From assembly GCF_024399475.1 (NCBI RefSeq), contig NZ_CP101620.1, positions 434,001 to 498,000 on the forward strand: a stretch of 64,000 nucleotides of DNA, given 5' to 3'. This document shows, piece after piece, positions 1-64,000 of the stretch (its first letter is position 1; the number at the start of each line of letters is the position of its first letter). The translations under genes and the position numbers were made by a program. Origin of the DNA: Allocoprobacillus halotolerans (GTDB lineage: Bacteria > Bacillota_I > Bacilli_A > Erysipelotrichales > Coprobacillaceae). The notes beneath the pieces are model-generated. The model had not been told where the DNA came from, searched no databases, and saw nothing but the letters and a program-made list of their open reading frames with translations.

Positions 1-2814
1 TAGTTCTACTATTTTTTTAGCAACAGTATTTTTATCTCCTGATAAATTTAAGTTTTGATAGTTTTTTTGAATTTTAGTTATAAGTTCATTCTTTAAATTT
101 TCATTTTTATCAATTAAGCTATCAAAAATACTTAAGTCTTTAATTGATAAATTTAATAATTCTAAACTCTTTGGTGTATATTTGTTAGTATCTAATGATT
201 TAAATTTTGTCATCCATTCTTTTGTTATAGGATGAGCTTCAATTTTTATATTTTCTTTTTCAAATGATACTTCCTTAATAAGAATATCTTCAGCTTTATT
301 ATTTTCACCTGGTTTTAAATGTATTCTCATTTGTGAAGTTTCAATCGGTTTATCAAATGTTATAGTATTATTACCAACAAGTAATTGCTCAATTACACAA
401 GCTTCAACCCATTGCCCATCTTTTAAATACTCAATATGAACATTTTCTGGCATCGGATTCCATTTATAAGCATTGATATTCATTGATTTGAAAGATAACT
501 TATTACCAAAATCAAAATTCATTACTGTATCAATATTATTAATCTTATCATACCAAACATATGTATTATCATTTTTATCATAAATATTTTTTAAATCCCC
601 ATTACTTTTACTTCCTTGATCAGTTAATTTTGGTTGACTTAATGATGCAATAATCTCTTTTTGATATCCTCTAATAATATTTATTTGTTCTTTCACTTTT
701 TCTTTTGGTGCGTCTTGATATATTAAATCATTCGCTTCACTTAAACTATTTTGATATTTTTCATAAATAGATTTTATTTCTAAGTATTGATTTGAATTAT
801 TATCTACATTTTTTAAACAAGCATCTAAAGAAATTGGATTTTTAATTAAATACATTAACTCTGTATATGCTGGATTAAATACTTGATGCCCTTCTTTTTC
901 TAGCGCTTCAACACTAGCAAAGACTTTATTATTTAGATCACTCGCCATTTTATTTACAAATGGTAATAAACGTTTAGTACCAGATTCAACAATATCATCA
1001 CCTTTTAAATTATGAACAACATAAGTAGCAGATCTAGCAAGAATATTATTTGCTATTTTAAAGTCATCCCAAATACTTTCATCAACATTTCCAGCTTCTA
1101 ATTTTTTATAAATATTTAAAAATTGAATACTAGATTCACTAATATCTCTTAAAGAATTTAACCATGGTTCCATTTCACTTAATAATTTTTTATTATTAGC
1201 CTTAACTTTAAAATTATCAACACTTTGATTAATTGTTTGATATTTTTGAATTAACAGATCAGCTACTTTGCTAATATCTTTACCTTCTTTAAGACAACGA
1301 TCAAACTCTTTAAAGATACCTACAAATTCTTCTGATTCAGGTAATACTTGAAACTCACTTGATGGATCACATAAATGCTTTGCAATTTCCTTTAATTCTT
1401 CACTTGCGTTTGTATCTATATATTTAAAACTATCAGACCAGGATTTATCACTATCAAAATCTTGAGTATTCCATGCATAATCAGCAATTGAGAATAATGA
1501 TATTTTCGAAGCTTCTGCTTGTTGCATTGGATTCGTTACTACCCCATCTAGATGAGTAACGTTATTATCAACTACTGTTGCTGGAGACATAATCAAACGT
1601 TTGTTATTAATATCATTAACTGGCCAGTTCAACCAAAAGAAAGGATTGAAACCACCATCATTATTATGTTCAGTTAATTCTTTAAATTTATCTATTGTTT
1701 TTTGTTCTACTCTTCCTAAAACGACTTCACCAGTCCACATAATATGAATATCTTTAGGTAAGTCTTTTGTTAGTGTTGTTAAATAACCTTTACCCCAAGT
1801 TAAAAAACCAGTATTATAAATAGTTGGTACAAATATTAATTCTGTCTTATCTTTCTTTGTTTGTAACCATTTATAAACATCAGTTAGTAAACGACGATGA
1901 TGCTCAGGATTAAACGAACCTGAAATATCATCAGCAGAAATTCCAAATTGACGAACACCAATGCTATATAATTGTTCTAATTTATTTTCAACATCTTTTA
2001 AATCTTTTTGATATTTTTCTTCATCTTTAAAATTAATAGCATCATTCATCAAAGGATGTATTGCCCAAGTAAATTCAACTTTAGTTTCTTTTCCTTTATT
2101 AACTAATTCCTTTAACATATTTAATTCCTTTTCAGGATATAATTCACGCCATTTTTGATTATGATAAGGATCATCTTTTGGAGCAAAAATATAAGTATTC
2201 ATTTTAAATTGACCTCCAAATTCCATTAATGATTGACGATCTTGATGTGACCATGGAATCCCATAATAACCTTCAATAAATCCTCTTAATTTAGAATCTG
2301 CATAGTCTTCAATACTTAAATTTCTAACTGTCTTATTCGCACTTTGATCAAAAATTTCATCTAAAGTTCCTAGACAATAATAAACACTATCACTATCATC
2401 ACCTAATATTCCAATTACATCATTATCTACTTCTAAATAATGAGAATCTTTTTTCAAATAACTTATCATTAATATCATCATAATATTGATCTACAAATCC
2501 ATTAGAATCATGAGTTCCTAACAAAACATTAGTTTTATCTTTAATAATCTTTTGACTCACTTGGTATTTCAAATCATGTTCTTTTAATATTTTTTCAATT
2601 TTCATTTTCGTTACATGATCAATCGATTTTTCTAAAACTAAATTCACATCTTTTAGTTTACTCATTGTATTTTGATAAACTATTTTTTGGGGATTTGGAT
2701 GTAAATTATAAGTTGGTAAATTGGCTGCATTAACTTGTGTCAAGCCCCCAGATAGCACGCTTAAGGTCATTACCCCAGCCAGCATTGATTTTAATACATA
2801 ATTGCTTTTTTCAT
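1..2814 (-). CDS. Secreted GH84 beta-N-acetylglucosaminidase (NagH/NagJ-like), partial, frameshifted
   Basis: Exo-acting hexosaminidase removing GlcNAc from glycans (O-GlcNAc, mucin or hyaluronan type) outside the cell. A signal peptide is followed by a GH84 N-terminal domain, then the catalytic barrel opening with RGFIEGYYGIPW and the adjacent catalytic acids in FGISADD (codons at 1927-1932). A helical region and a discoidin-like CBM32 segment (about 300-600) follow, and the gene runs off the left edge. The best start is ATG at 2812-2814, 6 nt after AGGAGGA. Two indels break the frame: the A6 run at 2806-2811 needs A7, and the A6 run at 2449-2454 needs A5. They compensate, so the start and the body share a frame while residues about 2-120 lie in another. 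It sits downstream of the PTS/antiterminator operon, behind a RAT hairpin. Family call is firm; whether the breaks are real is not. Confidence 0.88.
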
Positions 2815-2857
2815 TCTTTTTCCTCCTCAAATATTGGGTATTGTTTTAAAACGCAAA

Positions 2858-2895
2858 AAGACCAATGCAGTAAGTAGACTTACTACATTGGTCTT
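2858..2895 (-). terminator. Leader terminator upstream of GH84 gene
   Basis: Long near-perfect inverted repeat: AAGACCAATG, then about 8 more paired bases, a 2-nt loop, and CATTGGTCTT followed by TTT on the minus strand. It lies between the predicted GH84 promoter and its ribosome binding site, so it would stop transcription in the leader. Its first arm overlaps the 3' end of the RAT-like element, the layout expected for BglG/LicT antitermination. Confidence 0.8.
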
Positions 2896-2914
2896 GCGCT
2901 TTAGCTAACAATCC
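2890..2914 (-). promoter_or_regulatory. RAT-like ribonucleic antiterminator
   Basis: On the minus strand the leader reads GGATTGTTA, a short GC...GC stem, then GCAAGACC. This resembles the BglG/LicT/GlcT RAT consensus (GGATTGTTA ... GCAAAACC). It overlaps the upstream arm of the terminator at 2858-2895, so the two structures exclude each other. The likely ligand protein is the antiterminator encoded at 5508-6338. Match is by eye. Confidence 0.7.
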
Positions 2915-2944
2915 GACTATTACTTTATCATACTTTTTAAAATA

Positions 2945-2958
2945 TGTAAACGCTTAAT
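2945..2958 (+). promoter_or_regulatory. Candidate CcpA cre site
   Basis: TGTAAACGCTTAAT matches 12 of 14 positions of the cre consensus TGWAANCGNTNWCA. On the minus strand it overlaps a possible -35 (TTTACA) 17 nt from a weak -10 just ahead of the RAT leader of the GH84 gene. Carbon catabolite repression would fit a secreted glycosidase. Sequence match only. Confidence 0.4.
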
Positions 2959-4181
2959 TTATAAAAATAAATCATTTTCTTGGTATTTTACCATCATTTC
3001 ATAAATTATAGAAGTTTTTTCATTAGTAAATAGTTTTATTGTATTATCATTTTGCATAATCACATAGCAAGACGATAATTGTTCAATAATCTTTTTATCA
3101 ATTAAAACATCATCTAAGATATCTACTATAATATAATTATACTTTTTTCAATATCTAGTAAATTTTCATCTCCAGAAATAGCCTTCATAAATTTTTCTAC
3201 AAATAACTTATTATCAACAACCTGAGGTTCAATCAAATGAATGACTTCCTTATTAATTTGATATTTATAAACAATATAAAATACTAATATCATTGTACTT
3301 ATAATAGCCAATAATAAATTATTACTAGCGAATAAGCATAGATAAAATGGAATACCTAACAATCCTAATAATTTAAGATCATAAACTAATAGAAAATAAA
3401 AGATTGCTAATGGTTCCTTTAAACAAAATGATAAAACTAATATAAATTGCATCATTAATTTTGTTTTAAAATGAAAACCACTTTTAAAAACTACAATAAC
3501 TAAAGGAACAACGACTGGTAACATAGCTAAATAAAGAAATAATTGGGAATATGAATTAGACAAAACATAGTTATATTGAAATAAGCTCATTTTAGCTAAA
3601 TGAGATACTATGGACACCATATGATTATTAAAAACATACTTAATAATTTCTAATAATTTTATCACTAGTGGTGTTGTCATTAATAAAACTCCAAAATATA
3701 TCAAACCAAAAAATGCTCCCATTATAGCTACCGCTATTTTGTAATAAGCTAAATGATTGCTATGAATCATTATCTTTTTTACACATTTATCAAGTTTCAC
3801 TATAATTATTGCTAAAATCAACGCATGAATTCCACATCCAAACCACTCAAATACTTCATTAAAATTAATTTGTTGAAAGTACATATTTTGTGTCATATTA
3901 AACTTATCAAACAAATCAGAAATTACAAAATATCCCAAACTCGTACTTAGAAACAATAATAAAAAATCTTCTTCATCTTTTAGCCATAGTCCAATAATAA
4001 CAAAAGGAATAATTAGAATCAAAATCAATGATAAAATATGGAACGGAACAGAAAACCAAAAATAATCTTGTAAACACAAATACACTTGATAACATCCATC
4101 ACTTAATAATACAATTGGCGCTAGCAACAATATTATATTAGCAATCTTTTTGAAGGTTTTTGATTTTATAATAGTAATCAT
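2959..4181 (-). CDS. Degenerate PTS EIIBC-like membrane protein (frameshifted near C-terminus)
   Basis: A very hydrophobic protein with about ten predicted membrane segments, directly downstream of and overlapping the EIIBC gene at 4138-5511. Start chosen at ATG 4181 after a GGAAG-type RBS rather than at codons further upstream. The open frame stops early at 3126. Adding one A to the A6 run at 3143-3148 continues it about 55 residues to 2959 (span is 2 mod 3). The recovered tail resembles an EIIB fold but shows no CxTRL-type phospho-cysteine motif, and the usual EIIC signatures (GLHHP, NGISEP) are absent. It may be a decayed permease or a non-catalytic partner. Function not established. Confidence 0.55.
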
Positions 4182-5511
4182 CAACATCACTTCCAATCAC
4201 CAAAATAATACAATTATTCATCTTTTTAACATCCAAATATCCTTGATTTTTCAAACAATCTATATCAACAATTTTCATATTTTTAATGAAAAAATGCAAC
4301 CTTGTTGTACAAGCATAATAATCTTCTAAATTAGTAAAACCTCCAAGTGATTCAATAGTTTGATGAACATCAATTTCATTTTTAGATTCTTGACTCAATG
4401 TTGGCATAAAATAACTAAAAGAAATATAATATAATACTGCCATAATTATACCAATTCCCAAAATAGCCAAAGGATAATGAGCAAGTGGCATCGAACATCC
4501 AAGTAAATAATCAATTAAACCCGCACTAAATCCAAATCCCACCGTAATTCTTAAACGAGCACATAAAAACATACTTAATCCCGACAATAAACAATGAATG
4601 AAATAAAGCATTGGAATTTGACTAATAAAAGTAAATTCTAAAGGTTCACTGATTCCATTTAAAAAAGAAGAAAGGGACGCTGTTTTTAAAAAATGCTTAC
4701 TTATTTGACCATCATTTTTACGATATATTGCTAAACTTGCTGCTGGTAATCCAAACATAAATATTGGAAAATAGCCTGCTTGGTACATCCCCGTCACACC
4801 TAGAGTTCCAGTAGAATTCCAAAAATTGCTCATATCGTTAATCCCAATAATATCAAACCAAAATATAGAATTGAGAGGATGATGCAAGCCAAAAGGAATA
4901 AGTAATCGATTTAAAAAACCATATATACCTGCACCTATTGGTCCCATTTTGCTTAACAAACAACCTAAATTATAAAGAAGTGAATATATAAATGGCCATA
5001 AAAGCAATAACACGAACGATAACAACACCGCCATAATAAAAGTAATTAATAATATTTTCAGAGTATTAATTGTCTGATTAATAAAATCAACATATGCAGA
5101 ATAAACCCGATTATAAATACTTGCTGAAAGTATGCCTGTCAAAATACCAACAAACTGATTATTAATATAGAAAAATGATTCAATGGGTATATTTATATTT
5201 AAATAATCTACAAAACTAGAAATAACATGATAATTTATTAAATAAATAATAGTTGTATAACTCACAACACCCAAAATTCCTGCTACATAATTTTTTTCTC
5301 TAGCAAAATAATAAGCAATACAAACAGAAAAAATTAATGGTAAATTATCTACAAAAATAGATCCACTTGATTGAATTAAAAATCCTATAAACTTAACCAA
5401 CTGATAATGCGATTTATGACACAATTGTCCTAAACTCATAAAAATAGTAATCACTGGAAAAATTTGCAAAGGTATCAATAGGGCCTGTCCAATTCTTTTT
5501 AAAAAACTCAT
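4138..5511 (-). CDS. PTS EIIBC, glucose/N-acetylglucosamine family
   Basis: Membrane permease fused to a cytoplasmic EIIB domain; it imports and phosphorylates a hexose or amino sugar. About ten hydrophobic segments are followed by family signatures IPFGLHHPLNSIFWF (near residue 200) and NGISEPLEFTF (near 280). The C-terminal EIIB domain has the phosphorylated cysteine in YYACTTRLH (near 405). Length 457 is usual for an EIIBC without EIIA. No EIIA is encoded nearby, so it must be supplied from elsewhere. It follows the antiterminator gene with a 4-nt overlap and precedes a degenerate paralogue and a GH84 hexosaminidase, making GlcNAc a reasonable but unproven substrate. Confidence 0.85.
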   Translation of the reverse strand: MSFLKRIGQALLIPLQIFPVITIFMSLGQLCHKSHYQLVKFIGFLIQSSGSIFVDNLPLIFSVCIAYYFAREKNYVAGILGVVSYTTIIYLINYHVISSFVDYLNINIPIESFFYINNQFVGILTGILSASIYNRVYSAYVDFINQTINTLKILLITFIMAVLLSFVLLLLWPFIYSLLYNLGCLLSKMGPIGAGIYGFLNRLLIPFGLHHPLNSIFWFDIIGINDMSNFWNSTGTLGVTGMYQAGYFPIFMFGLPAASLAIYRKNDGQISKHFLKTASLSSFLNGISEPLEFTFISQIPMLYFIHCLLSGLSMFLCARLRITVGFGFSAGLIDYLLGCSMPLAHYPLAILGIGIIMAVLYYISFSYFMPTLSQESKNEIDVHQTIESLGGFTNLEDYYACTTRLHFFIKNMKIVDIDCLKNQGYLDVKKMNNCIILVIGSDVDDYYYKIKNLQKDC

Positions 5512-6338
5512 ATCTTTAAAATCCTATTTAAATGAATTGTTAAATATAAAAGTTCATCATCATTTAAATGATACTGATAACGATTTTCTATAAATTCTTT
5601 AATCTTATTTAAACATTTTTTTAAGACAGGAGATGTTTCAGTAAATGTTTTATAATCAATTAAAGTGTCTTCTTTAGTTTCTACTTGACCCAATATTTTA
5701 CGTCCTAAAAATTTTAAATGAATCATCAATCTTGAATACTGAGGTGTATCATGTGGTATGTCAGCACCTAAACACTCTTCTATAATCCTAATAATATAAC
5801 GTGAAAACACTAAAATTTTAGTTGATTCTATATCTTTTCCCTCTGTTGCATTGATTAAATGTATAGCAATATACGCTGCTTCTCCAATTCCTAATTTAAC
5901 ATCGGTATATTTATAAATTAATTTTATTGACCATAATCCCACTTTATATTCATCAGGATACAAACTTCTAATTTCATCCAACATTAAATTAGGTAAAGGA
6001 ATTCCTTGCTTTTTTCTTTCAACTGCATAATAAATATGATCAGTCAAAGTAATCACTAACCAATCACGAAATAGACGATTTAAGGATATTTGTGCTTTTT
6101 TTATGATTGATTCACTAATTTGAAAAAATAAATAAGGACAATTTTGCATTAAATCAATGAATTGTAATTTGCGACGATCAGAAAAAACATAGACCTTTTC
6201 AACCTCACTACGATTAACTTTATTACCCACATGTTTTTGAAAAGCGATACCAGTCCCAATCGCAATCACATCTTGACCATCTATACATGTTCCTATCGTA
6301 TTATGATTATATATTTTTAATATTTCCAACTTATCCAT
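5508..6338 (-). CDS. BglG/LicT-family transcription antiterminator
   Basis: RNA-binding antiterminator of 276 residues with the usual three parts: an N-terminal CAT RNA-binding domain (about 1-55), PRD1 (about 65-170) and PRD2 (about 175-276). Candidate PTS-phosphorylated histidines are in LTDHIYY and AIHLINA (PRD1) and in MIHLKFL and YLTIHLN (PRD2). It overlaps the start of the EIIBC gene. The only convincing RAT/terminator in its neighbourhood lies at 2858-2914, before the GH84 gene, so that gene is the clearest predicted target. When the partner EIIBC has no substrate it should phosphorylate and inactivate this protein. Confidence 0.9.
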   Translation of the reverse strand: MDKLEILKIYNHNTIGTCIDGQDVIAIGTGIAFQKHVGNKVNRSEVEKVYVFSDRRKLQFIDLMQNCPYLFFQISESIIKKAQISLNRLFRDWLVITLTDHIYYAVERKKQGIPLPNLMLDEIRSLYPDEYKVGLWSIKLIYKYTDVKLGIGEAAYIAIHLINATEGKDIESTKILVFSRYIIRIIEECLGADIPHDTPQYSRLMIHLKFLGRKILGQVETKEDTLIDYKTFTETSPVLKKCLNKIKEFIENRYQYHLNDDELLYLTIHLNRILKI

Positions 6339-6587
6339 AACTATCTCCTATCCAAATGATAAAAAACAAAAAACACAAACAATCCACATCATATGTCACA
6401 ATAATTTTTTTATTTTATCACAATTTATATCCATATTCTATACATTCACCACCAAACAATCCTTCAAATATCATTTCTTTTATTAAGTAGAATAATTCAC
6501 TTGTTTATCCATTATTACTCATTTCACTTACTTATATGAAAATTAAAATTTCAATTCGTATATTATAATCTAAAATAGTTTATAAAA
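6339..6587. other. AT-rich intergenic stretch
   Basis: No convincing gene seen. It would hold the promoter of the antiterminator operon. GGATTG (minus strand, 6380-6385) resembles the start of a RAT, but no second half and no overlapping terminator follow. Confidence 0.5.
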
Positions 6588-6615
6588 GGAATCACTATTT
6601 TGAATAGTCATTCCT
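6588..6615 (-). terminator. Rho-independent terminator after GH13 remnant
   Basis: Inverted repeat AGGAAT/ATTCCT enclosing ACTATT/AATAGT, with one mismatch between the blocks, and a T-rich tract on the minus-strand 3' side. It lies about 20 bp downstream of the stop of the GH13 remnant, as expected for the terminator of the former glucosidase gene. Confidence 0.65.
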
Positions 6616-6633
6616 CATTTTTATACAAAAATA

Positions 6634-7358
<725 letters not shown>

Positions 7359-7427
7359 AGTCTCACCTTCTTATCACTATTTTAACAAATTTTTCCTAAT
7401 AAAGTCCATAATATCCTATCACAAAGA

Positions 7428-7456
7428 TTGTTTTTCTATATGTTCAGGTATATAAT
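7428..7456 (+). promoter_or_regulatory. Promoter of ferritin gene
   Basis: TTGTTT and TATAAT separated by 17 nt, about 25 bp upstream of the ferritin start and its AAGGAGG ribosome binding site. A good sigma-A match. Confidence 0.65.
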
Positions 7457-7480
7457 ATCTTTATAAGGAGGACGAAAAAA

Positions 7481-7998
7481 ATGTTAGATCAAAAAGTCGC
7501 TGATTTATTAAATGATCAAATCAATAAAGAAATGTATTCTGCATACTTATATTTAGATTTTGCTAATTTTTATGCCTATAAAGGGTTAAATGGTTATGCC
7601 AACTGGTATAATATTCAGGCTAAAGAGGAAATGGATCATGCGGTAGGTATTCTTCAATATTTACAAGACAATGATTATCAAGTCACACTTCAAGCTATTG
7701 ATAAACCAGATAAAGAATTGACTCATCTTGATGATCCATTAAAATATGGTTTAGAACATGAAAAATATGTTACAAGTTTAATCCATATCATCTATGATGC
7801 AGCTTATGAAGTTAAAGATTATCGCACAATGAAATTTTTAGACTGGTATGTTTCTGAACAAGGTGAAGAAGAAAAAATGCATCTGATTTATTGACACAAT
7901 TTGAATTATTTGGTCATGATCCTAAATCACTTTATTCTTTAAATAATGAATTAGCCCAAAGAACATATACACAAGCTTCTATTTTAAATGCTGATTAA
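7481..7998 (+). CDS. Ferritin (frameshifted near C-terminus)
   Basis: Non-haem iron-storage protein of the bacterial FtnA type that assembles into a hollow shell. Four-helix-bundle ferroxidase ligands are visible: the Glu of NKEMYSAYLYLDFA, the EEMDH motif, and EQGEEEK in the C-terminal half. The printed frame stops at 7894 after 137 residues. Adding one A to the A6 run at 7872-7877 restores NASDLLTQFELFGHD and a normal ~172-residue protein ending at 7998. It stands alone with its own promoter and a terminator directly behind the stop. Confidence 0.88.
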
Positions 7999-8017
7999 AG
8001 ACCGAAAGGTCTTTTTT
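7997..8017 (+). terminator. Terminator of ferritin gene
   Basis: AAAGACC, GAAA loop, GGTCTTTTTTT: short perfect hairpin with a T tract, beginning at the ferritin stop codon. Confidence 0.85.
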
Positions 8018-8059
8018 TCGTCATCAGTTTGTTTATAATAAAGTATAAGGAGGAAGATT

Positions 8060-8887
8060 ATGTACACAAAAATTAATGAAGCTTATGAATACATTCGTTC
8101 ACGTTATAGTGAAAAAATTGATATTGCGATTATCTTGGGATCAGGATTGGGACCACTTGCCGATGAAATTGAAAATCCTATCATTATAGATTATCAAGAT
8201 ATTCCTCATTTCCCTGTATCAACAATTCCTGGTCATGAAGGAAAACTTTATATCGGAACAATTGAAGGAAAAACTGTCTGTGCTATGAAAGGACGTTTCC
8301 ATTATTATGAAGGACATGATATGGAGATAGTCACTTTACCAATTCGTGTTTTTGCAAAACTTGGTATTCCTTATTTATTTGTTACAAATGCTTGTGGTGG
8401 CATTAGAGAAGATTTAAATCCTGGTCAAATTACTTTAATTTCTGATCACATTGGATTTATGGCACCAAGTCCCTTACGTGGTCCTAACTTAGATGAATTT
8501 GGTCCACGTTTTAAAGATATGACTGAAGTTTATTCAAAACAATTACAAAACATTGCTAAAGAAGCTGCGAAAAAAACAAATGTTCAACTTAAAGAAGGTG
8601 TGTATTGTTTCTTTAAAGGTCCAATGTTTGAAACACCTGCTGAAATTCGTGCTTTAAAAGCAATTGGTGCTGACATGGTTGGAATGTCAACAGTTCCTGA
8701 AGCCATTGTGGCTAGGCATTCTGGTATGACAACACTTGGTATTTCCCTTGTCACAAATAAAGCTGCTGGTTTAAGTAATGGTGAATTAAACCACCAAGAA
8801 GTCATGGAAGCTGCTAATCAAGCTGAAATCAATCTTGTAAAACTTGTTAAACAAATTATTCAAGATATGTCAAAAAACGATGAGTAA
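8060..8887 (+). CDS. punA: Purine nucleoside phosphorylase (trimeric, PunA type)
   Basis: Cytosolic enzyme that splits purine ribonucleosides and deoxyribonucleosides with phosphate into base and pentose-1-phosphate, for salvage. The 275-residue length and the motifs fit the trimeric NP-II family: IILGSGLGPLADEI near the N-terminus, VTNACGGI, GVYCFFKGPMFETPAE, MVGMSTVPEAIVARH and the substrate-contacting TNKAAG near 232. Start follows AAGGAGGAAGATT. It is a single gene, convergent with the epimerase gene, sharing a hairpin that spans its stop codon. Confidence 0.93.
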   Translation: MYTKINEAYEYIRSRYSEKIDIAIILGSGLGPLADEIENPIIIDYQDIPHFPVSTIPGHEGKLYIGTIEGKTVCAMKGRFHYYEGHDMEIVTLPIRVFAKLGIPYLFVTNACGGIREDLNPGQITLISDHIGFMAPSPLRGPNLDEFGPRFKDMTEVYSKQLQNIAKEAAKKTNVQLKEGVYCFFKGPMFETPAEIRALKAIGADMVGMSTVPEAIVARHSGMTTLGISLVTNKAAGLSNGELNHQEVMEAANQAEINLVKLVKQIIQDMSKNDE

Positions 8888-8907
8888 CATAAACTCATCG
8901 TTTTTCA
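8874..8907. terminator. Bidirectional terminator between punA and epimerase gene
   Basis: AACGATGAGT and ACTCATCGTT form a perfect stem with an A tract on one side and a T tract on the other. It contains the punA stop codon and lies at the 3' end of the convergent epimerase gene, so it can serve both. Confidence 0.85.
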
Positions 8908-9805
8908 TTATCCTTAAAAACCGGATAGAAAGCTTGATAAGTTTTTATCAAACCAGTTTGAAAAGGAGTATATTCTAGATGTAATTGTTGAACTATTTTT
9001 TGTCCATCGTAATATTCCATTTCTTCTAAAGACAATGGATAAGGCAAAGGATATTGTAATTGCAAGGCTTCTTCAATAGAATGTTCTTCTATTTTGATAT
9101 CAGGCTGACAGAGTTGTAAGATTTGATTGATTGAATCATAAGTAATCATTTCCCCACTCACAACATTATAAATCTCATTATAAGCTTTCTTTACAATGAC
9201 TTTTTCGATGGCTTGAACAACATCTTCCACATAAACCATTTGAAATGGAAATGGTGCATCATGCAAAGAAAATAATGGCAATCCTTTAACAACCCTTTCT
9301 ATTAACAATGATTCTCTGGGAGCATAATTGAAAGGTCCATAAATATTTCCAGGTCTTAAAATGGTATAAGGCATCTGATATTGGTTAGACATCTTTATAA
9401 GTTCTTGTTCTAAAAGAACTTTTCCAGTGATATATTCACCAGCCTCTCCTGCAAAATGACGTGTTTCTAAAGGATGTTCTTCAGTTTTATTGATACCTGT
9501 TTGACGTTGATAAACATCCACTGTACTAATGAAAACATAATGACGAAATCGTCCAGAAAAAGATTCTATGACTGTTTGAATATCACCAGGCTGATAGGCA
9601 CAAAAATCAATCACAACATCATAATCTTCCTTTGGTAATTGTTGCCAGGAACTTTTATCATGACGATCAAAAACATATGCTTTTACATCATAATCTGCCA
9701 TCGTATAATGGCCTCGATTGACAAGTGTACAATTCCATTTTTTCGCAAAACTCATTGTACAAAGACGTCCTAAAAATAACTTCCACCAATGATTAATACC
9801 TTCAT
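8895..9805 (-). CDS. NAD-dependent epimerase/dehydratase family protein (frameshifted at N-terminus)
   Basis: Short-chain-dehydrogenase-like protein with a Rossmann fold. The printed frame starts at 9755, but the nucleotide-binding start (KVLIIGG, then a short loop to LG) lies upstream in another frame. An ATG at 9805 follows AAAGGAGG, and adding one base to the A5 run at 9772-9776 joins it in frame (span is 2 mod 3). Later features are VVIDFCAY, FISTVDVYQ with the Y of a YxxxK-type site less clear, and RPGNIYGP. The substrate is unknown; similar proteins are annotated as NAD-dependent sugar epimerases or reductases. Confidence 0.8.
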
Positions 9806-9863
9806 CTTATTCCCTCCTTTTTTCTATTATATAGAAAAACCACTATAGGTACAACTTATATGC

Positions 9864-10031
9864 CTATAATGGTAAATCACGCTTTTGAAAAATCCATTGT
9901 CCTAAAATAAAACATATCAATGCTCCAAGACATAAAATACCTAATATTTCACCTTCGTATATCTCAAAACTTATATCAAAAACACCACGATGATATCCAT
10001 AATCCTTTGTAAGATGAGTGACACTTATCAT
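9864..10031 (-). pseudogene. Chimeric remnant: ABC ATPase 5' end joined to ABC permease 3' end
   Basis: A 55-codon frame. Codons 1-32 (MISVTHLTKDYGYHRG ... YEGEILG) are the start of an ABC-2-type ATPase, ending just before the expected Walker A loop. Codons 33-55 (ALICFILGQWIFQKRDLPL) look like the last membrane helix and tail of an ABC permease. The join is in frame. Everything between, at least 1.5 kb in a normal ATPase-permease operon, is missing. Read as a deletion scar rather than a functional peptide. Confidence 0.7.
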
Positions 10032-10051
10032 CTTCTATCTTCCCCATCTCT

Positions 10052-10743
10052 TTATAATAGACTTGCCACCAAAGGTGCTAAAAAGACCGTTAAAATTCCT
10101 GCAACAACGATGGATAAACTACTCATAGCTCCTTCAATTTCACCAAACTCTAAAGCTTTAGCTGTTCCAATCGCATGTGCACTATTGCCACATGCCAACC
10201 CCACAGCAATAGGATGATGAATATGAAATATGCGTAAAATACTTTTAGCAATCATAGCTCCAAAAATACCTGTCATAATAACAATCCCCACTGTCATTGT
10301 AGCATTTCCATGTATCAATTGAGATATTCCCATAGCAATAGCAGTTGTTATTGATTTTGGTAACATTGACAACAAAAGGACATCACTGGCACCAAGCAAT
10401 ATACACAAAAGAACAACACAAATCATACCTGCAAGACATCCACTCAAAATACTTAATAAAATTGCATCCAAATGTTTTATCAATATCTGGCTTTGTTTAT
10501 ATAAAGGAACTGCTAAACAAACAGTAGATGGTGTCAATAAAAAACTAATATATTGTCCACCTTCGTTATATGTCTCAAAATCAATATCAAAAATAACTAA
10601 TATCACAATAGAAAAAAAGCACTCATCAATAATGGATTCAAAAGAGGATAATTCCATTTCTTTCGTATCTCTACAGCCAACCAATAAGTCAACAAACTTA
10701 AAACAATTCCAAAATAAGCTGTATTCATCAATAAATCATTCAT
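10052..10743 (-). CDS. lrgB: LrgB-family membrane protein (frameshifted)
   Basis: Integral membrane protein of the LrgB/CidB family, thought to act with LrgA in control of murein hydrolase activity or metabolite export. The printed frame begins internally at 10684. The true start is ATG at 10743, overlapping the lrgA stop, and encodes NTAYFGIVLSLLTYW and KWNYPLLNPLL. Adding one T to the minus-strand T7 run at 10612-10618 joins this to FDIDFETYNEGGQYISFLL, giving about 230 residues, the family norm. Conserved segments include LTPSTVCLAVPLY and GLACGNSAHAIGTAKA. Confidence 0.88.
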
Positions 10744-11098
10744 GTTCCTTTCTTTCCTTTCTTTCAATCATATATTGTGCAACTTTTCCCGTTGTCACCA
10801 TTACAACAATGGTACTTATAACCAAAACAATACAAATAATCAATAAATCGTTGAATAACTGTTGTCCAACATTCATTAAACTGACTGCTGCAGGAACAAA
10901 TAAAACCGGCATAATTAATATCAACCAATCAGCAACATCTTCTATATCCTTTAATCTTACGATACCTGTAAATAAGCACATGAGTAAAATAACTAAACCA
11001 TATACACTTGCAGGAACAGGTAATGGTAATAAATAGCTTAAAAGTTCCCCTATAAATGAAATCAGCATAATAATAAAAAACTGATGAATATACTTCAT
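10736..11098 (-). CDS. lrgA: LrgA/CidA-family holin-like protein
   Basis: Small membrane protein of 120 residues with four hydrophobic helices; conserved segments are GELLSYLLPLPVPASVYGL and MPVLFVPAAVSLM. It is the holin-like partner of LrgB and overlaps its start by 8 nt. No LytSR-type two-component system is next to it, unlike in staphylococci. The start at 11098 follows GGAGGGAGAT. Confidence 0.9.
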   Translation of the reverse strand: MKYIHQFFIIMLISFIGELLSYLLPLPVPASVYGLVILLMCLFTGIVRLKDIEDVADWLILIMPVLFVPAAVSLMNVGQQLFNDLLIICIVLVISTIVVMVTTGKVAQYMIERKERKEHE

Positions 11099-11225
11099 AA
11101 TCTCCCTCCATTTTTCCTCATTATATCATGATTTTTTATAAATAGAATAGAAAACTCAAATGTAAATGTTTTCAAGCGTTTTGTTTTCTCTTGCATTGAC
11201 ATATATACATCCCATTTATAAAAAA

Positions 11226-11254
11226 AGTAATCTCTAAAAAATGAGAGATTACAA
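11226..11254 (-). terminator. Terminator of 11261-11665 gene
   Basis: GTAATCTCT and AGAGATTAC enclose a 10-nt loop and are followed by a T tract on the minus strand, just beyond the stop at 11261. Confidence 0.85.
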
Positions 11255-11260
11255 TTTCTT

Positions 11261-11665
11261 TTAAAGAAATGGTTTCAATTCAGTGATATACTTTTGTGAT
11301 ATTTTTTCAAACTCATCTGTATATTGTTTCACTTTTTGATCCACATGTTCTTCCTTATTTAATAAATGTGTCATGGTCATGACTGATTGATTACTTCCTT
11401 CTATAAGCATTTTGGTTATTTTAGCATCATCGGTTAATAAGGTTTTCATTTCAATCATAGATTCTAACATCATTTTGTTTTTAATATGATCTTCTGCTTG
11501 TGGATAATCTTGTGTTATCTTATTTTTTAAATCACCATAAGCTTTTCTTTGATGTAAAACAATATCACGCAAGTGAGAATCTTCAATTTTATCAATCAAA
11601 TGATCAATCGCAAGAAGTCCCATATTTAAACCATTTAATAATTCTTCAATACATGTTTCATTCAT
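11261..11665 (-). CDS. Hypothetical all-helical protein
   Basis: About 134 residues, acidic/basic mixed and predicted all-helical, with no signal peptide or membrane segment. The ATG at 11665 after AGGTGATAAA is preferred to the GTG 9 nt upstream. The heptad-rich pattern and length recall ferritin-like or DUF2383-type four-helix bundles, but the metal-ligand spacing is not clear. It is a single gene with its own terminator. Function unknown. Confidence 0.6.
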   Translation of the reverse strand: MNETCIEELLNGLNMGLLAIDHLIDKIEDSHLRDIVLHQRKAYGDLKNKITQDYPQAEDHIKNKMMLESMIEMKTLLTDDAKITKMLIEGSNQSVMTMTHLLNKEEHVDQKVKQYTDEFEKISQKYITELKPFL

Positions 11666-11695
11666 TTTTATCACCTATATAAGTATGGTACTATT

Positions 11696-12799
11696 TTATA
11701 TATCTATACATTTTAATTCAATCCAACCCACTTCACCTTGATGAATAACATAAGCATATTGATCATAAATGCCAATGATTTTAACCATATCACCTTGTTT
11801 CACTGAAATAAAATTGTCTGTATAATCATCTAAACAATAAGTTTGGTTGTCTCTCGTATATAAAAATTCATTTTTGATTTTTAAATGTTGATGTGTTTCT
11901 TTTTGATAACATTCACTAAATTGTTCACCATATTTCATAACATCTACCTCAAAATAAGGATAGGCAATCTTATGTTTGATTGTTCGTGATGATTGGACAT
12001 CATATAAAACTTGATGATAAGGGAGTGGCTGAACATAATCTTGTGCGTAATGAATGACACCATCTTTAGATTCAATAATTAAAGCATTTAATTGTGAAAT
12101 AGCTTTGACTCCAGTTCCGCCATCAACACAAATAATCTTTTTCTCTTTATCAATAATGACATCATTGCATATTTGATCAACATAATAATTAGATGTTGGT
12201 AAATGTCCCACAACAACAATTTCATCTAAAAGATGTCCTTGTTCATAAAAATATTTCATTTCTAACAGCGATGATAAAGAACTGTTTTGATAATCTTTGC
12301 GTTTTTCAATACCGGCATGAACAAATAAAAATTGATTCCACTTTAATGTCACCGGTAAATGAGAAATAAAAGCAAGTTCATCATGTAAATAATCAGCAAT
12401 TTGTTTTTGAACGCCTAACATCGTTTCATGTCCTTGATCAAGGTGTAAACGATGATAGACTTCTCGAATACAGCCATTACTTGAAACACGTTTAAAATAG
12501 CCCTGAATCTGATTTGCTAATTCAGGTATTGTCAACAAAGCATCTAAAGCCCATTCACAATTTCCCATTAATACAAAAACACGCTCACGTTTAGCAAGTT
12601 CTTGAATATAGTGAATTGTTTCAATGACCTGATCGCCTTTTTCTACAAAATCTCCCAATATGACAAGAAAATCTTGTGGTGTGTATTTGACTTTTCTAAG
12701 TAATGCTTGAAATCTATCCAAATGTCCATGTATATCACTGATGACAATCATTCTATAGTCATCTTTATATTTTTTCACTAAATGTCGTGGGGTTATCAT
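11696..12799 (-). CDS. Calcineurin-like metallophosphoesterase with C-terminal SH3-like extension
   Basis: Cytosolic phosphoesterase of the PrpE/ApaH-like group. Metal-binding motifs come in order: SDIHGH (near residue 21), GDFVEKGD (near 50), GNCEWA (near 80) and later FVHAG and VVGHLPTS. Residues beyond about 240 form an extension; its last ~60 residues (KQGDMVKIIGIYDQYAYV) resemble an SH3-like beta barrel. The substrate is unknown; members act on diadenosine tetraphosphate or phosphoproteins. No operon partner seen. Confidence 0.8.
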   Translation of the reverse strand: MITPRHLVKKYKDDYRMIVISDIHGHLDRFQALLRKVKYTPQDFLVILGDFVEKGDQVIETIHYIQELAKRERVFVLMGNCEWALDALLTIPELANQIQGYFKRVSSNGCIREVYHRLHLDQGHETMLGVQKQIADYLHDELAFISHLPVTLKWNQFLFVHAGIEKRKDYQNSSLSSLLEMKYFYEQGHLLDEIVVVGHLPTSNYYVDQICNDVIIDKEKKIICVDGGTGVKAISQLNALIIESKDGVIHYAQDYVQPLPYHQVLYDVQSSRTIKHKIAYPYFEVDVMKYGEQFSECYQKETHQHLKIKNEFLYTRDNQTYCLDDYTDNFISVKQGDMVKIIGIYDQYAYVIHQGEVGWIELKCIDI

Positions 12800-12837
12800 T
12801 GTATCATCTCACTTTTTTTATTGTATCATAATTCATA

Positions 12838-12868
12838 AAAAAAGATACTCTTTATTTTGAAGAGTACC
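12838..12868 (-). terminator. Terminator of the amino-sugar salvage operon
   Basis: AAGGTACTCTT and AAGAGTATCTT pair with a single mismatch around a short loop, followed by a run of seven T on the minus strand. The last gene of the eight-gene operon ends inside the upstream arm. Confidence 0.8.
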
Positions 12869-13769
12869 TTTCATCCTTTATCATATTTTCATATTCTTTT
12901 CTTCCTAATAAATAAGCACCATATTCAGGAGGATAGATAGGTGAACCTAAATGACAATGAAGATCAGATAAATATTTTTGAAGAGGTTTTAAGATATAGT
13001 CCTGTGCTTGAAATACACCGCCAATATAAGAAACTACAAAAGGCTTTTTAAAGTTTTTAGCAAGTGTATGGATGAATAAAGAAAGATGATAAGCAGCCTG
13101 ATGATAAATTTCAATAGCATGAGGATCATTTGCCTGAGCCAAAAAATAATTCACTTTAGCAAGTTTTGCGATTTCTTTTCTTTCATTTGACAATGAATGA
13201 CGATATGAAATGATATCATAGTCATCTTCTAATTGACACACTTTCTTTACTTGATCATAAAGTTGCGTTTGAGCAATACGTCCATCTACTTGTTGACAAT
13301 ATTTTTGAATAAGTTGATTACCAATCCAAAAAGCACTGCCTTCATCGCCTAGCTGATAGCCCCATCCTCCACATCTTTTCGTTTGTCCATTTTGATAAGA
13401 ATAAGCAATCGAACCAGTTCCTGCAATCACGACAATACCATTTTGACCATTCAAAGCCCCCATCATCGCAATCTGTACATCATTATATAAACGATATTGA
13501 TAACCATCAAAAGCCTTTTGACAAATAGTTTCAATTTTTCTTCTTAATTTTTCCTGATTTCCATAACCTGCTAATCCTGCCACAATAAAAGCATTATGCA
13601 TAGGGGCTAATCTTTCAACATTTTTTCGTAGAATCTCTATACATTTTTGATAATCCTGTGTTAAAACATGCACCGATTCATCTACCGTTTCTTTCAACAG
13701 ATGTCCATCTTCATCATAAAGAACAAACTTTGTTTTTGTGCCACCACCATCAATTCCTATATACAACAT
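12852..13769 (-). CDS. BadF/BadG-family N-acetylhexosamine kinase (MurK/NagK-like)
   Basis: ATP-dependent sugar kinase of the ASKHA fold. Phosphate-1 motif is YIGIDGGGTKTKFVL at the N-terminus, then the adenosine and phosphate-2 regions VVIAGTGSIAYSY and GGWGYQLGDEGSAFWIG. Its length of 305 matches GlcNAc and GlcNAc/MurNAc kinases such as clostridial MurK. It is the last gene of the operon, and its start overlaps the end of the MupG gene. The natural inferred role is phosphorylating the free GlcNAc released when MupG cleaves MurNAc-6P-GlcNAc. The specificity for GlcNAc or MurNAc cannot be read from sequence. Confidence 0.85.
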   Translation of the reverse strand: MLYIGIDGGGTKTKFVLYDEDGHLLKETVDESVHVLTQDYQKCIEILRKNVERLAPMHNAFIVAGLAGYGNQEKLRRKIETICQKAFDGYQYRLYNDVQIAMMGALNGQNGIVVIAGTGSIAYSYQNGQTKRCGGWGYQLGDEGSAFWIGNQLIQKYCQQVDGRIAQTQLYDQVKKVCQLEDDYDIISYRHSLSNERKEIAKLAKVNYFLAQANDPHAIEIYHQAAYHLSLFIHTLAKNFKKPFVVSYIGGVFQAQDYILKPLQKYLSDLHCHLGSPIYPPEYGAYLLGRKEYENMIKDERYSSK

Positions 13770-14868
13770 GTTGACTCCTTTATTTCTCTAAGTCTAAATT
13801 TCTGCCATGGCTTTATATAGTCTAAAATCATGATTTCTTCATCTTTTATACGTCCTACAACGTTAGACATTCCACTATTTTTCATATCTTTTAAAGCAAT
13901 TTGTAATTCTCCTGCATAATGACCATACTCACTACTTTCTATCACAATATCACCTTTATGTATGATTTCAGGTGTATGAAGCACATCAAAATGATAACCT
14001 TTATATTTGACTCGACTTTGGGTTGAACGAATCATATATTCATTGATATCGCCACGATGAAAATGAAGTTCTTCAAATAATATTTTCTTTTCTATTTTAG
14101 GTAGTTCAATCAATGATTGAACATCAAAAGTCACTAACTGACAATCTAAATCCTTTAATTCAGCTAATTCCTGTGCAGATGGATAACAATTTGAAATAAT
14201 AATATCATCAACCATATTTAAAGTAATCATATGTTTGATTTGTGTTATTAATGATAATTCTCTATGCATTTCTAATGTAGGTAATCCATTCGTTACAGGC
14301 CATGAACCAAAAGTCTTTTTATTTTGACTTGTCACAAATGCAGCCGTACGCAAACCATATTTTTTAAAACGTTGGCTACATTGAATAAAATACTCTAAAG
14401 ATAATCCACTATATCTATGTGGATAAAAATTATGACAACCTAACAATTGATATTGATTAGGTTGATAATCCATAATCGTATCGATTGTATGAACATCATT
14501 ACTCATATTAATTTCTATTTTTAAATGATAAGGGTTATAAGTCATCAAAGCTTCTTCATTACCTGAAAAACCAGCATCTAAACGTAAACCATCAGCTCCA
14601 ATTTCCTTAAAAAAGATAATTCTTGGTAACTGATTCCTAATTTTTGAAAAACACGTGGCGAGACATCAACGATAATTTCAAATCCTTTTTCTTTGGCATA
14701 TAAGTTAATATCTTTAAAATCTTCAATAATTTCTTCTTTACTTTTTTCTACTGATAATAAACAAGAAAAAATACGTGAAAAACCTAATTTTGACATTTGA
14801 TCAATATAATTTTTAATTTCTTCTTTTGTTGATTTTTCAGGGTATATAGATATTCCTAATCTTCTCAT
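13757..14868 (-). CDS. mupG: MupG-like 6-phospho-N-acetylmuramidase (DUF871), copy 1, frameshifted
   Basis: Cytosolic hydrolase expected to cleave the MurNAc-6P-GlcNAc disaccharide. The N-terminal part (LGISIYPEKSTKEE, SRIFSCL, VDVSP) stops early at 14578. Adding one T to the minus-strand T6 run at 14609-14614 continues it into FFKEIGADGLRLDAGFSG and the C-terminal part (NFYPHRYSGLS, AAFVTSQ, GLPTLEMHRE). The repaired span is 370 codons, typical for DUF871, with an N-terminal TIM barrel and a C-terminal cyclophilin-like domain. It resembles the second copy at 16966-18000 but is clearly divergent. Confidence 0.85.
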
Positions 14869-16016
14869 GATATTTCCTCCTCAACTTTAAGATATTGATC
14901 ATACTTTAAGAAGAATGGCAAATAAGATAACAAAGATAAAATAATCAATCCTATAATATAAATGATAGTTATCATATGACCGTCAGTTGCCCATAATCCT
15001 CCTATTATTGATGGTAAAACCCAAGGTGCAATCAATACACTATAATGAAGATATCCTTGAGCCATCAGTAAATATGTAACCAGAGCACACAATAAAGGCG
15101 TTACAAAAAAAGGAATTTTCATATAATGATTTTCTACCACTGGAACACCAAATAAAATGGGTTCATTGACATTTAATAAACTGCCTTGAAATGAATCATT
15201 CCCTAATTTTTTTAAAGTATGACTTTTCGCAAAAAAACGACACAAAAGAGTCAGACCTAATGTTGTTCCTGAACCACCAATCCATACAAACCATTGATAA
15301 AAACCTTCTACCCCTATATAATGGGGTGTTTGACCATTTAATAAGCACATAAAATTAATCATAATCATCTGCATCCAAAAAGGACGGATGATGGCTCCTA
15401 ATATGGATACCGCATGGATACCTGTATACCAAAAATAACATGTGATAAAGACGATCAATAATACTCCCGCTAATGAAGAAACAAAATTCATAAAGAAATA
15501 AAATACATATATAAGATAAGGCATATAAAAATTTTGAAGATATACACATATGCTAACCAATATGAAAGCAACAAAAAATGGAATGAGCTGAATAAAATAT
15601 TGAGTGAGAATGGTTGGCAAAAAAGAAATTTTTATTTGCCAGTGCACTATACGATATAAACATTCCAAAATCAACATATTGCAAATGAATAATGGAAAAG
15701 TATACTGTAAAGTATCTTCCATGGAATGACTATATATAACCATAAAACAAAGCAATAATGTCATCAGTACATTTTGTGATACTGTCATATTTCTAAGTCG
15801 AGTATAATGGATTGTATAAAAAACATTAATGAAAACACAATAAAGGAAAGCAACCATCATCATAAAGAGATTGATAAATGGTAAATTGAATATTTTTTGA
15901 ATAAAGTATAGAATTCCCATACAAATCATGTATGGTACAAAATCAGCATATGTCAATTTAATAGATTGGAAATAGATATTCTCACTTAATCGATGAATAT
16001 AATCACTCATATACAT
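14865..16016 (-). CDS. PTS EIIC, lactose/cellobiose family, no cognate EIIA/EIIB (operon copy 2)
   Basis: Membrane permease domain with about ten hydrophobic segments and the family signature NVNEPILFGVPVV near residue 285, containing the sugar-contacting Glu; IGGSGTTLGLT precedes it. At 383 residues it is shorter than the usual 430-450, and the first cytoplasmic region is reduced. It lies between murQ and mupG and overlaps the mupG start, so its substrate is probably a cell-wall amino sugar. No EIIA or EIIB of this family occurs anywhere in the window. Known MurNAc importers (MurP) are EIIBC of the glucose family, so this is an alternative route. Confidence 0.82.
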   Translation of the reverse strand: MYMSDYIHRLSENIYFQSIKLTYADFVPYMICMGILYFIQKIFNLPFINLFMMMVAFLYCVFINVFYTIHYTRLRNMTVSQNVLMTLLLCFMVIYSHSMEDTLQYTFPLFICNMLILECLYRIVHWQIKISFLPTILTQYFIQLIPFFVAFILVSICVYLQNFYMPYLIYVFYFFMNFVSSLAGVLLIVFITCYFWYTGIHAVSILGAIIRPFWMQMIMINFMCLLNGQTPHYIGVEGFYQWFVWIGGSGTTLGLTLLCRFFAKSHTLKKLGNDSFQGSLLNVNEPILFGVPVVENHYMKIPFFVTPLLCALVTYLLMAQGYLHYSVLIAPWVLPSIIGGLWATDGHMITIIYIIGLIILSLLSYLPFFLKYDQYLKVEEEIS

Positions 16017-16031
16017 ATCCTCCTTTAAATA

Positions 16032-16058
16032 AATAACAGACTGAAAACAGTCTGTTAT
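16032..16058 (-). terminator. Intra-operon hairpin after murQ
   Basis: Perfect stem AATAACAGACTG / CAGTCTGTTATT with an AAAA loop. It contains the restored murQ stop codon and lies before the EIIC gene ribosome binding site. The following T tract is weak, so it may be an attenuator or an mRNA-processing or stability element within the operon. Confidence 0.6.
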
Positions 16059-16956
16059 TCTTGAATTGCTTTTTTACAAAGCCCTGATTTTTTTCTAGTC
16101 TTTCTTGAGCTTCTTCTACACTACAATTTAATAATATTTTGATAATCGCTGTTTTCACTTGTCTATCACATTCTTCAAAAGCCTGTTGTGCTACTGTATA
16201 ATCACAACCAGTTGCTTCCATGATAATACGCTTACTTCTTTCAACCAGTTTCTCATTTGATGGTTTTAAATCTACCATCAAATTTTGATATGTTTTACCA
16301 ATTCCAACCATAGATGCTGTTGACAACATATTTAAAACGAGTTTTTGAGCTGTTCCAGCTTTCAAACGTGTCGAACCAGTAATAACTTCAGCACCTAAAT
16401 CCATATCTATCGCAAGATGTGCGACTTTTCCTATCTCACTGTTGGGATTGCAAGCAATACTAATCGTATAAGCCCCAATCTCATTGGCTTGTTTTAAAGC
16501 ACCAATTGTATGTGGTGTTCTTCCACTTGCTGCTATTCCTACAACAACATCCTTATCAGTAATTCCTGCTGCTAAGATTTCTTTTTTACCATCTTCTTCA
16601 TGATCTTCAGCACCTTCTTTAGCTTTCACAAAAGCCGATGTTCCTCCTGCAATGATGCCATTGATTTCATCTGTTGTACTAAAAGTGGGCGGACATTCTA
16701 CTGCATCAAGAATTCCTAAACGTCCACTTGTCCCACTCCCCACATAGAAAAGTTTTCCTCCTTGTTGAAGAGAATGAATAATCATTTGTACAGCTTTTTC
16801 AATCAGTGGCAAAACTTCTTGAACACGTAAAGGAACTAAAGTATCCTCTTCATTCATAACTGTCAAAAATTCATGGATGCTCATATCATCAAGATTCATT
16901 GTTTTTAGATTTCTACTTTCTGTCACCAAATGAGAAATATTTATTTTATTCATCAC
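16055..16956 (-). CDS. murQ: N-acetylmuramic acid 6-phosphate etherase MurQ (frameshift in last codons)
   Basis: Removes the D-lactyl ether from MurNAc-6P to give GlcNAc-6P. It has an SIS sugar-phosphate fold with hallmark FYVGSGTSGRLGILDAVE (near residue 66), ECPPTF, GIAASGRTPHT (near 135) and GSTRLKAGTAQKL (near 195). The printed frame runs on past the natural end. Adding one A to the A6 run at 16070-16075 gives the usual FVKKAIQE terminus and a stop at 16055 (300 residues). It lies 9 bp downstream of mupG copy 2 in the same operon. Confidence 0.95.
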
Positions 16957-16965
16957 AATACTCTC

Positions 16966-18000
16966 CTATAATCTTTCTAATATAATTGTCGTTTTTGCAT
17001 CAATATAATCGACAATATCTACATATTCAGGATGGATAAATCCAATAACATTTGTTCTTGCTTCAAATGGCAAATCTTCTTTGATAATATAAACTTCTCC
17101 ACTATAACGTCCAGCTAATTGATTTTCCATAACGATATATCCACGTTGACGCATAGTGTTATGGAAAACTGGAACATTTGATAAGCGAGGCAATGATAAC
17201 CTGACAATCATTTCTGGTTGATCTTTTCTAACGTTTATTTTTTGATTATATAAATAAGCGTACTGACTTTCTAAATGGCATGGAATATGCATCTCACCAT
17301 TTTCCATATAAGCTTTTATATTTTTAAGGGTAGGAATGGAAGCTTGGCTATCTCCTATAAATATATCTTTCATTCCACAGTCATGAATCAATTCAACAGC
17401 AGCAACATATGGATTCATCGTACGATGTTTTTCAACGGTTGGTAATCCTTCATATAATGGAAATCTTTTTAACACATCTCCACATACAAAAGCTTGAATT
17501 GTTAAATCATATTGATGAAAGATTTTATTTTTTTCTTGAAAATAATCTAATGATAAGCCTGTTTCCTTATGAGGATAAAAATTATGTGTAACAGCAATGC
17601 GTTTCAAATCAATACCTGCTAGTTTAGCTCCTTGAAGATATTCTTCATCTATAACACTCGCATTTAACATTAAATAGAAATCTTTTTGTAAAGTTTTTAT
17701 CATTTCATAATCATCAAAACCATAATCTAATCTCAAAGCCTCAAATCCCATTTCTTTAAGTTTTTGATAATGATGTGGTTGAATATTTAACTTTTCAAAA
17801 GTAGCTGGTGAAACATCAGGAACGACCTGTAAACCAAGTTTCTGGCATTGCTTGAAAAAGATTGGTAATTTTTGATCTAAATCAGAATAATCTTCTTCAG
17901 GAATATGTAATGAAGTAAAAACATATTCCACTCCACAATTTCTTGCATCTTCAAGATATTTTAAATCAAGATCTTGAAAATATATTGATATACCTAGCAT
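16966..18000 (-). CDS. mupG: MupG-like 6-phospho-N-acetylmuramidase (DUF871), copy 2
   Basis: Intact 344-residue member of the DUF871/MupG family, expected to split MurNAc-6P-GlcNAc inside the cell. The TIM-barrel half shows GISIYFQDLDL, VVPDVSP, ALRLDYGFDDYE, TVEKHRTMNPYVAA; the C-terminal cyclophilin-like half includes AGRYSGEVYI near 300. It lies between the PIG-L and murQ genes with short gaps, so it is co-transcribed. Two divergent copies in one operon suggest two related substrates, for instance disaccharides with different linkages or modifications; that is inference. Confidence 0.9.
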   Translation of the reverse strand: MLGISIYFQDLDLKYLEDARNCGVEYVFTSLHIPEEDYSDLDQKLPIFFKQCQKLGLQVVPDVSPATFEKLNIQPHHYQKLKEMGFEALRLDYGFDDYEMIKTLQKDFYLMLNASVIDEEYLQGAKLAGIDLKRIAVTHNFYPHKETGLSLDYFQEKNKIFHQYDLTIQAFVCGDVLKRFPLYEGLPTVEKHRTMNPYVAAVELIHDCGMKDIFIGDSQASIPTLKNIKAYMENGEMHIPCHLESQYAYLYNQKINVRKDQPEMIVRLSLPRLSNVPVFHNTMRQRGYIVMENQLAGRYSGEVYIIKEDLPFEARTNVIGFIHPEYVDIVDYIDAKTTIILERL

Positions 18001-18011
18001 ATTGTTTTCCT

Positions 18012-18682
18012 CTATTCATTATTTGATAATGGTGCATGCATATACGCTTTAACAGGTGCTGATATACTTCCTTCAATCGCTCTCACTTTTAATTGAGCTT
18101 GATAATACTTTTGATAAGGAACATCATTTACTTTTCCATTAAAAATCGTATACTTCTTTAATGCATCAAACCATATTTGAACTTGTTCATCAGTCACTGT
18201 GACATAACATGTAGGTGTAAATCCTATGAGATCCTCACAGTTTTCTCCATACAACAATTGAATTTCTATTCCTTCTTTTCTCAATCTTTGAACGGCTGCA
18301 GTAACTGTTTCATATGTATAATAATGTCGTGGATGCATTGTACCTCTCCAATGAGTGACAACCAAATCAACTTTTTCTTTTTTAAAGTAATCCATGAGTA
18401 TTCCTATGAATTCTTCTTGATCTGGAAGAGTTGCAGAAGTATATTTCATATTCAAACAATCACATAACATAGTTTTATCACATTCTATATTTTCTTGACG
18501 AATGTTATCTAGATATTCTTTTTTTCTTGTTCTGTAGCATCTTTACGATCTAATCTTCCTTCAGTCACATTGATCATTGTACAATGTGCGCCTTGCATTG
18601 CATACTTTATAAGTAATGGTCCACCCATAAGTTCGGCATCTAAATGGTGACCTCCTATACACACAAGTCTTTTATATTTCAT
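18012..18682 (-). CDS. PIG-L/LmbE-family deacetylase (frameshifted)
   Basis: Zinc-dependent de-N-acetylase family acting on GlcNAc-containing compounds. The upstream part, from ATG 18682, encodes RLVCIGGHHLDAELMGGP; in this family an AHPDDxE motif normally supplies zinc ligands, and here the segment reads GHHLDAE. Adding one A to the A7 run at 18519-18525 joins it to DLVVTHWRGTMHPRHYYT, where the later HxxxH-type ligand occurs. The repaired length is 223 residues. Its position between mupG and a GNAT gene suggests removal of an acetyl group from a cell-wall amino sugar. The variant zinc motif makes the activity uncertain. Confidence 0.78.
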
Positions 18683-18684
18683 GA

Positions 18685-19629
18685 CTATACCTCTTTTCTA
18701 TATAATTGATATGTTCTATAAACTTTGACATCATGTCTTTCATAGAAACGTTGAGCTGCACCATCAGTCCATAAAAAGTAAAGATAGCAAATTCCTTTTT
18801 GTTTCATTTCTTGCATCATATATTCAAATAATACGCCACCAATACCTTTTGATCTTAATTGTTCACTTACACCAAAAGGTCCAAAACGTGCATCATTGCC
18901 ATCAATCTTTCTCATACAGAATCCTAAAATCTGATTCTGTTCATTTACGACTAATAAAATTGTATCAACAGCTTCATTTTTTTGCATCGCAATCAAAGCA
19001 TTACGTTTCCAGCCAGCTCCAAAATTTTCCAACAAATAGTCCAATAATGGCAACATATATTCATCATGATAACGAATGATATGAATACCTTCTTTTTCTA
19101 ATGAAATAAGTTTCTCTTTATATTGATTGGACATATGATAATCCCATAGACTTCTTTGCATACTTACTGATTCATTGCGAAAAACATAGTTTCTTTTTTC
19201 AAAGAATGCGATAGCATTTTGATATCTTTTATCAATGCCAGGGAAGAAATAATTAGGACTATAGGCACATAAAGTTATTTCTTTTGTTCCTAAATCTTTC
19301 AATCTTTTTTCCACTTCATCACATAATAAAGTTCCAATACCTTGATGTTGATATTCTGGAAGAACACCCATAATGACTATCCATCCACGATTCTCTTCTA
19401 ATCCTCTTTCTAAATAAGGAATTTTTCTTCTTACACCATAACAAAATCCCAATACTTTTTCCTCGTTTGTAGCGAGCAGGAATAAATTTGAATCAAAATT
19501 TTCATCTAACAAAATAAGTTGTTTAAATCTTTCTTCATCAATTACATCATAAATCAAGCTTTCATTCCAACAAGTTAATACTTGTTGGAATTTATCTTGA
19601 TGAAAACTTTCTAACTTCACATTTCCCAT
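18685..19629 (-). CDS. Tandem-GNAT N-acetyltransferase
   Basis: 314 residues holding two GCN5-related acetyltransferase domains. The first (about 1-160) has an acetyl-CoA pyrophosphate loop in EYQHQGIGTLL, and the second (about 170-314) has one in EQLRSKGIGGVLFEY. It lies two bases upstream of the PIG-L deacetylase start and 12 bp downstream of the EIIC gene. A deacetylase and an acetyltransferase side by side in a muropeptide operon could swap acyl groups on an amino sugar. The substrate is not visible in the sequence. Confidence 0.82.
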   Translation of the reverse strand: MGNVKLESFHQDKFQQVLTCWNESLIYDVIDEERFKQLILLDENFDSNLFLLATNEEKVLGFCYGVRRKIPYLERGLEENRGWIVIMGVLPEYQHQGIGTLLCDEVEKRLKDLGTKEITLCAYSPNYFFPGIDKRYQNAIAFFEKRNYVFRNESVSMQRSLWDYHMSNQYKEKLISLEKEGIHIIRYHDEYMLPLLDYLLENFGAGWKRNALIAMQKNEAVDTILLVVNEQNQILGFCMRKIDGNDARFGPFGVSEQLRSKGIGGVLFEYMMQEMKQKGICYLYFLWTDGAAQRFYERHDVKVYRTYQLYRKEV

Positions 19630-19641
19630 ATATATTATCTC

Positions 19642-21024
19642 CTATTGATTATTTTCTATTTGAGGGGATGTATCATCACCTTGCATATCCATTTCTTGTT
19701 GAACAGCTAATTCTGCTTTTAATTCCTGTCTTTCCATAACTTTAAAGAATGGTAAGAAAATAAAGAATATAATTACAAAGTTAATTAAACTAATAATCAT
19801 TGCTGAAATTTTAAATCCTGAACCAATAAATGCCATTAATGGAACAGGCATTGTCCAAACGACATTCGCTACAATCGGTGGTTCTATTCCAATTGAAATT
19901 AAGATTGCATTCCAAATAAACATAACACAAAAACCAATAACCCAAGGTACAAACATAAGTGGATTTAATACCATTGGTAATCCATACATAATAGGTTCAG
20001 CAATATTAAACACTGTTCCAACAATTGATAATTTTCCTAATACTTTAAATCTTTTAACCGATGAAATAACACAAAGCAATGCAATTGGGAAGACACTTAA
20101 TCTAACATAAGCATTTACCCAGATTGATGAAAATAAATAAGGTATATCTTGACCAGCAGCAAAAGCCGCTAAGTTCGATGCTGCCATACTTTCCCAAATT
20201 GGAGTCATAATTGATCCAACAATATTTGAACCATGTAAACCAACAAACCAGAAAATACGATCCAAGAAAAATGCAAAGAATTGAGCTACTGGGCCACTTC
20301 CAGCTACGACAAGATGAGAACTCAAATCGTTAAATATTGTCATTAAATTAAATCCTTCAATATTTCTTCCTACAAATGCACAAATAATCATAATCACAGT
20401 AATAGGAATCAAACTTGTAAAAGCATCGGCAACCATTTGCGTAACACCATTAGGCATTTTAATTGTAATATTTTTATGAACAAGATATCTATAAATTTCT
20501 ACTGTTACAATACTAATTAAAATCGCAGTAAATAAACTTGGAGCTCCTAAAATATAAGCAGGCCAATCAAAATTTTCTGATAAAGTCGTAAAATCAATAA
20601 AACATAAGAATCCAATAAGACCTGCAATAGCACAAACAATAGCATTTACTTTTTTATCATAGTTTTTATGATAATATTCACCAAGGTAATATGCATTCAA
20701 AATAGCTGTCAATAAAGCCATTAAGTTAATACTTATAAATACAAGTTGTGTGAGTCCTGGTCTTATCACATCAATGATACCATTAATTGTTGCAGCTACT
20801 TCTGGCATTCCTAGTCCAGTGCCTTCTGCAAATAAGCCACCTAAATTTAATACTAATGTCGCTGTTGCACCAAGTATCATATAAGGCATAAAAACAATAA
20901 AAGTCTTTTGTAATGTTTGTAAATAACGAATATTTGAAATACGAATTAAAGGTGGTGCTAATCGATTTTCTACAAAATCACTGATTCGCTCCATAACATT
21001 TCCTTTCTTATGAATATCACTCAT
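19642..21024 (-). CDS. PTS EIIC, lactose/cellobiose family, no cognate EIIA/EIIB (operon copy 1)
   Basis: First gene of the amino-sugar operon. Start set at ATG 21024, after GGAGATAAAACT, rather than at upstream codons that would overlap the promoter. About 460 residues with ten hydrophobic segments; signatures are VGLHGSNIVGSIMTPIWES near 275 and NIAEPIMYGLPMVLN near 345. It has a normal CelB-type length. No EIIA or EIIB partner is encoded in the window, so phosphate would have to come from subunits elsewhere, or the protein works as an uncoupled transporter. The substrate is inferred from neighbours to be a MurNAc/GlcNAc disaccharide. Confidence 0.85.
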   Translation of the reverse strand: MSDIHKKGNVMERISDFVENRLAPPLIRISNIRYLQTLQKTFIVFMPYMILGATATLVLNLGGLFAEGTGLGMPEVAATINGIIDVIRPGLTQLVFISINLMALLTAILNAYYLGEYYHKNYDKKVNAIVCAIAGLIGFLCFIDFTTLSENFDWPAYILGAPSLFTAILISIVTVEIYRYLVHKNITIKMPNGVTQMVADAFTSLIPITVIMIICAFVGRNIEGFNLMTIFNDLSSHLVVAGSGPVAQFFAFFLDRIFWFVGLHGSNIVGSIMTPIWESMAASNLAAFAAGQDIPYLFSSIWVNAYVRLSVFPIALLCVISSVKRFKVLGKLSIVGTVFNIAEPIMYGLPMVLNPLMFVPWVIGFCVMFIWNAILISIGIEPPIVANVVWTMPVPLMAFIGSGFKISAMIISLINFVIIFFIFLPFFKVMERQELKAELAVQQEMDMQGDDTSPQIENNQ

Positions 21025-21156
21025 AGTTTTATCTCCTTCTAGTCCCTCTCTTTTCTTTTGATAATCGCGATTTATTATTTCTAGAAACCCCTTACATCGG
21101 ACTATCTTAAGTATAGCACTCCTTTTTCTCATTTACAATACTTTTCCCAAAAAAAA

Positions 21157-21188
21157 TGGAACTTTTCTCAAAAACTAGAAAATTTCCA
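21157..21188. promoter_or_regulatory. Palindromic operator for divergent RpiR regulator
   Basis: Half-sites TGGAACTTTTCT and AGAAAATTTCCA form an inverted repeat (11 of 12 positions) around an 8-nt centre. It lies between the divergent EIIC operon and the rpiR gene, just upstream of a good promoter for the latter. Position and symmetry fit the binding site of an RpiR-family dimer. Confidence 0.7.
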
Positions 21189-21190
21189 TA

Positions 21191-21220
21191 TTTACACATA
21201 TTTTTAATTCATGTTATAAT
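21191..21220 (+). promoter_or_regulatory. Promoter of RpiR regulator gene
   Basis: TTTACA and TATAAT separated by 18 nt, about 20 bp upstream of the rpiR start codon and adjacent to the palindromic operator. Confidence 0.6.
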
Positions 21221-21239
21221 GTTAATACGAGGTGATTTT

Positions 21240-22034
21240 ATGAATCCTAAAGAACACATCAGGCTACACGAAACAGAATTTACAAAATCAGAAAAAATTA
21301 TCGAAGAATATGTTTTAAAAAACTTTGATACAATTTCTTCCTATCCTATTCAGGAAGTTGCCAAAAAATGTAAAGTTTCTAAATCTGCACTTTTAAGATT
21401 TTGTCAAAAATGTGGCTTTAGAGGATATAGTGAATTTCGTTATGAAGTATCACGCTATGTTCATTCAATGGTAGAGATGGATACTGATGATGATAATAGC
21501 TCTTCCATCTATTTATCTCTATATGCTAACAGGATTCAACAACTTCAACAATCTACCAGTTCTCAATTTCTAGATCATATTATTCAACTTATAAAAGACG
21601 CTTACAAAATTAAAATATATGGTATTCACGAAACTGGTTTATCGGCTCAATATCTTTCCTATCGTTTATGTACAATCGGTATTGATTCTGAGGCCATTGT
21701 CAATTCAAGTATTATGACTGAAAAAGCATTAATGTCAAATCAAGATGATCTTAATATATTTCTATCTCTATCTGCTGAAACAACAGTCATTAAAGATGCT
21801 ATTCAATATGCTTATGAATCCCATTCAAAAATCATTTTAGTAACTCAAAATAATCATCATAGTTTTCATCAAAAAATCGATAAAGAAATTATTTTGCCAA
21901 CTTTTAATAATGAAGATTTACATTTTTTTATTGATTCTCAAGCTCTCGTTTTTATAACTATAGACTTGATTATTAATCATCTCGCAAAAAACCTACAAAA
22001 CCAGAAAAATAAAACAGTTTGTACTGCCTTATAA
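21240..22034 (+). CDS. RpiR-family transcriptional regulator of amino-sugar operon
   Basis: 264 residues. Start is ATG 21240 after GAGGTGATTTT; an upstream in-frame ATG would cover the operator. It has an N-terminal RpiR helix-turn-helix (VAKKCKVSKSALLRFCQKCGFRGYSEFR, read as two adjoining segments, residues about 33-60) and a C-terminal SIS domain (about 110-250) that would sense a sugar phosphate. Divergent from the eight-gene operon, with a palindrome between them, so it is the likely local regulator. MurNAc-6P is the known effector of the related MurR and a reasonable guess here. Confidence 0.88.
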   Translation: MNPKEHIRLHETEFTKSEKIIEEYVLKNFDTISSYPIQEVAKKCKVSKSALLRFCQKCGFRGYSEFRYEVSRYVHSMVEMDTDDDNSSSIYLSLYANRIQQLQQSTSSQFLDHIIQLIKDAYKIKIYGIHETGLSAQYLSYRLCTIGIDSEAIVNSSIMTEKALMSNQDDLNIFLSLSAETTVIKDAIQYAYESHSKIILVTQNNHHSFHQKIDKEIILPTFNNEDLHFFIDSQALVFITIDLIINHLAKNLQNQKNKTVCTAL

Positions 22035-22047
22035 AATAACAAGAGAA

Positions 22048-23100
22048 TTACTCATTTATAATCTTCTTTTTTTGTGTCAAATATTTTATCACAAATTCAT
22101 GAAATTCTTTACGCCAATCTAATATTTTTTTGTTTTCTCGTGTTGGATGCACTCTATTGGACAATAAGATAATAGCTATTTGATTTTCCAAATCAATCAA
22201 TAGCGATGTACCAGTAAAACCAGTATGAGCAATTGTTTTCTTAGAATTTAATGACGAAAAAAGACTATGAGTTGTATAAGTCAAAAATCCAATACCTCTT
22301 GGAATTTGATTCTCTGGTGAAAAATTAGTAAACATATTGTCAATATGCCTTTTATTGAGAAATGTTTGATTTTTATATTTTCCATTATTCAAAATCATTT
22401 GTGCATAATGTTCCAAATCTTGAATATGAGAAAACAGACCTGCATGTCCAGCTATGCCTCCCATCATCCAAGCTTTATGATCATGAACTTCACCTCTTAA
22501 CATACGATGGGCATACAAACTATATTCAGTAGGAGCACATTTTTCAATATCTGATGGACAAAAACATGTATGAGTCATTTCTAATGGTTTAAAAATTTCT
22601 TTATCTAAAACTTCTTGTAAAGATTGTTGCGTTATGATTTCAATGATTTCACCTAGAATAATGTAACCTAAATCAGAATAAATAACTTCCTTTCCAGGGA
22701 TAACCTGATGCGAATACTGACAAATCCTTTGAACAATCTTACGCTTATCTTCATTCATACTCCAATCAAAATCTGCTGGCAATCCAGAAGTATGTGTCAA
22801 TAAATGAAAAACTGTTATGTTATTATTTTTGAAGTCTGGCAAAATATATTGAATTGGAGTATCATATGATATATATTTTTCCTGAATCAGTTTCAAAATC
22901 ATAGGTGTTGTTGCAACAACTTTTGTAAGACTAGCTAAATCATACAAAGTATCAAGATCATTTTCTTTGGGTGATATAATTTGTGATTTATATCCCACAC
23001 AATAACGTTCTATATTTTGATGATCAATAATAGAGCAACAACAACCTGGGAAAATATTTTCTTTATATGCATTATTTAAAAAATTTTTTATCTCGTTCAT
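22048..23100 (-). CDS. Beta-lactamase-fold serine hydrolase (YbbE/AmpH-like)
   Basis: 350 residues of the class C beta-lactamase/penicillin-binding fold. The catalytic SxxK is SLTK at residues 57-60 within LYDLASLTKVVATT. The second motif is YSD in VIYSDLGYIILGE, and HTGFTG takes the place of the KTG box. No signal peptide is evident, so it may be cytoplasmic. Orthologues sit beside murQ-type genes in Bacillus (ybbE) and are linked to muropeptide handling. Its promoter carries the palindrome shared with anmK. Confidence 0.85.
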   Translation of the reverse strand: MNEIKNFLNNAYKENIFPGCCCSIIDHQNIERYCVGYKSQIISPKENDLDTLYDLASLTKVVATTPMILKLIQEKYISYDTPIQYILPDFKNNNITVFHLLTHTSGLPADFDWSMNEDKRKIVQRICQYSHQVIPGKEVIYSDLGYIILGEIIEIITQQSLQEVLDKEIFKPLEMTHTCFCPSDIEKCAPTEYSLYAHRMLRGEVHDHKAWMMGGIAGHAGLFSHIQDLEHYAQMILNNGKYKNQTFLNKRHIDNMFTNFSPENQIPRGIGFLTYTTHSLFSSLNSKKTIAHTGFTGTSLLIDLENQIAIILLSNRVHPTRENKKILDWRKEFHEFVIKYLTQKKKIINE

Positions 23101-23135
23101 AATCGCTCTCCCATCCCCAAAACATTATACCATTA

Positions 23136-23152
23136 TTGAAATTTAATTTCAA
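23136..23152. promoter_or_regulatory. MurR-type operator upstream of serine hydrolase gene
   Basis: Perfect palindrome TTGAAAT-TTA-ATTTCAA, 36 bp upstream of the hydrolase start. The same arms with spacer TAC occur at 25544-25560 before anmK. The regulator gene between the two units is the obvious candidate binder. Confidence 0.75.
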
Positions 23153-23213
23153 TTAACATTTTAATATTCTAAAATATTATTTTAATAATATTTAATTTCT
23201 CTACTATCCAATA

Positions 23214-23303
23214 AGCTTACATTTATCAAAATCATCCATTGATATATCTTGATGCCATTTTTCAAAATTCATGTTTTGTAAACGATAACCTTGCCATGAC
23301 AGT
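23214..23303 (-). pseudogene. Short unidentified C-terminal gene fragment
   Basis: A minus-strand frame of about 29 codons ending at a TAG, reading SWQGYRLQNMNFEKWHQD and then DDFDKCKLIG. It has coding character but no start codon or ribosome binding site. Looks like the tail of a lost gene next to the muropeptide unit. Not assigned to a family. Confidence 0.35.
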
Positions 23304-23326
23304 AGAATTTAAATAAAATCAAAAAC

Positions 23327-23449
23327 ATGCAAACATCTATTACACAAATCAAAGAAAAGGAATATCCAAAAGGATCAAAAAAATATAAAGATAACTTACC
23401 AATTGTAGGAATCACCTATGATTCAAACAAAAAAACATATATGTTGTAA
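23327..23449 (+). pseudogene. 3' remnant of AAA-ATPase/PD-(D/E)XK nuclease family gene
   Basis: Forty codons reading QIKEKEYPKGSKKYK and LPIVGITYDSNKKTYML. This is the typical tail of PF09820/PF08011 proteins (QIxEKxY ... KKY ... GxxYD), of which 31112-32760 is a near-complete example. No upstream domain remains. A bidirectional terminator follows at once. Confidence 0.6.
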
Positions 23450-23450
23450 A

Positions 23451-23482
23451 AAATAAAGGTTCGTAAAAATGAACCTTTATTT
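23451..23482. terminator. Bidirectional terminator
   Basis: AAATAAAGGTTC / GAACCTTTATTT is a perfect 12-bp stem with an 8-nt loop and A/T tracts on both sides. It ends the MurR-like gene (minus) and the nuclease remnant (plus). Confidence 0.85.
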
Positions 23483-24321
23483 TTATTTCAATAATTGAGA
23501 AACAAGATTTTTTGTTTCATACAATTTATTTTTATTATTTTCTAAATCATGTTTGTATACACCATAATATAATAAATCAGTTACAACTAGCGAAGCTGTT
23601 CTTGATGAAATTGCCCCAATTCTTACTTCTTTTTCTTCCAATGGAATAAACAAATTAAGAGTTGCATTCTTAGCAACGACATTATTAGAATTTTGAGTAA
23701 TAGATAAACTTGGTATGCTATCTTTCTTCAATTTCTTTGCCATTCCTGTAAGACCAGCTGTCGTTCCTGAATAACTTATAAAAATAGCAACGTCATTTTT
23801 TGTCATACTTTCAGCAAAAGTCATTTGGACATGGATATCAGTATTATAAATTGCTTTTTTCCAATTCTTAATAATTTTTGTGAAAAGTCATAAGCAACAA
23901 TAGCTGAACTTCCTACCCCAAACAAATAAATTGTTTGTGCATTAACGATATAATCTATAGCTTTTTGCAAATGTTTTTCATTAATCATCTGATAAGTTTT
24001 TTGAACTGTAGAAACGTTTAACTGACAAGATTTATGAATGAGTGATGTTAAATCATCAGTTTCTTCTAATACTGTATCAATATCTTCTTCTGGTCTTTCC
24101 TGCGACTGAGCTAGACTCATTTTTAATTCTGTAAAACCTTTATAACCTAGTTTTTTAGCAAAACGAATCACTGCTGCAGCCGATGTTTGACTTTTTTCAC
24201 CCAGTTGTTGTGCTGAATCATTTAAAATATCATGGGTATGTTCTAAAATATATTGAGCAATCATCTTTTCAGTAGATGTATAACTCTTTTGCGCTTCTTT
24301 AATTTGTACTAAACAATTCAT
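23483..24321 (-). CDS. RpiR-family regulator, MurR-like (frameshifted)
   Basis: DNA-binding regulator with an N-terminal HTH (SQTSAAAVIRFAKKLGYKG, residues about 42-60) and a C-terminal SIS domain. The SIS part is split: one frame ends after SQKLLRIGKK and the next begins at 23824. Adding one A to the A6 run at 23855-23860 joins them through AIYNTDIHVQMTFAE, giving 279 residues, the family norm. It lies between the hydrolase gene and anmK, each preceded by a TTGAAAT/ATTTCAA palindrome. Predicted to repress both and to respond to a MurNAc- or anhMurNAc-derived phosphate. Confidence 0.87.
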
Positions 24322-24372
24322 AAATAATCACCTATTACCATTATATCAATGCTTTCACAAAAAAACCAGCTA

Positions 24373-25512
24373 TTATCTTGGTGGCAGGGTGATATTTCCT
24401 AAAATTACATTGTCTTTAGCTCCAGTGGCACTTTTGATATTAGAAAAATGATGATGCAATGTTTCATTTCCCATAATTGCAAAAGCTATTGCCTCTTTAG
24501 CATCACTGGAATACCCTAATTCATCTTGTGTATAAACAGGGATATCCTTTAATTCCTCTTTTATATATTGAATTAAAGTCTGATTATGACTTCCACCTCC
24601 ACCAATAATAATCTTATCTAAAGAATAATCTTTTAAAATATATTTTTGATAATGATAAGCCATAGATTTGGCAGTAAAATAAGTGAAAGTAGTTATAATA
24701 TCTTCAGGTTTTTCATTTTGATATTGATGAATCAAAGAATGAACATAATTTTCACCAAAATCTTCTCTACCTGTTGATTTAGGTGGTGTTTTTTTCATAT
24801 AAGGATGGGCCATTAACTCTTCAAGTAACTGAGAAATAACACTTCCTTGACTCGCAATACGTCCTTGATCATCATATTCTTGATGATATAATTTTCGACA
24901 CGCTTCATTCATCATCATATTACCTGGACCCGTATCAAATGCTTGTATTCTATGAATATCCTGCCCAATCAATAAAGTCACATTTCCAATACCACCAATA
25001 TTTTGTAAAGCAATATTTTGATTTTCTTGACTATACAAAAGAAATTCACTATATGGAACAAGAGGCGCTCCTTGTCCATTTGCTGCCATATCCATCACTC
25101 TAAAATTTGAAACGATTGTTGTATTAAAAGCATAAGCCAAAATGGCTGGTTCTCCAATCTGCAAAGTCGAAGACAAAAGTTTTCCTTTTTGAAAAGGAAT
25201 ATGATAAATAGTTTGTCCATGTGTCGCAATAAATTGAATGTGTTGAGATGAAATATGATATTTTTCAAGTAACGTCTGCACTGCTTCAACAAATAAATAT
25301 CCTAGTTCAAAATTCAAACTGCAAATTTCATCCACACGAGACAATTTTTCATCACAAGCTCTCTTTATTTTTTCTTTCATTTCTAAAGGCATAGGATATT
25401 CGTGATAACCAATGACTTTTAATTGTGTCTGTAATCCATAACCTTCAATATCAACTAATACTGTATCCACACCATCCATTGATGTTCCTGACATGATTCC
25501 AATTGCATACAT
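24373..25512 (-). CDS. anmK: Anhydro-N-acetylmuramic acid kinase AnmK
   Basis: Hydrolyses the 1,6-anhydro ring of anhMurNAc while phosphorylating it with ATP, giving MurNAc-6P for MurQ. 379 residues, the usual length. Hallmarks: AIGIMSGTSMDGVD at the N-terminus, ATHGQTIYH near 115, NIGGIGNVTLL near 175, FDTGPGNMMMNEA near 195 and IIIGGGGSHNQTL near 305. It has its own promoter region with the palindrome at 25544-25560, separated by a terminator from the GH4 gene upstream. Confidence 0.95.
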   Translation of the reverse strand: MYAIGIMSGTSMDGVDTVLVDIEGYGLQTQLKVIGYHEYPMPLEMKEKIKRACDEKLSRVDEICSLNFELGYLFVEAVQTLLEKYHISSQHIQFIATHGQTIYHIPFQKGKLLSSTLQIGEPAILAYAFNTTIVSNFRVMDMAANGQGAPLVPYSEFLLYSQENQNIALQNIGGIGNVTLLIGQDIHRIQAFDTGPGNMMMNEACRKLYHQEYDDQGRIASQGSVISQLLEELMAHPYMKKTPPKSTGREDFGENYVHSLIHQYQNEKPEDIITTFTYFTAKSMAYHYQKYILKDYSLDKIIIGGGGSHNQTLIQYIKEELKDIPVYTQDELGYSSDAKEAIAFAIMGNETLHHHFSNIKSATGAKDNVILGNITLPPR

Positions 25513-25543
25513 GATTTTTCACCTCAAAAAAATAATACACTTT

Positions 25544-25560
25544 TTGAAATTACATTTCAA
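25544..25560. promoter_or_regulatory. MurR-type operator upstream of anmK
   Basis: Perfect palindrome TTGAAAT-TAC-ATTTCAA, 32 bp upstream of the anmK start. It has the same arms and spacing as 23136-23152. Confidence 0.75.
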
Positions 25561-25578
25561 TATTTATCATATAATAAA

Positions 25579-25608
25579 AAACTATAAAGAATAAATTCCT
25601 TATAGTTT
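25579..25608 (-). terminator. Terminator of GH4 gene
   Basis: AAACTATAA / TTATAGTTT stem with a 12-nt loop, followed on the minus strand by TTTTTT, 11 bp beyond the GH4 stop. Confidence 0.85.
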
Positions 25609-25618
25609 CATCAATATT

Positions 25619-27013
25619 TTATAATCCTTTTTCAGTTAATTCTCTAGCAACATCATCTTTGATTGTCACACCTTCAGCTTCAAGCTGAGCAATCTTATCA
25701 GCAAATTGTGGTAAGTATTTTTTATGTGCTAATAATAATTCATCTAAGACACGTTTTGCTGTTTCTCCTGATGGAATTTGTGGGTTTAAAATGAAAGCTT
25801 GTAAAGCCATTCCATAATCTCCTGTCACAGCTGCTTCTTCTACACACCATTCCATATTTTTCATACATTGTAGCCATCCTCTTTCAGCAGGTTGTAATGG
25901 TCCAAATGCAATCGCTCTTGCACCTGTCGTTCCAATAAATGCTGAAACTTCAACAGCTGAATCAGCTGGTAAATCAGGTACTGCTCCATTATTTCTTGTT
26001 GTAACTACGATATGTGAATTCTTATTGGCATAGATTGAAGCAATTGTTTCACAAGCAGCATCACTGTAATGTGCTCCACCACGTTTTGCAAGTTGTTCTG
26101 GTTTATGGTCTAAATCAGGGTTCTTGTATAATTCAAATAATTCTTCTTCAGTTTGTTTAACTTGTTGTGCTCTTGTTCCAATTGTATTGTATTCTTCTAA
26201 TCCATGTTTTAACATTTCTTCTTGACGATAGTAGTATCTATGGTATCCACATGGAATCATTTGCATTTGATCTAATTGTTCTTTAAAGAATGGAATATCA
26301 TGAATATTGGCTGGAATTCCTCCATCTTTTCCTTCATACATTGCATCAATGATTTGTTGTGTCACTTCTTGTCCATTTTCATCAAAGACTTTATGCCAAT
26401 GGAAATGATTCAATCCAGCAAATTTATAAGTTAATTGATCCAATGTTTTTCCAATTGTTTCAGGTTCTTTCATCATCGCTCCAACAGGCACATTACATAA
26501 TCCAATGACTTTATCCCATTTACCATATTTCATAACAGCTTCAGTCACCATTCCACTTGGATTTGTAAAGTTAATTAACCATGCATTAGGACATAATTCT
26601 TTCATATCTTCTACAATGCTTAAAATCACAGGGATTGTTCTAAAAGCTTTAAAAATACCTCCAGCACCATTTGTTTCTTGTCCTAACATTCCATAAGAGA
26701 AAGGAATTCTTTCATCTTTTACACGTGCATTCAATAACCCAACTCTAAATTGTGTTGTAACAAAGTCAGCATCTTTTAAAGCTTCTCTGCGATCTAAAGT
26801 TAAATGAACTTTCACATCATAAGGAGATGCATCCCACATACGTTGAGCCATTGTTCCAACAATCTCTAATTTTTCTTTACCATCTTCAATATCAACTAGC
26901 CAGATTTCTTTGATTGGAAGTTCATCATATCTTTTAATAAATCCTTCCATTAATTCAGGTGTATAGCTACTTCCACCACCAATAGTAACAATTTTTACAG
27001 GTTTCTTTTCCAT
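25619..27013 (-). CDS. GH4 6-phospho-beta-glucosidase (LicH/CelF type)
   Basis: NAD- and metal-dependent hydrolase of phosphorylated disaccharides in the cytosol. The Rossmann start VTIGGGSSYTPELMEGF, the RVGLLNARVKDERIP and GQETNGAGG segments, INFTNPSGMVTEA, and the metal-binding Cys/His in GLCNVP and GLNHFHWH are all present. The 464-residue length is standard. It is a monocistronic gene on the minus strand between the GntR unit and anmK. It probably takes phosphorylated products of beta-glucoside PTS systems. A substrate containing an amino sugar is possible from the context. Confidence 0.9.
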   Translation of the reverse strand: MEKKPVKIVTIGGGSSYTPELMEGFIKRYDELPIKEIWLVDIEDGKEKLEIVGTMAQRMWDASPYDVKVHLTLDRREALKDADFVTTQFRVGLLNARVKDERIPFSYGMLGQETNGAGGIFKAFRTIPVILSIVEDMKELCPNAWLINFTNPSGMVTEAVMKYGKWDKVIGLCNVPVGAMMKEPETIGKTLDQLTYKFAGLNHFHWHKVFDENGQEVTQQIIDAMYEGKDGGIPANIHDIPFFKEQLDQMQMIPCGYHRYYYRQEEMLKHGLEEYNTIGTRAQQVKQTEEELFELYKNPDLDHKPEQLAKRGGAHYSDAACETIASIYANKNSHIVVTTRNNGAVPDLPADSAVEVSAFIGTTGARAIAFGPLQPAERGWLQCMKNMEWCVEEAAVTGDYGMALQAFILNPQIPSGETAKRVLDELLLAHKKYLPQFADKIAQLEAEGVTIKDDVARELTEKGL

Positions 27014-27108
27014 AATCCGTCCTCCTTTTTCTTAACTATAAGTATAATATTAAAAAGTTTACTTTGTTTGTTTTTTTCATTTCTTGAAAACATTTTATGA
27101 TAAAAAGC

Positions 27109-27139
27109 CAAATGAAAGAATCCATTGTTCAATCATTTG
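27109..27139 (-). terminator. Terminator of acn-icd-gntR operon
   Basis: CAAATGA / TCATTTG with an inner GAA/TTC pairing, followed by a T tract on the minus strand, 10 bp beyond the stop of the GntR gene. Confidence 0.75.
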
Positions 27140-27148
27140 ACTTATTTT

Positions 27149-27832
27149 TTAACCTTTCTTTTTCTTATTAGCATAATATGCTCTTACAAGTGTTTGAGTT
27201 TTTCTAATATGTTTTTGAATCGTATCTTTAGCTAACTTTTTATCACCAGCAACTATTGAATCTAAGATAGCACGATGCTCCTGAATCGCTGTTTCTAATC
27301 TTTCTGGTTGTGTAATCGAATGACGACTTGTGACCGAAACATAATAATGAACATCCTTTAATAATTGTTCAAAGTACTGTGATTGAGTTGCCTGATAAAT
27401 TGTTTCATGATACAAAATATTTAAATCATTAATTTTTTCCTGATCTTTTTTAGCTGTATAAAATTCCATCAATTCAAAAACATCTTTAATCTTTGCAAGA
27501 TGTTCTTCATCCATTCTATCAATGGCTAATTGAATCGCTAAACCTTCTAATGCACAGCGAATTTCAAACATATCATCAATATCACGTGGCGAAAATCCTT
27601 TGACATAGACACCTTTATTAGGAATGCTTTCAACAAGTCCTTCTAATTCTAATTGTTTTAAAGCTTCACGAATTGGTGTACGACTAATTTTTAATTCATT
27701 CGCCAAGGTCAATTCATTAAGCTTTTGTCCATGTTCATATTCTTCATTTAAAATACGATCTCTTAAAATATCAAATATTTTATTACCTAAAGAGCCATGT
27801 GATACATGTTCAAATAAACTATGTGATGGCAT
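27149..27832 (-). CDS. GntR/FadR-type regulator with FCD domain
   Basis: 227 residues: a winged-helix HTH with LTLANELKISRTPIREALKQ (residues about 41-60), then a helical FCD ligand domain whose metal-binding histidines probably include NILYHETIYQ and the SRHS and QEHRAILD segments. It is the third gene of the aconitase-isocitrate dehydrogenase operon, 12 bp after icd. A perfect TTGTATACAA in the operon promoter is a plausible autoregulatory site. A carboxylic-acid ligand such as citrate is the usual kind for this family; that is inference. Confidence 0.88.
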   Translation of the reverse strand: MPSHSLFEHVSHGSLGNKIFDILRDRILNEEYEHGQKLNELTLANELKISRTPIREALKQLELEGLVESIPNKGVYVKGFSPRDIDDMFEIRCALEGLAIQLAIDRMDEEHLAKIKDVFELMEFYTAKKDQEKINDLNILYHETIYQATQSQYFEQLLKDVHYYVSVTSRHSITQPERLETAIQEHRAILDSIVAGDKKLAKDTIQKHIRKTQTLVRAYYANKKKKG

Positions 27833-27843
27833 TTATTTTCCTC

Positions 27844-28836
27844 CTATAATTCATTAATTATTGCCTGAACAAATTCAGTTGTAGAAGCATGACCACCAAT
27901 ATCTGGTGTCACAGTTTCTTGTTTTTCTACCACTTTTGCAAGTGCTTCTCTTAATTGATTTGCTGCTTTCATGTTCCCTAAATCTTCTAACATTAATGCA
28001 AAAGCCAATAATAATGCACTTGGATTGGCAATATTTTGACCAGCAATATCTGGTGCACTGCCATGAACAGCTTCATAAATACGATATTCATCACCGATAT
28101 TACCACTTGGCGCAAACCCAAGTCCACCAACTAATCCGGCACATAAATCAGACACAATATCCCCATATAAGTTTGGCGCAACCAAAACATCAAAAGTTTC
28201 TGGTCTTAAGACAAGCTGCATACACATATTATCAACAATAATTTCTTGGGTTTCAATTTCAGGATAGCATTTAGCAACATCTCTAAATGCTTCTAGGAAA
28301 AGTCCGTCCGTATATTTCATAATATTGGCTTTATGAATTGCTGTGACTTTATGACGATTATTCATTTTAGCATATTCAAAAGCATAACGACAAATCTTTT
28401 CGCTGGCTTCTCTAGTAATAAGTTTAATACCATTTGCCATATTATCATTGATTTTATATTCAATTCCTTTATATAAATCTTCTGTATTTTCACGAATCAT
28501 CACTAAATCAATATTTTCATATTTAGAAGCAATGCCTTTAAAAGAACGAATTGGTCTCACATTGGCATAAGTTGCAAACTTCTGTCTTAAAGCAACATTG
28601 ACACTTCTAAACCCTGTTCCAATAGGTGTCGCAGTAGGACCTTTTAAAGCCCATTTATATTCTTGAATGGCTTCAACCAATCCTGGTTCAAAAACTTTTC
28701 CTGTTTCACTGGCATATTCAGCCCCCGCACGATATTCTAACCACTCAATATCTAAATGCATAGCTGTCGTGATGTCTTTTACACTTTGCGCAATTTCAGG
28801 TCCAATACCATCACCTGGAATCAATACTGCTTTCAT
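27844..28836 (-). CDS. icd: NAD-type isocitrate dehydrogenase (isocitrate/isopropylmalate dehydrogenase family)
   Basis: Oxidative decarboxylation of isocitrate to 2-oxoglutarate. Motifs: LIPGDGIGPEIAQSV at the N-terminus, NVRPIRSF, VMIRENTEDLYKGIE, and YGDIVSDLCAGLVGGLGF with metal-binding aspartates, then EAVHGSAPDIAGQ. The 330-residue length fits the short NAD-type enzymes. Coupling directly to aconitase (1-nt overlap) favours isocitrate over isopropylmalate, since there is no leuCD nearby. Supplies 2-oxoglutarate for glutamate synthesis. Confidence 0.87.
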   Translation of the reverse strand: MKAVLIPGDGIGPEIAQSVKDITTAMHLDIEWLEYRAGAEYASETGKVFEPGLVEAIQEYKWALKGPTATPIGTGFRSVNVALRQKFATYANVRPIRSFKGIASKYENIDLVMIRENTEDLYKGIEYKINDNMANGIKLITREASEKICRYAFEYAKMNNRHKVTAIHKANIMKYTDGLFLEAFRDVAKCYPEIETQEIIVDNMCMQLVLRPETFDVLVAPNLYGDIVSDLCAGLVGGLGFAPSGNIGDEYRIYEAVHGSAPDIAGQNIANPSALLLAFALMLEDLGNMKAANQLREALAKVVEKQETVTPDIGGHASTTEFVQAIINEL

Positions 28837-30755
28837 TAAAAATCCCCTCCTAATTCTTTAATGGCATTTAATAAACCACCTTGTAAAATCATGACTTTTT
28901 CTCTTGGTGCTAAAGTCAATTTAGCTGTTAACTTTTCTTTTGTACGTCTATTTTCAACAACAATTGGTTGATCATTTTCTACAGATTCTTTAACATTAAT
29001 TAAAACATATTCATCTTCTTGATTAAAGAAATCATAACCCTGTTGATCAATCACAATTGGTAAAATCCCATTATTAATCAAATTAGAACGATGAATTCTC
29101 GCAAAAGACAAAGCAAAGATGGCTCTAATTTTCAAATAATTAGGCACTAAAGCCGCATGTTCTCTAGAAGAACCTTGTCCATAATTATCACCACCAACAA
29201 TGAATCCTCCATGATTTTCTTTTGCTCTGGTATAGAACTGGTCATCTACTTTTGAAAAAGCAAATTTTGCAAGATGAGGTACATTTGAACGGAATGGTAA
29301 AAGTTTTGAGTCAGATGGCACAATATGATCTGTTGAAATATTGTCACCTACTTTTAAAACAACTTTTCCTTGAATATCTGCATCTAAATTTTCTCCACGA
29401 GGCACTGGTTTAATGTTTGGTCCCATATAAACTTCTGTTTCAGGATCATATGCATCAATAAAGAAATTCTTATTTTTAATAAATGGTGTAGATGGCACTT
29501 CATCCAAATACATATCATCTTCAAATTCACAAGATAAGTATCCTTTAATGGCTGAAAGTGCTGCAATTTCTGGTGATACCAAATAAACACTGGCATCATT
29601 TGTCCCAGAACGTCCTTTAAAGTTACGATTAATTGTTCTTAAAGAAACACCTTGAGAAAGTGGTGCCTGACCCATTCCAATACATGGTCCACAACCACAT
29701 TCCAAAATTCTCGCACCTGCTTGAATCATATCAGCCAATGCTCCATTTTGTGATAACATGGCTAAAATACTTGAAGACCCTGGTGCAATAACCAATGATA
29801 CATGATCTGCCACTTGATGTCCTTTTAAAATCTTCGCTGCACGCATCATATCGGCAAATGATGAATTAGTACAAGAACCAATCACAACCTGATGAATATG
29901 CATTCCTTCTAATTCTTTGGCACTCACCACAGCATCAGGACTATGAGGTTTAGCAACCATTGGTTCTAATGTCGATAAATCAATATCCAATCTTTCATCA
30001 TACTTTGCATCTTCGTCAGCTTTTAATTCTACATAATCTTCTGCTCGTCCTTGTTGTTTTAAATATTCTAACGTTCTTTCATCCGTTGGGAAAATAGATG
30101 TTGTGGCACCAAGTTCAGCTCCCATATTACAAATTGTCGCACGATCTGTTAAAGATAATGATGCAATGCCTTCTCCTGTATATTCAACGATTTTATTGAC
30201 ACCACCTTTAACACTCAATGTCTGTAAAATCTTTAAAATAATATCTTTAGCACTCACCCATGATGCTTTTGTTCCTGTTAAATTCACTTGAATAACACTT
30301 GGGCATTGTAAGTAGTATTTTCCTGTTGCCATTGCTACGGCTACATCCAATCCTCCGGCACCAATCGCAATCATTCCCATTGCTCCACAAGTTGGTGTAT
30401 GTGAATCACTTCCTACAAGTGTTTTCCCAGGTTTAGAAAAGTTTTCTAATTGTAATTGATGACATACCCCATTACCTGGTTTAGAAAATGTAATTCCATG
30501 CTTTCTGGCAACACTGCGAATAAATTCATGATCATCCATATTTTCAAACCCTGTTTGCAACATGTTATGATCAATATAAGCTACAGCTTTTTCCACTGCC
30601 ACATGACCAACATCCATAGCTTCTAACTGTAAATAAGCCATCGTTCCAGTTGAATCCTGTGTTAATGTTTGATCAATACCAATACAAATAGGTTTCCCTG
30701 GAATCAATTCTCCTTCTTTTAAATGTGCTTGTAAAACTTTATATGCTAAATTCAT
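28836..30755 (-). CDS. acn: Aconitate hydratase
   Basis: 4Fe-4S enzyme interconverting citrate and isocitrate. Start at 30755 follows AAGGGGTGG; an ORF start further upstream overlaps the operator. Cluster cysteines appear in VIGSCTNSSF and ECGCGPCIGMGQ, and the swivel domain is marked by HGGFIVGGDNYGQGSSREHA. About 639 residues, the shorter AcnA/mitochondrial-like type. First gene of the acn-icd-gntR operon. No citrate synthase is present in the window. Confidence 0.92.
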   Translation of the reverse strand: MNLAYKVLQAHLKEGELIPGKPICIGIDQTLTQDSTGTMAYLQLEAMDVGHVAVEKAVAYIDHNMLQTGFENMDDHEFIRSVARKHGITFSKPGNGVCHQLQLENFSKPGKTLVGSDSHTPTCGAMGMIAIGAGGLDVAVAMATGKYYLQCPSVIQVNLTGTKASWVSAKDIILKILQTLSVKGGVNKIVEYTGEGIASLSLTDRATICNMGAELGATTSIFPTDERTLEYLKQQGRAEDYVELKADEDAKYDERLDIDLSTLEPMVAKPHSPDAVVSAKELEGMHIHQVVIGSCTNSSFADMMRAAKILKGHQVADHVSLVIAPGSSSILAMLSQNGALADMIQAGARILECGCGPCIGMGQAPLSQGVSLRTINRNFKGRSGTNDASVYLVSPEIAALSAIKGYLSCEFEDDMYLDEVPSTPFIKNKNFFIDAYDPETEVYMGPNIKPVPRGENLDADIQGKVVLKVGDNISTDHIVPSDSKLLPFRSNVPHLAKFAFSKVDDQFYTRAKENHGGFIVGGDNYGQGSSREHAALVPNYLKIRAIFALSFARIHRSNLINNGILPIVIDQQGYDFFNQEDEYVLINVKESVENDQPIVVENRRTKEKLTAKLTLAPREKVMILQGGLLNAIKELGGDF

Positions 30756-30778
30756 TTTTTGACCACCCCTTATACTTA

Positions 30779-30788
30779 TTGTATACAA
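30779..30788. promoter_or_regulatory. GntR/FCD-type operator before acn
   Basis: Perfect palindrome TTGTATACAA followed by a second TTGTAT-type half-site (minus strand), lying in the acn promoter about 25 bp upstream of the start codon. FCD-type GntR proteins commonly bind TNGTATACNA-like sites. Confidence 0.55.
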
Positions 30789-31111
30789 TTATACAAGGTT
30801 ATGTTTAAACAATCAACTATAAGTTTTTTCAAGACACAAAAAAAGAAACAGCTATATAAAACTGGATCTAAAATATATGATTGAAATTGAAATTTTATAA
30901 TATTGAGAACATAGAACTAAGAAAGAATAATAATCCTTACATAATATCCTAACGAATTATTATTCCTTCTCATTTTTGTTTTACTTTCTGTTTCATATAC
31001 AAAAATAATTGATCTAGAAGAACCTAGCATCATTACCAGTTCTTCCTATTGCAATTTATTTACAATCCTAAGTGCATAGATGAGATGACCAATTTTAAAA
31101 GTTTTCCTCTT
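30789..31111. other. Intergenic region, no gene seen
   Basis: AT-rich and without an ORF showing coding character. GAATAATAAT (near 30925) and ATTATTATTC (near 30958) form a possible 10-bp hairpin with a long loop. Contains the acn promoter at its left edge. Confidence 0.4.
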
Positions 31112-32760
31112 TTATTTTTCCTGCCACTCTATCGCTACATCTTTACCATGATGTGCAAGCCCTATATAAACAACTTTTCCTTTTATTTCAATATCATATT
31201 GTCTATCTCTAATTTGTTCTACTGCCTGTTTAGCAACTGTCTGTAATCTTTCTTGACTGGTTTCGTTGTCTGTTCCAATATACTTAAACTCAAATACAAA
31301 GGATGTCTTATTTTCATCTTTTGACTGTAAAATGATATCACATCTGCCTTTGCCTACTTCTCGATTGCTGATGATTTTATAATCATAAGACATCCATGCA
31401 CACATGCCTAGAAATAAAACATGATAGCTATTTTCATCTTTTAAATCATGATATGATGGTAATATTAACAACATATTTTGATATCTGTCTTTGAAGTCTT
31501 CTTTCTTTTCAAGTCTTAAAGCATTGAATAAACCATTCAAATTATTTTCTTCTATATTTAAATAATAGGCAGTAAGGTTTCTAAACTCCTGGCGAACCTC
31601 CTGATTTGGAATTCTCAAAACATAGAGATTATTTTGTCTATCAACTGTTTTTTCAATCGTTAAATATCCCGCATTGACAAACAATCCCCATAAGTTCTCT
31701 ATTTCACTGATTTCAAAAAAGCTTGTTTCCAGATACATGGTTGTCTCCATACATCCCGTCTGAACCAACTTCTCAAAATCTCTATCAAAAGATTGGTTTC
31801 TGATTTTCATTGCCTCTTTGATCATTTTATTGCTGCTAGTATATAGCCAATATGGACTCTCTTCACCAGTTGCAGCATAATTTAAAACTGACCATGGATT
31901 ATAGATCTGCGTATTTCCAAAATGATAACCATTATACATCATTTTAACTTTATCATTTAATTCTAAATCATAATATTCTAACAGTTCTTTGACTTCCAAT
32001 TCTGTAAATCCAAAGTATTGAGAATATTCTTTATCTGCCACAGTACATACCACCAAATTATTCAGATCACTGAATAGATTTTCTTTTGCCACCCTTTGAA
32101 CCCCTGTCAACATAGCATACTGTAAGCTATCAGAAGATTTCAATGCAGCATGAAGCATAGAGGATAGATTTTCTCTAATCTCATTATAAAATCCATTGAC
32201 ATGAGCTTCAATAAATGGTGTATCATACTCATCAATAAATACCATAACCTTTTTATGATAATATCTTTCCATTCGTTCCATCAAAAAAGACAAAGCATTC
32301 TCTATACCATTAGCACTACCATTGTTATATTGAGCTAAGCTTTCCATTATTCCCTTGTAAATTATCATATCAAATTCATCTAAATCTTGAAAAAGATGCT
32401 TATTTAATTGATAGAGTTTAATGAGATTCTGTTTAATAGAACTTATAATATTTATTTTATTCCCTTTTGCGTTTGCAAAGGAAAGAAAAATAGTTGGATA
32501 TTGATTCATTTCAGAAACATATGCAGTAGTCATGATCTTGGTATCCTTAAAAAGTTCCTTTGAATCCTTCGTGATGTCAAAGAACTCTGCCATCATCGAC
32601 ATATTAATGGTCTTTCCAAATCGTCTTGGTCGCGTGATTAAAGTGACTGCATTTTTTCTTTTAGAAAATCTGAAATCATTAAGCTTTTATCAACAAAATA
32701 ATAATGATCTGTTTTTAATCTTCTATAATTTGATACTCCTCTTGGTACTGCCAGCTGCAT
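31112..32760 (-). CDS. AAA-ATPase-like/PD-(D/E)XK nuclease family protein (frameshifted)
   Basis: Two-domain protein of the PF09820 (AAA_ATPase-like) plus PF08011 (PD-(D/E)XK) type, abundant in gut anaerobes; its function is unknown. The real start is ATG 32760 (MQLAVPRGVSNYRRLK). The Walker A region RPRRFGKT lies just before the printed start, in another frame. Adding one A to the A6 run at 32652-32657 joins them for 549 residues. A Walker B-like VMVFIDEYDTPF is near 165, and the nuclease core (EVGKGRCDIIL ... FVFEFKY) is near 445-475. A C-terminal remnant of a relative occurs at 23327-23449. Confidence 0.85.
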
Positions 32761-32762
32761 AG

Positions 32763-33101
32763 TCATTCCTCACTTTCTTATGCTCATTATAACATAATCA
32801 TTAACCAGTTTCAGTAAGTATTTGTCTTATATCTTTCCATTCTTGTCGATCATTTTATGGCATAGATAAGCTTTGAAAAAGAAAAATCATTTAACTAAAA
32901 TTTTAAAAAAATCACTTCATGATTTTTTAGCAGGATAAGGGAATGTGGCACAATGATGCACCAATCGCTTGACTTGAACAACTTGCTAGAAGTGAGGTTT
33001 ATCTTATCAAATTATTAGTGAATAGTAATTTAAAATTTGATGTTTTAGAAATACAGTTTATCTTTTCAATGATGTATGTTACAATGGACAAGGTGATAAA
33101 A
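32763..33101. other. Intergenic region with a terminator and an unidentified gene fragment
   Basis: A hairpin AAAAAATCA/TGATTTTTT lies at about 32908-32930. After it, plus-strand codons from about 32932 read QDKGMWHNDAPIA, stop (TGA), LEQLARSEVYLIKLL. This looks like a short piece of a real protein with an in-frame stop, but I do not recognise the family. The ABC-F promoter must lie at the right side. Confidence 0.35.
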
Positions 33102-34963
33102 ATGATATTAGCTTGTTCATCTTTAAAGAAATCATTTCAAGGAACTGATTTGCTTAAAGATATTACATTTAAAATTGAAGATCATGATAAATTAGCTATT
33201 ATTGGTGTCAACGGTGCAGGGAAAACTACTCTTTTAAGAATCATTTGTGGTGAAGAAAGCTATGACGGTGGGGAAATCTTTATGCCCAAAAATACCAAAT
33301 TAGGTTATTTATCACAACATAATACATTAGATGCCAATTGGACTGTCTATCAGGCATTAGAAGACGTTTTCCAATCACTGATCGATAAAGAAAAACGTCT
33401 ACGTGAACTTGAACAACAAATGTCCATTCATCAAAATCTTGAATCCATCATGGATGAATACGAACGTTTAACATATGAATTTGAAAGTCATGATGGCTAT
33501 GCCTATCAAAGTCAAATCAAGGGTGTTTTAAAAGGTTTAGGATTTGAAGAATCTATGTGGGATATGCCGATTTCTATTTTATCAGGAGGTCAAAAAACAC
33601 GTTTATCATTAGGACGTTTATTATTATTAAAACCTGATTTATTACTTTTAGACGAACCAACTAACCATTTAGATGTTGAGTCTATTGAATGGCTAGAAAA
33701 TTATTTAAAAAACTATCCTCATGCCATTATCATGGTTTCTCATGACCGTTATTTCATTGATCAGATTTCTAATCAAATTGTTGAAATTGAAAATGGGAAA
33801 GCCACAACGTATAAATGTTCTTACCAAGAATATGCAGTCATCAAAAAACATAATCGTGAAGTAGAACTGAAACATTATATTGATAATCAAAAAGAAATCA
33901 AACGTATGCAAGAAAGCATTGATTTATTAAAATCATATAATCGTGAAAAACAGGTCAAACGTGCTGAAAGCAAAGAAAAAGCATTGGCTAAAATGGAAAA
34001 AGTAGAAAAGCCAGATGCCTTACCTCAAGCAATACGTATTCAATTTCAGCCACTTGTTGAATCAGGATATGATGTTTTAAAAGTTAAAGATTTAGCTATG
34101 GCTTTTGATAAACCATTATTTGAACATATTGATTTTGAAGTCAAAAAACAACAACGTGTCGCTTTAATTGGACCTAATGGCATTGGTAAAACAACATTAT
34201 TTCACATCATTTTAAATGATTATGTGCCAACAAATGGGAAAATCAAATTAGGCAGCAAAGTCATGCTTGGTTATTATGATCAGGAACATACATCTTTATC
34301 TTTTCAAAAAACAATTTTTCAAGAAATCAGTGATACATATCCTCAAATGAACAATACTGAAATTAGAAATGCTTGTGCATCTTTTCAGTTTAAAGGTGAT
34401 GATGTTTTTAAAACGATTGATGTTTTATCCGGCGGAGAACGTGGGCGTGTGGTTTTAATGAAACTTTTATTATCACGCTGTAATTTCCTCATTCTTGATG
34501 AACCTACAAATCACTTAGATATTGAATCTAAGGAAGTTTTAGAAGATGCTTTGTTGTCATTTGAAGGAACCATTTTATTTATTAGCCATGACCGTTATTT
34601 TATTAATAAACTAGCTACACAAGTCGTTGAAATGAGTGCACATGGCAGTCATGTTTATACTGGTAATTATTCTCAATATTTAGATAAAAAAGTCCAAATC
34701 AAAGAAGTCAAAGAAAAAATCAATCTTATATCGAAATCAAAAAAGCACAGTCTTTACAACGTAAACAACAAAATCAAATCAAAAAGATTGAAAAAGAGAT
34801 TTCTCAATTAGAAACACAAATTCAAGAATGGAATAGTCAGTTGCAACTTGAAGATGTCCTGAACGATTATAAAAAGTATAATGAAATCATTAAAAATATT
34901 GATGAAGCCAATTTACAACTTGAAGAACTTTTACAACAATGGGAAGATATGCAAAAGGATTAA
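33102..34963 (+). CDS. ABC-F family ATPase (frameshifted near C-terminus)
   Basis: Soluble protein with two ABC domains and no membrane segment. Members act on the ribosome as translation factors or antibiotic-protection proteins. Start set at ATG 33102 after AAGGTGATAAAA. Domain 1: GVNGAGKTT, LSGGQKTRLSLGR, LLLLDEPTNHLD. Domain 2: GPNGIGKTT, LSGGERGRVVLMK, FLILDEPTNHLD. The frame ends early at 34811. Adding one A to the A6 run at 34714-34719 restores a coiled-coil C-terminal extension (KKAQSLQRKQQ ... LQQWEDMQKD) to 34963, 620 residues. Resembles YdiF/Uup-type members. Whether it gives drug resistance cannot be told. Confidence 0.9.
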
Positions 34964-34985
34964 AGCCAAAAACTTTAATCCTTTT
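34953..34985. terminator. Bidirectional terminator between ABC-F and DUF2500 genes
   Basis: AAAGGATTAAAG / CTTTAATCCTTT perfect 12-bp stem with a 7-nt loop and flanking A/T tracts. It includes the ABC-F stop and the end of the DUF2500 gene. Confidence 0.85.
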
Positions 34986-35349
34986 CTCTTGTTCTAACAA
35001 ATTCTATATAACGTGTTCCCTGAAATGTTAATTCACCAATATCATTTTCTACTAACATACCATATTCTTTACCATTCACCGCTAATTCTAAACGATCACC
35101 ACTTTTCACTTCAAACGTTACATAATAAAAAGTTGAAGAACTATCCATCATATGATCATCTCCATGATGATGATAAGAAACATCCATACGTTTGGATACA
35201 ACTTTTGCTTGAACAGTTAATCTTGGTGATTGATTATTATAATGCCATTGTGTGATCCCTTTGATTAAAACGAATGCAAATGTGCCAACAACAAGCATAA
35301 ACATAATCGTAAACATGGTTTCAAAACCACCATTTTCTAAAAGCCCCAT
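34975..35349 (-). CDS. DUF2500 family membrane-anchored protein
   Basis: 124 residues. One N-terminal membrane helix (about 10-30) is followed by a small beta-rich soluble domain containing VQAKVVSKRMDVSYHHHG, YYVTFEVKSGDRLELAV and FQGTRYIEFVR. This is the pattern of DUF2500 proteins, whose function is unknown. Single gene, convergent with the ABC-F gene. Confidence 0.75.
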   Translation of the reverse strand: MGLLENGGFETMFTIMFMLVVGTFAFVLIKGITQWHYNNQSPRLTVQAKVVSKRMDVSYHHHGDDHMMDSSSTFYYVTFEVKSGDRLELAVNGKEYGMLVENDIGELTFQGTRYIEFVRTREKD

Positions 35350-35477
35350 ATGTTTCTCTCCCTCCGTTTTATCTTATCATATCATAAAAAAATGGAATTG
35401 TTATGAATTTATGATTTTTACGATATAAAAAGGATTTTCATTTTGTGGAAATAATATGATTTTTCATCTTTTTCCGT

Positions 35478-35483
35478 TATAAT
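35478..35483 (+). promoter_or_regulatory. -10 element of GH1 gene (copy a)
   Basis: TATAAT 28 bp upstream of the start codon, with AAGGAGGA in between. No clear -35; several ATGATTTTT-like repeats upstream might be regulatory. Confidence 0.4.
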
Positions 35484-35493
35484 ATCATTGTAA

Positions 35494-36930
<1,437 letters not shown>

Positions 36931-36933
36931 ACA

Positions 36934-36964
36934 AAAAAGCTTGTCATTATGACAAGTTTTTTTG
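36934..36964. terminator. Terminator of GH1 copy a
   Basis: CTTGTCA-TTA-TGACAAG stem with A and T tracts on either side. It also overlaps the end of the convergent membrane-protein gene. Confidence 0.85.
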
Positions 36965-37579
36965 TTTAGATTTTATTATTTTCATAGCAAAACCAAGCAT
37001 TGGCCCAAATAGAATCATTCCAATAACAGTTCCTTCTCTTACAACAAAAGGCATTGATAAAACAAAACTTAATAAAAGACTGATGATAATACATAAAATA
37101 TCAATCCCCTGTCGGCATTGGTGAAAAGGGTATTGATATTTTTGACAAAACGCATGACAAACACCTTCTAATGGATAAGTTATTAAATTCATCGTCATAA
37201 TCAAAGCAACTATGATAGCAGACAATATATAAACACCAATAATGATAATTATTTTCATTGGATAATATGTAAACTCAAATGTTAATATATTATAATAAAC
37301 AAAATTAATAACATATCCTATTAAAAAACTTAAAGGTATTTGCATCATATGTTTCCATGTAAAATGTTTTTTCAAGATAATCAACTCTAAGAAGACACAT
37401 AAACAATTAAGTATTGTTTCCATTGTACCTACTTTTACATGCATAGCATTAGCTAATGATTGTGAAAATGCTGCCCATGAATCAACACCAACATTGACTT
37501 TGAGAGCCAATGCGACAAGTGCTGCATTAAAACATATAAGTAATAAGAGAATAAAATATTGATATAGATTTTTCTTCAT
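36947..37579 (-). CDS. YczE/YyaS/YitT-family membrane protein
   Basis: 210 residues with five to six hydrophobic helices. Conserved start VGVDSWAAFSQSLANAMHVKVGTMETILN is typical of YczE/YitT-like proteins (quoted here by its first and last segments: VGVDSWAAF, GTMETILN). Their function is unclear; YczE affects lipopeptide production in Bacillus. It is the last gene of the EIIC-GPI-PMI operon, 8 bp after the isomerase gene, so a link to sugar uptake or export is possible but unproven. Confidence 0.75.
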   Translation of the reverse strand: MKKNLYQYFILLLLICFNAALVALALKVNVGVDSWAAFSQSLANAMHVKVGTMETILNCLCVFLELIILKKHFTWKHMMQIPLSFLIGYVINFVYYNILTFEFTYYPMKIIIIIGVYILSAIIVALIMTMNLITYPLEGVCHAFCQKYQYPFHQCRQGIDILCIIISLLLSFVLSMPFVVREGTVIGMILFGPMLGFAMKIIKSKQKNLS

Positions 37580-37586
37580 ATGAAAG

Positions 37587-39305
37587 CTATCGCTGTCTAA
37601 TATAAGCTTTTATAAAACGAATCGTTTCATCACCATCATAAGGTCTAACTGTATATTCTTTGACGGCACTTGGTACAATAAAAGTTTCTGCATAATGGAC
37701 AATAAATGGTTCAAAAGCATGAGTAGGACTTTCGATAACAGCACTTGTTCCTTCGACAAGATTTAACATATGCACACCATCATCACATTGATGAAAAGTT
37801 TTTTGCTTAGAAGTGATACGTCTTGTTTCAATAAATTCTAATTCATGTAATCCTGTTTTTTCTTCACAATAATCATCGTCTTGATAAATCGTTTCAATAT
37901 GATTAACAAGTTGTTCTTTAACCCAATTTGTTGTACGATTCCATTGAATATTTTGAACACCATCTTCAATATGAATAGGACGTGGCAATCCATCAAGTCC
38001 TAAACGATCCCAATCCCATAATTTGAAAGTAAAGATATACGGTGTCGCACTGATTTCTAAAACCATACATCCTGATGATGAACAGTGAACTGTTCCAGCT
38101 GGGATTAAAAAATGATCATGTTTTTTAGCAGGGAAAAAATTAACATATTGATCAGCTGGAAAAGTTTGTTTTCCTTTTTGAGCTTCTTTTAAATCATAAA
38201 TCATATCTTGTGGATTGATATTCTCTTTCAAACCTAAGTATACGCCTCCATTTTCCTGAGCATCTAAAATATAATAACTTTCATCTTGTGTATAAGTCAT
38301 TCCAAAATGAGATTTGATATACTCAGTGAGTGGATGAACTTGTAAACTTAAATTTTGACCATCTATTGTATCTAAAAAATCAAATCGGATTGGAAACTCA
38401 GCACCAAAACGACAATAATTTTTCATTCCCAATAACTCAACAGGTTGGTATAATACCAAATCCATTGCAGGTATTTCTATTCTTGTTTGACCATATCTTA
38501 AATATAAACTGTTTTCTTCAGGAACTCCATCAAAACTCCATGCATAATTTTCTTGTTTTGGATCAAGTCCACAATGTTCTTTCATCCATTGTCCACCCCA
38601 AACACCTGGATCAAAATAAGGAACAAGTCTAAATGGACGCTTTGCTAGTTGTTTTAACCCATTCCTTAACGCTTGACCCGTTACCATCTTCGGATAACCT
38701 TTTTGATTACTATCGATTAAATAATCAATTTTTTCAAACATCTTCATTTTATGCTTATCTGCGATTCTCCATTCTACAAAGAATCCTCTTTTGATTTTCT
38801 TCAAATTATCTTCATCATGATTATCAGCTTTAAAATTTGGCATCCCTTGACGATAACGACATTGAATCTCCCATCTTGCTAAATCACAGTATATATATAA
38901 ATCTCCTTGACTAATAAGTCCTGACCCGACACCGTAAATTAAAATTTTCTTTGATTCAATAAGCACTTTTTGCATTTCATGAAGTTTTTTAAAATCAACA
39001 AAATCTTCCATACTTCCATAAAACATAACACCACGAACACGATCATCTGTTAAATGAGGTCGCATCATTTCATTAAGTTTATCTTTATCATAAAAAATAT
39101 CTTCACTTCTTAGGACAATCTCTGGTTCATAAATATCTTGTACAAAATCTAAAACCTCATTATCCACACCCGGATAACAATCCACCACAAGACATTGAAC
39201 TTGATGAATTGTTTTGTTTAATTCCTTTTTGATTGCATCTAACCCATCAAAAGCCTCATGGTCATAACCAACTATTTTGGTTTCAGGAAATTTATCATAA
39301 TTCAT
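37587..39305 (-). CDS. Class I mannose-6-phosphate isomerase-like protein with long N-terminal domain
   Basis: 572 residues. The C-terminal ~340 residues are a ManA-type cupin enzyme: PFRLVPYFDPGVWGGQWM opens the domain near 230. The zinc ligands are expected in LSLQVHP (near 325) and in HFLIPAGTVHCSS with LEIS (near 400). Residues 1-230 form a separate domain (LVVDCYPGVDNE, VLRSEDIFYDK, ILIYGVGSGLI, CDLARWEIQ, RGFFVEWRIADKHK). It is kinase- or nucleotide-like in look but without a clear P-loop; the role is unknown. It overlaps the cupin GPI gene upstream. Interconversion of fructose-6P and mannose-6P, or a related sugar phosphate, is the expected reaction. Confidence 0.8.
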   Translation of the reverse strand: MNYDKFPETKIVGYDHEAFDGLDAIKKELNKTIHQVQCLVVDCYPGVDNEVLDFVQDIYEPEIVLRSEDIFYDKDKLNEMMRPHLTDDRVRGVMFYGSMEDFVDFKKLHEMQKVLIESKKILIYGVGSGLISQGDLYIYCDLARWEIQCRYRQGMPNFKADNHDEDNLKKIKRGFFVEWRIADKHKMKMFEKIDYLIDSNQKGYPKMVTGQALRNGLKQLAKRPFRLVPYFDPGVWGGQWMKEHCGLDPKQENYAWSFDGVPEENSLYLRYGQTRIEIPAMDLVLYQPVELLGMKNYCRFGAEFPIRFDFLDTIDGQNLSLQVHPLTEYIKSHFGMTYTQDESYYILDAQENGGVYLGLKENINPQDMIYDLKEAQKGKQTFPADQYVNFFPAKKHDHFLIPAGTVHCSSSGCMVLEISATPYIFTFKLWDWDRLGLDGLPRPIHIEDGVQNIQWNRTTNWVKEQLVNHIETIYQDDDYCEEKTGLHELEFIETRRITSKQKTFHQCDDGVHMLNLVEGTSAVIESPTHAFEPFIVHYAETFIVPSAVKEYTVRPYDGDETIRFIKAYIRQR

Positions 39306-39866
39306 TTTGATTACCTACTTTTAAAAATTCAATTTGTCCATTTCTTTTCAATACACGATATGGAAAAGGATGATCTTCAATAGCTTGATAATCATGCCCT
39401 GCTGTGGTTGGCCAACAAGCCCCTACTTTTAAATCCTTTTCCCCTGTATTCACTAAACGATGAGCAATATGTCCATCAATATAATGTAAAGACCCTTCAT
39501 AAATCTTTTCTGCCCAACATTTTCCTGATTCATCCATCAATAATAATAAACCTTCACCTTGAATACCAAAATAAATTTCAGCACAATCTCTATCTTCATG
39601 AAAATGTCCTTTTGTCATATTACACTCATTATTAATTAATAATGGTTTTAAAACAGTCAGTCCCCAATAAAGATGCCCAGGAATATCTGGATTTCCTCTT
39701 GTGTAAGAATAAACATCATAGACAACTTGATCATCTAAAATATCAGGGTTTTGATAAAGATAAGAAACTTCATGATATTTTTTTGATAACTTTCTACATT
39801 TTCGCCTTCAACAACACCTTGATAAATATGATGAAGGACTTGTGGTTCTAATATTTTCATATACAT
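39295..39866 (-). CDS. Cupin-type glucose-6-phosphate isomerase family protein (frameshifted)
   Basis: Metal-dependent cupin isomerase of the archaeal GPI family (PF06560). The N-terminal half begins at ATG 39866 or 39860 after AGGAG and encodes ILEPQVLHHIYQG and YTRGNPDIPGHLYWGLTVL. Adding one A to the A7 run at 39778-39784 joins it to MTKGHFHEDRDCAEIYFG, which holds the metal-binding HFHxxxxxAEIYxG motif; the last ligand is in IDGHIAHRLVNTG. The repaired length is about 190 residues. It is the third gene of the operon and the second cupin GPI in a row. Confidence 0.82.
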
Positions 39867-39873
39867 CTATCTC

Positions 39874-40650
39874 CTATGGTATAAAATCTTTCCACAATTC
39901 TTGATAATCTTGTGGTCTTGAAACAAACATAAATTTATCTGGATTTTCTATAAATTGTTGATATATAGATTTCTCTTTTTCAATTTGAAATTCTGTATAT
40001 TGTCTAGGCTCTTTAATAATCAAATGACTTTTGTGATAATGAGAATTAGCAATAAATTCTATTTTATCTTGCTCTACTATTGGAAACCATGCAACCCCTT
40101 TATGGGCTCTGACATCTTGATAATCAAAACCATAATCCCTGACACACCACGCACCAAAAGTTAAGTTTTGATGTATATCAGCTACAATTGTACAATGTGC
40201 CCAACCCGGTGGTACAATTACAACTTCTCCTGGTTTTGCATGAACAGCAAAACATCTGCCTGGATTATCTATAGCTGTTTCTTGCATATAAATATAGGCT
40301 TCACCCGTCCAAATTTCATAAACTTCACATGTAGACATTTGACATGATGGAGACAAGGCGTGAATATGTCCTTGTGATCTCACAGGCTCTTTTCCCAGTT
40401 GTCCTTTGGCATAGGTCACAACCCCATAGAGAAGATTTCTATCTAACATCTCTTTTTTATCTTGATTTCTACCAACATCCATTGCAATCGCATAAACAAT
40501 ATCAGGACCTTGACAGTTAGGATCCATAAGATTTTGTCTTATGGAATCCAAACTTCTATTTTCAACTTGTGGTCCAAAAACGTCTTGACCATATCGAAAT
40601 CCCAAAGGATTATATAATGGGTAAATATCAAATCCTGGATTGAACTTCAT
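39874..40650 (-). CDS. Glucose-6-phosphate isomerase, cupin family, long form
   Basis: 258 residues of the same PF06560 family, with an extended N-terminus (PLYNPLGFRYGQDVFGP). Metal ligands: RSQGHIHALSPSCQMSTCEVYEIWTGEA carries the H-x-H and E (short segments GHIH and EVYEIWTG), and the last histidine is in VPPGWAHCTI. It overlaps the EIIC gene stop by 1 nt, so it is translationally coupled. Two cupin isomerases of different length next to a PMI suggest a pathway that isomerises an unusual aldose-6-phosphate in steps; that is inference. Confidence 0.82.
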   Translation of the reverse strand: MKFNPGFDIYPLYNPLGFRYGQDVFGPQVENRSLDSIRQNLMDPNCQGPDIVYAIAMDVGRNQDKKEMLDRNLLYGVVTYAKGQLGKEPVRSQGHIHALSPSCQMSTCEVYEIWTGEAYIYMQETAIDNPGRCFAVHAKPGEVVIVPPGWAHCTIVADIHQNLTFGAWCVRDYGFDYQDVRAHKGVAWFPIVEQDKIEFIANSHYHKSHLIIKEPRQYTEFQIEKEKSIYQQFIENPDKFMFVSRPQDYQELWKDFIP

Positions 40651-41926
40651 TATTCTTCACCATGACTTTCTTTTTCTGCTTTTAACAATTGTTTGTCATA
40701 TACTTTTACAAATGGCAAATAAATAAATGTTCCTATAATAACATTAATAATCTGGACAATGGCTCCCATAAACGATCCTGTAATTAACCATCCTGATATA
40801 AGTGGAGGACATGTCCAAGGAATATCAGTACCAAGTGGTAAAGGACAAATTCCTGTATACATAAATAACCAAGTGACAATAACATAGACAACCATTGTTA
40901 ATACCCATGGAATGAGTAATGTAAAATTTAATACAACTGGTGAGCCAAATACAATTGGTTCACTGATATTAAAACAGGCTGAACCAATAGAGATTTTACC
41001 CACTGTTTTCAATTGAGAACTTTTTGCAAAGAAAGCACATGCAATAATCAATGAACAAAACTGCATCCATATAAAACCAGTAAAAAATTGACCAGTAAAG
41101 ATATGTTCAGGAGCTTGACCATTCAATACTGCACTTTGATTGGCAACCATGGTTGCTGTCCAAATTGGCGTCATCACTGCACCTGCAATATTTTGACCAT
41201 GTAACCCCATAAACCATAGTACTTGGATAATAATAACAACAATAATTGAAGCAGGTAAACTTGCACCTAAAACTGTCATAGGTTTTTGAACAACTTCAAA
41301 GAAGAAAGTGTGAATATCTCCCCAAGGTGTAAATCCCATCATATATCTTATTGCAGCAATGACCATAAATGCACAAAATGATGGAATTAATGCTCTAAAA
41401 GGTTCAGATACCATTGGAGGAACACTATCAGGCATCTTAATTGTAAAATTTGATTTGATAAGTTTAATATAAACAAATGAACTTAAAAAACCAATAATCA
41501 TAGCTGTAAACAATCCTTGACCACCTAGCCATGTCAATGGAACAAAAGCAAATCCTGCTTCTTCATTATATCCCATTGGTGTTACAACAAGAAAACTACT
41601 TAATGCAATAATCATTCCAAGTAAGGGTGCTTCATTTTCTCGTTTTGAATAGTAATAACCAATAGCTCCCGCTAAAAACATCCCTATCAAACTCAAAGTC
41701 GCGCTAGAAATAGCATCCAAAAAGTAATAACTTCTGCCATAACTGTATCAGGTACAACATATTCAATAAATGGAAAACTTTGAATAATCAATGATAAACT
41801 TCCTGCAATAGTTAAAGGTAGTGTTGCAATAAACGAATCTCTAATAATTGTCAATATTTTATTATTGGATAATTTGATACTCATCGGCATCAATACAGTT
41901 TCTAATTTTTCTTGAAACGTATTCAT
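40650..41926 (-). CDS. PTS EIIC, lactose/cellobiose family, no cognate EIIA/EIIB (frameshifted)
   Basis: First gene of the isomerase operon. The N-terminal 77-codon frame (FQEKLETVLMPMSIKLSNNK) breaks after AEVIT. Adding one T to the minus-strand T5 run at 41719-41723 joins it to FLDAISSATLSLIGMFLAG and a normal 425-residue permease. Signatures: GLHGQNIAGAVMTPIW and NISEPIVFGSPVVLN. No EIIA or EIIB gene is found in the window. The promoter carries GTTATAAC-type operators also present before the GH1 gene at 43904-45289, so a phosphorylated beta-glycoside is a reasonable substrate. Confidence 0.87.
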
Positions 41927-41952
41927 AAAATTCTTCCTCTCTTTCTTTAATT

Positions 41953-42026
41953 GTTATAACATTACAACATTATTATAACAATAAAAAGAATGATTGTAAA
42001 GATATTTTGTTATAAAGTTATAACAT
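41953..42026. promoter_or_regulatory. GntR/UTRA operators before the EIIC-isomerase operon
   Basis: Two sites: GTTATAACATTACAAC at 41953-41968 and GTTATAAAGTTATAACAT at 42009-42026. Each is the exact reverse complement of part of the block at 45315-45338 upstream of the GH1 gene. All contain the palindromic core GTTATAAC. The GntR/UTRA regulator at 43107-43818 is the likely binder. Confidence 0.75.
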
Positions 42027-42255
42027 TTAAATATCTATAAAAGAAATAAACTTTTAAGTTCCAACAATAATAGTACTCACTTCATTTTCTTTTTATCCTA
42101 ATAAATAACTTCATCGCCTCTTTATAAATATCTCGTTATTAAAAACATGTATTTCTTATATGCATCTCATTCCTATCATCATATTCTTTAATCCTCTAAA
42201 AGCATTAAAAAAAGATTCCTGTTTAGAAATCTTTTCAGCATCATTTTCGATCTAT

Positions 42256-42541
42256 CTATTGTTTTTGTTTAAAGGCAAGCATTTTTTTGAAAAACAATTT
42301 GATTCTTTTCATCAATAGAATAATAGAAATTATAATTGATATATGGTGAAATGTATTTATATAAATGCTTTGAATACAACGGTGTGTTCCCTGCGTTTCC
42401 TGATAAAAAAGAGGCAACTCTCAATATTTCATTAAGAACTTTTTGCGCATAATCATAATTTCGAAAATGCTCAATACAATATTCCTCAATATTTTCCAGT
42501 GCCTCATCTATTTCTTTTGTTACTTTAACTTTATAAGCCAT
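42256..42541 (-). CDS. RelE/ParE-family toxin (probably frameshifted at C-terminus)
   Basis: About 90 residues with the RelE-superfamily fold pattern: VKVTKEIDEALENIEEYC, then FLSGNAGNTPLYSK and YINYNFYYSIDEKNQIVF. The printed frame ends at 42269 with FQKNACL. Removing one base from the T5 run near 42287-42291 or the A7 run next to it gives KMLAFKQKQ ending at 42256, which looks more like the family tail. Expected to act as an mRNA interferase or gyrase poison, neutralised by the upstream antitoxin, whose stop codon it overlaps. Confidence 0.75.
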
Positions 42542-42724
42542 ATTTTAAACGATGTTTCATTGCGAAATCATCAATATCCATTGTTTCTACTTCACCATTT
42601 ATCAATTTTTCATGCTTTAAATCTAATTCTTTTTGAATTCAATTTCTTCTACGAATTCTTTTAATTCTTCATCGGTCAATACGTTATAGGAAATACCATC
42701 AAAAACCATTTTTCTAATTTCCAT
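42531..42724 (-). CDS. Antitoxin of the RelE/ParE pair (frameshifted)
   Basis: Start ATG 42724 after AAGGAG. Reads MEIRKMVFDGISYNVLTDEE, then stops at 42623. Adding one A to the A5 run at 42630-42634 continues it through ELDLKHEKLINGE and MDIDDFAMKHRLKYGL to a stop at 42531 that overlaps the toxin start by 11 nt. About 64 residues, acidic, as expected for the labile partner that binds the toxin and represses the pair. The antitoxin subfamily is not recognised. Confidence 0.65.
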
Positions 42725-42867
42725 ATTACCAACTCCTTTGCTATTTAAAGTATACCATAAATATGATTTTTTTAATATACTAATCTTATATTCAATCATA
42801 TCTTTAATAACATAATCATTTATCTCAATAGCGTTCACTTTTTATAAAACAAGCTGTAATTTGACAG

Positions 42868-43003
42868 CATCTCATTTCAGGCATCAACAAAAGGATGAAC
42901 AATGCCCTGATTGAAAACAGGAATAAGACCATCAAGCTACAGGAGCAAATTCAAAAACAGAGTTCTCTATATATTAAATGAGAATGAAAGATTCAAATTA
43001 TAA
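42868..43003 (+). pseudogene. C-terminal remnant of ISL3-family transposase
   Basis: Plus-strand codons read ISGINKRMNNALIENRNKTI, the conserved tail of ISL3 transposases. After a one-base frame change they read FKNRVLYILNENERFKL and a stop. About 45 codons remain of a ~430-residue protein. Base composition is richer in G and C than the surroundings, in keeping with an inserted element. Confidence 0.65.
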
Positions 43004-43019
43004 GGAGGATAAAACCAAA

Positions 43020-43127
43020 ATGAAACGAGTGTCTAAACTGATTTTAGAAAATCCAGACTCCAATAATTGGAGAGCATGCGTTATTCTAGATTACCGAAAT
43101 CTTCATCTATTTAGAATCTATAACTAA
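43020..43127 (+). other. Possible 35-codon ORF after the IS remnant
   Basis: ATG follows AGGAGGATAAAACCAAA and opens MKRVSKLILENPDSNNWRA, a natural-looking protein start, but the frame ends after 35 codons inside the 3' end of the convergent GntR gene. It is probably the stub of a gene cut off by rearrangement. Family not recognised. Confidence 0.3.
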
Positions 43128-43818
43128 TTCATATCCAGTCGCTACATATTTAGAATATGTATATTCAATAGCTATATCATTAGAATAACCCATTCTAATA
43201 CGATTGATAATCGCTTCGTTTTTGTGAATGCCAAACATTTCCTTCTCTTTAGCGTTCATAATCGAAGCCGTCAAGCGTTCTTTGACCCTTGTAATAGGAT
43301 AGCCAGATTTTTGTAAAACATCATACATAGAACCATTCATATCTTTTTGATCATCAATAGGAACGATTGGACTTAAATAACTTTCATAATGAGTAACAGG
43401 TTTATTTTCTATATACGTTTGTCTTGTTAATCTCAAAACAGGCTGGTTAGCAGAAATACCAAAGAAATAAGCCACATCAATGGGTGGTATAACATATTCA
43501 AATGAAATAACACGTCTATCGTTAATATTATTTTTTCTTCAACACCATTAAAAGAAGATTGAAACAAAGTTTCCATTGTACTTTCTTTTTTAAAACAATT
43601 GTTCCTTTCCCTCTTTTTCTTGAAATCAGTTTAGAATGAATTAATTTATCCATTGCCTGTCTCACTGTTACTCGAGAAACACCAAATTCTTCCATCAAAC
43701 TCATTTCACTAGGCAAGACTTCTCCTTCTTTATATACACCATTAAGTATTCTACTTTCTAATACATCATATAATTGACTCCATAAAGGTTTTTCTCCACT
43801 TTGTGATTGTAATTTCAT
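43107..43818 (-). CDS. GntR-family regulator with UTRA domain (two frameshifts)
   Basis: Winged-helix HTH (VLPSEMSLMEEFGVSRVTVR, residues about 30-50) and a C-terminal UTRA ligand domain (LRLTRQTYIENKPVTHYES; IAIEYTYSKYVATGYE). The three pieces lie in different frames. Adding one A to each of the A6 runs at 43586-43591 and 43531-43536 joins them through KESTMETLFQSSFNGVEE, giving a normal ~238-residue protein (span is 1 mod 3, as expected for two missing bases). It follows the GH1 gene at 43904-45289. It is predicted to bind GTTATAAC operators before that gene and before the EIIC-isomerase operon. Confidence 0.85.
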
Positions 43819-43903
43819 TATCTTCCCGCCTTCCCTTATTAACTAATTTATATCATATTTTCCTATTTTTGTAAAACGAATAAAAGAAAAGACTGAAAAC
43901 AGC

Positions 43904-45289
43904 CTAATCTTCAAATCCGTTGTTTTCAGTGACTTCTTTAAACCAATCTGCACTTTTCTTCTTTTTTGTTTCTCCAGTATTTAAATCATATTCATAAAAC
44001 CCATAACAATTCTTAAATTGATGAGATGGTGACCATAAATCTACAAAAGACCACATATTATATCCTACCAGATTTGCCCCGTCTTCAATAGCTTTATGCG
44101 CCCAAATCAAATGTTGTTTCACATAATCAATACGATAATCATCTTGTATTTGTCCATTTTTATCTCTAAAACGATATTCATCTTGAATACCCATTCCATT
44201 TTCAGTAATACGCATTTCTGGATTGCCATATTTTTCCTTCATCAGCATCAATGAATCATAAATAACTTTAGGATAAATTTCCCATCCACGATCTTTGTTC
44301 ATTTGTCTTCCTGGCATAATATATGATTCACTAAAACTATCAAAAGTTATGGGAGCATCAGGATTCATTAAAGATGAACGACATTGTACACGTTCTGGAC
44401 TATAAATATTTAAACCCAAAACAGAAACTGTATTTTGCTTAATACACTTTAAATCTCCATCTAAAATATCAATCTTGGCTCCATATTTTCTTATCATTGT
44501 TAAATAATCATTATTGATAGTACCTAATAATAATGGTTCTTCAAAACATATTTGAACTAACAAAGATAAATCTTTGGCAGCTTTTAAATCTGCTTCATTT
44601 TGACTCCTTGGATAAATATAACCATGATTTAAGACTGTTCCAATCTTAGCTGTATAATGTCTTTCCTTAAATTTTTCAACAACTTTTGCATGCGCTAAAA
44701 CCATATGATAAACAGCATTATGTGCCAAATTCCAATCCATTAAATTTGGATAACAGGCATCATTTTGATATTTCATCATAACATCCACAATTGGTTCATT
44801 ATAGACATACCAAATATCCACTAAATCATCAAACAGCTGAAAACAAGTTTCACAATAAAAGACAAAAGAATCAATAATACTTCTTGATGTAAATCCACCT
44901 TGTTTTTCAAATAACAAAGGCATATCAAACCAATATAAGACTATTGATAATTCCATACCACGCTTTTTAAAAGCTGTAAACATATTACGATAAAATTCTA
45001 CTGCTTCCTGATTAACATGCTTACCATCAGGAATTAATCTTGCCCATAATATAGATGTTCTAAAACTATTATGAGAAATATCCTTAGCAAGCTCAGCGAA
45101 TTTTTCATAATCTTCATACCAGTTTAATGTTTGATCAGGTCCTACCTGATTATAAAAACGTTCTGGCTGCAAACGATAATATTCATCAAAAACAGTATAA
45201 GCTCTCCCTCCTTTATAAAGACATCCTTCAGTACCTAAAGCCCATACTGCAGAACCCCATTTAAAATTTTCAGGGAATGTATATTTCAT
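43904..45289 (-). CDS. GH1 family glycosidase (probable 6-phospho-beta-glycosidase)
   Basis: 461 residues; start at ATG 45289 after AGGAGGAGAAATT. Retaining glycosidase with acid/base Glu in YVYNEPIVD (near 165) and nucleophile Glu in RITENGMGIQD (near 365). It is strongly divergent from the two other GH1 copies in the window: the start motif is KWGSAVWALGTEG instead of [13 protein letters not shown], so the substrate pocket probably differs. The late part (SPSHQFKNCYGFYEYD) has the Lys-Tyr pair of phospho-enzymes. Shares operators with the EIIC-isomerase operon and is followed by the GntR gene. Confidence 0.87.
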   Translation of the reverse strand: MKYTFPENFKWGSAVWALGTEGCLYKGGRAYTVFDEYYRLQPERFYNQVGPDQTLNWYEDYEKFAELAKDISHNSFRTSILWARLIPDGKHVNQEAVEFYRNMFTAFKKRGMELSIVLYWFDMPLLFEKQGGFTSRSIIDSFVFYCETCFQLFDDLVDIWYVYNEPIVDVMMKYQNDACYPNLMDWNLAHNAVYHMVLAHAKVVEKFKERHYTAKIGTVLNHGYIYPRSQNEADLKAAKDLSLLVQICFEEPLLLGTINNDYLTMIRKYGAKIDILDGDLKCIKQNTVSVLGLNIYSPERVQCRSSLMNPDAPITFDSFSESYIMPGRQMNKDRGWEIYPKVIYDSLMLMKEKYGNPEMRITENGMGIQDEYRFRDKNGQIQDDYRIDYVKQHLIWAHKAIEDGANLVGYNMWSFVDLWSPSHQFKNCYGFYEYDLNTGETKKKKSADWFKEVTENNGFED

Positions 45290-45314
45290 AATTTCTCCTC
45301 CTAGTAACAAATTT

Positions 45315-45338
45315 GTTGTAATGTTATAACTTTATAAC
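45315..45338. promoter_or_regulatory. GntR/UTRA operator before GH1 gene
   Basis: Block containing GTTGTAATGTTATAAC (45315-45330) and overlapping ATGTTATAACTTTATAAC (45321-45338). Both are exact reverse complements of the two operators at 41953-42026. It sits 26 bp upstream of the GH1 start on the minus strand. Confidence 0.75.
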
Positions 45339-45481
45339 TATAATATAACATTTCTTTCCATAATGTCAATACCATTTGATAGAAACATTGCAAAAAATAA
45401 ATCATCTTATGCATAATACATGAAAAAAATATTTTTTAAAAATAAAATCATAGAAAATAAAAATGATATTTTATATAATAG

Positions 45482-46917
<1,436 letters not shown>

Positions 46918-46918
<1 letters not shown>

Positions 46919-46944
46919 AAACTTGTCATTTTGACAAGTTTTTT
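46918..46944 (+). terminator. Terminator of GH1 copy b
   Basis: AACTTGTCA-TTT-TGACAAGTT stem followed by a T tract; same stem sequence as the terminator of copy a. Confidence 0.85.
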
Positions 46945-46958
46945 TATAACATGAATTT

Positions 46959-47985
46959 TTAAAATAACTTACCTTTTTCATAAGCACTATCCAATGCTTG
47001 AGCAATATCATCCATTAATAATTGAGTATTTTCTAATCCAACATACATTCTAATATGTTCAAAATCCAAACAAGCTTGTATAACCTCTTAGATATTTTTG
47101 ACATATATCTTTAGGGGTTGAAATCATAGGATGATATATCTTTAATATACGAGAATCATTCTTTAAGAAATCTATGATTTCCTTTATACTTTCTTCCTGT
47201 TTCTCTAATCGAACTGGCAAAGTTCGTAAACCTCTTATAGCCAACCACGCATTAACTGGTGACATCGTTCCTCCCAACAAATTACATCCCAATTCTTCGA
47301 TTTTTTGCATCGTATCAAAATTGGTAACTAAAATACCTCCAACAATATCACTGTGTCCTCCTATATATTTAGAACAAGAATGAATCACGACATCTATTCC
47401 AAAACACAATGGATTTTGAAATAACGGTGTCGACCATGTATTATCCATAATTGTATAAATATTTTTCTTTTTAGAAAACAGACTAATCATCTCTAAATCA
47501 AGCATTTCAAATTTTTGTGAAGATGGACTTTCAAAGTAAATTATTTTTGTATTATCTTGAACATGCTGAAAAATATCTGCTGTTTCACTCACATGAATAA
47601 TTGTGCTTTCCACACCTAAACATTGTAAATGACGAATAAATTTTGATGCTGAACCATAAATAGTATTCACAACAAGAATATGTTGTGATTGTTCAATTAA
47701 TCCTAAAATAGCTGCACTTATTGCTGCCATTCCTAAAGCAAAACTTTTGACACATTCACCATTTTCTAACTTTGCAATTTTCTGTTCAAAAATCTCTAGT
47801 GTTGGATTTGCTCCTCTTGTATATGTAAATGCCTTTGTTTGATTCGTATTTACATCAACATAATGTTGAAAATCTTGAAATTGAAATGATGAAGTGAGTA
47901 CCACTTCTGGTGATACACTTGAATAAACTTTCTTTTAATCATTGATTGATAAACAAACTTCTGATAAATTTTCCATACTTTTCAT
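46959..47985 (-). pseudogene. Cystathionine gamma-lyase/synthase-type PLP enzyme, disrupted
   Basis: Cys/Met-metabolism PLP family. Present: TYTRGANPTLEIFEQKIAKL, MDNTWSTPLFQNP, and the PLP lysine in VIHSCSKYIGGHSDIVGG. Three defects are visible. An in-frame TAA interrupts the N-terminus (SIND-stop-KKVYSSVSP, start ATG 47985). The reading frame ends after RGYTSLFGF near 47060. About 50-65 residues of the C-terminal domain, including the WGG region, are missing before the true tail HIRMYVGLENTQLLMDD, which ends at 46959 in another frame. A short TTGGATTTT sequence at the join suits both sides. Not functional as given. Confidence 0.85.
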
Positions 47986-48182
47986 GATATTCTATATTTC
48001 CTTTTATTTATAATTATATAATATCCCTCATTTTTAGATTCTCAATTTTTTACATCAATTGAATTTAAACAAATATATTATAATGAATTTTTCGAGATTC
48101 ATCAAAACATCATTCATAAAAAATACATATTATATTTGTGAAATATCAAAAGTTCTTTTATAATGTTTTTGAGGTGTTATTA

Positions 48183-48611
48183 ATGAAAAAACTGAAATAT
48201 TTTATACCATCAATCATTATGATGAGTGTCATTTTTATGTTTTCCAATCAAACTGGAAATGAATCTTCAGGACTCAGTTCTCAAATTGTTGTATGGATTC
48301 AAACATATTTACATATGCCTATCAGTGAATTTATAGTAAGAAAATTAGCCCATATGAGTGAATATGCTCTTTTAACTTTCACATTCATTTATGGCTTTTA
48401 TCACAATCAATTCTCTACTAAAAAAATCATATGCTTAGCTTTATCATGTACTTTTCTATATGCCTGCAGTGATGAATTGCATCAATTATTTATTGGTGGT
48501 AGAGTTGGTCAATTCACAGACGTTCTCATAGATACAAGCGGTGGTTGTCTAGCAAGTTTGTTTTTTTATCTTTATCAATATCTATTTTCCAAAAATATCA
48601 AAGGAGACTAA
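48183..48611 (+). CDS. VanZ-family membrane protein
   Basis: 142 residues, start ATG 48183 after GAGGTGTTATTA. Four hydrophobic helices and the VanZ hallmarks: MFSNQTGNESSGLS (near 22), VRKLAHMSEYALLTF (near 55) and CSDELHQLFIGGRVGQFTDVLID (quoted by DELHQLF and GQFTDVLID, near 100). VanZ-like proteins affect cell-envelope properties and low-level teicoplanin tolerance. It is 3 bp from the GH36 gene, so probably co-transcribed. Confidence 0.88.
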   Translation: MKKLKYFIPSIIMMSVIFMFSNQTGNESSGLSSQIVVWIQTYLHMPISEFIVRKLAHMSEYALLTFTFIYGFYHNQFSTKKIICLALSCTFLYACSDELHQLFIGGRVGQFTDVLIDTSGGCLASLFFYLYQYLFSKNIKGD

Positions 48612-48614
48612 ATT

Positions 48615-50828
48615 ATGCCAATTGTTTATCATCAATCAAGTCAAACATTTCATATTTATAATCATCAAATCAGTTATATCTTTAAGGTGCTACAAAACCA
48701 GCAACTTGGACAACTTTATTATGGACAACATATCCATGATCAAAAACAATTCGATCATTTACTTGAGTTAAAACCAAGACCAATGTCACCTTGTCAGTTC
48801 GAAGGAGATTTAACTTTCTCACTAGAACATATTAAACAAGAATATCCTACTTATGGACATGGAGATATGCGCCATCCTGCCATTGATATAATACAGGAAA
48901 ATGGTAGTCATATTCTTGATTTTCAATATCAAAGTCATACCATCTTCAATGGTAAAAAGCCACTTAAAGATTTACCGGCAACCTATGTTGAAAATGAGAA
49001 TGAAGCAACAACTTTAACCGTAACCCTTTATGATGAAGTTATTCAATGCACCTGTCTATTAACTTATACAATTTATGAAGAATTACCTGTTATAACACGT
49101 CATGTTGAAATTCAAAATCAAGGACAAAGCGAACTTATTTTAAATCATATCATGAGTATGTCTTTAGATTTACCTGATTCAGATTTTGATATGCTGGAAT
49201 TAACGGGAGCATGGTCAAGAGAAAGACATGTGAAAACACGATCACTGACTCATGGCATTCAATCCATTTATTCATTAAGAGGACATTCCAGCCATCATTT
49301 CAATCCCTTTATCGCTTTAAAAAGAAAAAATTGCGATGAGTATAATGGAGAAGTTTATGGATTGAGTTTTGTTTATAGTGGAAATTTTTTAGCACAGGTA
49401 GAAGTTGATACATATGATGTCGCACGCATTACAATGGGTATACATCCTCAAGGTTTTTCTTGGCCTTTATCACGAGGTGAAAGTTTTCAAACTCCAGAGG
49501 TTGTCATGGTTTATAGTAAGACTGGACTCAATACCATGTCACAAACTTATCATCAACTCTATCAACATCGTCTAGCCAGAGGTATTTATCGTGATCAAGT
49601 CAGACCGATTCTTATCAATAATTGGGAAGCCACTTATATGGATTTTGATGAAGAAAAAATAATCTCTATTGCTAAAACTGCAAAAGACTTAGGCATCGAA
49701 CTGTTTGTGTTAGATGATGGCTGGTATGGAAACAGAAATAATGATCGCGCTGGTTTAGGTGATTGGTTTGCAAATCTGGATAAACTTCCAAATGGAATTC
49801 AAGGTCTATCACAAAAAATTAATAAATTAGGTATGAAATTTGGTTTATGGATTGAACCTGAAATGGTTAATAAAGATTCTCAATTATATCGTCAACATCC
49901 TGAATGGGTTTTACAAACACCTAAACGTTCAACAAGTCATGGTCGTCATCAGTATGTTTTAGATTTCTCTAATCCTGAAGTGGTCACATATATTTATAAA
50001 ATGCTATACAAAATCTTATCTACTTCTCAAATTTCTTATATCAAATGGGATATGAATCGTAGTATGAGTGAAGTTTACTCATCTTGTCATGATCATAAAC
50101 ATCAAGGTCAAGTCATGCATCAATATATCTTAGGTGTCTATCGTCTTTATGAAATGTAGATAAGACAATTTCCTCAAATTCTATTTGAATCATGTGCCAG
50201 TGGTGGTGGCAGATTTGACCCTGGTATGTTGTATTATGCCCCTCAATGTTGGGCCAGTGATGATAGTGATGCGATTGAAAGATTAAAAATTCAATATGGA
50301 ACATCTTTGGTTTATCCACTTTCTTCTATTGGTGCTCATGTTTCTGCGATTCCTAATCATCAAGTCTTTAGAAACACCCCATTACATACCAGAGCCAATG
50401 TTGCTTATTTTGGAACTTTTGGTTATGAATTAGATTTAAATCAACTCTCAGATTTTGAACGCCAAGAAGTCATGAAAGAAGTGAAATTTATGAAAGCATA
50501 TCGTTCTGTTTTTCAATTTGGAACATTTTATCGTTTACGTAGTCCTTTTGAAACTTCGGAAACTATCTGGATGGTTGTTTCCAAACAAAAAGATATCGCT
50601 ATTGTCGGTTATTATCGTCCTTTACAACAAGTCAATGCGAAGTACAATCGTGTCAAACTTCTTGGTTTAGATACCAATAAAAAATATCATGTTGCTATCC
50701 ACGATATTGATTGTTATGGTGATGAACTTATGAATGTTGGTTTATTATTGACAGATAATGCTAGTGGTGAAAGCAAAGATCATGTTGGTGATTATATCTC
50801 ACGTTTATATATTTTAAAAGCAAATTAA
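48615..50828 (+). pseudogene. GH36 alpha-galactosidase interrupted by an in-frame amber codon
   Basis: Cytosolic retaining alpha-galactosidase of about 737 codons, a normal AgaN/RafA length. Features: the N-terminal beta domain (MSPCQFEGDLTFSLE), LINNWEATYMDFDEEKI, LFVLDDGWYGNRNNDRAGLGDW, WIEPEMVN, and the nucleophile Asp in YIKWDMNRSMSE. A TAG at 50157-50159 follows LYEM; the same frame then continues IRQFPQILFESCASGGGRFD with the acid/base Asp and runs intact to 50828. Alignment to family members needs no gap, so this is a single nonsense codon, not an indel. Without readthrough the acid/base residue is lost. Confidence 0.9.
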
Positions 50829-50924
50829 ACAAAATATATCATAAAAAGTAAAAACTCTGCTTTGTGGAATTACATATACAAAAAAGACAAGAAAACTTGG
50901 CATATATCAGAAAGGAAGAGTACA

Positions 50925-51248
50925 ATGAACAAAGAAAAAATTTTAGCAATGAGACGTAAAGAAAATAAGGATACTGATGAACGAGAAATACAGGTTTTTG
51001 CAAATGCATCAAAAATAGGCATGGCTGGCGGTGGTGTATTGGCAGCAATTATTGTGCTATTTTCAAGAATTGTTGATAAGCCATTATTAGGTTTATCTGC
51101 TTGGGCAGTATATTTTTCTATGTTTGGTAGCAGGCGTCTTTACCAATTTATTCAAAATAAAGAAAAAACAAGATTGATTCAAGCAATCGTTGGTATTACT
51201 TTTGGATTAGCTTGTTTTGTTGGAATGATTGTTTTGGGGTTACAGTAA
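50925..51248 (+). CDS. DUF6442 family small membrane protein
   Basis: 107 residues; start ATG 50925 after AAAGGAAGAGTACA. An N-terminal soluble stretch with KILAMRRKENKDTDEREIQV is followed by three hydrophobic helices. This is the DUF6442 pattern, usually encoded next to a small XRE regulator as here, where its stop overlaps the regulator's ATG. Function unknown. Confidence 0.7.
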   Translation: MNKEKILAMRRKENKDTDEREIQVFANASKIGMAGGGVLAAIIVLFSRIVDKPLLGLSAWAVYFSMFGSRRLYQFIQNKEKTRLIQAIVGITFGLACFVGMIVLGLQ

Positions 51249-51487
51249 TGAAGGAGGATACACTGGTATTAAAAAACACTTTAAAAGAATGTCGAAGAAA
51301 AGTAGGGCTTTGACAAGCTCAACTTGCAAAAATGGTAGGCGTTTCAAGAAACACAATTAGTTCTATCGAAACCGGACAATTTAACCCCACTGCAAAACTT
51401 GCCCTTGTGCTTTGTATTGCTCTTGAACAAAAATTTGAAGAATTGTTTTACTTCGATAGTACGGCATATAACATCTATATTCGCTAA
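51248..51487 (+). pseudogene. XRE-family regulator with in-frame TGA
   Basis: 79-codon HTH protein reading LKECRRKVGL, stop (TGA), QAQLAKMVGVSRNTISSIE, then FNPTAKLALVLCIALEQ. In this family the interrupted position is nearly always Ser (GLSQxQLA), so a TCA to TGA change explains it. The HTH recognition helix lies after the stop. Reinitiation at a later ATG would lose helix 1. Coupled to the DUF6442 gene. Non-functional as given, unless the base is a sequencing error. Confidence 0.75.
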
Positions 51488-51535
51488 AATCAGGCAATCA
51501 AACAAAACCATCACTTATTATAAAATGGAAATAGT

Positions 51536-51687
51536 ATGCAAAACTCTAAACGCGTTAGAAACAGAATCTTGTATTCTCAGAATCAATATGAAAACTTTGA
51601 TTTAGACAAGGAATATACTGATTCAATAAAAATCAAGAAATCAGAACTGTTACTTACAATGATGAAAGTGATAAATTTGAAAAATAA
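51536..51687 (+). pseudogene. Small hypothetical ORF, frameshifted
   Basis: Reads MQNSKRVRNRILYSQNQYEN and DLDKEYTDSIK. After adding one A to an A5 run near 51631 it reads NQEIRTVTYNDESDKFEK and stops at 51687. About 50 residues, charged, with no membrane segment. No clear ribosome binding site. Family not recognised; could be the tail of a larger lost gene. Confidence 0.35.
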
Positions 51688-51761
51688 AAAAGGAGGATAA
51701 TGTAGTCAAACACTTCTCCTCATAGTATTTTATAATACCAAAATTTCTTTATAGCTTTTTA

Positions 51762-52222
51762 TTACAATCTCTTTTCCATTAAATATCTTCTAATTCTTAC
51801 TCCACGTCTTTCAACAATCTGTTCTTCTAAAACAACATAACCCATTTTTTCAAAAATGGTTGTGATGTCACTGAAGCTGCTGTATTCATAAATGCAATAC
51901 CTTTCGCTTTTGCATATTTTTCCAATTGTTGAGCAATTAAAGAAGCAATTCCTTGATGTAGATAATCCGGATGTACATAAAGTCTATCTAAATATCCCGT
52001 TTCTCCAACATCCCCAAAACCAATAATCTGTGATTCCTTTTCAACAACCAAAGTATGATTTCTATTTAATGATGCCTGCCAACGATAAATATCAGGATTC
52101 TTTGGTGCCCATGCATCAAGCTGTTCAAGTGTATAATCATTCACACAAACAGTATGAATATTATCATAAAACAATTTTAAAATAGAATCTAAATCACTTT
52201 GCTTATATAATCTTGTTTTCAT
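51762..52222 (-). CDS. GNAT-family acetyltransferase (frameshifted near C-terminus)
   Basis: Single GCN5-related domain of about 153 residues; start ATG 52222 after GGGGTGGTGTGG. Acetyl-CoA loop in HPDYLHQGIASLIAQQL (near 95), preceded by IIGFGDVGETGYLDRLYV. The printed frame ends at 51827 with FLKKWVMLF. Adding one T to the minus-strand T5 run at 51852-51856 gives FFEKMGYVVLEEQIVERRG, the normal ending, to 51762. Substrate unknown. Next to, but not clearly co-transcribed with, the glutamine synthetase gene. Confidence 0.83.
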
Positions 52223-52315
52223 CCACACCACCCCTTCAAAAACTATATCTATTATATCATACTCTTTTAAAATAAGAAACATTTTCGCATAATGGAATCC
52301 TCTTTCTAAAGAAAA

Positions 52316-52337
52316 ACTGATACATCCAAGTATCAGT
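52316..52337 (-). terminator. Terminator of glutamine synthetase gene
   Basis: ACTGATAC-ATCCAA-GTATCAGT perfect 8-bp stem with a T tract on the minus strand, immediately beyond the stop at 52338. Confidence 0.85.
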
Positions 52338-54416
52338 CTAAATTCCAAATAATAAATCCATGTATGTTGGCATTGGCCAATATTTTTCATCTACACAATT
52401 TTCAATACAATCTACAATTTCTCTTAGCGCTGACATTGTCGTTAAAACATCATCACGCCATATTTTAGCCATTTCTAACACATCTGCCTCAACATGTCTT
52501 GCTCTTTCAATATGTTTTTCTAAAATCATCATTTGATTTTTCATCTGTGATATTAATGATGACAAGTTTTTTACATCATCAACAACATAATCATTAATAA
52601 TACCTAAATCTTGCATATGCAAAGATGTCTTTGTGAGTTGATCTAAATAAGATAAAGCAGCAGGATAAATTTCATTTTTTGCCATCTTTAACGCCGTTAA
52701 AGCCTCAACACGAATCGTTTTATTATAATTTTCAAGTAAAATTTCATAACGTGCTTGAAGTTCAACTTCACTATAAACACCTAAACGTTTAAACATTTGA
52801 ATAATCTTTGGATCTTTTAAACATTCCATTGCTTCAACTGTATTTTTACGATTAGGCAGTCCTCTACGCTTAGCTTCCTCTTCCCATTCTTTTGAATAGC
52901 CATCACCATTAAAAATAATGCGTTGATGTTGAGATAAAAATACTTTAATGACTTCCATTGGTTCTTGACCTTTTTCAATCAAGTCAGCCATTTCTTCCAT
53001 TTCATAAGCTAAAATAGAATTCAGAATTGTATTTGGTCCAGCAATAGATTGTGAAGATCCTACAGCTCTAAACTCAAATTTATTTCCTGTAAAAGCAAAA
53101 GGAGAAGTACGATTACGATCAGTATTATCTTTAGAAAAATCAGGAACTACGGAAACCCCTGTCTGGAATCTGGCTTTATCAATATTCTCTAATTCTTCAC
53201 CTTTAATAATGGCTTGAATAATTTTATCTAAATCTTCACCTAAAAAGATAGAAATAATCGCTGGTGGTGCTTCATTAGCCCCTAAACGATGATCATTTCC
53301 AGCCGTTGCTGTTGACATACGTAATAAATCAGCATACTCATCTACTGCTTTGATTGTACAAGCTAAAGCTGCTAAAAATGGTACGTTTTCACTTGGGTTT
53401 TGTCCTGGATTGAATAAATTAACACCTGTATTTGTAACAACTGACCAGTTATCATGTTTTCCTGAACCATTAACACCTGCAAATGGTTTTTCATGCAACA
53501 AACATCTTAAACCATGTTTTTTCGCAATATCTTGCATCAACAACATCAATAAATGATTATTATCAGTTGTAATATTCACATTGCGATAAACACAAGCGAC
53601 TTCATGTTGAGCTGGAGCGACTTCATTATGCTTTGTTTTAGAAGGAATTCCATATTTCCATAACTCATGATCCAATTCTTTCATGAATGCAGCGACTTTA
53701 CGTTTTAAACTTCCAAAATAATGATCTTCTAATTCTTGACCTTTAGGAGCCATTGCTCCAAAAAGTGTTCTTCCAGTTAATTTTAAATCCATACGTTTTT
53801 GATAAAACTCATCGGCCACAAGAAAATATTCCTGTTCACTTCCTACTGAGGCATCAACATGTGTGACACCTTCCATCCCTAGTAATGGTAACAAACGACA
53901 AGAGGCTTTTGTTAAAGCATCTACTGATTTTAATAATGGTGTTTTTTTATCTAAAGCCTCACCTGTATAAGAACAAAAGAGTGTTGGAATATACAAGCTG
54001 CCATCTTTCACAAATGCTGGTGATGTACAATCCCACGCCGTATACCCACGTGCTTCAAAAGTTGCACGTAAACCACCACTAGGAAAAGATGATGCATCTG
54101 GTTCACCCTTTCTTAATGTTTTTCCACTAAATTCTAAGATAGCTTTATTGCCATCTGGTTCTAAAAAAGCATCATGTTTTTCAGCTGTCAAACCAGTCAT
54201 TGGCATAAACCAATGTGTAAAATGTGTTGCTCCATTTTCAACCGCCCAAATCTTCATTGCATTGGCAATCACGGTTGCTGTTTCTTTAGCTAAAGGCTCA
54301 CCTTTATCTAAAGCCTCATGAAAAGCCTTATATGTTGATTTTGGAATTCTTTCTCTCATGACATCATCACTGAAAGTCAAACATCCATAATTTTCAAGTA
54401 ACTTATTCATATCCAT
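52338..54416 (-). CDS. glnN: Glutamine synthetase type III
   Basis: ATP-dependent synthesis of glutamine from glutamate and ammonia; dodecameric GSIII enzyme. Start at ATG 54416 after GGGGGATG. About 692 residues, typical of type III and far longer than GSI. Hallmarks: THFTHWFMPMTGLTAEKHD near 80, GSEQEYFLV near 200, KHNEVAPAQHEVACVYRN near 270, and FAGVNGSGKHDNWS near 325. Single gene with its own terminator. It could use the 2-oxoglutarate-derived glutamate made through the acn-icd operon. Confidence 0.95.
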   Translation of the reverse strand: MDMNKLLENYGCLTFSDDVMRERIPKSTYKAFHEALDKGEPLAKETATVIANAMKIWAVENGATHFTHWFMPMTGLTAEKHDAFLEPDGNKAILEFSGKTLRKGEPDASSFPSGGLRATFEARGYTAWDCTSPAFVKDGSLYIPTLFCSYTGEALDKKTPLLKSVDALTKASCRLLPLLGMEGVTHVDASVGSEQEYFLVADEFYQKRMDLKLTGRTLFGAMAPKGQELEDHYFGSLKRKVAAFMKELDHELWKYGIPSKTKHNEVAPAQHEVACVYRNVNITTDNNHLLMLLMQDIAKKHGLRCLLHEKPFAGVNGSGKHDNWSVVTNTGVNLFNPGQNPSENVPFLAALACTIKAVDEYADLLRMSTATAGNDHRLGANEAPPAIISIFLGEDLDKIIQAIIKGEELENIDKARFQTGVSVVPDFSKDNTDRNRTSPFAFTGNKFEFRAVGSSQSIAGPNTILNSILAYEMEEMADLIEKGQEPMEVIKVFLSQHQRIIFNGDGYSKEWEEEAKRRGLPNRKNTVEAMECLKDPKIIQMFKRLGVYSEVELQARYEILLENYNKTIRVEALTALKMAKNEIYPAALSYLDQLTKTSLHMQDLGIINDYVVDDVKNLSSLISQMKNQMMILEKHIERARHVEADVLEMAKIWRDDVLTTMSALREIVDCIENCVDEKYWPMPTYMDLLFGI

Positions 54417-54593
54417 CTTACGACATCCCCCTTTTTTCCAACATTGTATCAATTTCTTACCCTCATGTCTACCCAAAATCTTTCAAGTTATGAGGAAAAC
54501 ATAGAAATTTTCAAACAATGAAATTTTAAATATTTTCTATATTCTATTGTATTTTTCTTGTTTCATATTATACTTATTGAGAGGTGAATTATT

Positions 54594-55274
54594 ATGTTTG
54601 GACAATTTCATGCCTTGATCATTCATAGTCATAAAGATTTCAACAATCAAATCAAAGAGTATTTAGAATCTAAAGACTATGTATGTCAACAAGTGATAAC
54701 TTATAAAGATTTAGAAAACTATTTTGAAAATCATACTTATGATTGCGTGATTATTGAAGATAATTTTCCACGTATTCGTATCAGAGATTTTCTCGTTCAA
54801 ATCAAATTGAAAGGTCAACCCATTGTTGTTGTTTTAAGTGATGCTTTGGCTCCTGATTATTTAGAATCTTTATTAAATGCAGGAGCTGATGATTATTTAA
54901 CTGAACCTTTTGCTTTAAAAGATTTAGATATAAAAATCCAGTCAGTCTATAAAAATGGAATCTTAAAACCAAGACGTATCTATCGTTTTAAAGATATTGT
55001 GATGGATACAACAGCCAGAACATGTTCATGTCATGGAAAAGCTTTAACACTAACAAAAAACGAATACAAACTTTTATCTATTTTAATCGCCCATCCTTAT
55101 CAACCATTTACTGTTTCTTATTTGTTTGAACAAGTTTGGGGTTCATCTATCTATGAAGATGGGACATCTATTCCAGCATTAATCAGTAATGTTGTGATGA
55201 AATTAAGGCTAGCGAATAATGATCAAGAATATATCAAACGATTTGGTAAAGATAGTTATAAAATGGCGTTTTAA
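54594..55274 (+). CDS. Response regulator-like transcription factor with atypical receiver domain
   Basis: 226 residues: a receiver-like domain (1-120) and an OmpR/PhoB-type winged helix (about 130-226; TLTKNEYKLLSIL, GTSIPALISNVVMKLR). Key receiver residues are changed. The acidic pair after the first strand is replaced (ALIIHSHKD), the phospho-acceptor position reads Glu in CVIIEDNFPR, and the conserved Lys is Glu in DYLTEPFAL. No histidine kinase gene lies nearby. It probably works without phosphorylation, for example by binding a ligand or as a constitutive regulator. Own promoter and terminator. Confidence 0.8.
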   Translation: MFGQFHALIIHSHKDFNNQIKEYLESKDYVCQQVITYKDLENYFENHTYDCVIIEDNFPRIRIRDFLVQIKLKGQPIVVVLSDALAPDYLESLLNAGADDYLTEPFALKDLDIKIQSVYKNGILKPRRIYRFKDIVMDTTARTCSCHGKALTLTKNEYKLLSILIAHPYQPFTVSYLFEQVWGSSIYEDGTSIPALISNVVMKLRLANNDQEYIKRFGKDSYKMAF

Positions 55275-55309
55275 AAGAAGAACTTTTGCTTAGTTCTTCT
55301 TTTTATTTA
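55272..55309 (+). terminator. Terminator of response regulator gene
   Basis: AAAGAAGAAC / GTTCTTCTTT perfect 10-bp stem followed by T-rich sequence, directly after the stop codon. Confidence 0.85.
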
Positions 55310-55748
55310 TGATTTTCTTTTGAAAAATAAGCTGTTAAAATTTTTAAACTTTCCTCTTTTAAAACACCTGCTGTGACTTGAGGATAAAATGGCGAATGGT
55401 CAAAAACCATTTGGCTACATTCACACCCATCTTCATGAAGAATATGATTTAAATCTGTTTGACTGGCTCCGTAAACTAATCTTCCTAGCTTTGACCAAAC
55501 GATTGCATCAGAACACATAAAGATGGTTCACAACTTGAATAAAGTGTATATTCACTTAAATCTATTATTTTATTTTCTTCACAAAATCTTCTAATCAATC
55601 CTGCCTCAGCATGAAAAGTCGGATCACTGGCTGAAAAAATCTGATTTTCATTTGTATAGACAATTTCCTGATCTTTGACCAATACTGCTCCAAATGGCTC
55701 ATTGCCATGTTCAACGGCTTGAGCTGATAGCTCAATTGCTTTTCTCAT
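55303..55748 (-). pseudogene. Nucleoside/cytidine deaminase-family protein, frameshifted, altered zinc site
   Basis: Zinc-dependent deaminase of the guanine/tRNA-adenosine deaminase type, about 149 codons. The N-terminal part has FGAVLVKDQEIVY and the catalytic HAE in DPTFHAEAGLIRR. The second part has CSDAIVWSKLGRLVYGAS. Joining them needs one extra T in a T3 run near 55525. Even then the zinc motif reads CEPSFMC instead of CEPCxxC, so one of three zinc ligands is missing. The frameshift is in a short run and coincides with the lost cysteine, so true decay or a local error burst is more likely than simple homopolymer miscalling. Confidence 0.75.
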
Positions 55749-55757
55749 AAAAACTCA

Positions 55758-56027
55758 TCATTCATCTTTCTTTCTCGCTAATTCCACTTCTTGTGTTGTA
55801 ATGAGTGCATTTTTTTGTAAATATTGTATAGCTTTTAAAGCATAGTGATAGGCTTCTTCACTAGAACCCGCTACTGCATCAGTAACAACTTTTATATAGT
55901 AATCATGCTGATGTGCATCAACAACTGTATAATGAATGCATACATCTGTTAAACCACCTGTTAGGTATAACGTATCAACATGCAATCCTTTTAATAATAT
56001 TTCTAAATTCGTTCCAAAAAACGCCAC
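55758..56027 (-). pseudogene. 3' part of isochorismatase/cysteine hydrolase gene
   Basis: C-terminal ~88 residues of an isochorismatase-like hydrolase (nicotinamidase group): AFFGTNLEILLKGLHVDTLYL, GGLTDVCIHYTVVDAHQHDY with the catalytic Cys of TDVC, and VTDAVAGSSEEAYHYAL. The N-terminal half, with the catalytic Asp and Lys, is missing because the sequence runs into the esterase gene in another frame. It cannot be a functional enzyme. Confidence 0.8.
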
Positions 56028-56683
56028 TCATGGCTATAACCAGGTTCACTAATCCATGTATGTTCAACTTTCTGATTTTCAAGTAACTGGACATATGCCA
56101 AATCATCTTCATATAGAAAATCCTGATCTCCACATGCAATATAAATATCTGGCAGTTTTTCTTGAAGCTCTAGAGCTTTTCTTGTCACTTCTTCGATGCT
56201 TATATCATTTTTAGCAAGAGCTGGTGAAAAAGCACCTACCGTATGATAATGTTGTGGATGCGTTAAGCCATGATATAAAGCACCAAAACCACCCATTGAT
56301 AACCCTGCAATATAAGTATCTTCCTGACGAGAAGAAATAGGAAATGTTTGAGTAATAAATTCAGGTAATTCTTTTTCAATAAAATCATAAAATAAATCTT
56401 GTGGATGATTCATATAAAATTTGTTTTCTCCAGCAATCATAACAACTGCAATCTGTCGTTCTTCAGCAAATAATTCTACATTTGTATACCCACACCATTG
56501 CTTATGATTATTTCCATAACCATGTAATAAGTATAAAACTGGATAGGGTTGTGGATAAACATGATGAACAGGTTGGACATCTTGATGTCTTGATTGTGGA
56601 ATTGTTATAGTGGGAAGAATAATATCAATATCCACTGTTCTTTGTAAGGTATATGAAATCATATTACATTGTATTTTTGCCAT
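56003..56683 (-). pseudogene. Alpha/beta-hydrolase esterase (EstA/FrmB-like), 3'-truncated
   Basis: Esterase of the S-formylglutathione hydrolase/tributyrin esterase type. Oxyanion region VLYLLHGYGNNHKQW (near 50), nucleophile elbow IAGLSMGGFGALYHG (near 125), catalytic Asp in CGDQDFLYEDD, and His in PGYSHEWRF. All catalytic residues remain, but the usual last ~30 residues after HEWRF are replaced by a few codons read from the isochorismatase gene. Residual activity is conceivable. The join lies within GGCGTTTTTTGGAACG, readable in both genes. Confidence 0.8.
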
Positions 56684-57035
56684 ATAGACTCCTCCTTTAT
56701 AATATAATCATAACGCTTACATTCTCTTCTTTCTATCCAATTATTATTCAAAAAAGGATAAATTTTTAGCTTGATAACACATAACAATATCTTATTGAAA
56801 ATATAACAAATGGATTTTAAATAATAATAGTGATACTCACAAACATCCTATTATTTTTAATATGAATTGAAATAATCAGCAAAACATCAATAAATATATA
56901 ACCATAGAAAATATTTTTTGATGCATGTATCAATGTATGAAACGGGCATAATCATATCTATAGTTCATAATAATATTTGATATAAAAAGAATCTCGCTTA
57001 TCAAAACGAAATTCCTTTTAACATTCTTCTTTCTA
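56684..57035. other. AT-rich intergenic region, no gene seen
   Basis: About 350 bp with no ORF of coding character on either strand and no clear terminator. Contains the esterase promoter at its left side. Confidence 0.5.
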
Positions 57036-57939
57036 TTAGATATACTTTAATACATCATTTTCACTATGTATATCTGATATATGTAAAGCAATATTAGACA
57101 ATTCTTCTTCATTACTTTTTTCAATTCTCACTATCAATTCAGGTGTGAGTTTTCCTAACGTATTTTTGAGTAGTAAAATAACTAATTCTAACTTACCTTT
57201 TTTCATACCACGTTCCATGCCACGTTCTTCTCCTTTTTGAAATCCTGAATTTTCAATGTCCTGCCAAAATGACCACATTGCCATAGTTTCTTTATCTCCT
57301 TTCACTAAATCTAAAATATCATATCTTTCTGTAAGTATTGCTATCACTCTTGCAGCTGCCTTTGATACTTCCATTCCTTTGAAATCTTCTTTCTCTTTTC
57401 TCCATATCTTCCCTACTGCTTTGACAACACTGCGATTATCCTCATTTTTGAGTAGGTGATAATCCAAGTCCTTGATGTCAATCACATTCATCTTCCAGTC
57501 ATTGCTTTCCTGCTTGATGCCTTCAGGAATATTGACTCTTTCTAACAAGGATGTCTTGGCTGTCCATTTACCTTCACCATGAAACAAGACAATACTCATG
57601 ACATATGGAAGCATATGATTCTTGGATTTTTTATCCTGCATGTTGTAGGTCAATGCATCATAGAGAAGTGTTCTTGACACCATTGTAAAGTCAACCTGAT
57701 TGTGTGCCTCCAACGCAAGAATAGCCTGTGACTCTTTTCCTTTCCACATCATGATGACATCACGTCGTCGTTCCTTGGAAATATACTTACCTACAAAGAT
57801 TTCATTGGAATCCATGACTTGTAGTTCATCAGGCTTAATGACATCCTGACCACCATATAAAATAGCATTCATCAAGTCGGCAAAACGACTGGTGTCCTTG
57901 AAGAAATCCTTAATTATGTGATCCGTTTGCATGCTCATT
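57036..57939 (-). CDS. Rpn-family recombination-promoting nuclease/putative transposase
   Basis: PD-(D/E)XK nuclease-type protein of about 300 residues; start ATG 57939 after AAAGGAGGTTGTGATA. The N-terminal catalytic domain has TSRFADLMNAILYGGQ and a core with RRRDVIMMW and AILALEAHNQVDF. The late region has the repeat-like GEERGMERGMKKGKLELV typical of the family. Rpn proteins are DNA endonucleases that promote RecA-independent recombination and are often multicopy. G+C-richer than its neighbours in its first two thirds, hinting at recent transfer. Confidence 0.83.
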
Positions 57940-58019
57940 ATCACAACCTCCTTTCTATATATTCCAGGAGGGCTCATAGACATTATACAACAATATTTGC
58001 TTATTGTAAATATATTCAT

Positions 58020-58263
58020 CTTTAATAAGAACCCTCCTATTATTTATATATGCAATTTTTTTCCATTTTTCTTTTTTTATTTCCAACTTTTTACAAAAAA
58101 ATAAAATAATAGTTCTATCTTATAATTGTTATAATGAGATAGAACATGATTATCATTAAATTGATAGAAAACAAAAAAAGCTGAATAGTCATCAGCTTAA
58201 AAAGTTTGAGATAATAGCTTTTTATTGTTCAATTCATAACGACGATAGAATAAATGTAATACT
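58020..58263. other. Intergenic region with terminator and gene fragment
   Basis: AAGCTGA/TCAGCTT hairpin at about 58181-58198 with flanking A/T tracts. Between it and the ABC ATPase stop, minus-strand codons read LWNKVLHLFYRRYELNNKK and LLSQTF-stop, with no start codon. This may be the true C-terminus of the ATPase gene after an indel, or a remnant of another gene. Confidence 0.4.
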
Positions 58264-59025
58264 TTATTCCATAATTATGAGTGACTCCTTAGAATTCATC
58301 TTTACAATTTCATAAAAATATTCATTTTGAGTTTTATTTTCTCTTGAAACCTCCATTTTAATTTCTCCATCTTTAATATAAATAACACGATGAGAATATG
58401 AGGCAATCATAGGATCATGTGTAACCATTAAAATAGACATTCCTTGGTTGTTGAGTGATTGGAACAAACGCATAATTTCATGTGAGTTTTCACTGTCAAG
58501 GTTACCTGTTGGTTCATCAGCAATCAGAATACTTGGATTATTTACAATAGCACGACATATACCTGCACGTTGATTTTGACCACCTGAGCATTCAAAAGGA
58601 TATTTTTTTAAAAGTTCTTCAATGCCTACATTTCTCGCAACCTGTTGCACTTTATCATCAATATCTTTTGTCTTTTCATTAAATAATGTCAATGGAAAAG
58701 CAATATTTTCATATATAGTTAAATAATGCAATAAATTGGCTTTTTGAAAAACAAGACCAAGTTTTTGATATCGCAATTTTGTGAGTTCTCTTGATGACAA
58801 ACTATGAACATCCTGACCATCTAACTGAACATTTCCTTGACTTGGTGTATCAGTCAAAGATATACAATTCAATAATGTTGTTTTTCCTGCTCCAGAAGGT
58901 CCCATAATACACACAAATTCACCCTTTTCCATAGAAAAATCAATATTCTTTAAAGCAAAAGTAGGATGGCTGAGTACTTCATCATAAATCTTTGACAAAT
59001 TCTTAATTTCAATAATTGAGTTCAT
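58264..59025 (-). CDS. ABC transporter ATP-binding protein (MacB/BceA-like)
   Basis: ATPase subunit of an FtsX-type ABC exporter, 253 residues. Walker A GPSGAGKTT (near 40), Q-loop FQKANLLHYLT, signature ECSGGQNQRAGICRA (Cys in place of the usual Leu), Walker B ILIADEPTGNLDSEN and the switch His in MVTHDP. The length slightly exceeds the ~230 norm. It follows the permease gene by 7 bp. Such pairs export or sense antimicrobial peptides. A LytTR regulator is encoded divergently. Confidence 0.88.
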   Translation of the reverse strand: MNSIIEIKNLSKIYDEVLSHPTFALKNIDFSMEKGEFVCIMGPSGAGKTTLLNCISLTDTPSQGNVQLDGQDVHSLSSRELTKLRYQKLGLVFQKANLLHYLTIYENIAFPLTLFNEKTKDIDDKVQQVARNVGIEELLKKYPFECSGGQNQRAGICRAIVNNPSILIADEPTGNLDSENSHEIMRLFQSLNNQGMSILMVTHDPMIASYSHRVIYIKDGEIKMEVSRENKTQNEYFYEIVKMNSKESLIIME

Positions 59026-59032
59026 AATTCTT

Positions 59033-60321
59033 TTACCCCCTTTGATATCGTTTCATATGACGACATACACATAATATTGTGAGAATAAGCATACTCATTA
59101 AGATAACTAAATAGCTCAACAACAAACCAATAGCAACAACAAAATGTGTTGAATCCAATAAAATAAATCTTACCAACATTAAAATAATATACACAATCGA
59201 AAAACCAAAAATAATAGAATAAAACATCACAATTTCTTTCCTTACCATTATCAAAATATCATGAAAAGAAAATCCACATTTCCACAAAAGTTCATAATCA
59301 CTCTCTCTTTTTTACATTCTGTTAAAAACATTGAAAAAGCACTGCTATACAACAAAATTAATGAACAAATAAATGATAGAAAAGCCACAATAAATTCTTT
59401 AGGTTGATTCACACAACTGATTGTCCAAGACATCATAGCTGTAGAAGAAAATAATAAACCTAAGACCAAAAGAAAATTTTGTTTTAAAGTATAAATTAAG
59501 CTATGGAAAACAATATTTTGTATTTTATCCATTCTCTCTTTTTTATAAATAGATTGTCTTAAAATTTCACACACCTTTTGTCTAATCAAACCACTCGCTC
59601 CACAACACCCTATGAGAGAATAAGCGATTGCTCCCATTAATAAAGTTTCATCCTCAGCAGTTAAAAACATAATAATTCCTAAAACATATAAGAAAATATG
59701 AATAAAACTAGGAAAACGAACAATACGTTTATCTTTTGTCCAATCTGTTCTTTGATCAGATAAATTCTGAATTTCATTTCTATGAATATATCCACATCCT
59801 AAGATTGTTGTTATAACAAAAGAAAAGATATGGATTAAAAAACTATCTATCATCGATGTTATATCAATCATAAAATATGGTGCTTGAATATTTAAATAAG
59901 TATAGATAATGAAATGAATAAGTGTTTGAATAATCAGACCAATCAGCAGTCCACCTATTGATCCTAATAAAATACATATGATGTTTTGGATGCTTAAAAA
60001 CACCGTCATCTTTATTAACGATCCTCCAGCTGCTTTGATCAATTTTAACTCCTGAGATTTTCTTTTTAATGCATATAAATAAGCATGAAACGCTAAAAAT
60101 AATGAAAAACCAACAACAATCATAATAATAAATTCACTATATCTTGGAATAAGTTTTCCATATAGATTTGTATCCATTGCGACTTGAAGATATACATTTT
60201 GTGAAATACCACCAAAGATAAAAGCTGTTGCACTGACAATTGCTAACATCACTGTATAATAGACATTGCTTTTCCAGTCTTTTTTCAACATCCTTACGGC
60301 TAAAATAATTTGTTTCATCAA
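59033..60321 (-). CDS. ABC transporter permease, FtsX-like (frameshifted)
   Basis: Membrane subunit of about 430 residues with seven to eight helices. The main frame (MKQIILAVRMLKKDWKSNVY) breaks at CKKERVIMNF. Adding one A to the A6 run at 59308-59313 continues it as KKRESDYELLWKCGFSFHD and a further ~70 residues with two helices, to 59033. The FtsX core is recognisable in LYALKRKSQELKLIKAAGGS, with the coupling Glu near the middle. One permease with one ATPase resembles the BceAB class, but the large extracellular domain of BceB is absent. Confidence 0.8.
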
Positions 60322-60360
60322 ACCACTCCTTTCCTTTCTTATTTTTATTTTTTATCATTT

Positions 60361-60392
60361 ATGCACTCATGTAAATATGCACTCATGTAAAG
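60361..60392. repeat. Tandem 16-bp direct repeat in divergent promoter region
   Basis: ATGCACTCATGTAAAT is followed at once by ATGCACTCATGTAAAG, 15 of 16 bases the same. It lies about 40 bp upstream of the permease gene and between it and the LytTR gene. LytTR proteins bind direct repeats, so it is a candidate operator, though the 16-bp period differs from the ~21-bp period usual for AgrA-type sites. Confidence 0.65.
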
Positions 60393-60436
60393 CCTTATGA
60401 CACAAAATACAAGAAAGTGACTTCAACAACATATTC

Positions 60437-61037
60437 ATGAAAATCAAAATAGATACGCATATATCAAAAAACAATAATAATTAAAATAAATATTTTTACT
60501 TCTTTCAATAACAACAAACAATATGATATTATTATTTTTGATGACTATACTCTATTAAAACAATTGAATATTTATCAAAAAAGAAATCTTGTTTTTTATG
60601 TTTTTAATAACCATGAAAATATTTTTGATAAACAAAGTATTTATATTAATTATTACATCAGGAATAAATTTTTATATAAAGACTTATATAAAGCAATTTT
60701 AGAAAGCCAAAGTATTTTGTATGAACATATGAATATTCTTTATTTCAATAAAGGAAATATCTATTATCAAATTAAAAAATCAAATATTATTTATATTGAA
60801 TCCTATAGAAATAGTATCGTTATTCATACTCAACTTACACAATATACATTAAGATGTCCATTAAAAAATATACAACATAAACTTGGCATTAAATTCATTC
60901 AATGCCATAAATCATTTATTATTAATACAGACTATATTTCTTCAATAAAAGAAAATAATATCATATTAAATAACGGATATATTATTCCTATAGGACAAAA
61001 ATACAAACATTCTTTAACTAAGCATGATAAGGAGTAG
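60437..61037 (+). CDS. LytTR-domain response regulator-like protein (frameshifted)
   Basis: About 200 residues. C-terminal LytTR DNA-binding domain (about 100-200): SNIIYIESYRNSIVIHTQ, TLRCPLKNIQ and KFIQCHKSFIINTDYISSI are diagnostic. The open frame continues upstream of its first ATG (60564), reading KTIIIKINIFTSFNNNKQYD and IIIFDDYTLLKQ, a receiver-like domain with a possible phospho-Asp. ATG 60437 (MKIKIDTHIS) joins it if one A is removed from, or two are added to, the A6 run at 60466-60471. Divergent from the ABC exporter; likely its regulator. No histidine kinase in view. Confidence 0.75.
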
Positions 61038-61041
61038 AAAA

Positions 61042-61212
61042 ATGACACAAAAACATTCAAAGAAACAATTTCATTTTAAACACGTATCTCATTCAATAAA
61101 CAAAATAGAAATCAAGCTGGATGAAGCTGATAAACAAGCTTCAATGACAAGCAAAAGGCTTTCACATCAAAGCATTTTTAATCATGTAAGAAATACAATA
61201 AACAGGAAATAA
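61042..61212 (+). CDS. Small basic hypothetical protein
   Basis: 56 residues starting at ATG 61042, 7 nt after AAGGAG, which overlaps the LytTR stop, so it is translationally coupled. Sequence is rich in Lys, His and Ser (MTQKHSKKQFHFKHVSHS) with an amphipathic C-terminal half. No membrane segment or signal peptide. It could assist the LytTR regulator or be an exported peptide precursor; nothing in the sequence decides this. Family not recognised. Confidence 0.6.
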   Translation: MTQKHSKKQFHFKHVSHSINKIEIKLDEADKQASMTSKRLSHQSIFNHVRNTINRK

Positions 61213-61264
61213 ACTTAAAATAAAAAACTGAAAACCTACACATTAAGGCTTTCAGCATTATTGG

Positions 61265-61341
61265 TGGCACCCAAGGTGGGACTCAAACCCACGACCTATC
61301 GCTTAGGAGGCGATTGCTCTATTCAACTGAGCTACAAGGGC
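61265..61341 (-). tRNA. tRNA-Arg (anticodon CCT)
   Basis: 77-nt cloverleaf with encoded CCA. D-stem GCTC/GAGC, anticodon stem ATCGC/GCGAT with loop CTCCTAA (anticodon CCT, Arg), variable AGGTC, T-stem GTGGG/CCCAC with loop TTTGAGT. The acceptor stem GCCCTTG/CTTGGGT has two adjacent T-T oppositions at positions 5-68 and 6-67 and one G-T pair. The rest is well paired. Reads AGG codons. Confidence 0.88.
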
Positions 61342-61408
61342 AAATAGAAAGATTCTATATAAAATCTTCAACATGATTTATTCTAACATGGAATGTCATA
61401 TAATTCAA

Positions 61409-61588
61409 TTATTGAATTATAATTCGATATTGGTTCCATCTTTTCAATAATGTTTCAATATAATAAATAGTCATCATCTCATACCATTCCCCTGTCTTTA
61501 AATCCACTAAACAATATAAATGATTTTCTCTTTTCAATAAACCTAAATTATAATAGTATAAAGCGGCTTGTATATCAATAGACATCAT
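61409..61588 (-). CDS. Small hypothetical protein (59 aa)
   Basis: Starts at ATG 61588 with a strong AGGAGGG ribosome binding site 6 nt upstream and reads MMSIDIQAALYYYNLGLLKR, then YCLVDLKTGEWYEMMTIYYI, ending at 61409. Coding character is good: codon use like its neighbours, mixed hydrophobic and charged residues. It lies between cysE and tRNA-Arg, and its ribosome binding site is inside the cysE terminator hairpin. No family recognised. Too short for common ORF cut-offs. Confidence 0.6.
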   Translation of the reverse strand: MMSIDIQAALYYYNLGLLKRENHLYCLVDLKTGEWYEMMTIYYIETLLKRWNQYRIIIQ

Positions 61589-61629
61589 AAAACCCTCCTA
61601 TTTCATTTTTATGAAACAGAAGGGTTTTT
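61589..61629 (-). terminator. Terminator of cysE
   Basis: AAACCCT and AGGGTTT with an inner TTTCAT/ATGAAA pairing and T-rich ends, 30 bp beyond the cysE stop. The downstream arm contains the ribosome binding site of the 59-aa ORF. Confidence 0.8.
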
Positions 61630-61658
61630 ATGAATAAAGTATAGCAAAGATACAATAT

Positions 61659-62198
61659 TTACAATTCCTTATCAACTCTTTGACCATTTTCTTTAACAAT
61701 TCTCCCAGGAATGCCAATAACTGTACAATTAGGTGGAACATCCTTTAAAACAACTGATGATGCTCCAATAATACTGTTATCTCCAATTGTCACATCCCCA
61801 ATAACTTTAGCACCAGCTGAAACCATTACATTATTTTTTAATGTTGGATGTCTTTTCACTTTATGTTCCCCCGTTCCAACTCCCCCTAAAGTGACACCTT
61901 GATACAAGCTACAATCATCACCAATAATAGTTGTTTCTCCAATAACCACACCCATACCATGATCAATAAAGAAACGTTTTCCTATGGTAGCACCAGGATG
62001 AATTTCAATCCCTGTTAAAAATCGTGCCACTTGACTTAAAAAACGTGCAATCAATTTCAAATGCAAATTCTTCCATAAAAAATGATAAATACGAAACATA
62101 AACATAGCATGTAATCCTGGATAATTAATCACAACATTCAAAGGATGTCGTGCCGCTGGATCCATTTCTAATATTCTTCCTATTAATGTTTTCGCCAT
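61659..62198 (-). CDS. cysE: Serine O-acetyltransferase
   Basis: Acetylates L-serine with acetyl-CoA, the first step of cysteine synthesis. 179 residues from ATG 62198 after GAGGTGAGGAAA; the GTG 9 nt upstream lies inside that site. Left-handed beta-helix hexapeptide repeats run from about 70 to 165 ([33 protein letters not shown]), with catalytic His in FIDHGMG and [12 protein letters not shown]. The short form lacking most of the N-terminal helical domain, as in Firmicutes. Single gene, no cysK next to it. Confidence 0.92.
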
Positions 62199-62347
62199 TT
62201 TCCTCACCTCTTTTTCTTTATGGTAGTGTCAAAAGTTGCTATATGACAACACAAATGCACTACTCTTGATTTGTTTTATTTGTTCTATTTTAATAATAAT
62301 TTGTATTCTTATTTTTTTACTATTTCTCTAAAATTTGTATTAAAAAA

Positions 62348-62418
62348 GTGAAATATCCATGTTATAGTATTCTTTACACAAAATCTAACGAAAGGATATT
62401 TCACATGAATACTATAAC
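62348..62418 (+). promoter_or_regulatory. Interleaved inverted repeats over the transposase start (pseudoknot-capable)
   Basis: Arms in the order A-B-A'-B': GTGAAATATCC (62348-62358), GTTATAGTATTC (62361-62372), GGATATTTCAC (62394-62404), GAATACTATAAC (62407-62418). A pairs with A' and B with B', both perfectly. A' covers part of the ribosome binding region and B' begins in the ATG. The order allows an H-type pseudoknot or two alternative hairpins that would hide the start site. Confidence 0.7.
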
Positions 62419-63967
62419 ACATATCTTAAATAATTTAAATTCTTTTTCTAAATCTAACTTTAAGTTTTCCAAATATATTGATTTCTTTCAGTTGATAAAG
62501 TCTATCCCTCATTCTGTTGAGTATCATCTTAATTCCTCTGATTTTATTTATCACCTTGAGCAGGTGACAATCCATCTCGACTGGATGATTGATTTCTTTG
62601 ATAAACACATCAATCCCTCTCTTAAAAAAGAGTTTAAGAAATTAAAGAAATCCAATAAGAATGATCATACCATTCCTTATGCCGACTTTAAAATTGACGA
62701 GCCTCCTGTCTTCAAAAAGGAAGCACCTGTTCAGCTGAGTTTTGAAGATATTCTTAGAAATGCATTAAAGGATGGTCGTCCTATCAAGCCTGTCAACAGA
62801 AGAAACAATAATTTTGACTTTAAGGGTGTCTGCCCTTTTTGTGGTGCTCCTCATGAATATATCTATGACAACAATGGTCGCGGTCAGTTCATGTGCAAGG
62901 TATGCTGCCAGACATTCTCCCTGAAGATCTCTCTTTCCGGTGAAACGGGCATCTTCTGTCCTCATTGTGGCAAAAAGCTTGATATGAAGCACGACCGCCA
63001 GGGATATCTTGTTTTTGTATGCCCAAGCATGAAATGCCCCTATTACATCAAAAACAAAAAGCTTGTCGATGAAGGAAAGGGAGAACACCTTCTGACTTCA
63101 AGCAATCAGTACAGGCTTCGCTATCACTATCGTGACTTCAAGTTCAATCTTGACAATCTTAAAAAGGCTGAAGAAAACATCACAACTCCTGTCAATCTTT
63201 CAAGAATTCATTTTGATCACAGAATCCTTGGATTGGCATTGACCTATTACGTCAACTATGGTCTTTCTTCAAGAAAGACTGCACTGATCATCAGGGAAGT
63301 CCATGGCTTTAAAATATCACACCAGACAGTCATCAACTATGCGACAACTGTATCACGTCTGGTCAAGCCTCTTGTTGACAGGTATCCATACAGGCTTGGC
63401 TCCATATTGTCCGGCGATGAAACCTATATTAAGATAAGAGGCAAGAATCATTACGTGTTCTTCTGGTCTGATCCCAAGACAAAGATCATCACTTCTTACA
63501 CAATTTATCCCGTAAGAGATACAAAATGTGCCTGTACATCTATTTATGAGTGTCTAAGTCATTACAGTGAAATCCCAGATGACATGACTCTTATAACAGA
63601 TGGGAATCCAATCTATAATGCAGCACAGGTTTTCTTTGAAATCAATGGAATCAAGTTTGACCTGCATCAGGTCATCGGTGTAAAGAATCTTGATGAGGAA
63701 TCACAGAAATACAGACCTTTCAAGCAGATTGAGGAGCGCCTCAACAGGACATACAAGCAAAACTATCAGGGAACAAATGGCTATGACAGGCTTGAATGTG
63801 CAAATAGTTATATGGTCCTGTTTGTATGCTTCTTCAATTTCTTAAGAAGGCATTCAGCACTGAACTATAAGACGCCTGTTGATGACGGTCTGTTCAAAAA
63901 GGATATGCTTATGCCTGACAGATGGCTGCAACTTATCGAGTACAGCTCACAATATCACGCAGCATAG
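62405..63967 (+). CDS. DDE transposase with zinc ribbons, IS6-like catalytic core
   Basis: 520 residues from ATG 62405. N-terminal ~120 residues are helical. Two CxxC zinc-ribbon units follow (CPFCGAPHEY ... CKVCCQTF; CPHCGKKLD ... CPSMKCPYY, about 140-220), then a helical linker. The catalytic domain has Asp in LSGDETYIKIRGKNHYVF (near 342), Asp in LITDGNPIYNAA (near 400) and Glu in QIEERLNRTYK (near 442), matching the DDE spacing and the GDETY(I/V)K signature of IS6/IS240 enzymes. The unusual N-terminus makes it twice the size of a classical IS6 transposase. Codon use is more G/C-rich than neighbours. Confidence 0.87.
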   Translation: MNTITHILNNLNSFSKSNFKFSKYIDFFQLIKSIPHSVEYHLNSSDFIYHLEQVTIHLDWMIDFFDKHINPSLKKEFKKLKKSNKNDHTIPYADFKIDEPPVFKKEAPVQLSFEDILRNALKDGRPIKPVNRRNNNFDFKGVCPFCGAPHEYIYDNNGRGQFMCKVCCQTFSLKISLSGETGIFCPHCGKKLDMKHDRQGYLVFVCPSMKCPYYIKNKKLVDEGKGEHLLTSSNQYRLRYHYRDFKFNLDNLKKAEENITTPVNLSRIHFDHRILGLALTYYVNYGLSSRKTALIIREVHGFKISHQTVINYATTVSRLVKPLVDRYPYRLGSILSGDETYIKIRGKNHYVFFWSDPKTKIITSYTIYPVRDTKCACTSIYECLSHYSEIPDDMTLITDGNPIYNAAQVFFEINGIKFDLHQVIGVKNLDEESQKYRPFKQIEERLNRTYKQNYQGTNGYDRLECANSYMVLFVCFFNFLRRHSALNYKTPVDDGLFKKDMLMPDRWLQLIEYSSQYHAA

Positions 63968-64000
63968 AAAGTTCACCATTTTTAAAAAAATGACGTGAGA

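Follow-up and report, generated by a model that had tools for sequence, protein, structure and literature searches.

The window analysed here, a stretch of 64,000 nucleotides of the Allocoprobacillus halotolerans genome, contains eight tightly packed minus-strand genes at 12852-21132, separated by intergenic gaps of -14 to +12 bases, which bears out the eight-gene, same-strand operon proposed in an earlier sequence-only reading. An RpiR-type regulator is divergent from this operon. The unit had been taken to end at 21024, but the salvage gene set goes further, including a serine hydrolase, a second RpiR regulator and AnmK. In gene order, the features are:

19642-21132 (likely start 21024), minus strand: EIIC-A, lactose/cellobiose-family PTS permease (PF02378, TIGR00410)
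18685-19629, minus strand: tandem GNAT, putative GlmA-like amino-sugar N-acetyltransferase (matches 5kf1-5kgp and 4zm6)
18012-18680, minus strand: PIG-L/LmbE-fold protein with HxLD and HxRH motifs, split (family assigned through intact relatives)
16966-18000, minus strand: MupG-2 (GH170/DUF871), 6-phospho-N-acetylmuramidase family (PF19200 and PF05913)
16003-16956, minus strand: MurQ, MurNAc-6-phosphate etherase (TIGR00274)
14865-16016, minus strand: EIIC-B, diverged lactose/cellobiose-family PTS permease (PF02378)
13757-14868, minus strand: MupG-1 (GH170/DUF871), split (PF19200/PF05913)
12852-13769, minus strand: BadF-type amino-sugar kinase, for GlcNAc and/or MurNAc (PF01869)
21156-22034 (likely start 21240), plus strand: RpiR-type regulator of the cassette described below (PF01418 and PF01380)
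22048-23100, minus strand: serine hydrolase of beta-lactamase fold, same salvage set (PF00144)
23483-24321, minus strand: second RpiR regulator, in two frames (PF01418 and PF01380 on separate frames)
24373-25512, minus strand: AnmK, anhydro-MurNAc kinase (PF03702, NF007142)

MurQ was recognised as an etherase by TIGR00274 (377.7 bits, cut-off 302), and AnmK by PF03702 (332 bits) and NF007142 (560 bits, cut-off 435). PF19200/PF05913 matched both MupG copies, one of them broken here, and both would on these matches belong to the MupG family. They share 30% identity over 207 residues, so that the divergence of the duplicated MupG stands, although the intactness of MupG-1 does not, its gene being frameshifted. 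MupG-2 is 77% identical to the copy adjoining MurQ in a congener (locus L192 of genome G001), and the nearest solved relative of MupG-1 is 1x7f. The BadF-type kinase claimed from sequence was confirmed as to its family by PF01869 (113 bits) and by matches to the structures 2e2n (hexokinase, E 2e-27) and 8zo3 (MurNAc/GlcNAc kinase, E 4e-25); its score with the NCBIfam NagK model, 141 bits, lies below the cut-off of 370 and leaves its substrate, GlcNAc and/or MurNAc, unfixed. The regulator is of the RpiR/MurR type by PF01418 and PF01380, scoring only 44 bits with the NCBIfam MurR model (cut-off 408), and no operator palindrome with exact 7-base arms and loops up to 11 was found between EIIC-A and the divergent RpiR gene (20990-21260). 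The serine hydrolase (PF00144, 165 bits) is 63% identical to its congener copy, is represented by homologues close to PIG-L in 19/29 loci of the distant group, and matched no close solved relative at E 1e-20.

The two lone lactose/cellobiose-type EIICs were likewise upheld. EIIC-A exceeds the TIGR00410 cut-off (241 bits against 236) while EIIC-B remains below it (144 bits), and both are permeases of this family devoid of an EIIB domain, not MurP-type EIIBC proteins; EIIBCs with the MurP domain make-up occur in three other GNAT loci (L151, L154 and L157). No EIIB or EIIA is encoded inside the window, the 23 PF02302 and 2 PF02255 matches of the genome all lying outside it. Homologues of EIIC-B were found in 12 of 43 genomes of the family, with MurQ in the same stretch in 11 of these 12 and the BadF-type kinase in all of them. 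With two sets of EIIC and MupG, the operon may be suited to two disaccharides.

Three genes are split. MupG-1 is read in two frames, 14868-14578 and 14548-13757, with the break at a T run at about 14600; the PIG-L gene begins at 18680 and meets a stop in its first frame at ~18510, after an A run; and the second RpiR gene, 2 kb from the operon, is the third. The presence of three frameshift-split genes within 11 kb might be taken to mean that MupG-1, PIG-L and the regulator are pseudogenes of an operon decaying in this genome. This is possible but rather doubtful, since homopolymer runs mark two of the break points in this single-contig assembly, a pattern that also agrees with consensus error, and since the congener orthologues of MupG-1 (364 residues, 77% identical to the C-terminal piece of the window) and of the regulator (one frame of 286 residues) are unbroken, as are PIG-L genes in other genera. 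The frameshifts may reflect either consensus error or real decay.

Comparison with relatives shows that the operon is made of two parts. The congener carries AnmK, RpiR, serine hydrolase, EIIC, MupG-2, MurQ, EIIC-B, MupG-1 and kinase in this order, without GNAT or PIG-L, and the window has RpiR, EIIC-A, GNAT and PIG-L in place of the first EIIC of the congener. EIIC-A is only 34% identical to the congener EIIC in the same place, against 70% to that of L066, a locus from another family whose GNAT, PIG-L and RpiR are also close (60%, 66% for the PIG-L piece, and 56%, respectively). The window holds a congener-type MurNAc operon plus an RpiR/EIIC-A/GNAT/PIG-L cassette. G+C content was uninformative as to transfer (28.6-32.7% in the cassette genes, 30.7% in the window).

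Of 23 loci (the window, L007, L063-L082 and L203; L084 was dropped for lying on the same contig as L072), 22 contain GNAT and PIG-L side by side in one locus, and the 23rd is cut by a contig end. The pair is linked in relatives, and the refuting condition set in the sequence-only reading, that it be unlinked there, fails as far as the pair is concerned. MupG was near the pair in 7 of the 23 loci; MurQ, counting the split copy of L068, was also near it in 7. Neither was present in 12 of the 23 stretches, two of these being complete contigs no longer than 3.7 and 8.2 kb. The pair loci carry PTS of the lactose/cellobiose or the mannose type. MupG accompanies the pair in 7/11 lactose/cellobiose-type loci (L203 being so classed on an EIIB gene alone) versus 0/12 mannose-type ones (p 0.0013, with related genomes treated as independent), while MurQ does so in 3/11 and 4/12, respectively. 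MupG follows one PTS type and MurQ goes with both, which suggests that the pair acts on the muramic sugar itself.

At the genome level, MurQ occurs in 20 of the 21 genomes of the order that carry PIG-L (the exception being G306, and G341, the L082 carrier, being left out as outside the order) versus 133 of 294 other genomes (Fisher p 3.7e-6, genomes treated as independent). This association, together with the joint presence of MurQ, MupG, AnmK, kinase and RpiR in the congener, supports the uptake and cleavage of MurNAc-type sugars suggested in the sequence-only reading. GNAT is present in 20/21 PIG-L carriers of the order, whereas PIG-L is absent in 12/32 GNAT carriers, and such an asymmetry is expected if PIG-L feeds GNAT. 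In these 12 genomes MupG lies near GNAT in 7 (a weak match of 26 bits at the L153 contig end being left out) and MurQ in 4. In a distant group (29 of 30 genomes counted, one having no locus), many loci hold GNAT, PIG-L, serine hydrolase, GH20, GHL10, M19 dipeptidase or LD-carboxypeptidase, as named from one or two members of each single-linkage cluster; no GNAT was detected within about 1.5 kb in 6/29 distant PIG-L loci, and 4/20 wider distant stretches had none of the identified muropeptide enzymes. Searching the phylum (392 genomes, most of them unlisted) gave 16 matching genomes, all from the same class or nearer, and a contig scan with one protein, not an alignment, as its query gave two loci.

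The tandem GNAT claimed from sequence proved correct in its fold over the whole length. Its profile matched 5kf1-5kgp at E 1e-32 (hmmsearch, profile positions 12-314) as well as 4zm6, and among the top 1000 chains of Foldseek its model (pLDDT 73) scored Z 24.3 against 4zm6 and Z 23.2-23.7 against the listed 5kf/5kg entries, with 288-293 residues aligned at 19% identity in the structural alignment. By sequence and fold it resembles a known glucosamine N-acetyltransferase, GlmA, with which it also shares Tyr297, the equivalent residue being Tyr in 22/22 pair GNATs and in 63/63 rows overall (57 distinct loci). On the contrary, the equivalent of GlmA Asp287 is Leu, Ile or Val in 22/22 pair GNATs, in a column that is poorly aligned in the distant group. 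From the mutants named in PDB titles we infer catalytic importance for both residues, and the substrate of this GNAT may hence differ from that of GlmA. For GlmA, the rescue of non-N-acetylated muropeptides is a role reportedly proposed by Reith & Mayer in 2011, and that description is not known to include a PIG-L partner. In the mycothiol pathway MshB is a PIG-L protein and MshD a tandem GNAT; a mycothiol-like pathway was considered and set aside, MshD being a weaker structural match to the GNAT (Z 16.6, against 23-24).

The second member of the pair is a PIG-L protein by family, although the deacetylase activity attributed to it finds no such backing. A scan of five intact relatives gave PF02585 matches of 49-63 bits, above the cut-off of 28.2. 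The two pieces of the window are 57% and 54% identical to the intact G006 protein; the longer piece alone gave no Pfam or NCBIfam match at E 0.001, and a structure model (pLDDT 48) was too poor to be used. The fold and the His-Asp-His metal ligands are shared with MshB, BshB and diacetylchitobiose deacetylase (PMC4101496), the ligand positions being kept in 21/21, 21/21 and 22/22 members (HHLD in the N-terminal piece of the window). The LmbE/PIG-L N-deacetylases differ in two positions: the general-base Asp (D1 of the motif HXD1D2, here aligned against H-A-D-D of BshB) is Leu in all 22 members with a readable N-terminus, the window included, and the second active-site Asp, equivalent to Asp146, is Arg in 22/22. 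With D1 replaced in all members read, deacetylase activity cannot be assumed. No row that covers the metal ligands and the His144 equivalent shows a substitution in them, which concerns 21 or 22 of the 22 rows of the window group and 32/32 of the distant group (these 32 PIG-L rows stand for 26 distinct loci, 6 occurring twice under two ids, and the 29 GNAT rows for 23). Both genes are under strong purifying selection in three close pairs each, with dN of 0.026-0.038 against dS of 0.81-1.9 for PIG-L.

Considered together, these features probably describe a PTS-driven salvage operon for peptidoglycan disaccharides of the MurNAc-GlcNAc type, composed of a base operon and a cassette. Gene content, linkage, families, the two-part make-up and the altered active sites are observations, whereas the substrates, the sequence in which the steps follow one another, the binding of metal and the whole chemistry of the PIG-L-like protein are inferred. 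Counting against this reading are the 12 pair loci with neither MurQ nor MupG, the carrier without MurQ (G306), the distant loci lacking a GNAT or the muropeptide enzymes, the replaced Asp287 equivalent, the action of MupG relatives on chitobiose (PMC12791066) and the frameshifts in two of the eight genes. The lactose/cellobiose-type EIICs would import and 6-phosphorylate disaccharides with EIIB and EIIA from elsewhere in the genome, MupG-type enzymes would split them, the BadF-type kinase would phosphorylate the released sugar, and MurQ would take lactate off MurNAc-6P. The cassette would extend the range of usable fragments to those lacking N-acetylation at the C2 nitrogen. This nitrogen may be freed or rearranged by the PIG-L-like metalloprotein, after which acetylation by the GlmA-like GNAT would open the way for MurQ; the two proteins would work in sequence and not in opposition on muramic-type sugars.

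The acyl-group exchange before cleavage put forward in the sequence-only reading would instead require a true N-deacetylase with another base, the GNAT acetylating a different amine. Family membership and the retained ligands speak for it, an invariant acidic E-x-E-D stretch could supply the base, the D1 Asp of BshB is suggested to be a general acid only, its role being unsettled across the superfamily (PMC4101496), and ChbG of the E. coli chb operon gives a precedent for deacetylation before hydrolysis (PMC12791066). Nonetheless, the loss of both Asp residues, when MshB with Ala at Asp146 keeps 1% or less of its activity (PMC4101496), and the futility of a deacetylase and an acetyltransferase acting on one nitrogen make it unlikely, and the exchange is not supported. 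A PIG-L-like protein without catalytic activity, serving the GNAT as a partner or regulator, would agree with the two lost Asp residues and the near-constant pairing; this is nevertheless improbable, since a dead scaffold would not need the invariant ligands and His144 equivalent, nor a dN far below dS. It appears equally improbable that the protein, in the manner of GalB, works as a metal-dependent hydratase or lyase and not as an amidase, for example on an unsaturated sugar from lactate removal. The distant group does have 5cgz (4-oxalmesaconate hydratase, E 3e-14, nearly full length), which also lacks the D1 Asp (AHSAD), as its best solved match, but BshB1 6p2t follows closely (2e-13), the window's own group did not match 5cgz even with E values up to 1 allowed, and MurQ already performs both elimination and hydration.

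The alternative that concerns the whole operon, salvage of chitobiose or chitosan, assumes that the GH170 proteins are ChbE-like phospho-beta-N-acetylglucosaminidases served by a cellobiose-type PTS and that the GNAT acetylates glucosaminides, its nearest structures being indeed GlcN acetyltransferases. MupG relatives can act on chitobiose: the L. paracasei chb cluster combines the GH170/MupG-like ChbE with a cellobiose-type PTS for diacetylchitobiose, no MurQ, GNAT or PIG-L being mentioned in the available text (PMC12791066). A plain chitobiose operon was rejected given the linkage to MurQ and AnmK, and the chitobiose explanation as a whole seems quite improbable in view of this linkage, of the MurQ found near EIIC-B homologues, and of four loci in which the pair goes with MurQ and a mannose-type PTS, MupG not being nearby. 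For one of the two sets of EIIC and MupG it could nonetheless be true.

Within the preferred salvage reading, a specific reaction can be proposed, albeit as a long shot: the PIG-L-like protein might be a muramic-delta-lactam amidohydrolase with the GNAT as its needed partner. Spore-cortex fragments carry this lactam, and we know of no described salvage route for it. Its C2 nitrogen is linked with the lactyl carboxylate through an internal amide, at the position where PIG-L-fold enzymes attack. The lost acidic residues and the gained active-site Arg would fit a substrate bearing a lactyl carboxylate. SwsB of B. subtilis converts its substrate to the lactam completely and apparently without any input of energy (PMC12444981), so the reverse opening should have to be driven. 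N-acetylation of the released amine at the expense of acetyl-CoA would supply this drive and return MurNAc(-6P) to MurQ. SwsB is itself a deacetylase homologue with a replaced base Asp that acts on the muramic C2 nitrogen without deacetylating, although it differs in its CE4 fold and its biosynthetic role in the spore cortex, outside any salvage operon in the text available (PMC12444981).

Among known systems, the mupG-murQ-murP-murR operon of S. aureus shares MurQ, a MupG-family glycosidase, an RpiR/MurR-type regulator and a PTS (PMC6262408), whereas here EIICs stand instead of the EIIBC MurP, MupG is present twice, and a kinase, AnmK, a serine hydrolase, GNAT and the PIG-L-like protein are added. 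Up to six MupG paralogues are reported, in Coprobacillus cateniformis (Kluj 2018, PMC6262408). The statement that no described pathway has this combination was too strong as worded, since descriptions exist of a tandem-GNAT GlcN N-acetyltransferase, of MupG (PMC6262408) and of a relative of MupG that goes with a cellobiose-type PTS (PMC12791066); the combination with an altered PIG-L had no description among the literature matches listed.

The conserved unit of GNAT and altered PIG-L recurs with transporters and MurNAc salvage genes that otherwise differ. N-deacetylation and other changes to the peptidoglycan sugars are common among bacteria, and to our knowledge little is known of the recovery of such altered sugars by other bacteria. 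Relatives of the PIG-L-like protein are presumably annotated simply as PIG-L family deacetylases. If the present reading is true, this label would be misleading for the subfamily, and a further reaction of muropeptide salvage would still be there to find.

Eight genes of the operon lie tightly packed on the minus strand, with intergenic gaps of -14 to +12 bases. The window covers positions 434001-498000 of a genome that is a single contig of 2.93 Mb. Gene families in the window, set by Pfam and NCBIfam, are listed below, with the minus-strand genes in order of transcription.

21132-19642, minus strand: EIIC-A, first permease; 241 bits to the lactose/cellobiose model, above the cut-off of 236
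19629-18685, minus strand: tandem GNAT, by Pfam/NCBIfam family assignment
18680-18012, minus strand: PIG-L-like gene, broken near 18510
18000-16966, minus strand: MupG-2, by Pfam/NCBIfam family assignment
16956-16003, minus strand: MurQ, by Pfam/NCBIfam family assignment
16016-14865, minus strand: EIIC-B, second permease; 144 bits to the lactose/cellobiose model, below the cut-off of 236
14868-13757, minus strand: MupG-1, broken near 14600
13769-12852, minus strand: BadF-type kinase, last gene in transcription order
21156-22034, divergent from the operon: RpiR-type regulator (RpiR-1)
22048-23100: serine hydrolase
23483-24321: second RpiR (RpiR-2), split
24373-25512: AnmK

The eight-gene operon described in the sequence-only reading is thus recovered as a compact minus-strand block, but the set continues past the end assigned to it, since the serine hydrolase, RpiR-2 and AnmK all fall outside that range. 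Directly upstream of AnmK there is also a GH4 glycosidase (25619-27013), and a GH4 gene, split in two, is likewise found near AnmK in L198, a locus from the same genus. The match of EIIC-B to the lactose/cellobiose profile starts only at position 143, and the protein carries WIGGSG where EIIC-A has WFVGLHGSN, so that the His of the motif is missing.

Two operon genes are interrupted in this assembly. MupG-1 is spread over two frames with a break at a T run near 14600, while the PIG-L gene breaks near 18510, 3' of an A run; an intact MupG-1 of 364 aa occurs in L192, the locus of the congener G001, and intact PIG-L genes are present in L007, L063-L067 and others. Either consensus error or real decay could account for the breaks. 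Three frameshifted genes (23483-24321, 14600 and 18510) lie inside 11 kb of this single-contig assembly, which may point to homopolymer consensus errors across the whole genome.

The PIG-L-like protein departs from its superfamily at the active site. The LmbE-superfamily motif is HXD1D2 plus H. The review PMC4101496 tabulates ten enzymes, for each of which the Asp D1 is the proposed general base, and adds that in the deacetylase BshB this residue may serve as a general acid and nothing more. This position is Leu in all 21 aligned rows of the window group and in the window's own N-terminal piece, and the equivalent of MshB Asp146 (BshB Asp112) is Arg in 22/22, while the residues that bind the metal, and the one corresponding to His144, are retained. 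Values of dN/dS of about 0.01-0.05 in three close pairs indicate that the protein is maintained; wider pairs were saturated or near 0.17. Among solved structures, the relatives of the window group are BshB and the diacetylchitobiose deacetylases of archaea. Judged by the defining feature of the family, with D1 being Leu throughout, the deacetylase proposed from sequence alone should not be classed as a PIG-L deacetylase. In PMC12444981, SwsB is a deacetylase homologue in which the catalytic Asp is replaced and which works on muramic-delta-lactam instead; its fold is different, so the likeness is an analogy only.

Other families of the class carry a second PIG-L group, which has H-x-G-D in place of H-x-L-D and is 25-31% identical to the query. 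The two groups are homologous, with an hhalign probability of 99.7 and 26% identity across 204 columns, and share an invariant E-x-E-D stretch; in the wider one D1 is Gly in 32/32 rows (26 distinct loci), Asp146 is retained, and the top solved match is 5cgz, a 4-oxalmesaconate hydratase that is also without D1. A PIG-L member at L082 9759-10433 combines HALD of one group with GERGN of the other, and is a possible intermediate between them. The distant PIG-L group was inspected in 29 of its 30 genomes; within about 1.5 kb of PIG-L, 23 of them have a GNAT of this type and 19 the serine hydrolase. Longer stretches around 20 of these loci, with each gene cluster there named after only one or two of its members, contain GHL10 (13), GH20 (12), a cluster mixing M19 dipeptidase and PLP decarboxylase (12), LD-carboxypeptidase (7) and ABC permease (5), with AnmK in L103 and L114 and MurQ in L106; four (L108, L111, L118 and L120) have none of these. 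Such gene content reads as muropeptide breakdown. Small-genome members of the class (L102-L121, e.g., L116, L110 and L104) show long clusters of serine hydrolase, GNAT, HxGD-type PIG-L, LD-carboxypeptidase, M19 dipeptidase, GH20, GHL10, decarboxylase and ABC permease, which may be complete islands for muropeptide salvage.

The GNAT matches by profile the glucosamine N-acetyltransferase of C. acetobutylicum (5kf1-5kgp, E 1e-32) as well as the acetyltransferase region of RmNag (4zm6), and its AlphaFold model (pLDDT 73) superposes on both with Z of 23-24. Tyr297 is kept, while the Asp287 position is Leu, Ile or Val in 22/22 pair members. GlmA, the C. acetobutylicum enzyme, is reported to act on non-N-acetylated muropeptides (Reith and Mayer 2011).

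The GNAT/PIG-L pair is present in 2/43 family genomes; across the order, PIG-L is found in 21/315 genomes (E 1e-8) and GNAT in 32/315 (E 1e-30). Among the 23 loci examined (the window, L007, L063-L082 and L203), 22 have both genes, the exception, L203, ending at a contig end. The genes are adjacent and on the same strand in 20 loci and have a regulator in between in two; in these (L070 and L073, the only 2/22 in which the pair is not adjacent) they lie on opposite strands flanking an RpiR regulator, beside a diverged EIIC. Transporters at the pair loci are of lactose/cellobiose type in 11 and mannose-type EIIB-EIIC-EIID in 12. MupG lies near the pair in 7/11 of the former versus 0/12 of the latter (p 0.0013), and MurQ in 3/11 and 4/12, respectively; one or the other is nearby in 11/23 loci and neither in 12/23. 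Genome-wide, every PIG-L carrier of the order but G306 has MurQ (E 1e-30), 20/21 in all, versus 133/294 other genomes. In the 12 genomes with GNAT and without PIG-L, the fetched locus has MupG in seven and MurQ in four, and the large permease is an EIIBC with MurP domains in all three tested. A 147-153-aa protein appears near MurQ or MupG in L151, L154, L157, L160 and L161, and is DUF3284 (PF11687) in the tested copies, L157 and L160; the L. paracasei chb cluster also has a DUF3284 protein, ChbD (PMC12791066).

Comparison with L192 separates the operon into two modules. In L192 a single strand carries AnmK, RpiR, serine hydrolase, EIIC, MupG-2, MurQ, EIIC-B, MupG-1 and kinase, followed by the same two downstream genes as in the window. 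Its operon has no GNAT, PIG-L or divergent RpiR, and the family search did not recover the pair from G001-G004, the congener's genus. Identities to the window are 78% for AnmK, 87% for RpiR-2, 63% for the serine hydrolase, 77% for MupG-2, 85% for MurQ, 77% for MupG-1 (C piece), 65% for the kinase, and 83 and 85% for the downstream genes, while the permeases reach 41% for EIIC-B and just 34% for EIIC-A. Against L066, from another family, EIIC-A is 70% identical, GNAT 60%, the PIG-L piece 66% and RpiR-1 56%, with MupG-2 at just 51%. The simplest reading of these identities is that a cassette of RpiR, EIIC-A, GNAT and PIG-L replaced the first EIIC of an L192-like operon; G+C content was uninformative on its origin. 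Homologues of EIIC-B (E 1e-40 or better) occur in 12/43 family genomes, the window genome counted, and their fetched regions include MurQ in 11/12, kinase in 12/12 and MupG in 6/12. Since MurQ is co-located in 11/12, an EIIC of this type is a usual neighbour of it in the family.

PMC6262408 and PMC12791066 already describe MupG and its paralogues, as well as the occurrence of GH170 together with a PTS of cellobiose type. Among the matches listed in the open-access literature, PIG-L or LmbE appears in no paper on muropeptides, MurQ or the recycling of MurNAc, and no paper is, by its title, about an operon joining MurQ, cellobiose-type EIIC, GNAT and MurNAc.

From the gene content, linkage and altered motifs observed, a route can be proposed in which the EIICs would import sugars as 6-phosphates, with EIIB and EIIA supplied from elsewhere in the genome (23 and 2 candidate genes, respectively), MupG-type enzymes would cleave them, the C2 nitrogen would be repaired, and MurQ would act last. 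In the repair, the PIG-L-like protein would precede GNAT, because PIG-L is accompanied by GNAT in 20/21 order genomes and the reverse holds in just 20/32; pairing is less strict in the distant group (GNAT with PIG-L, 23/29). Considering that (i) MurQ, not MupG, is common to both transporter settings, and (ii) both proteins lost acidic residues and an Arg was gained, the substrate of the pair is suggested to be muramic rather than glucosamine. Three polysaccharide-deacetylase (PF01522) matches in the genome imply that the organism's own wall might also be N-deacetylated.
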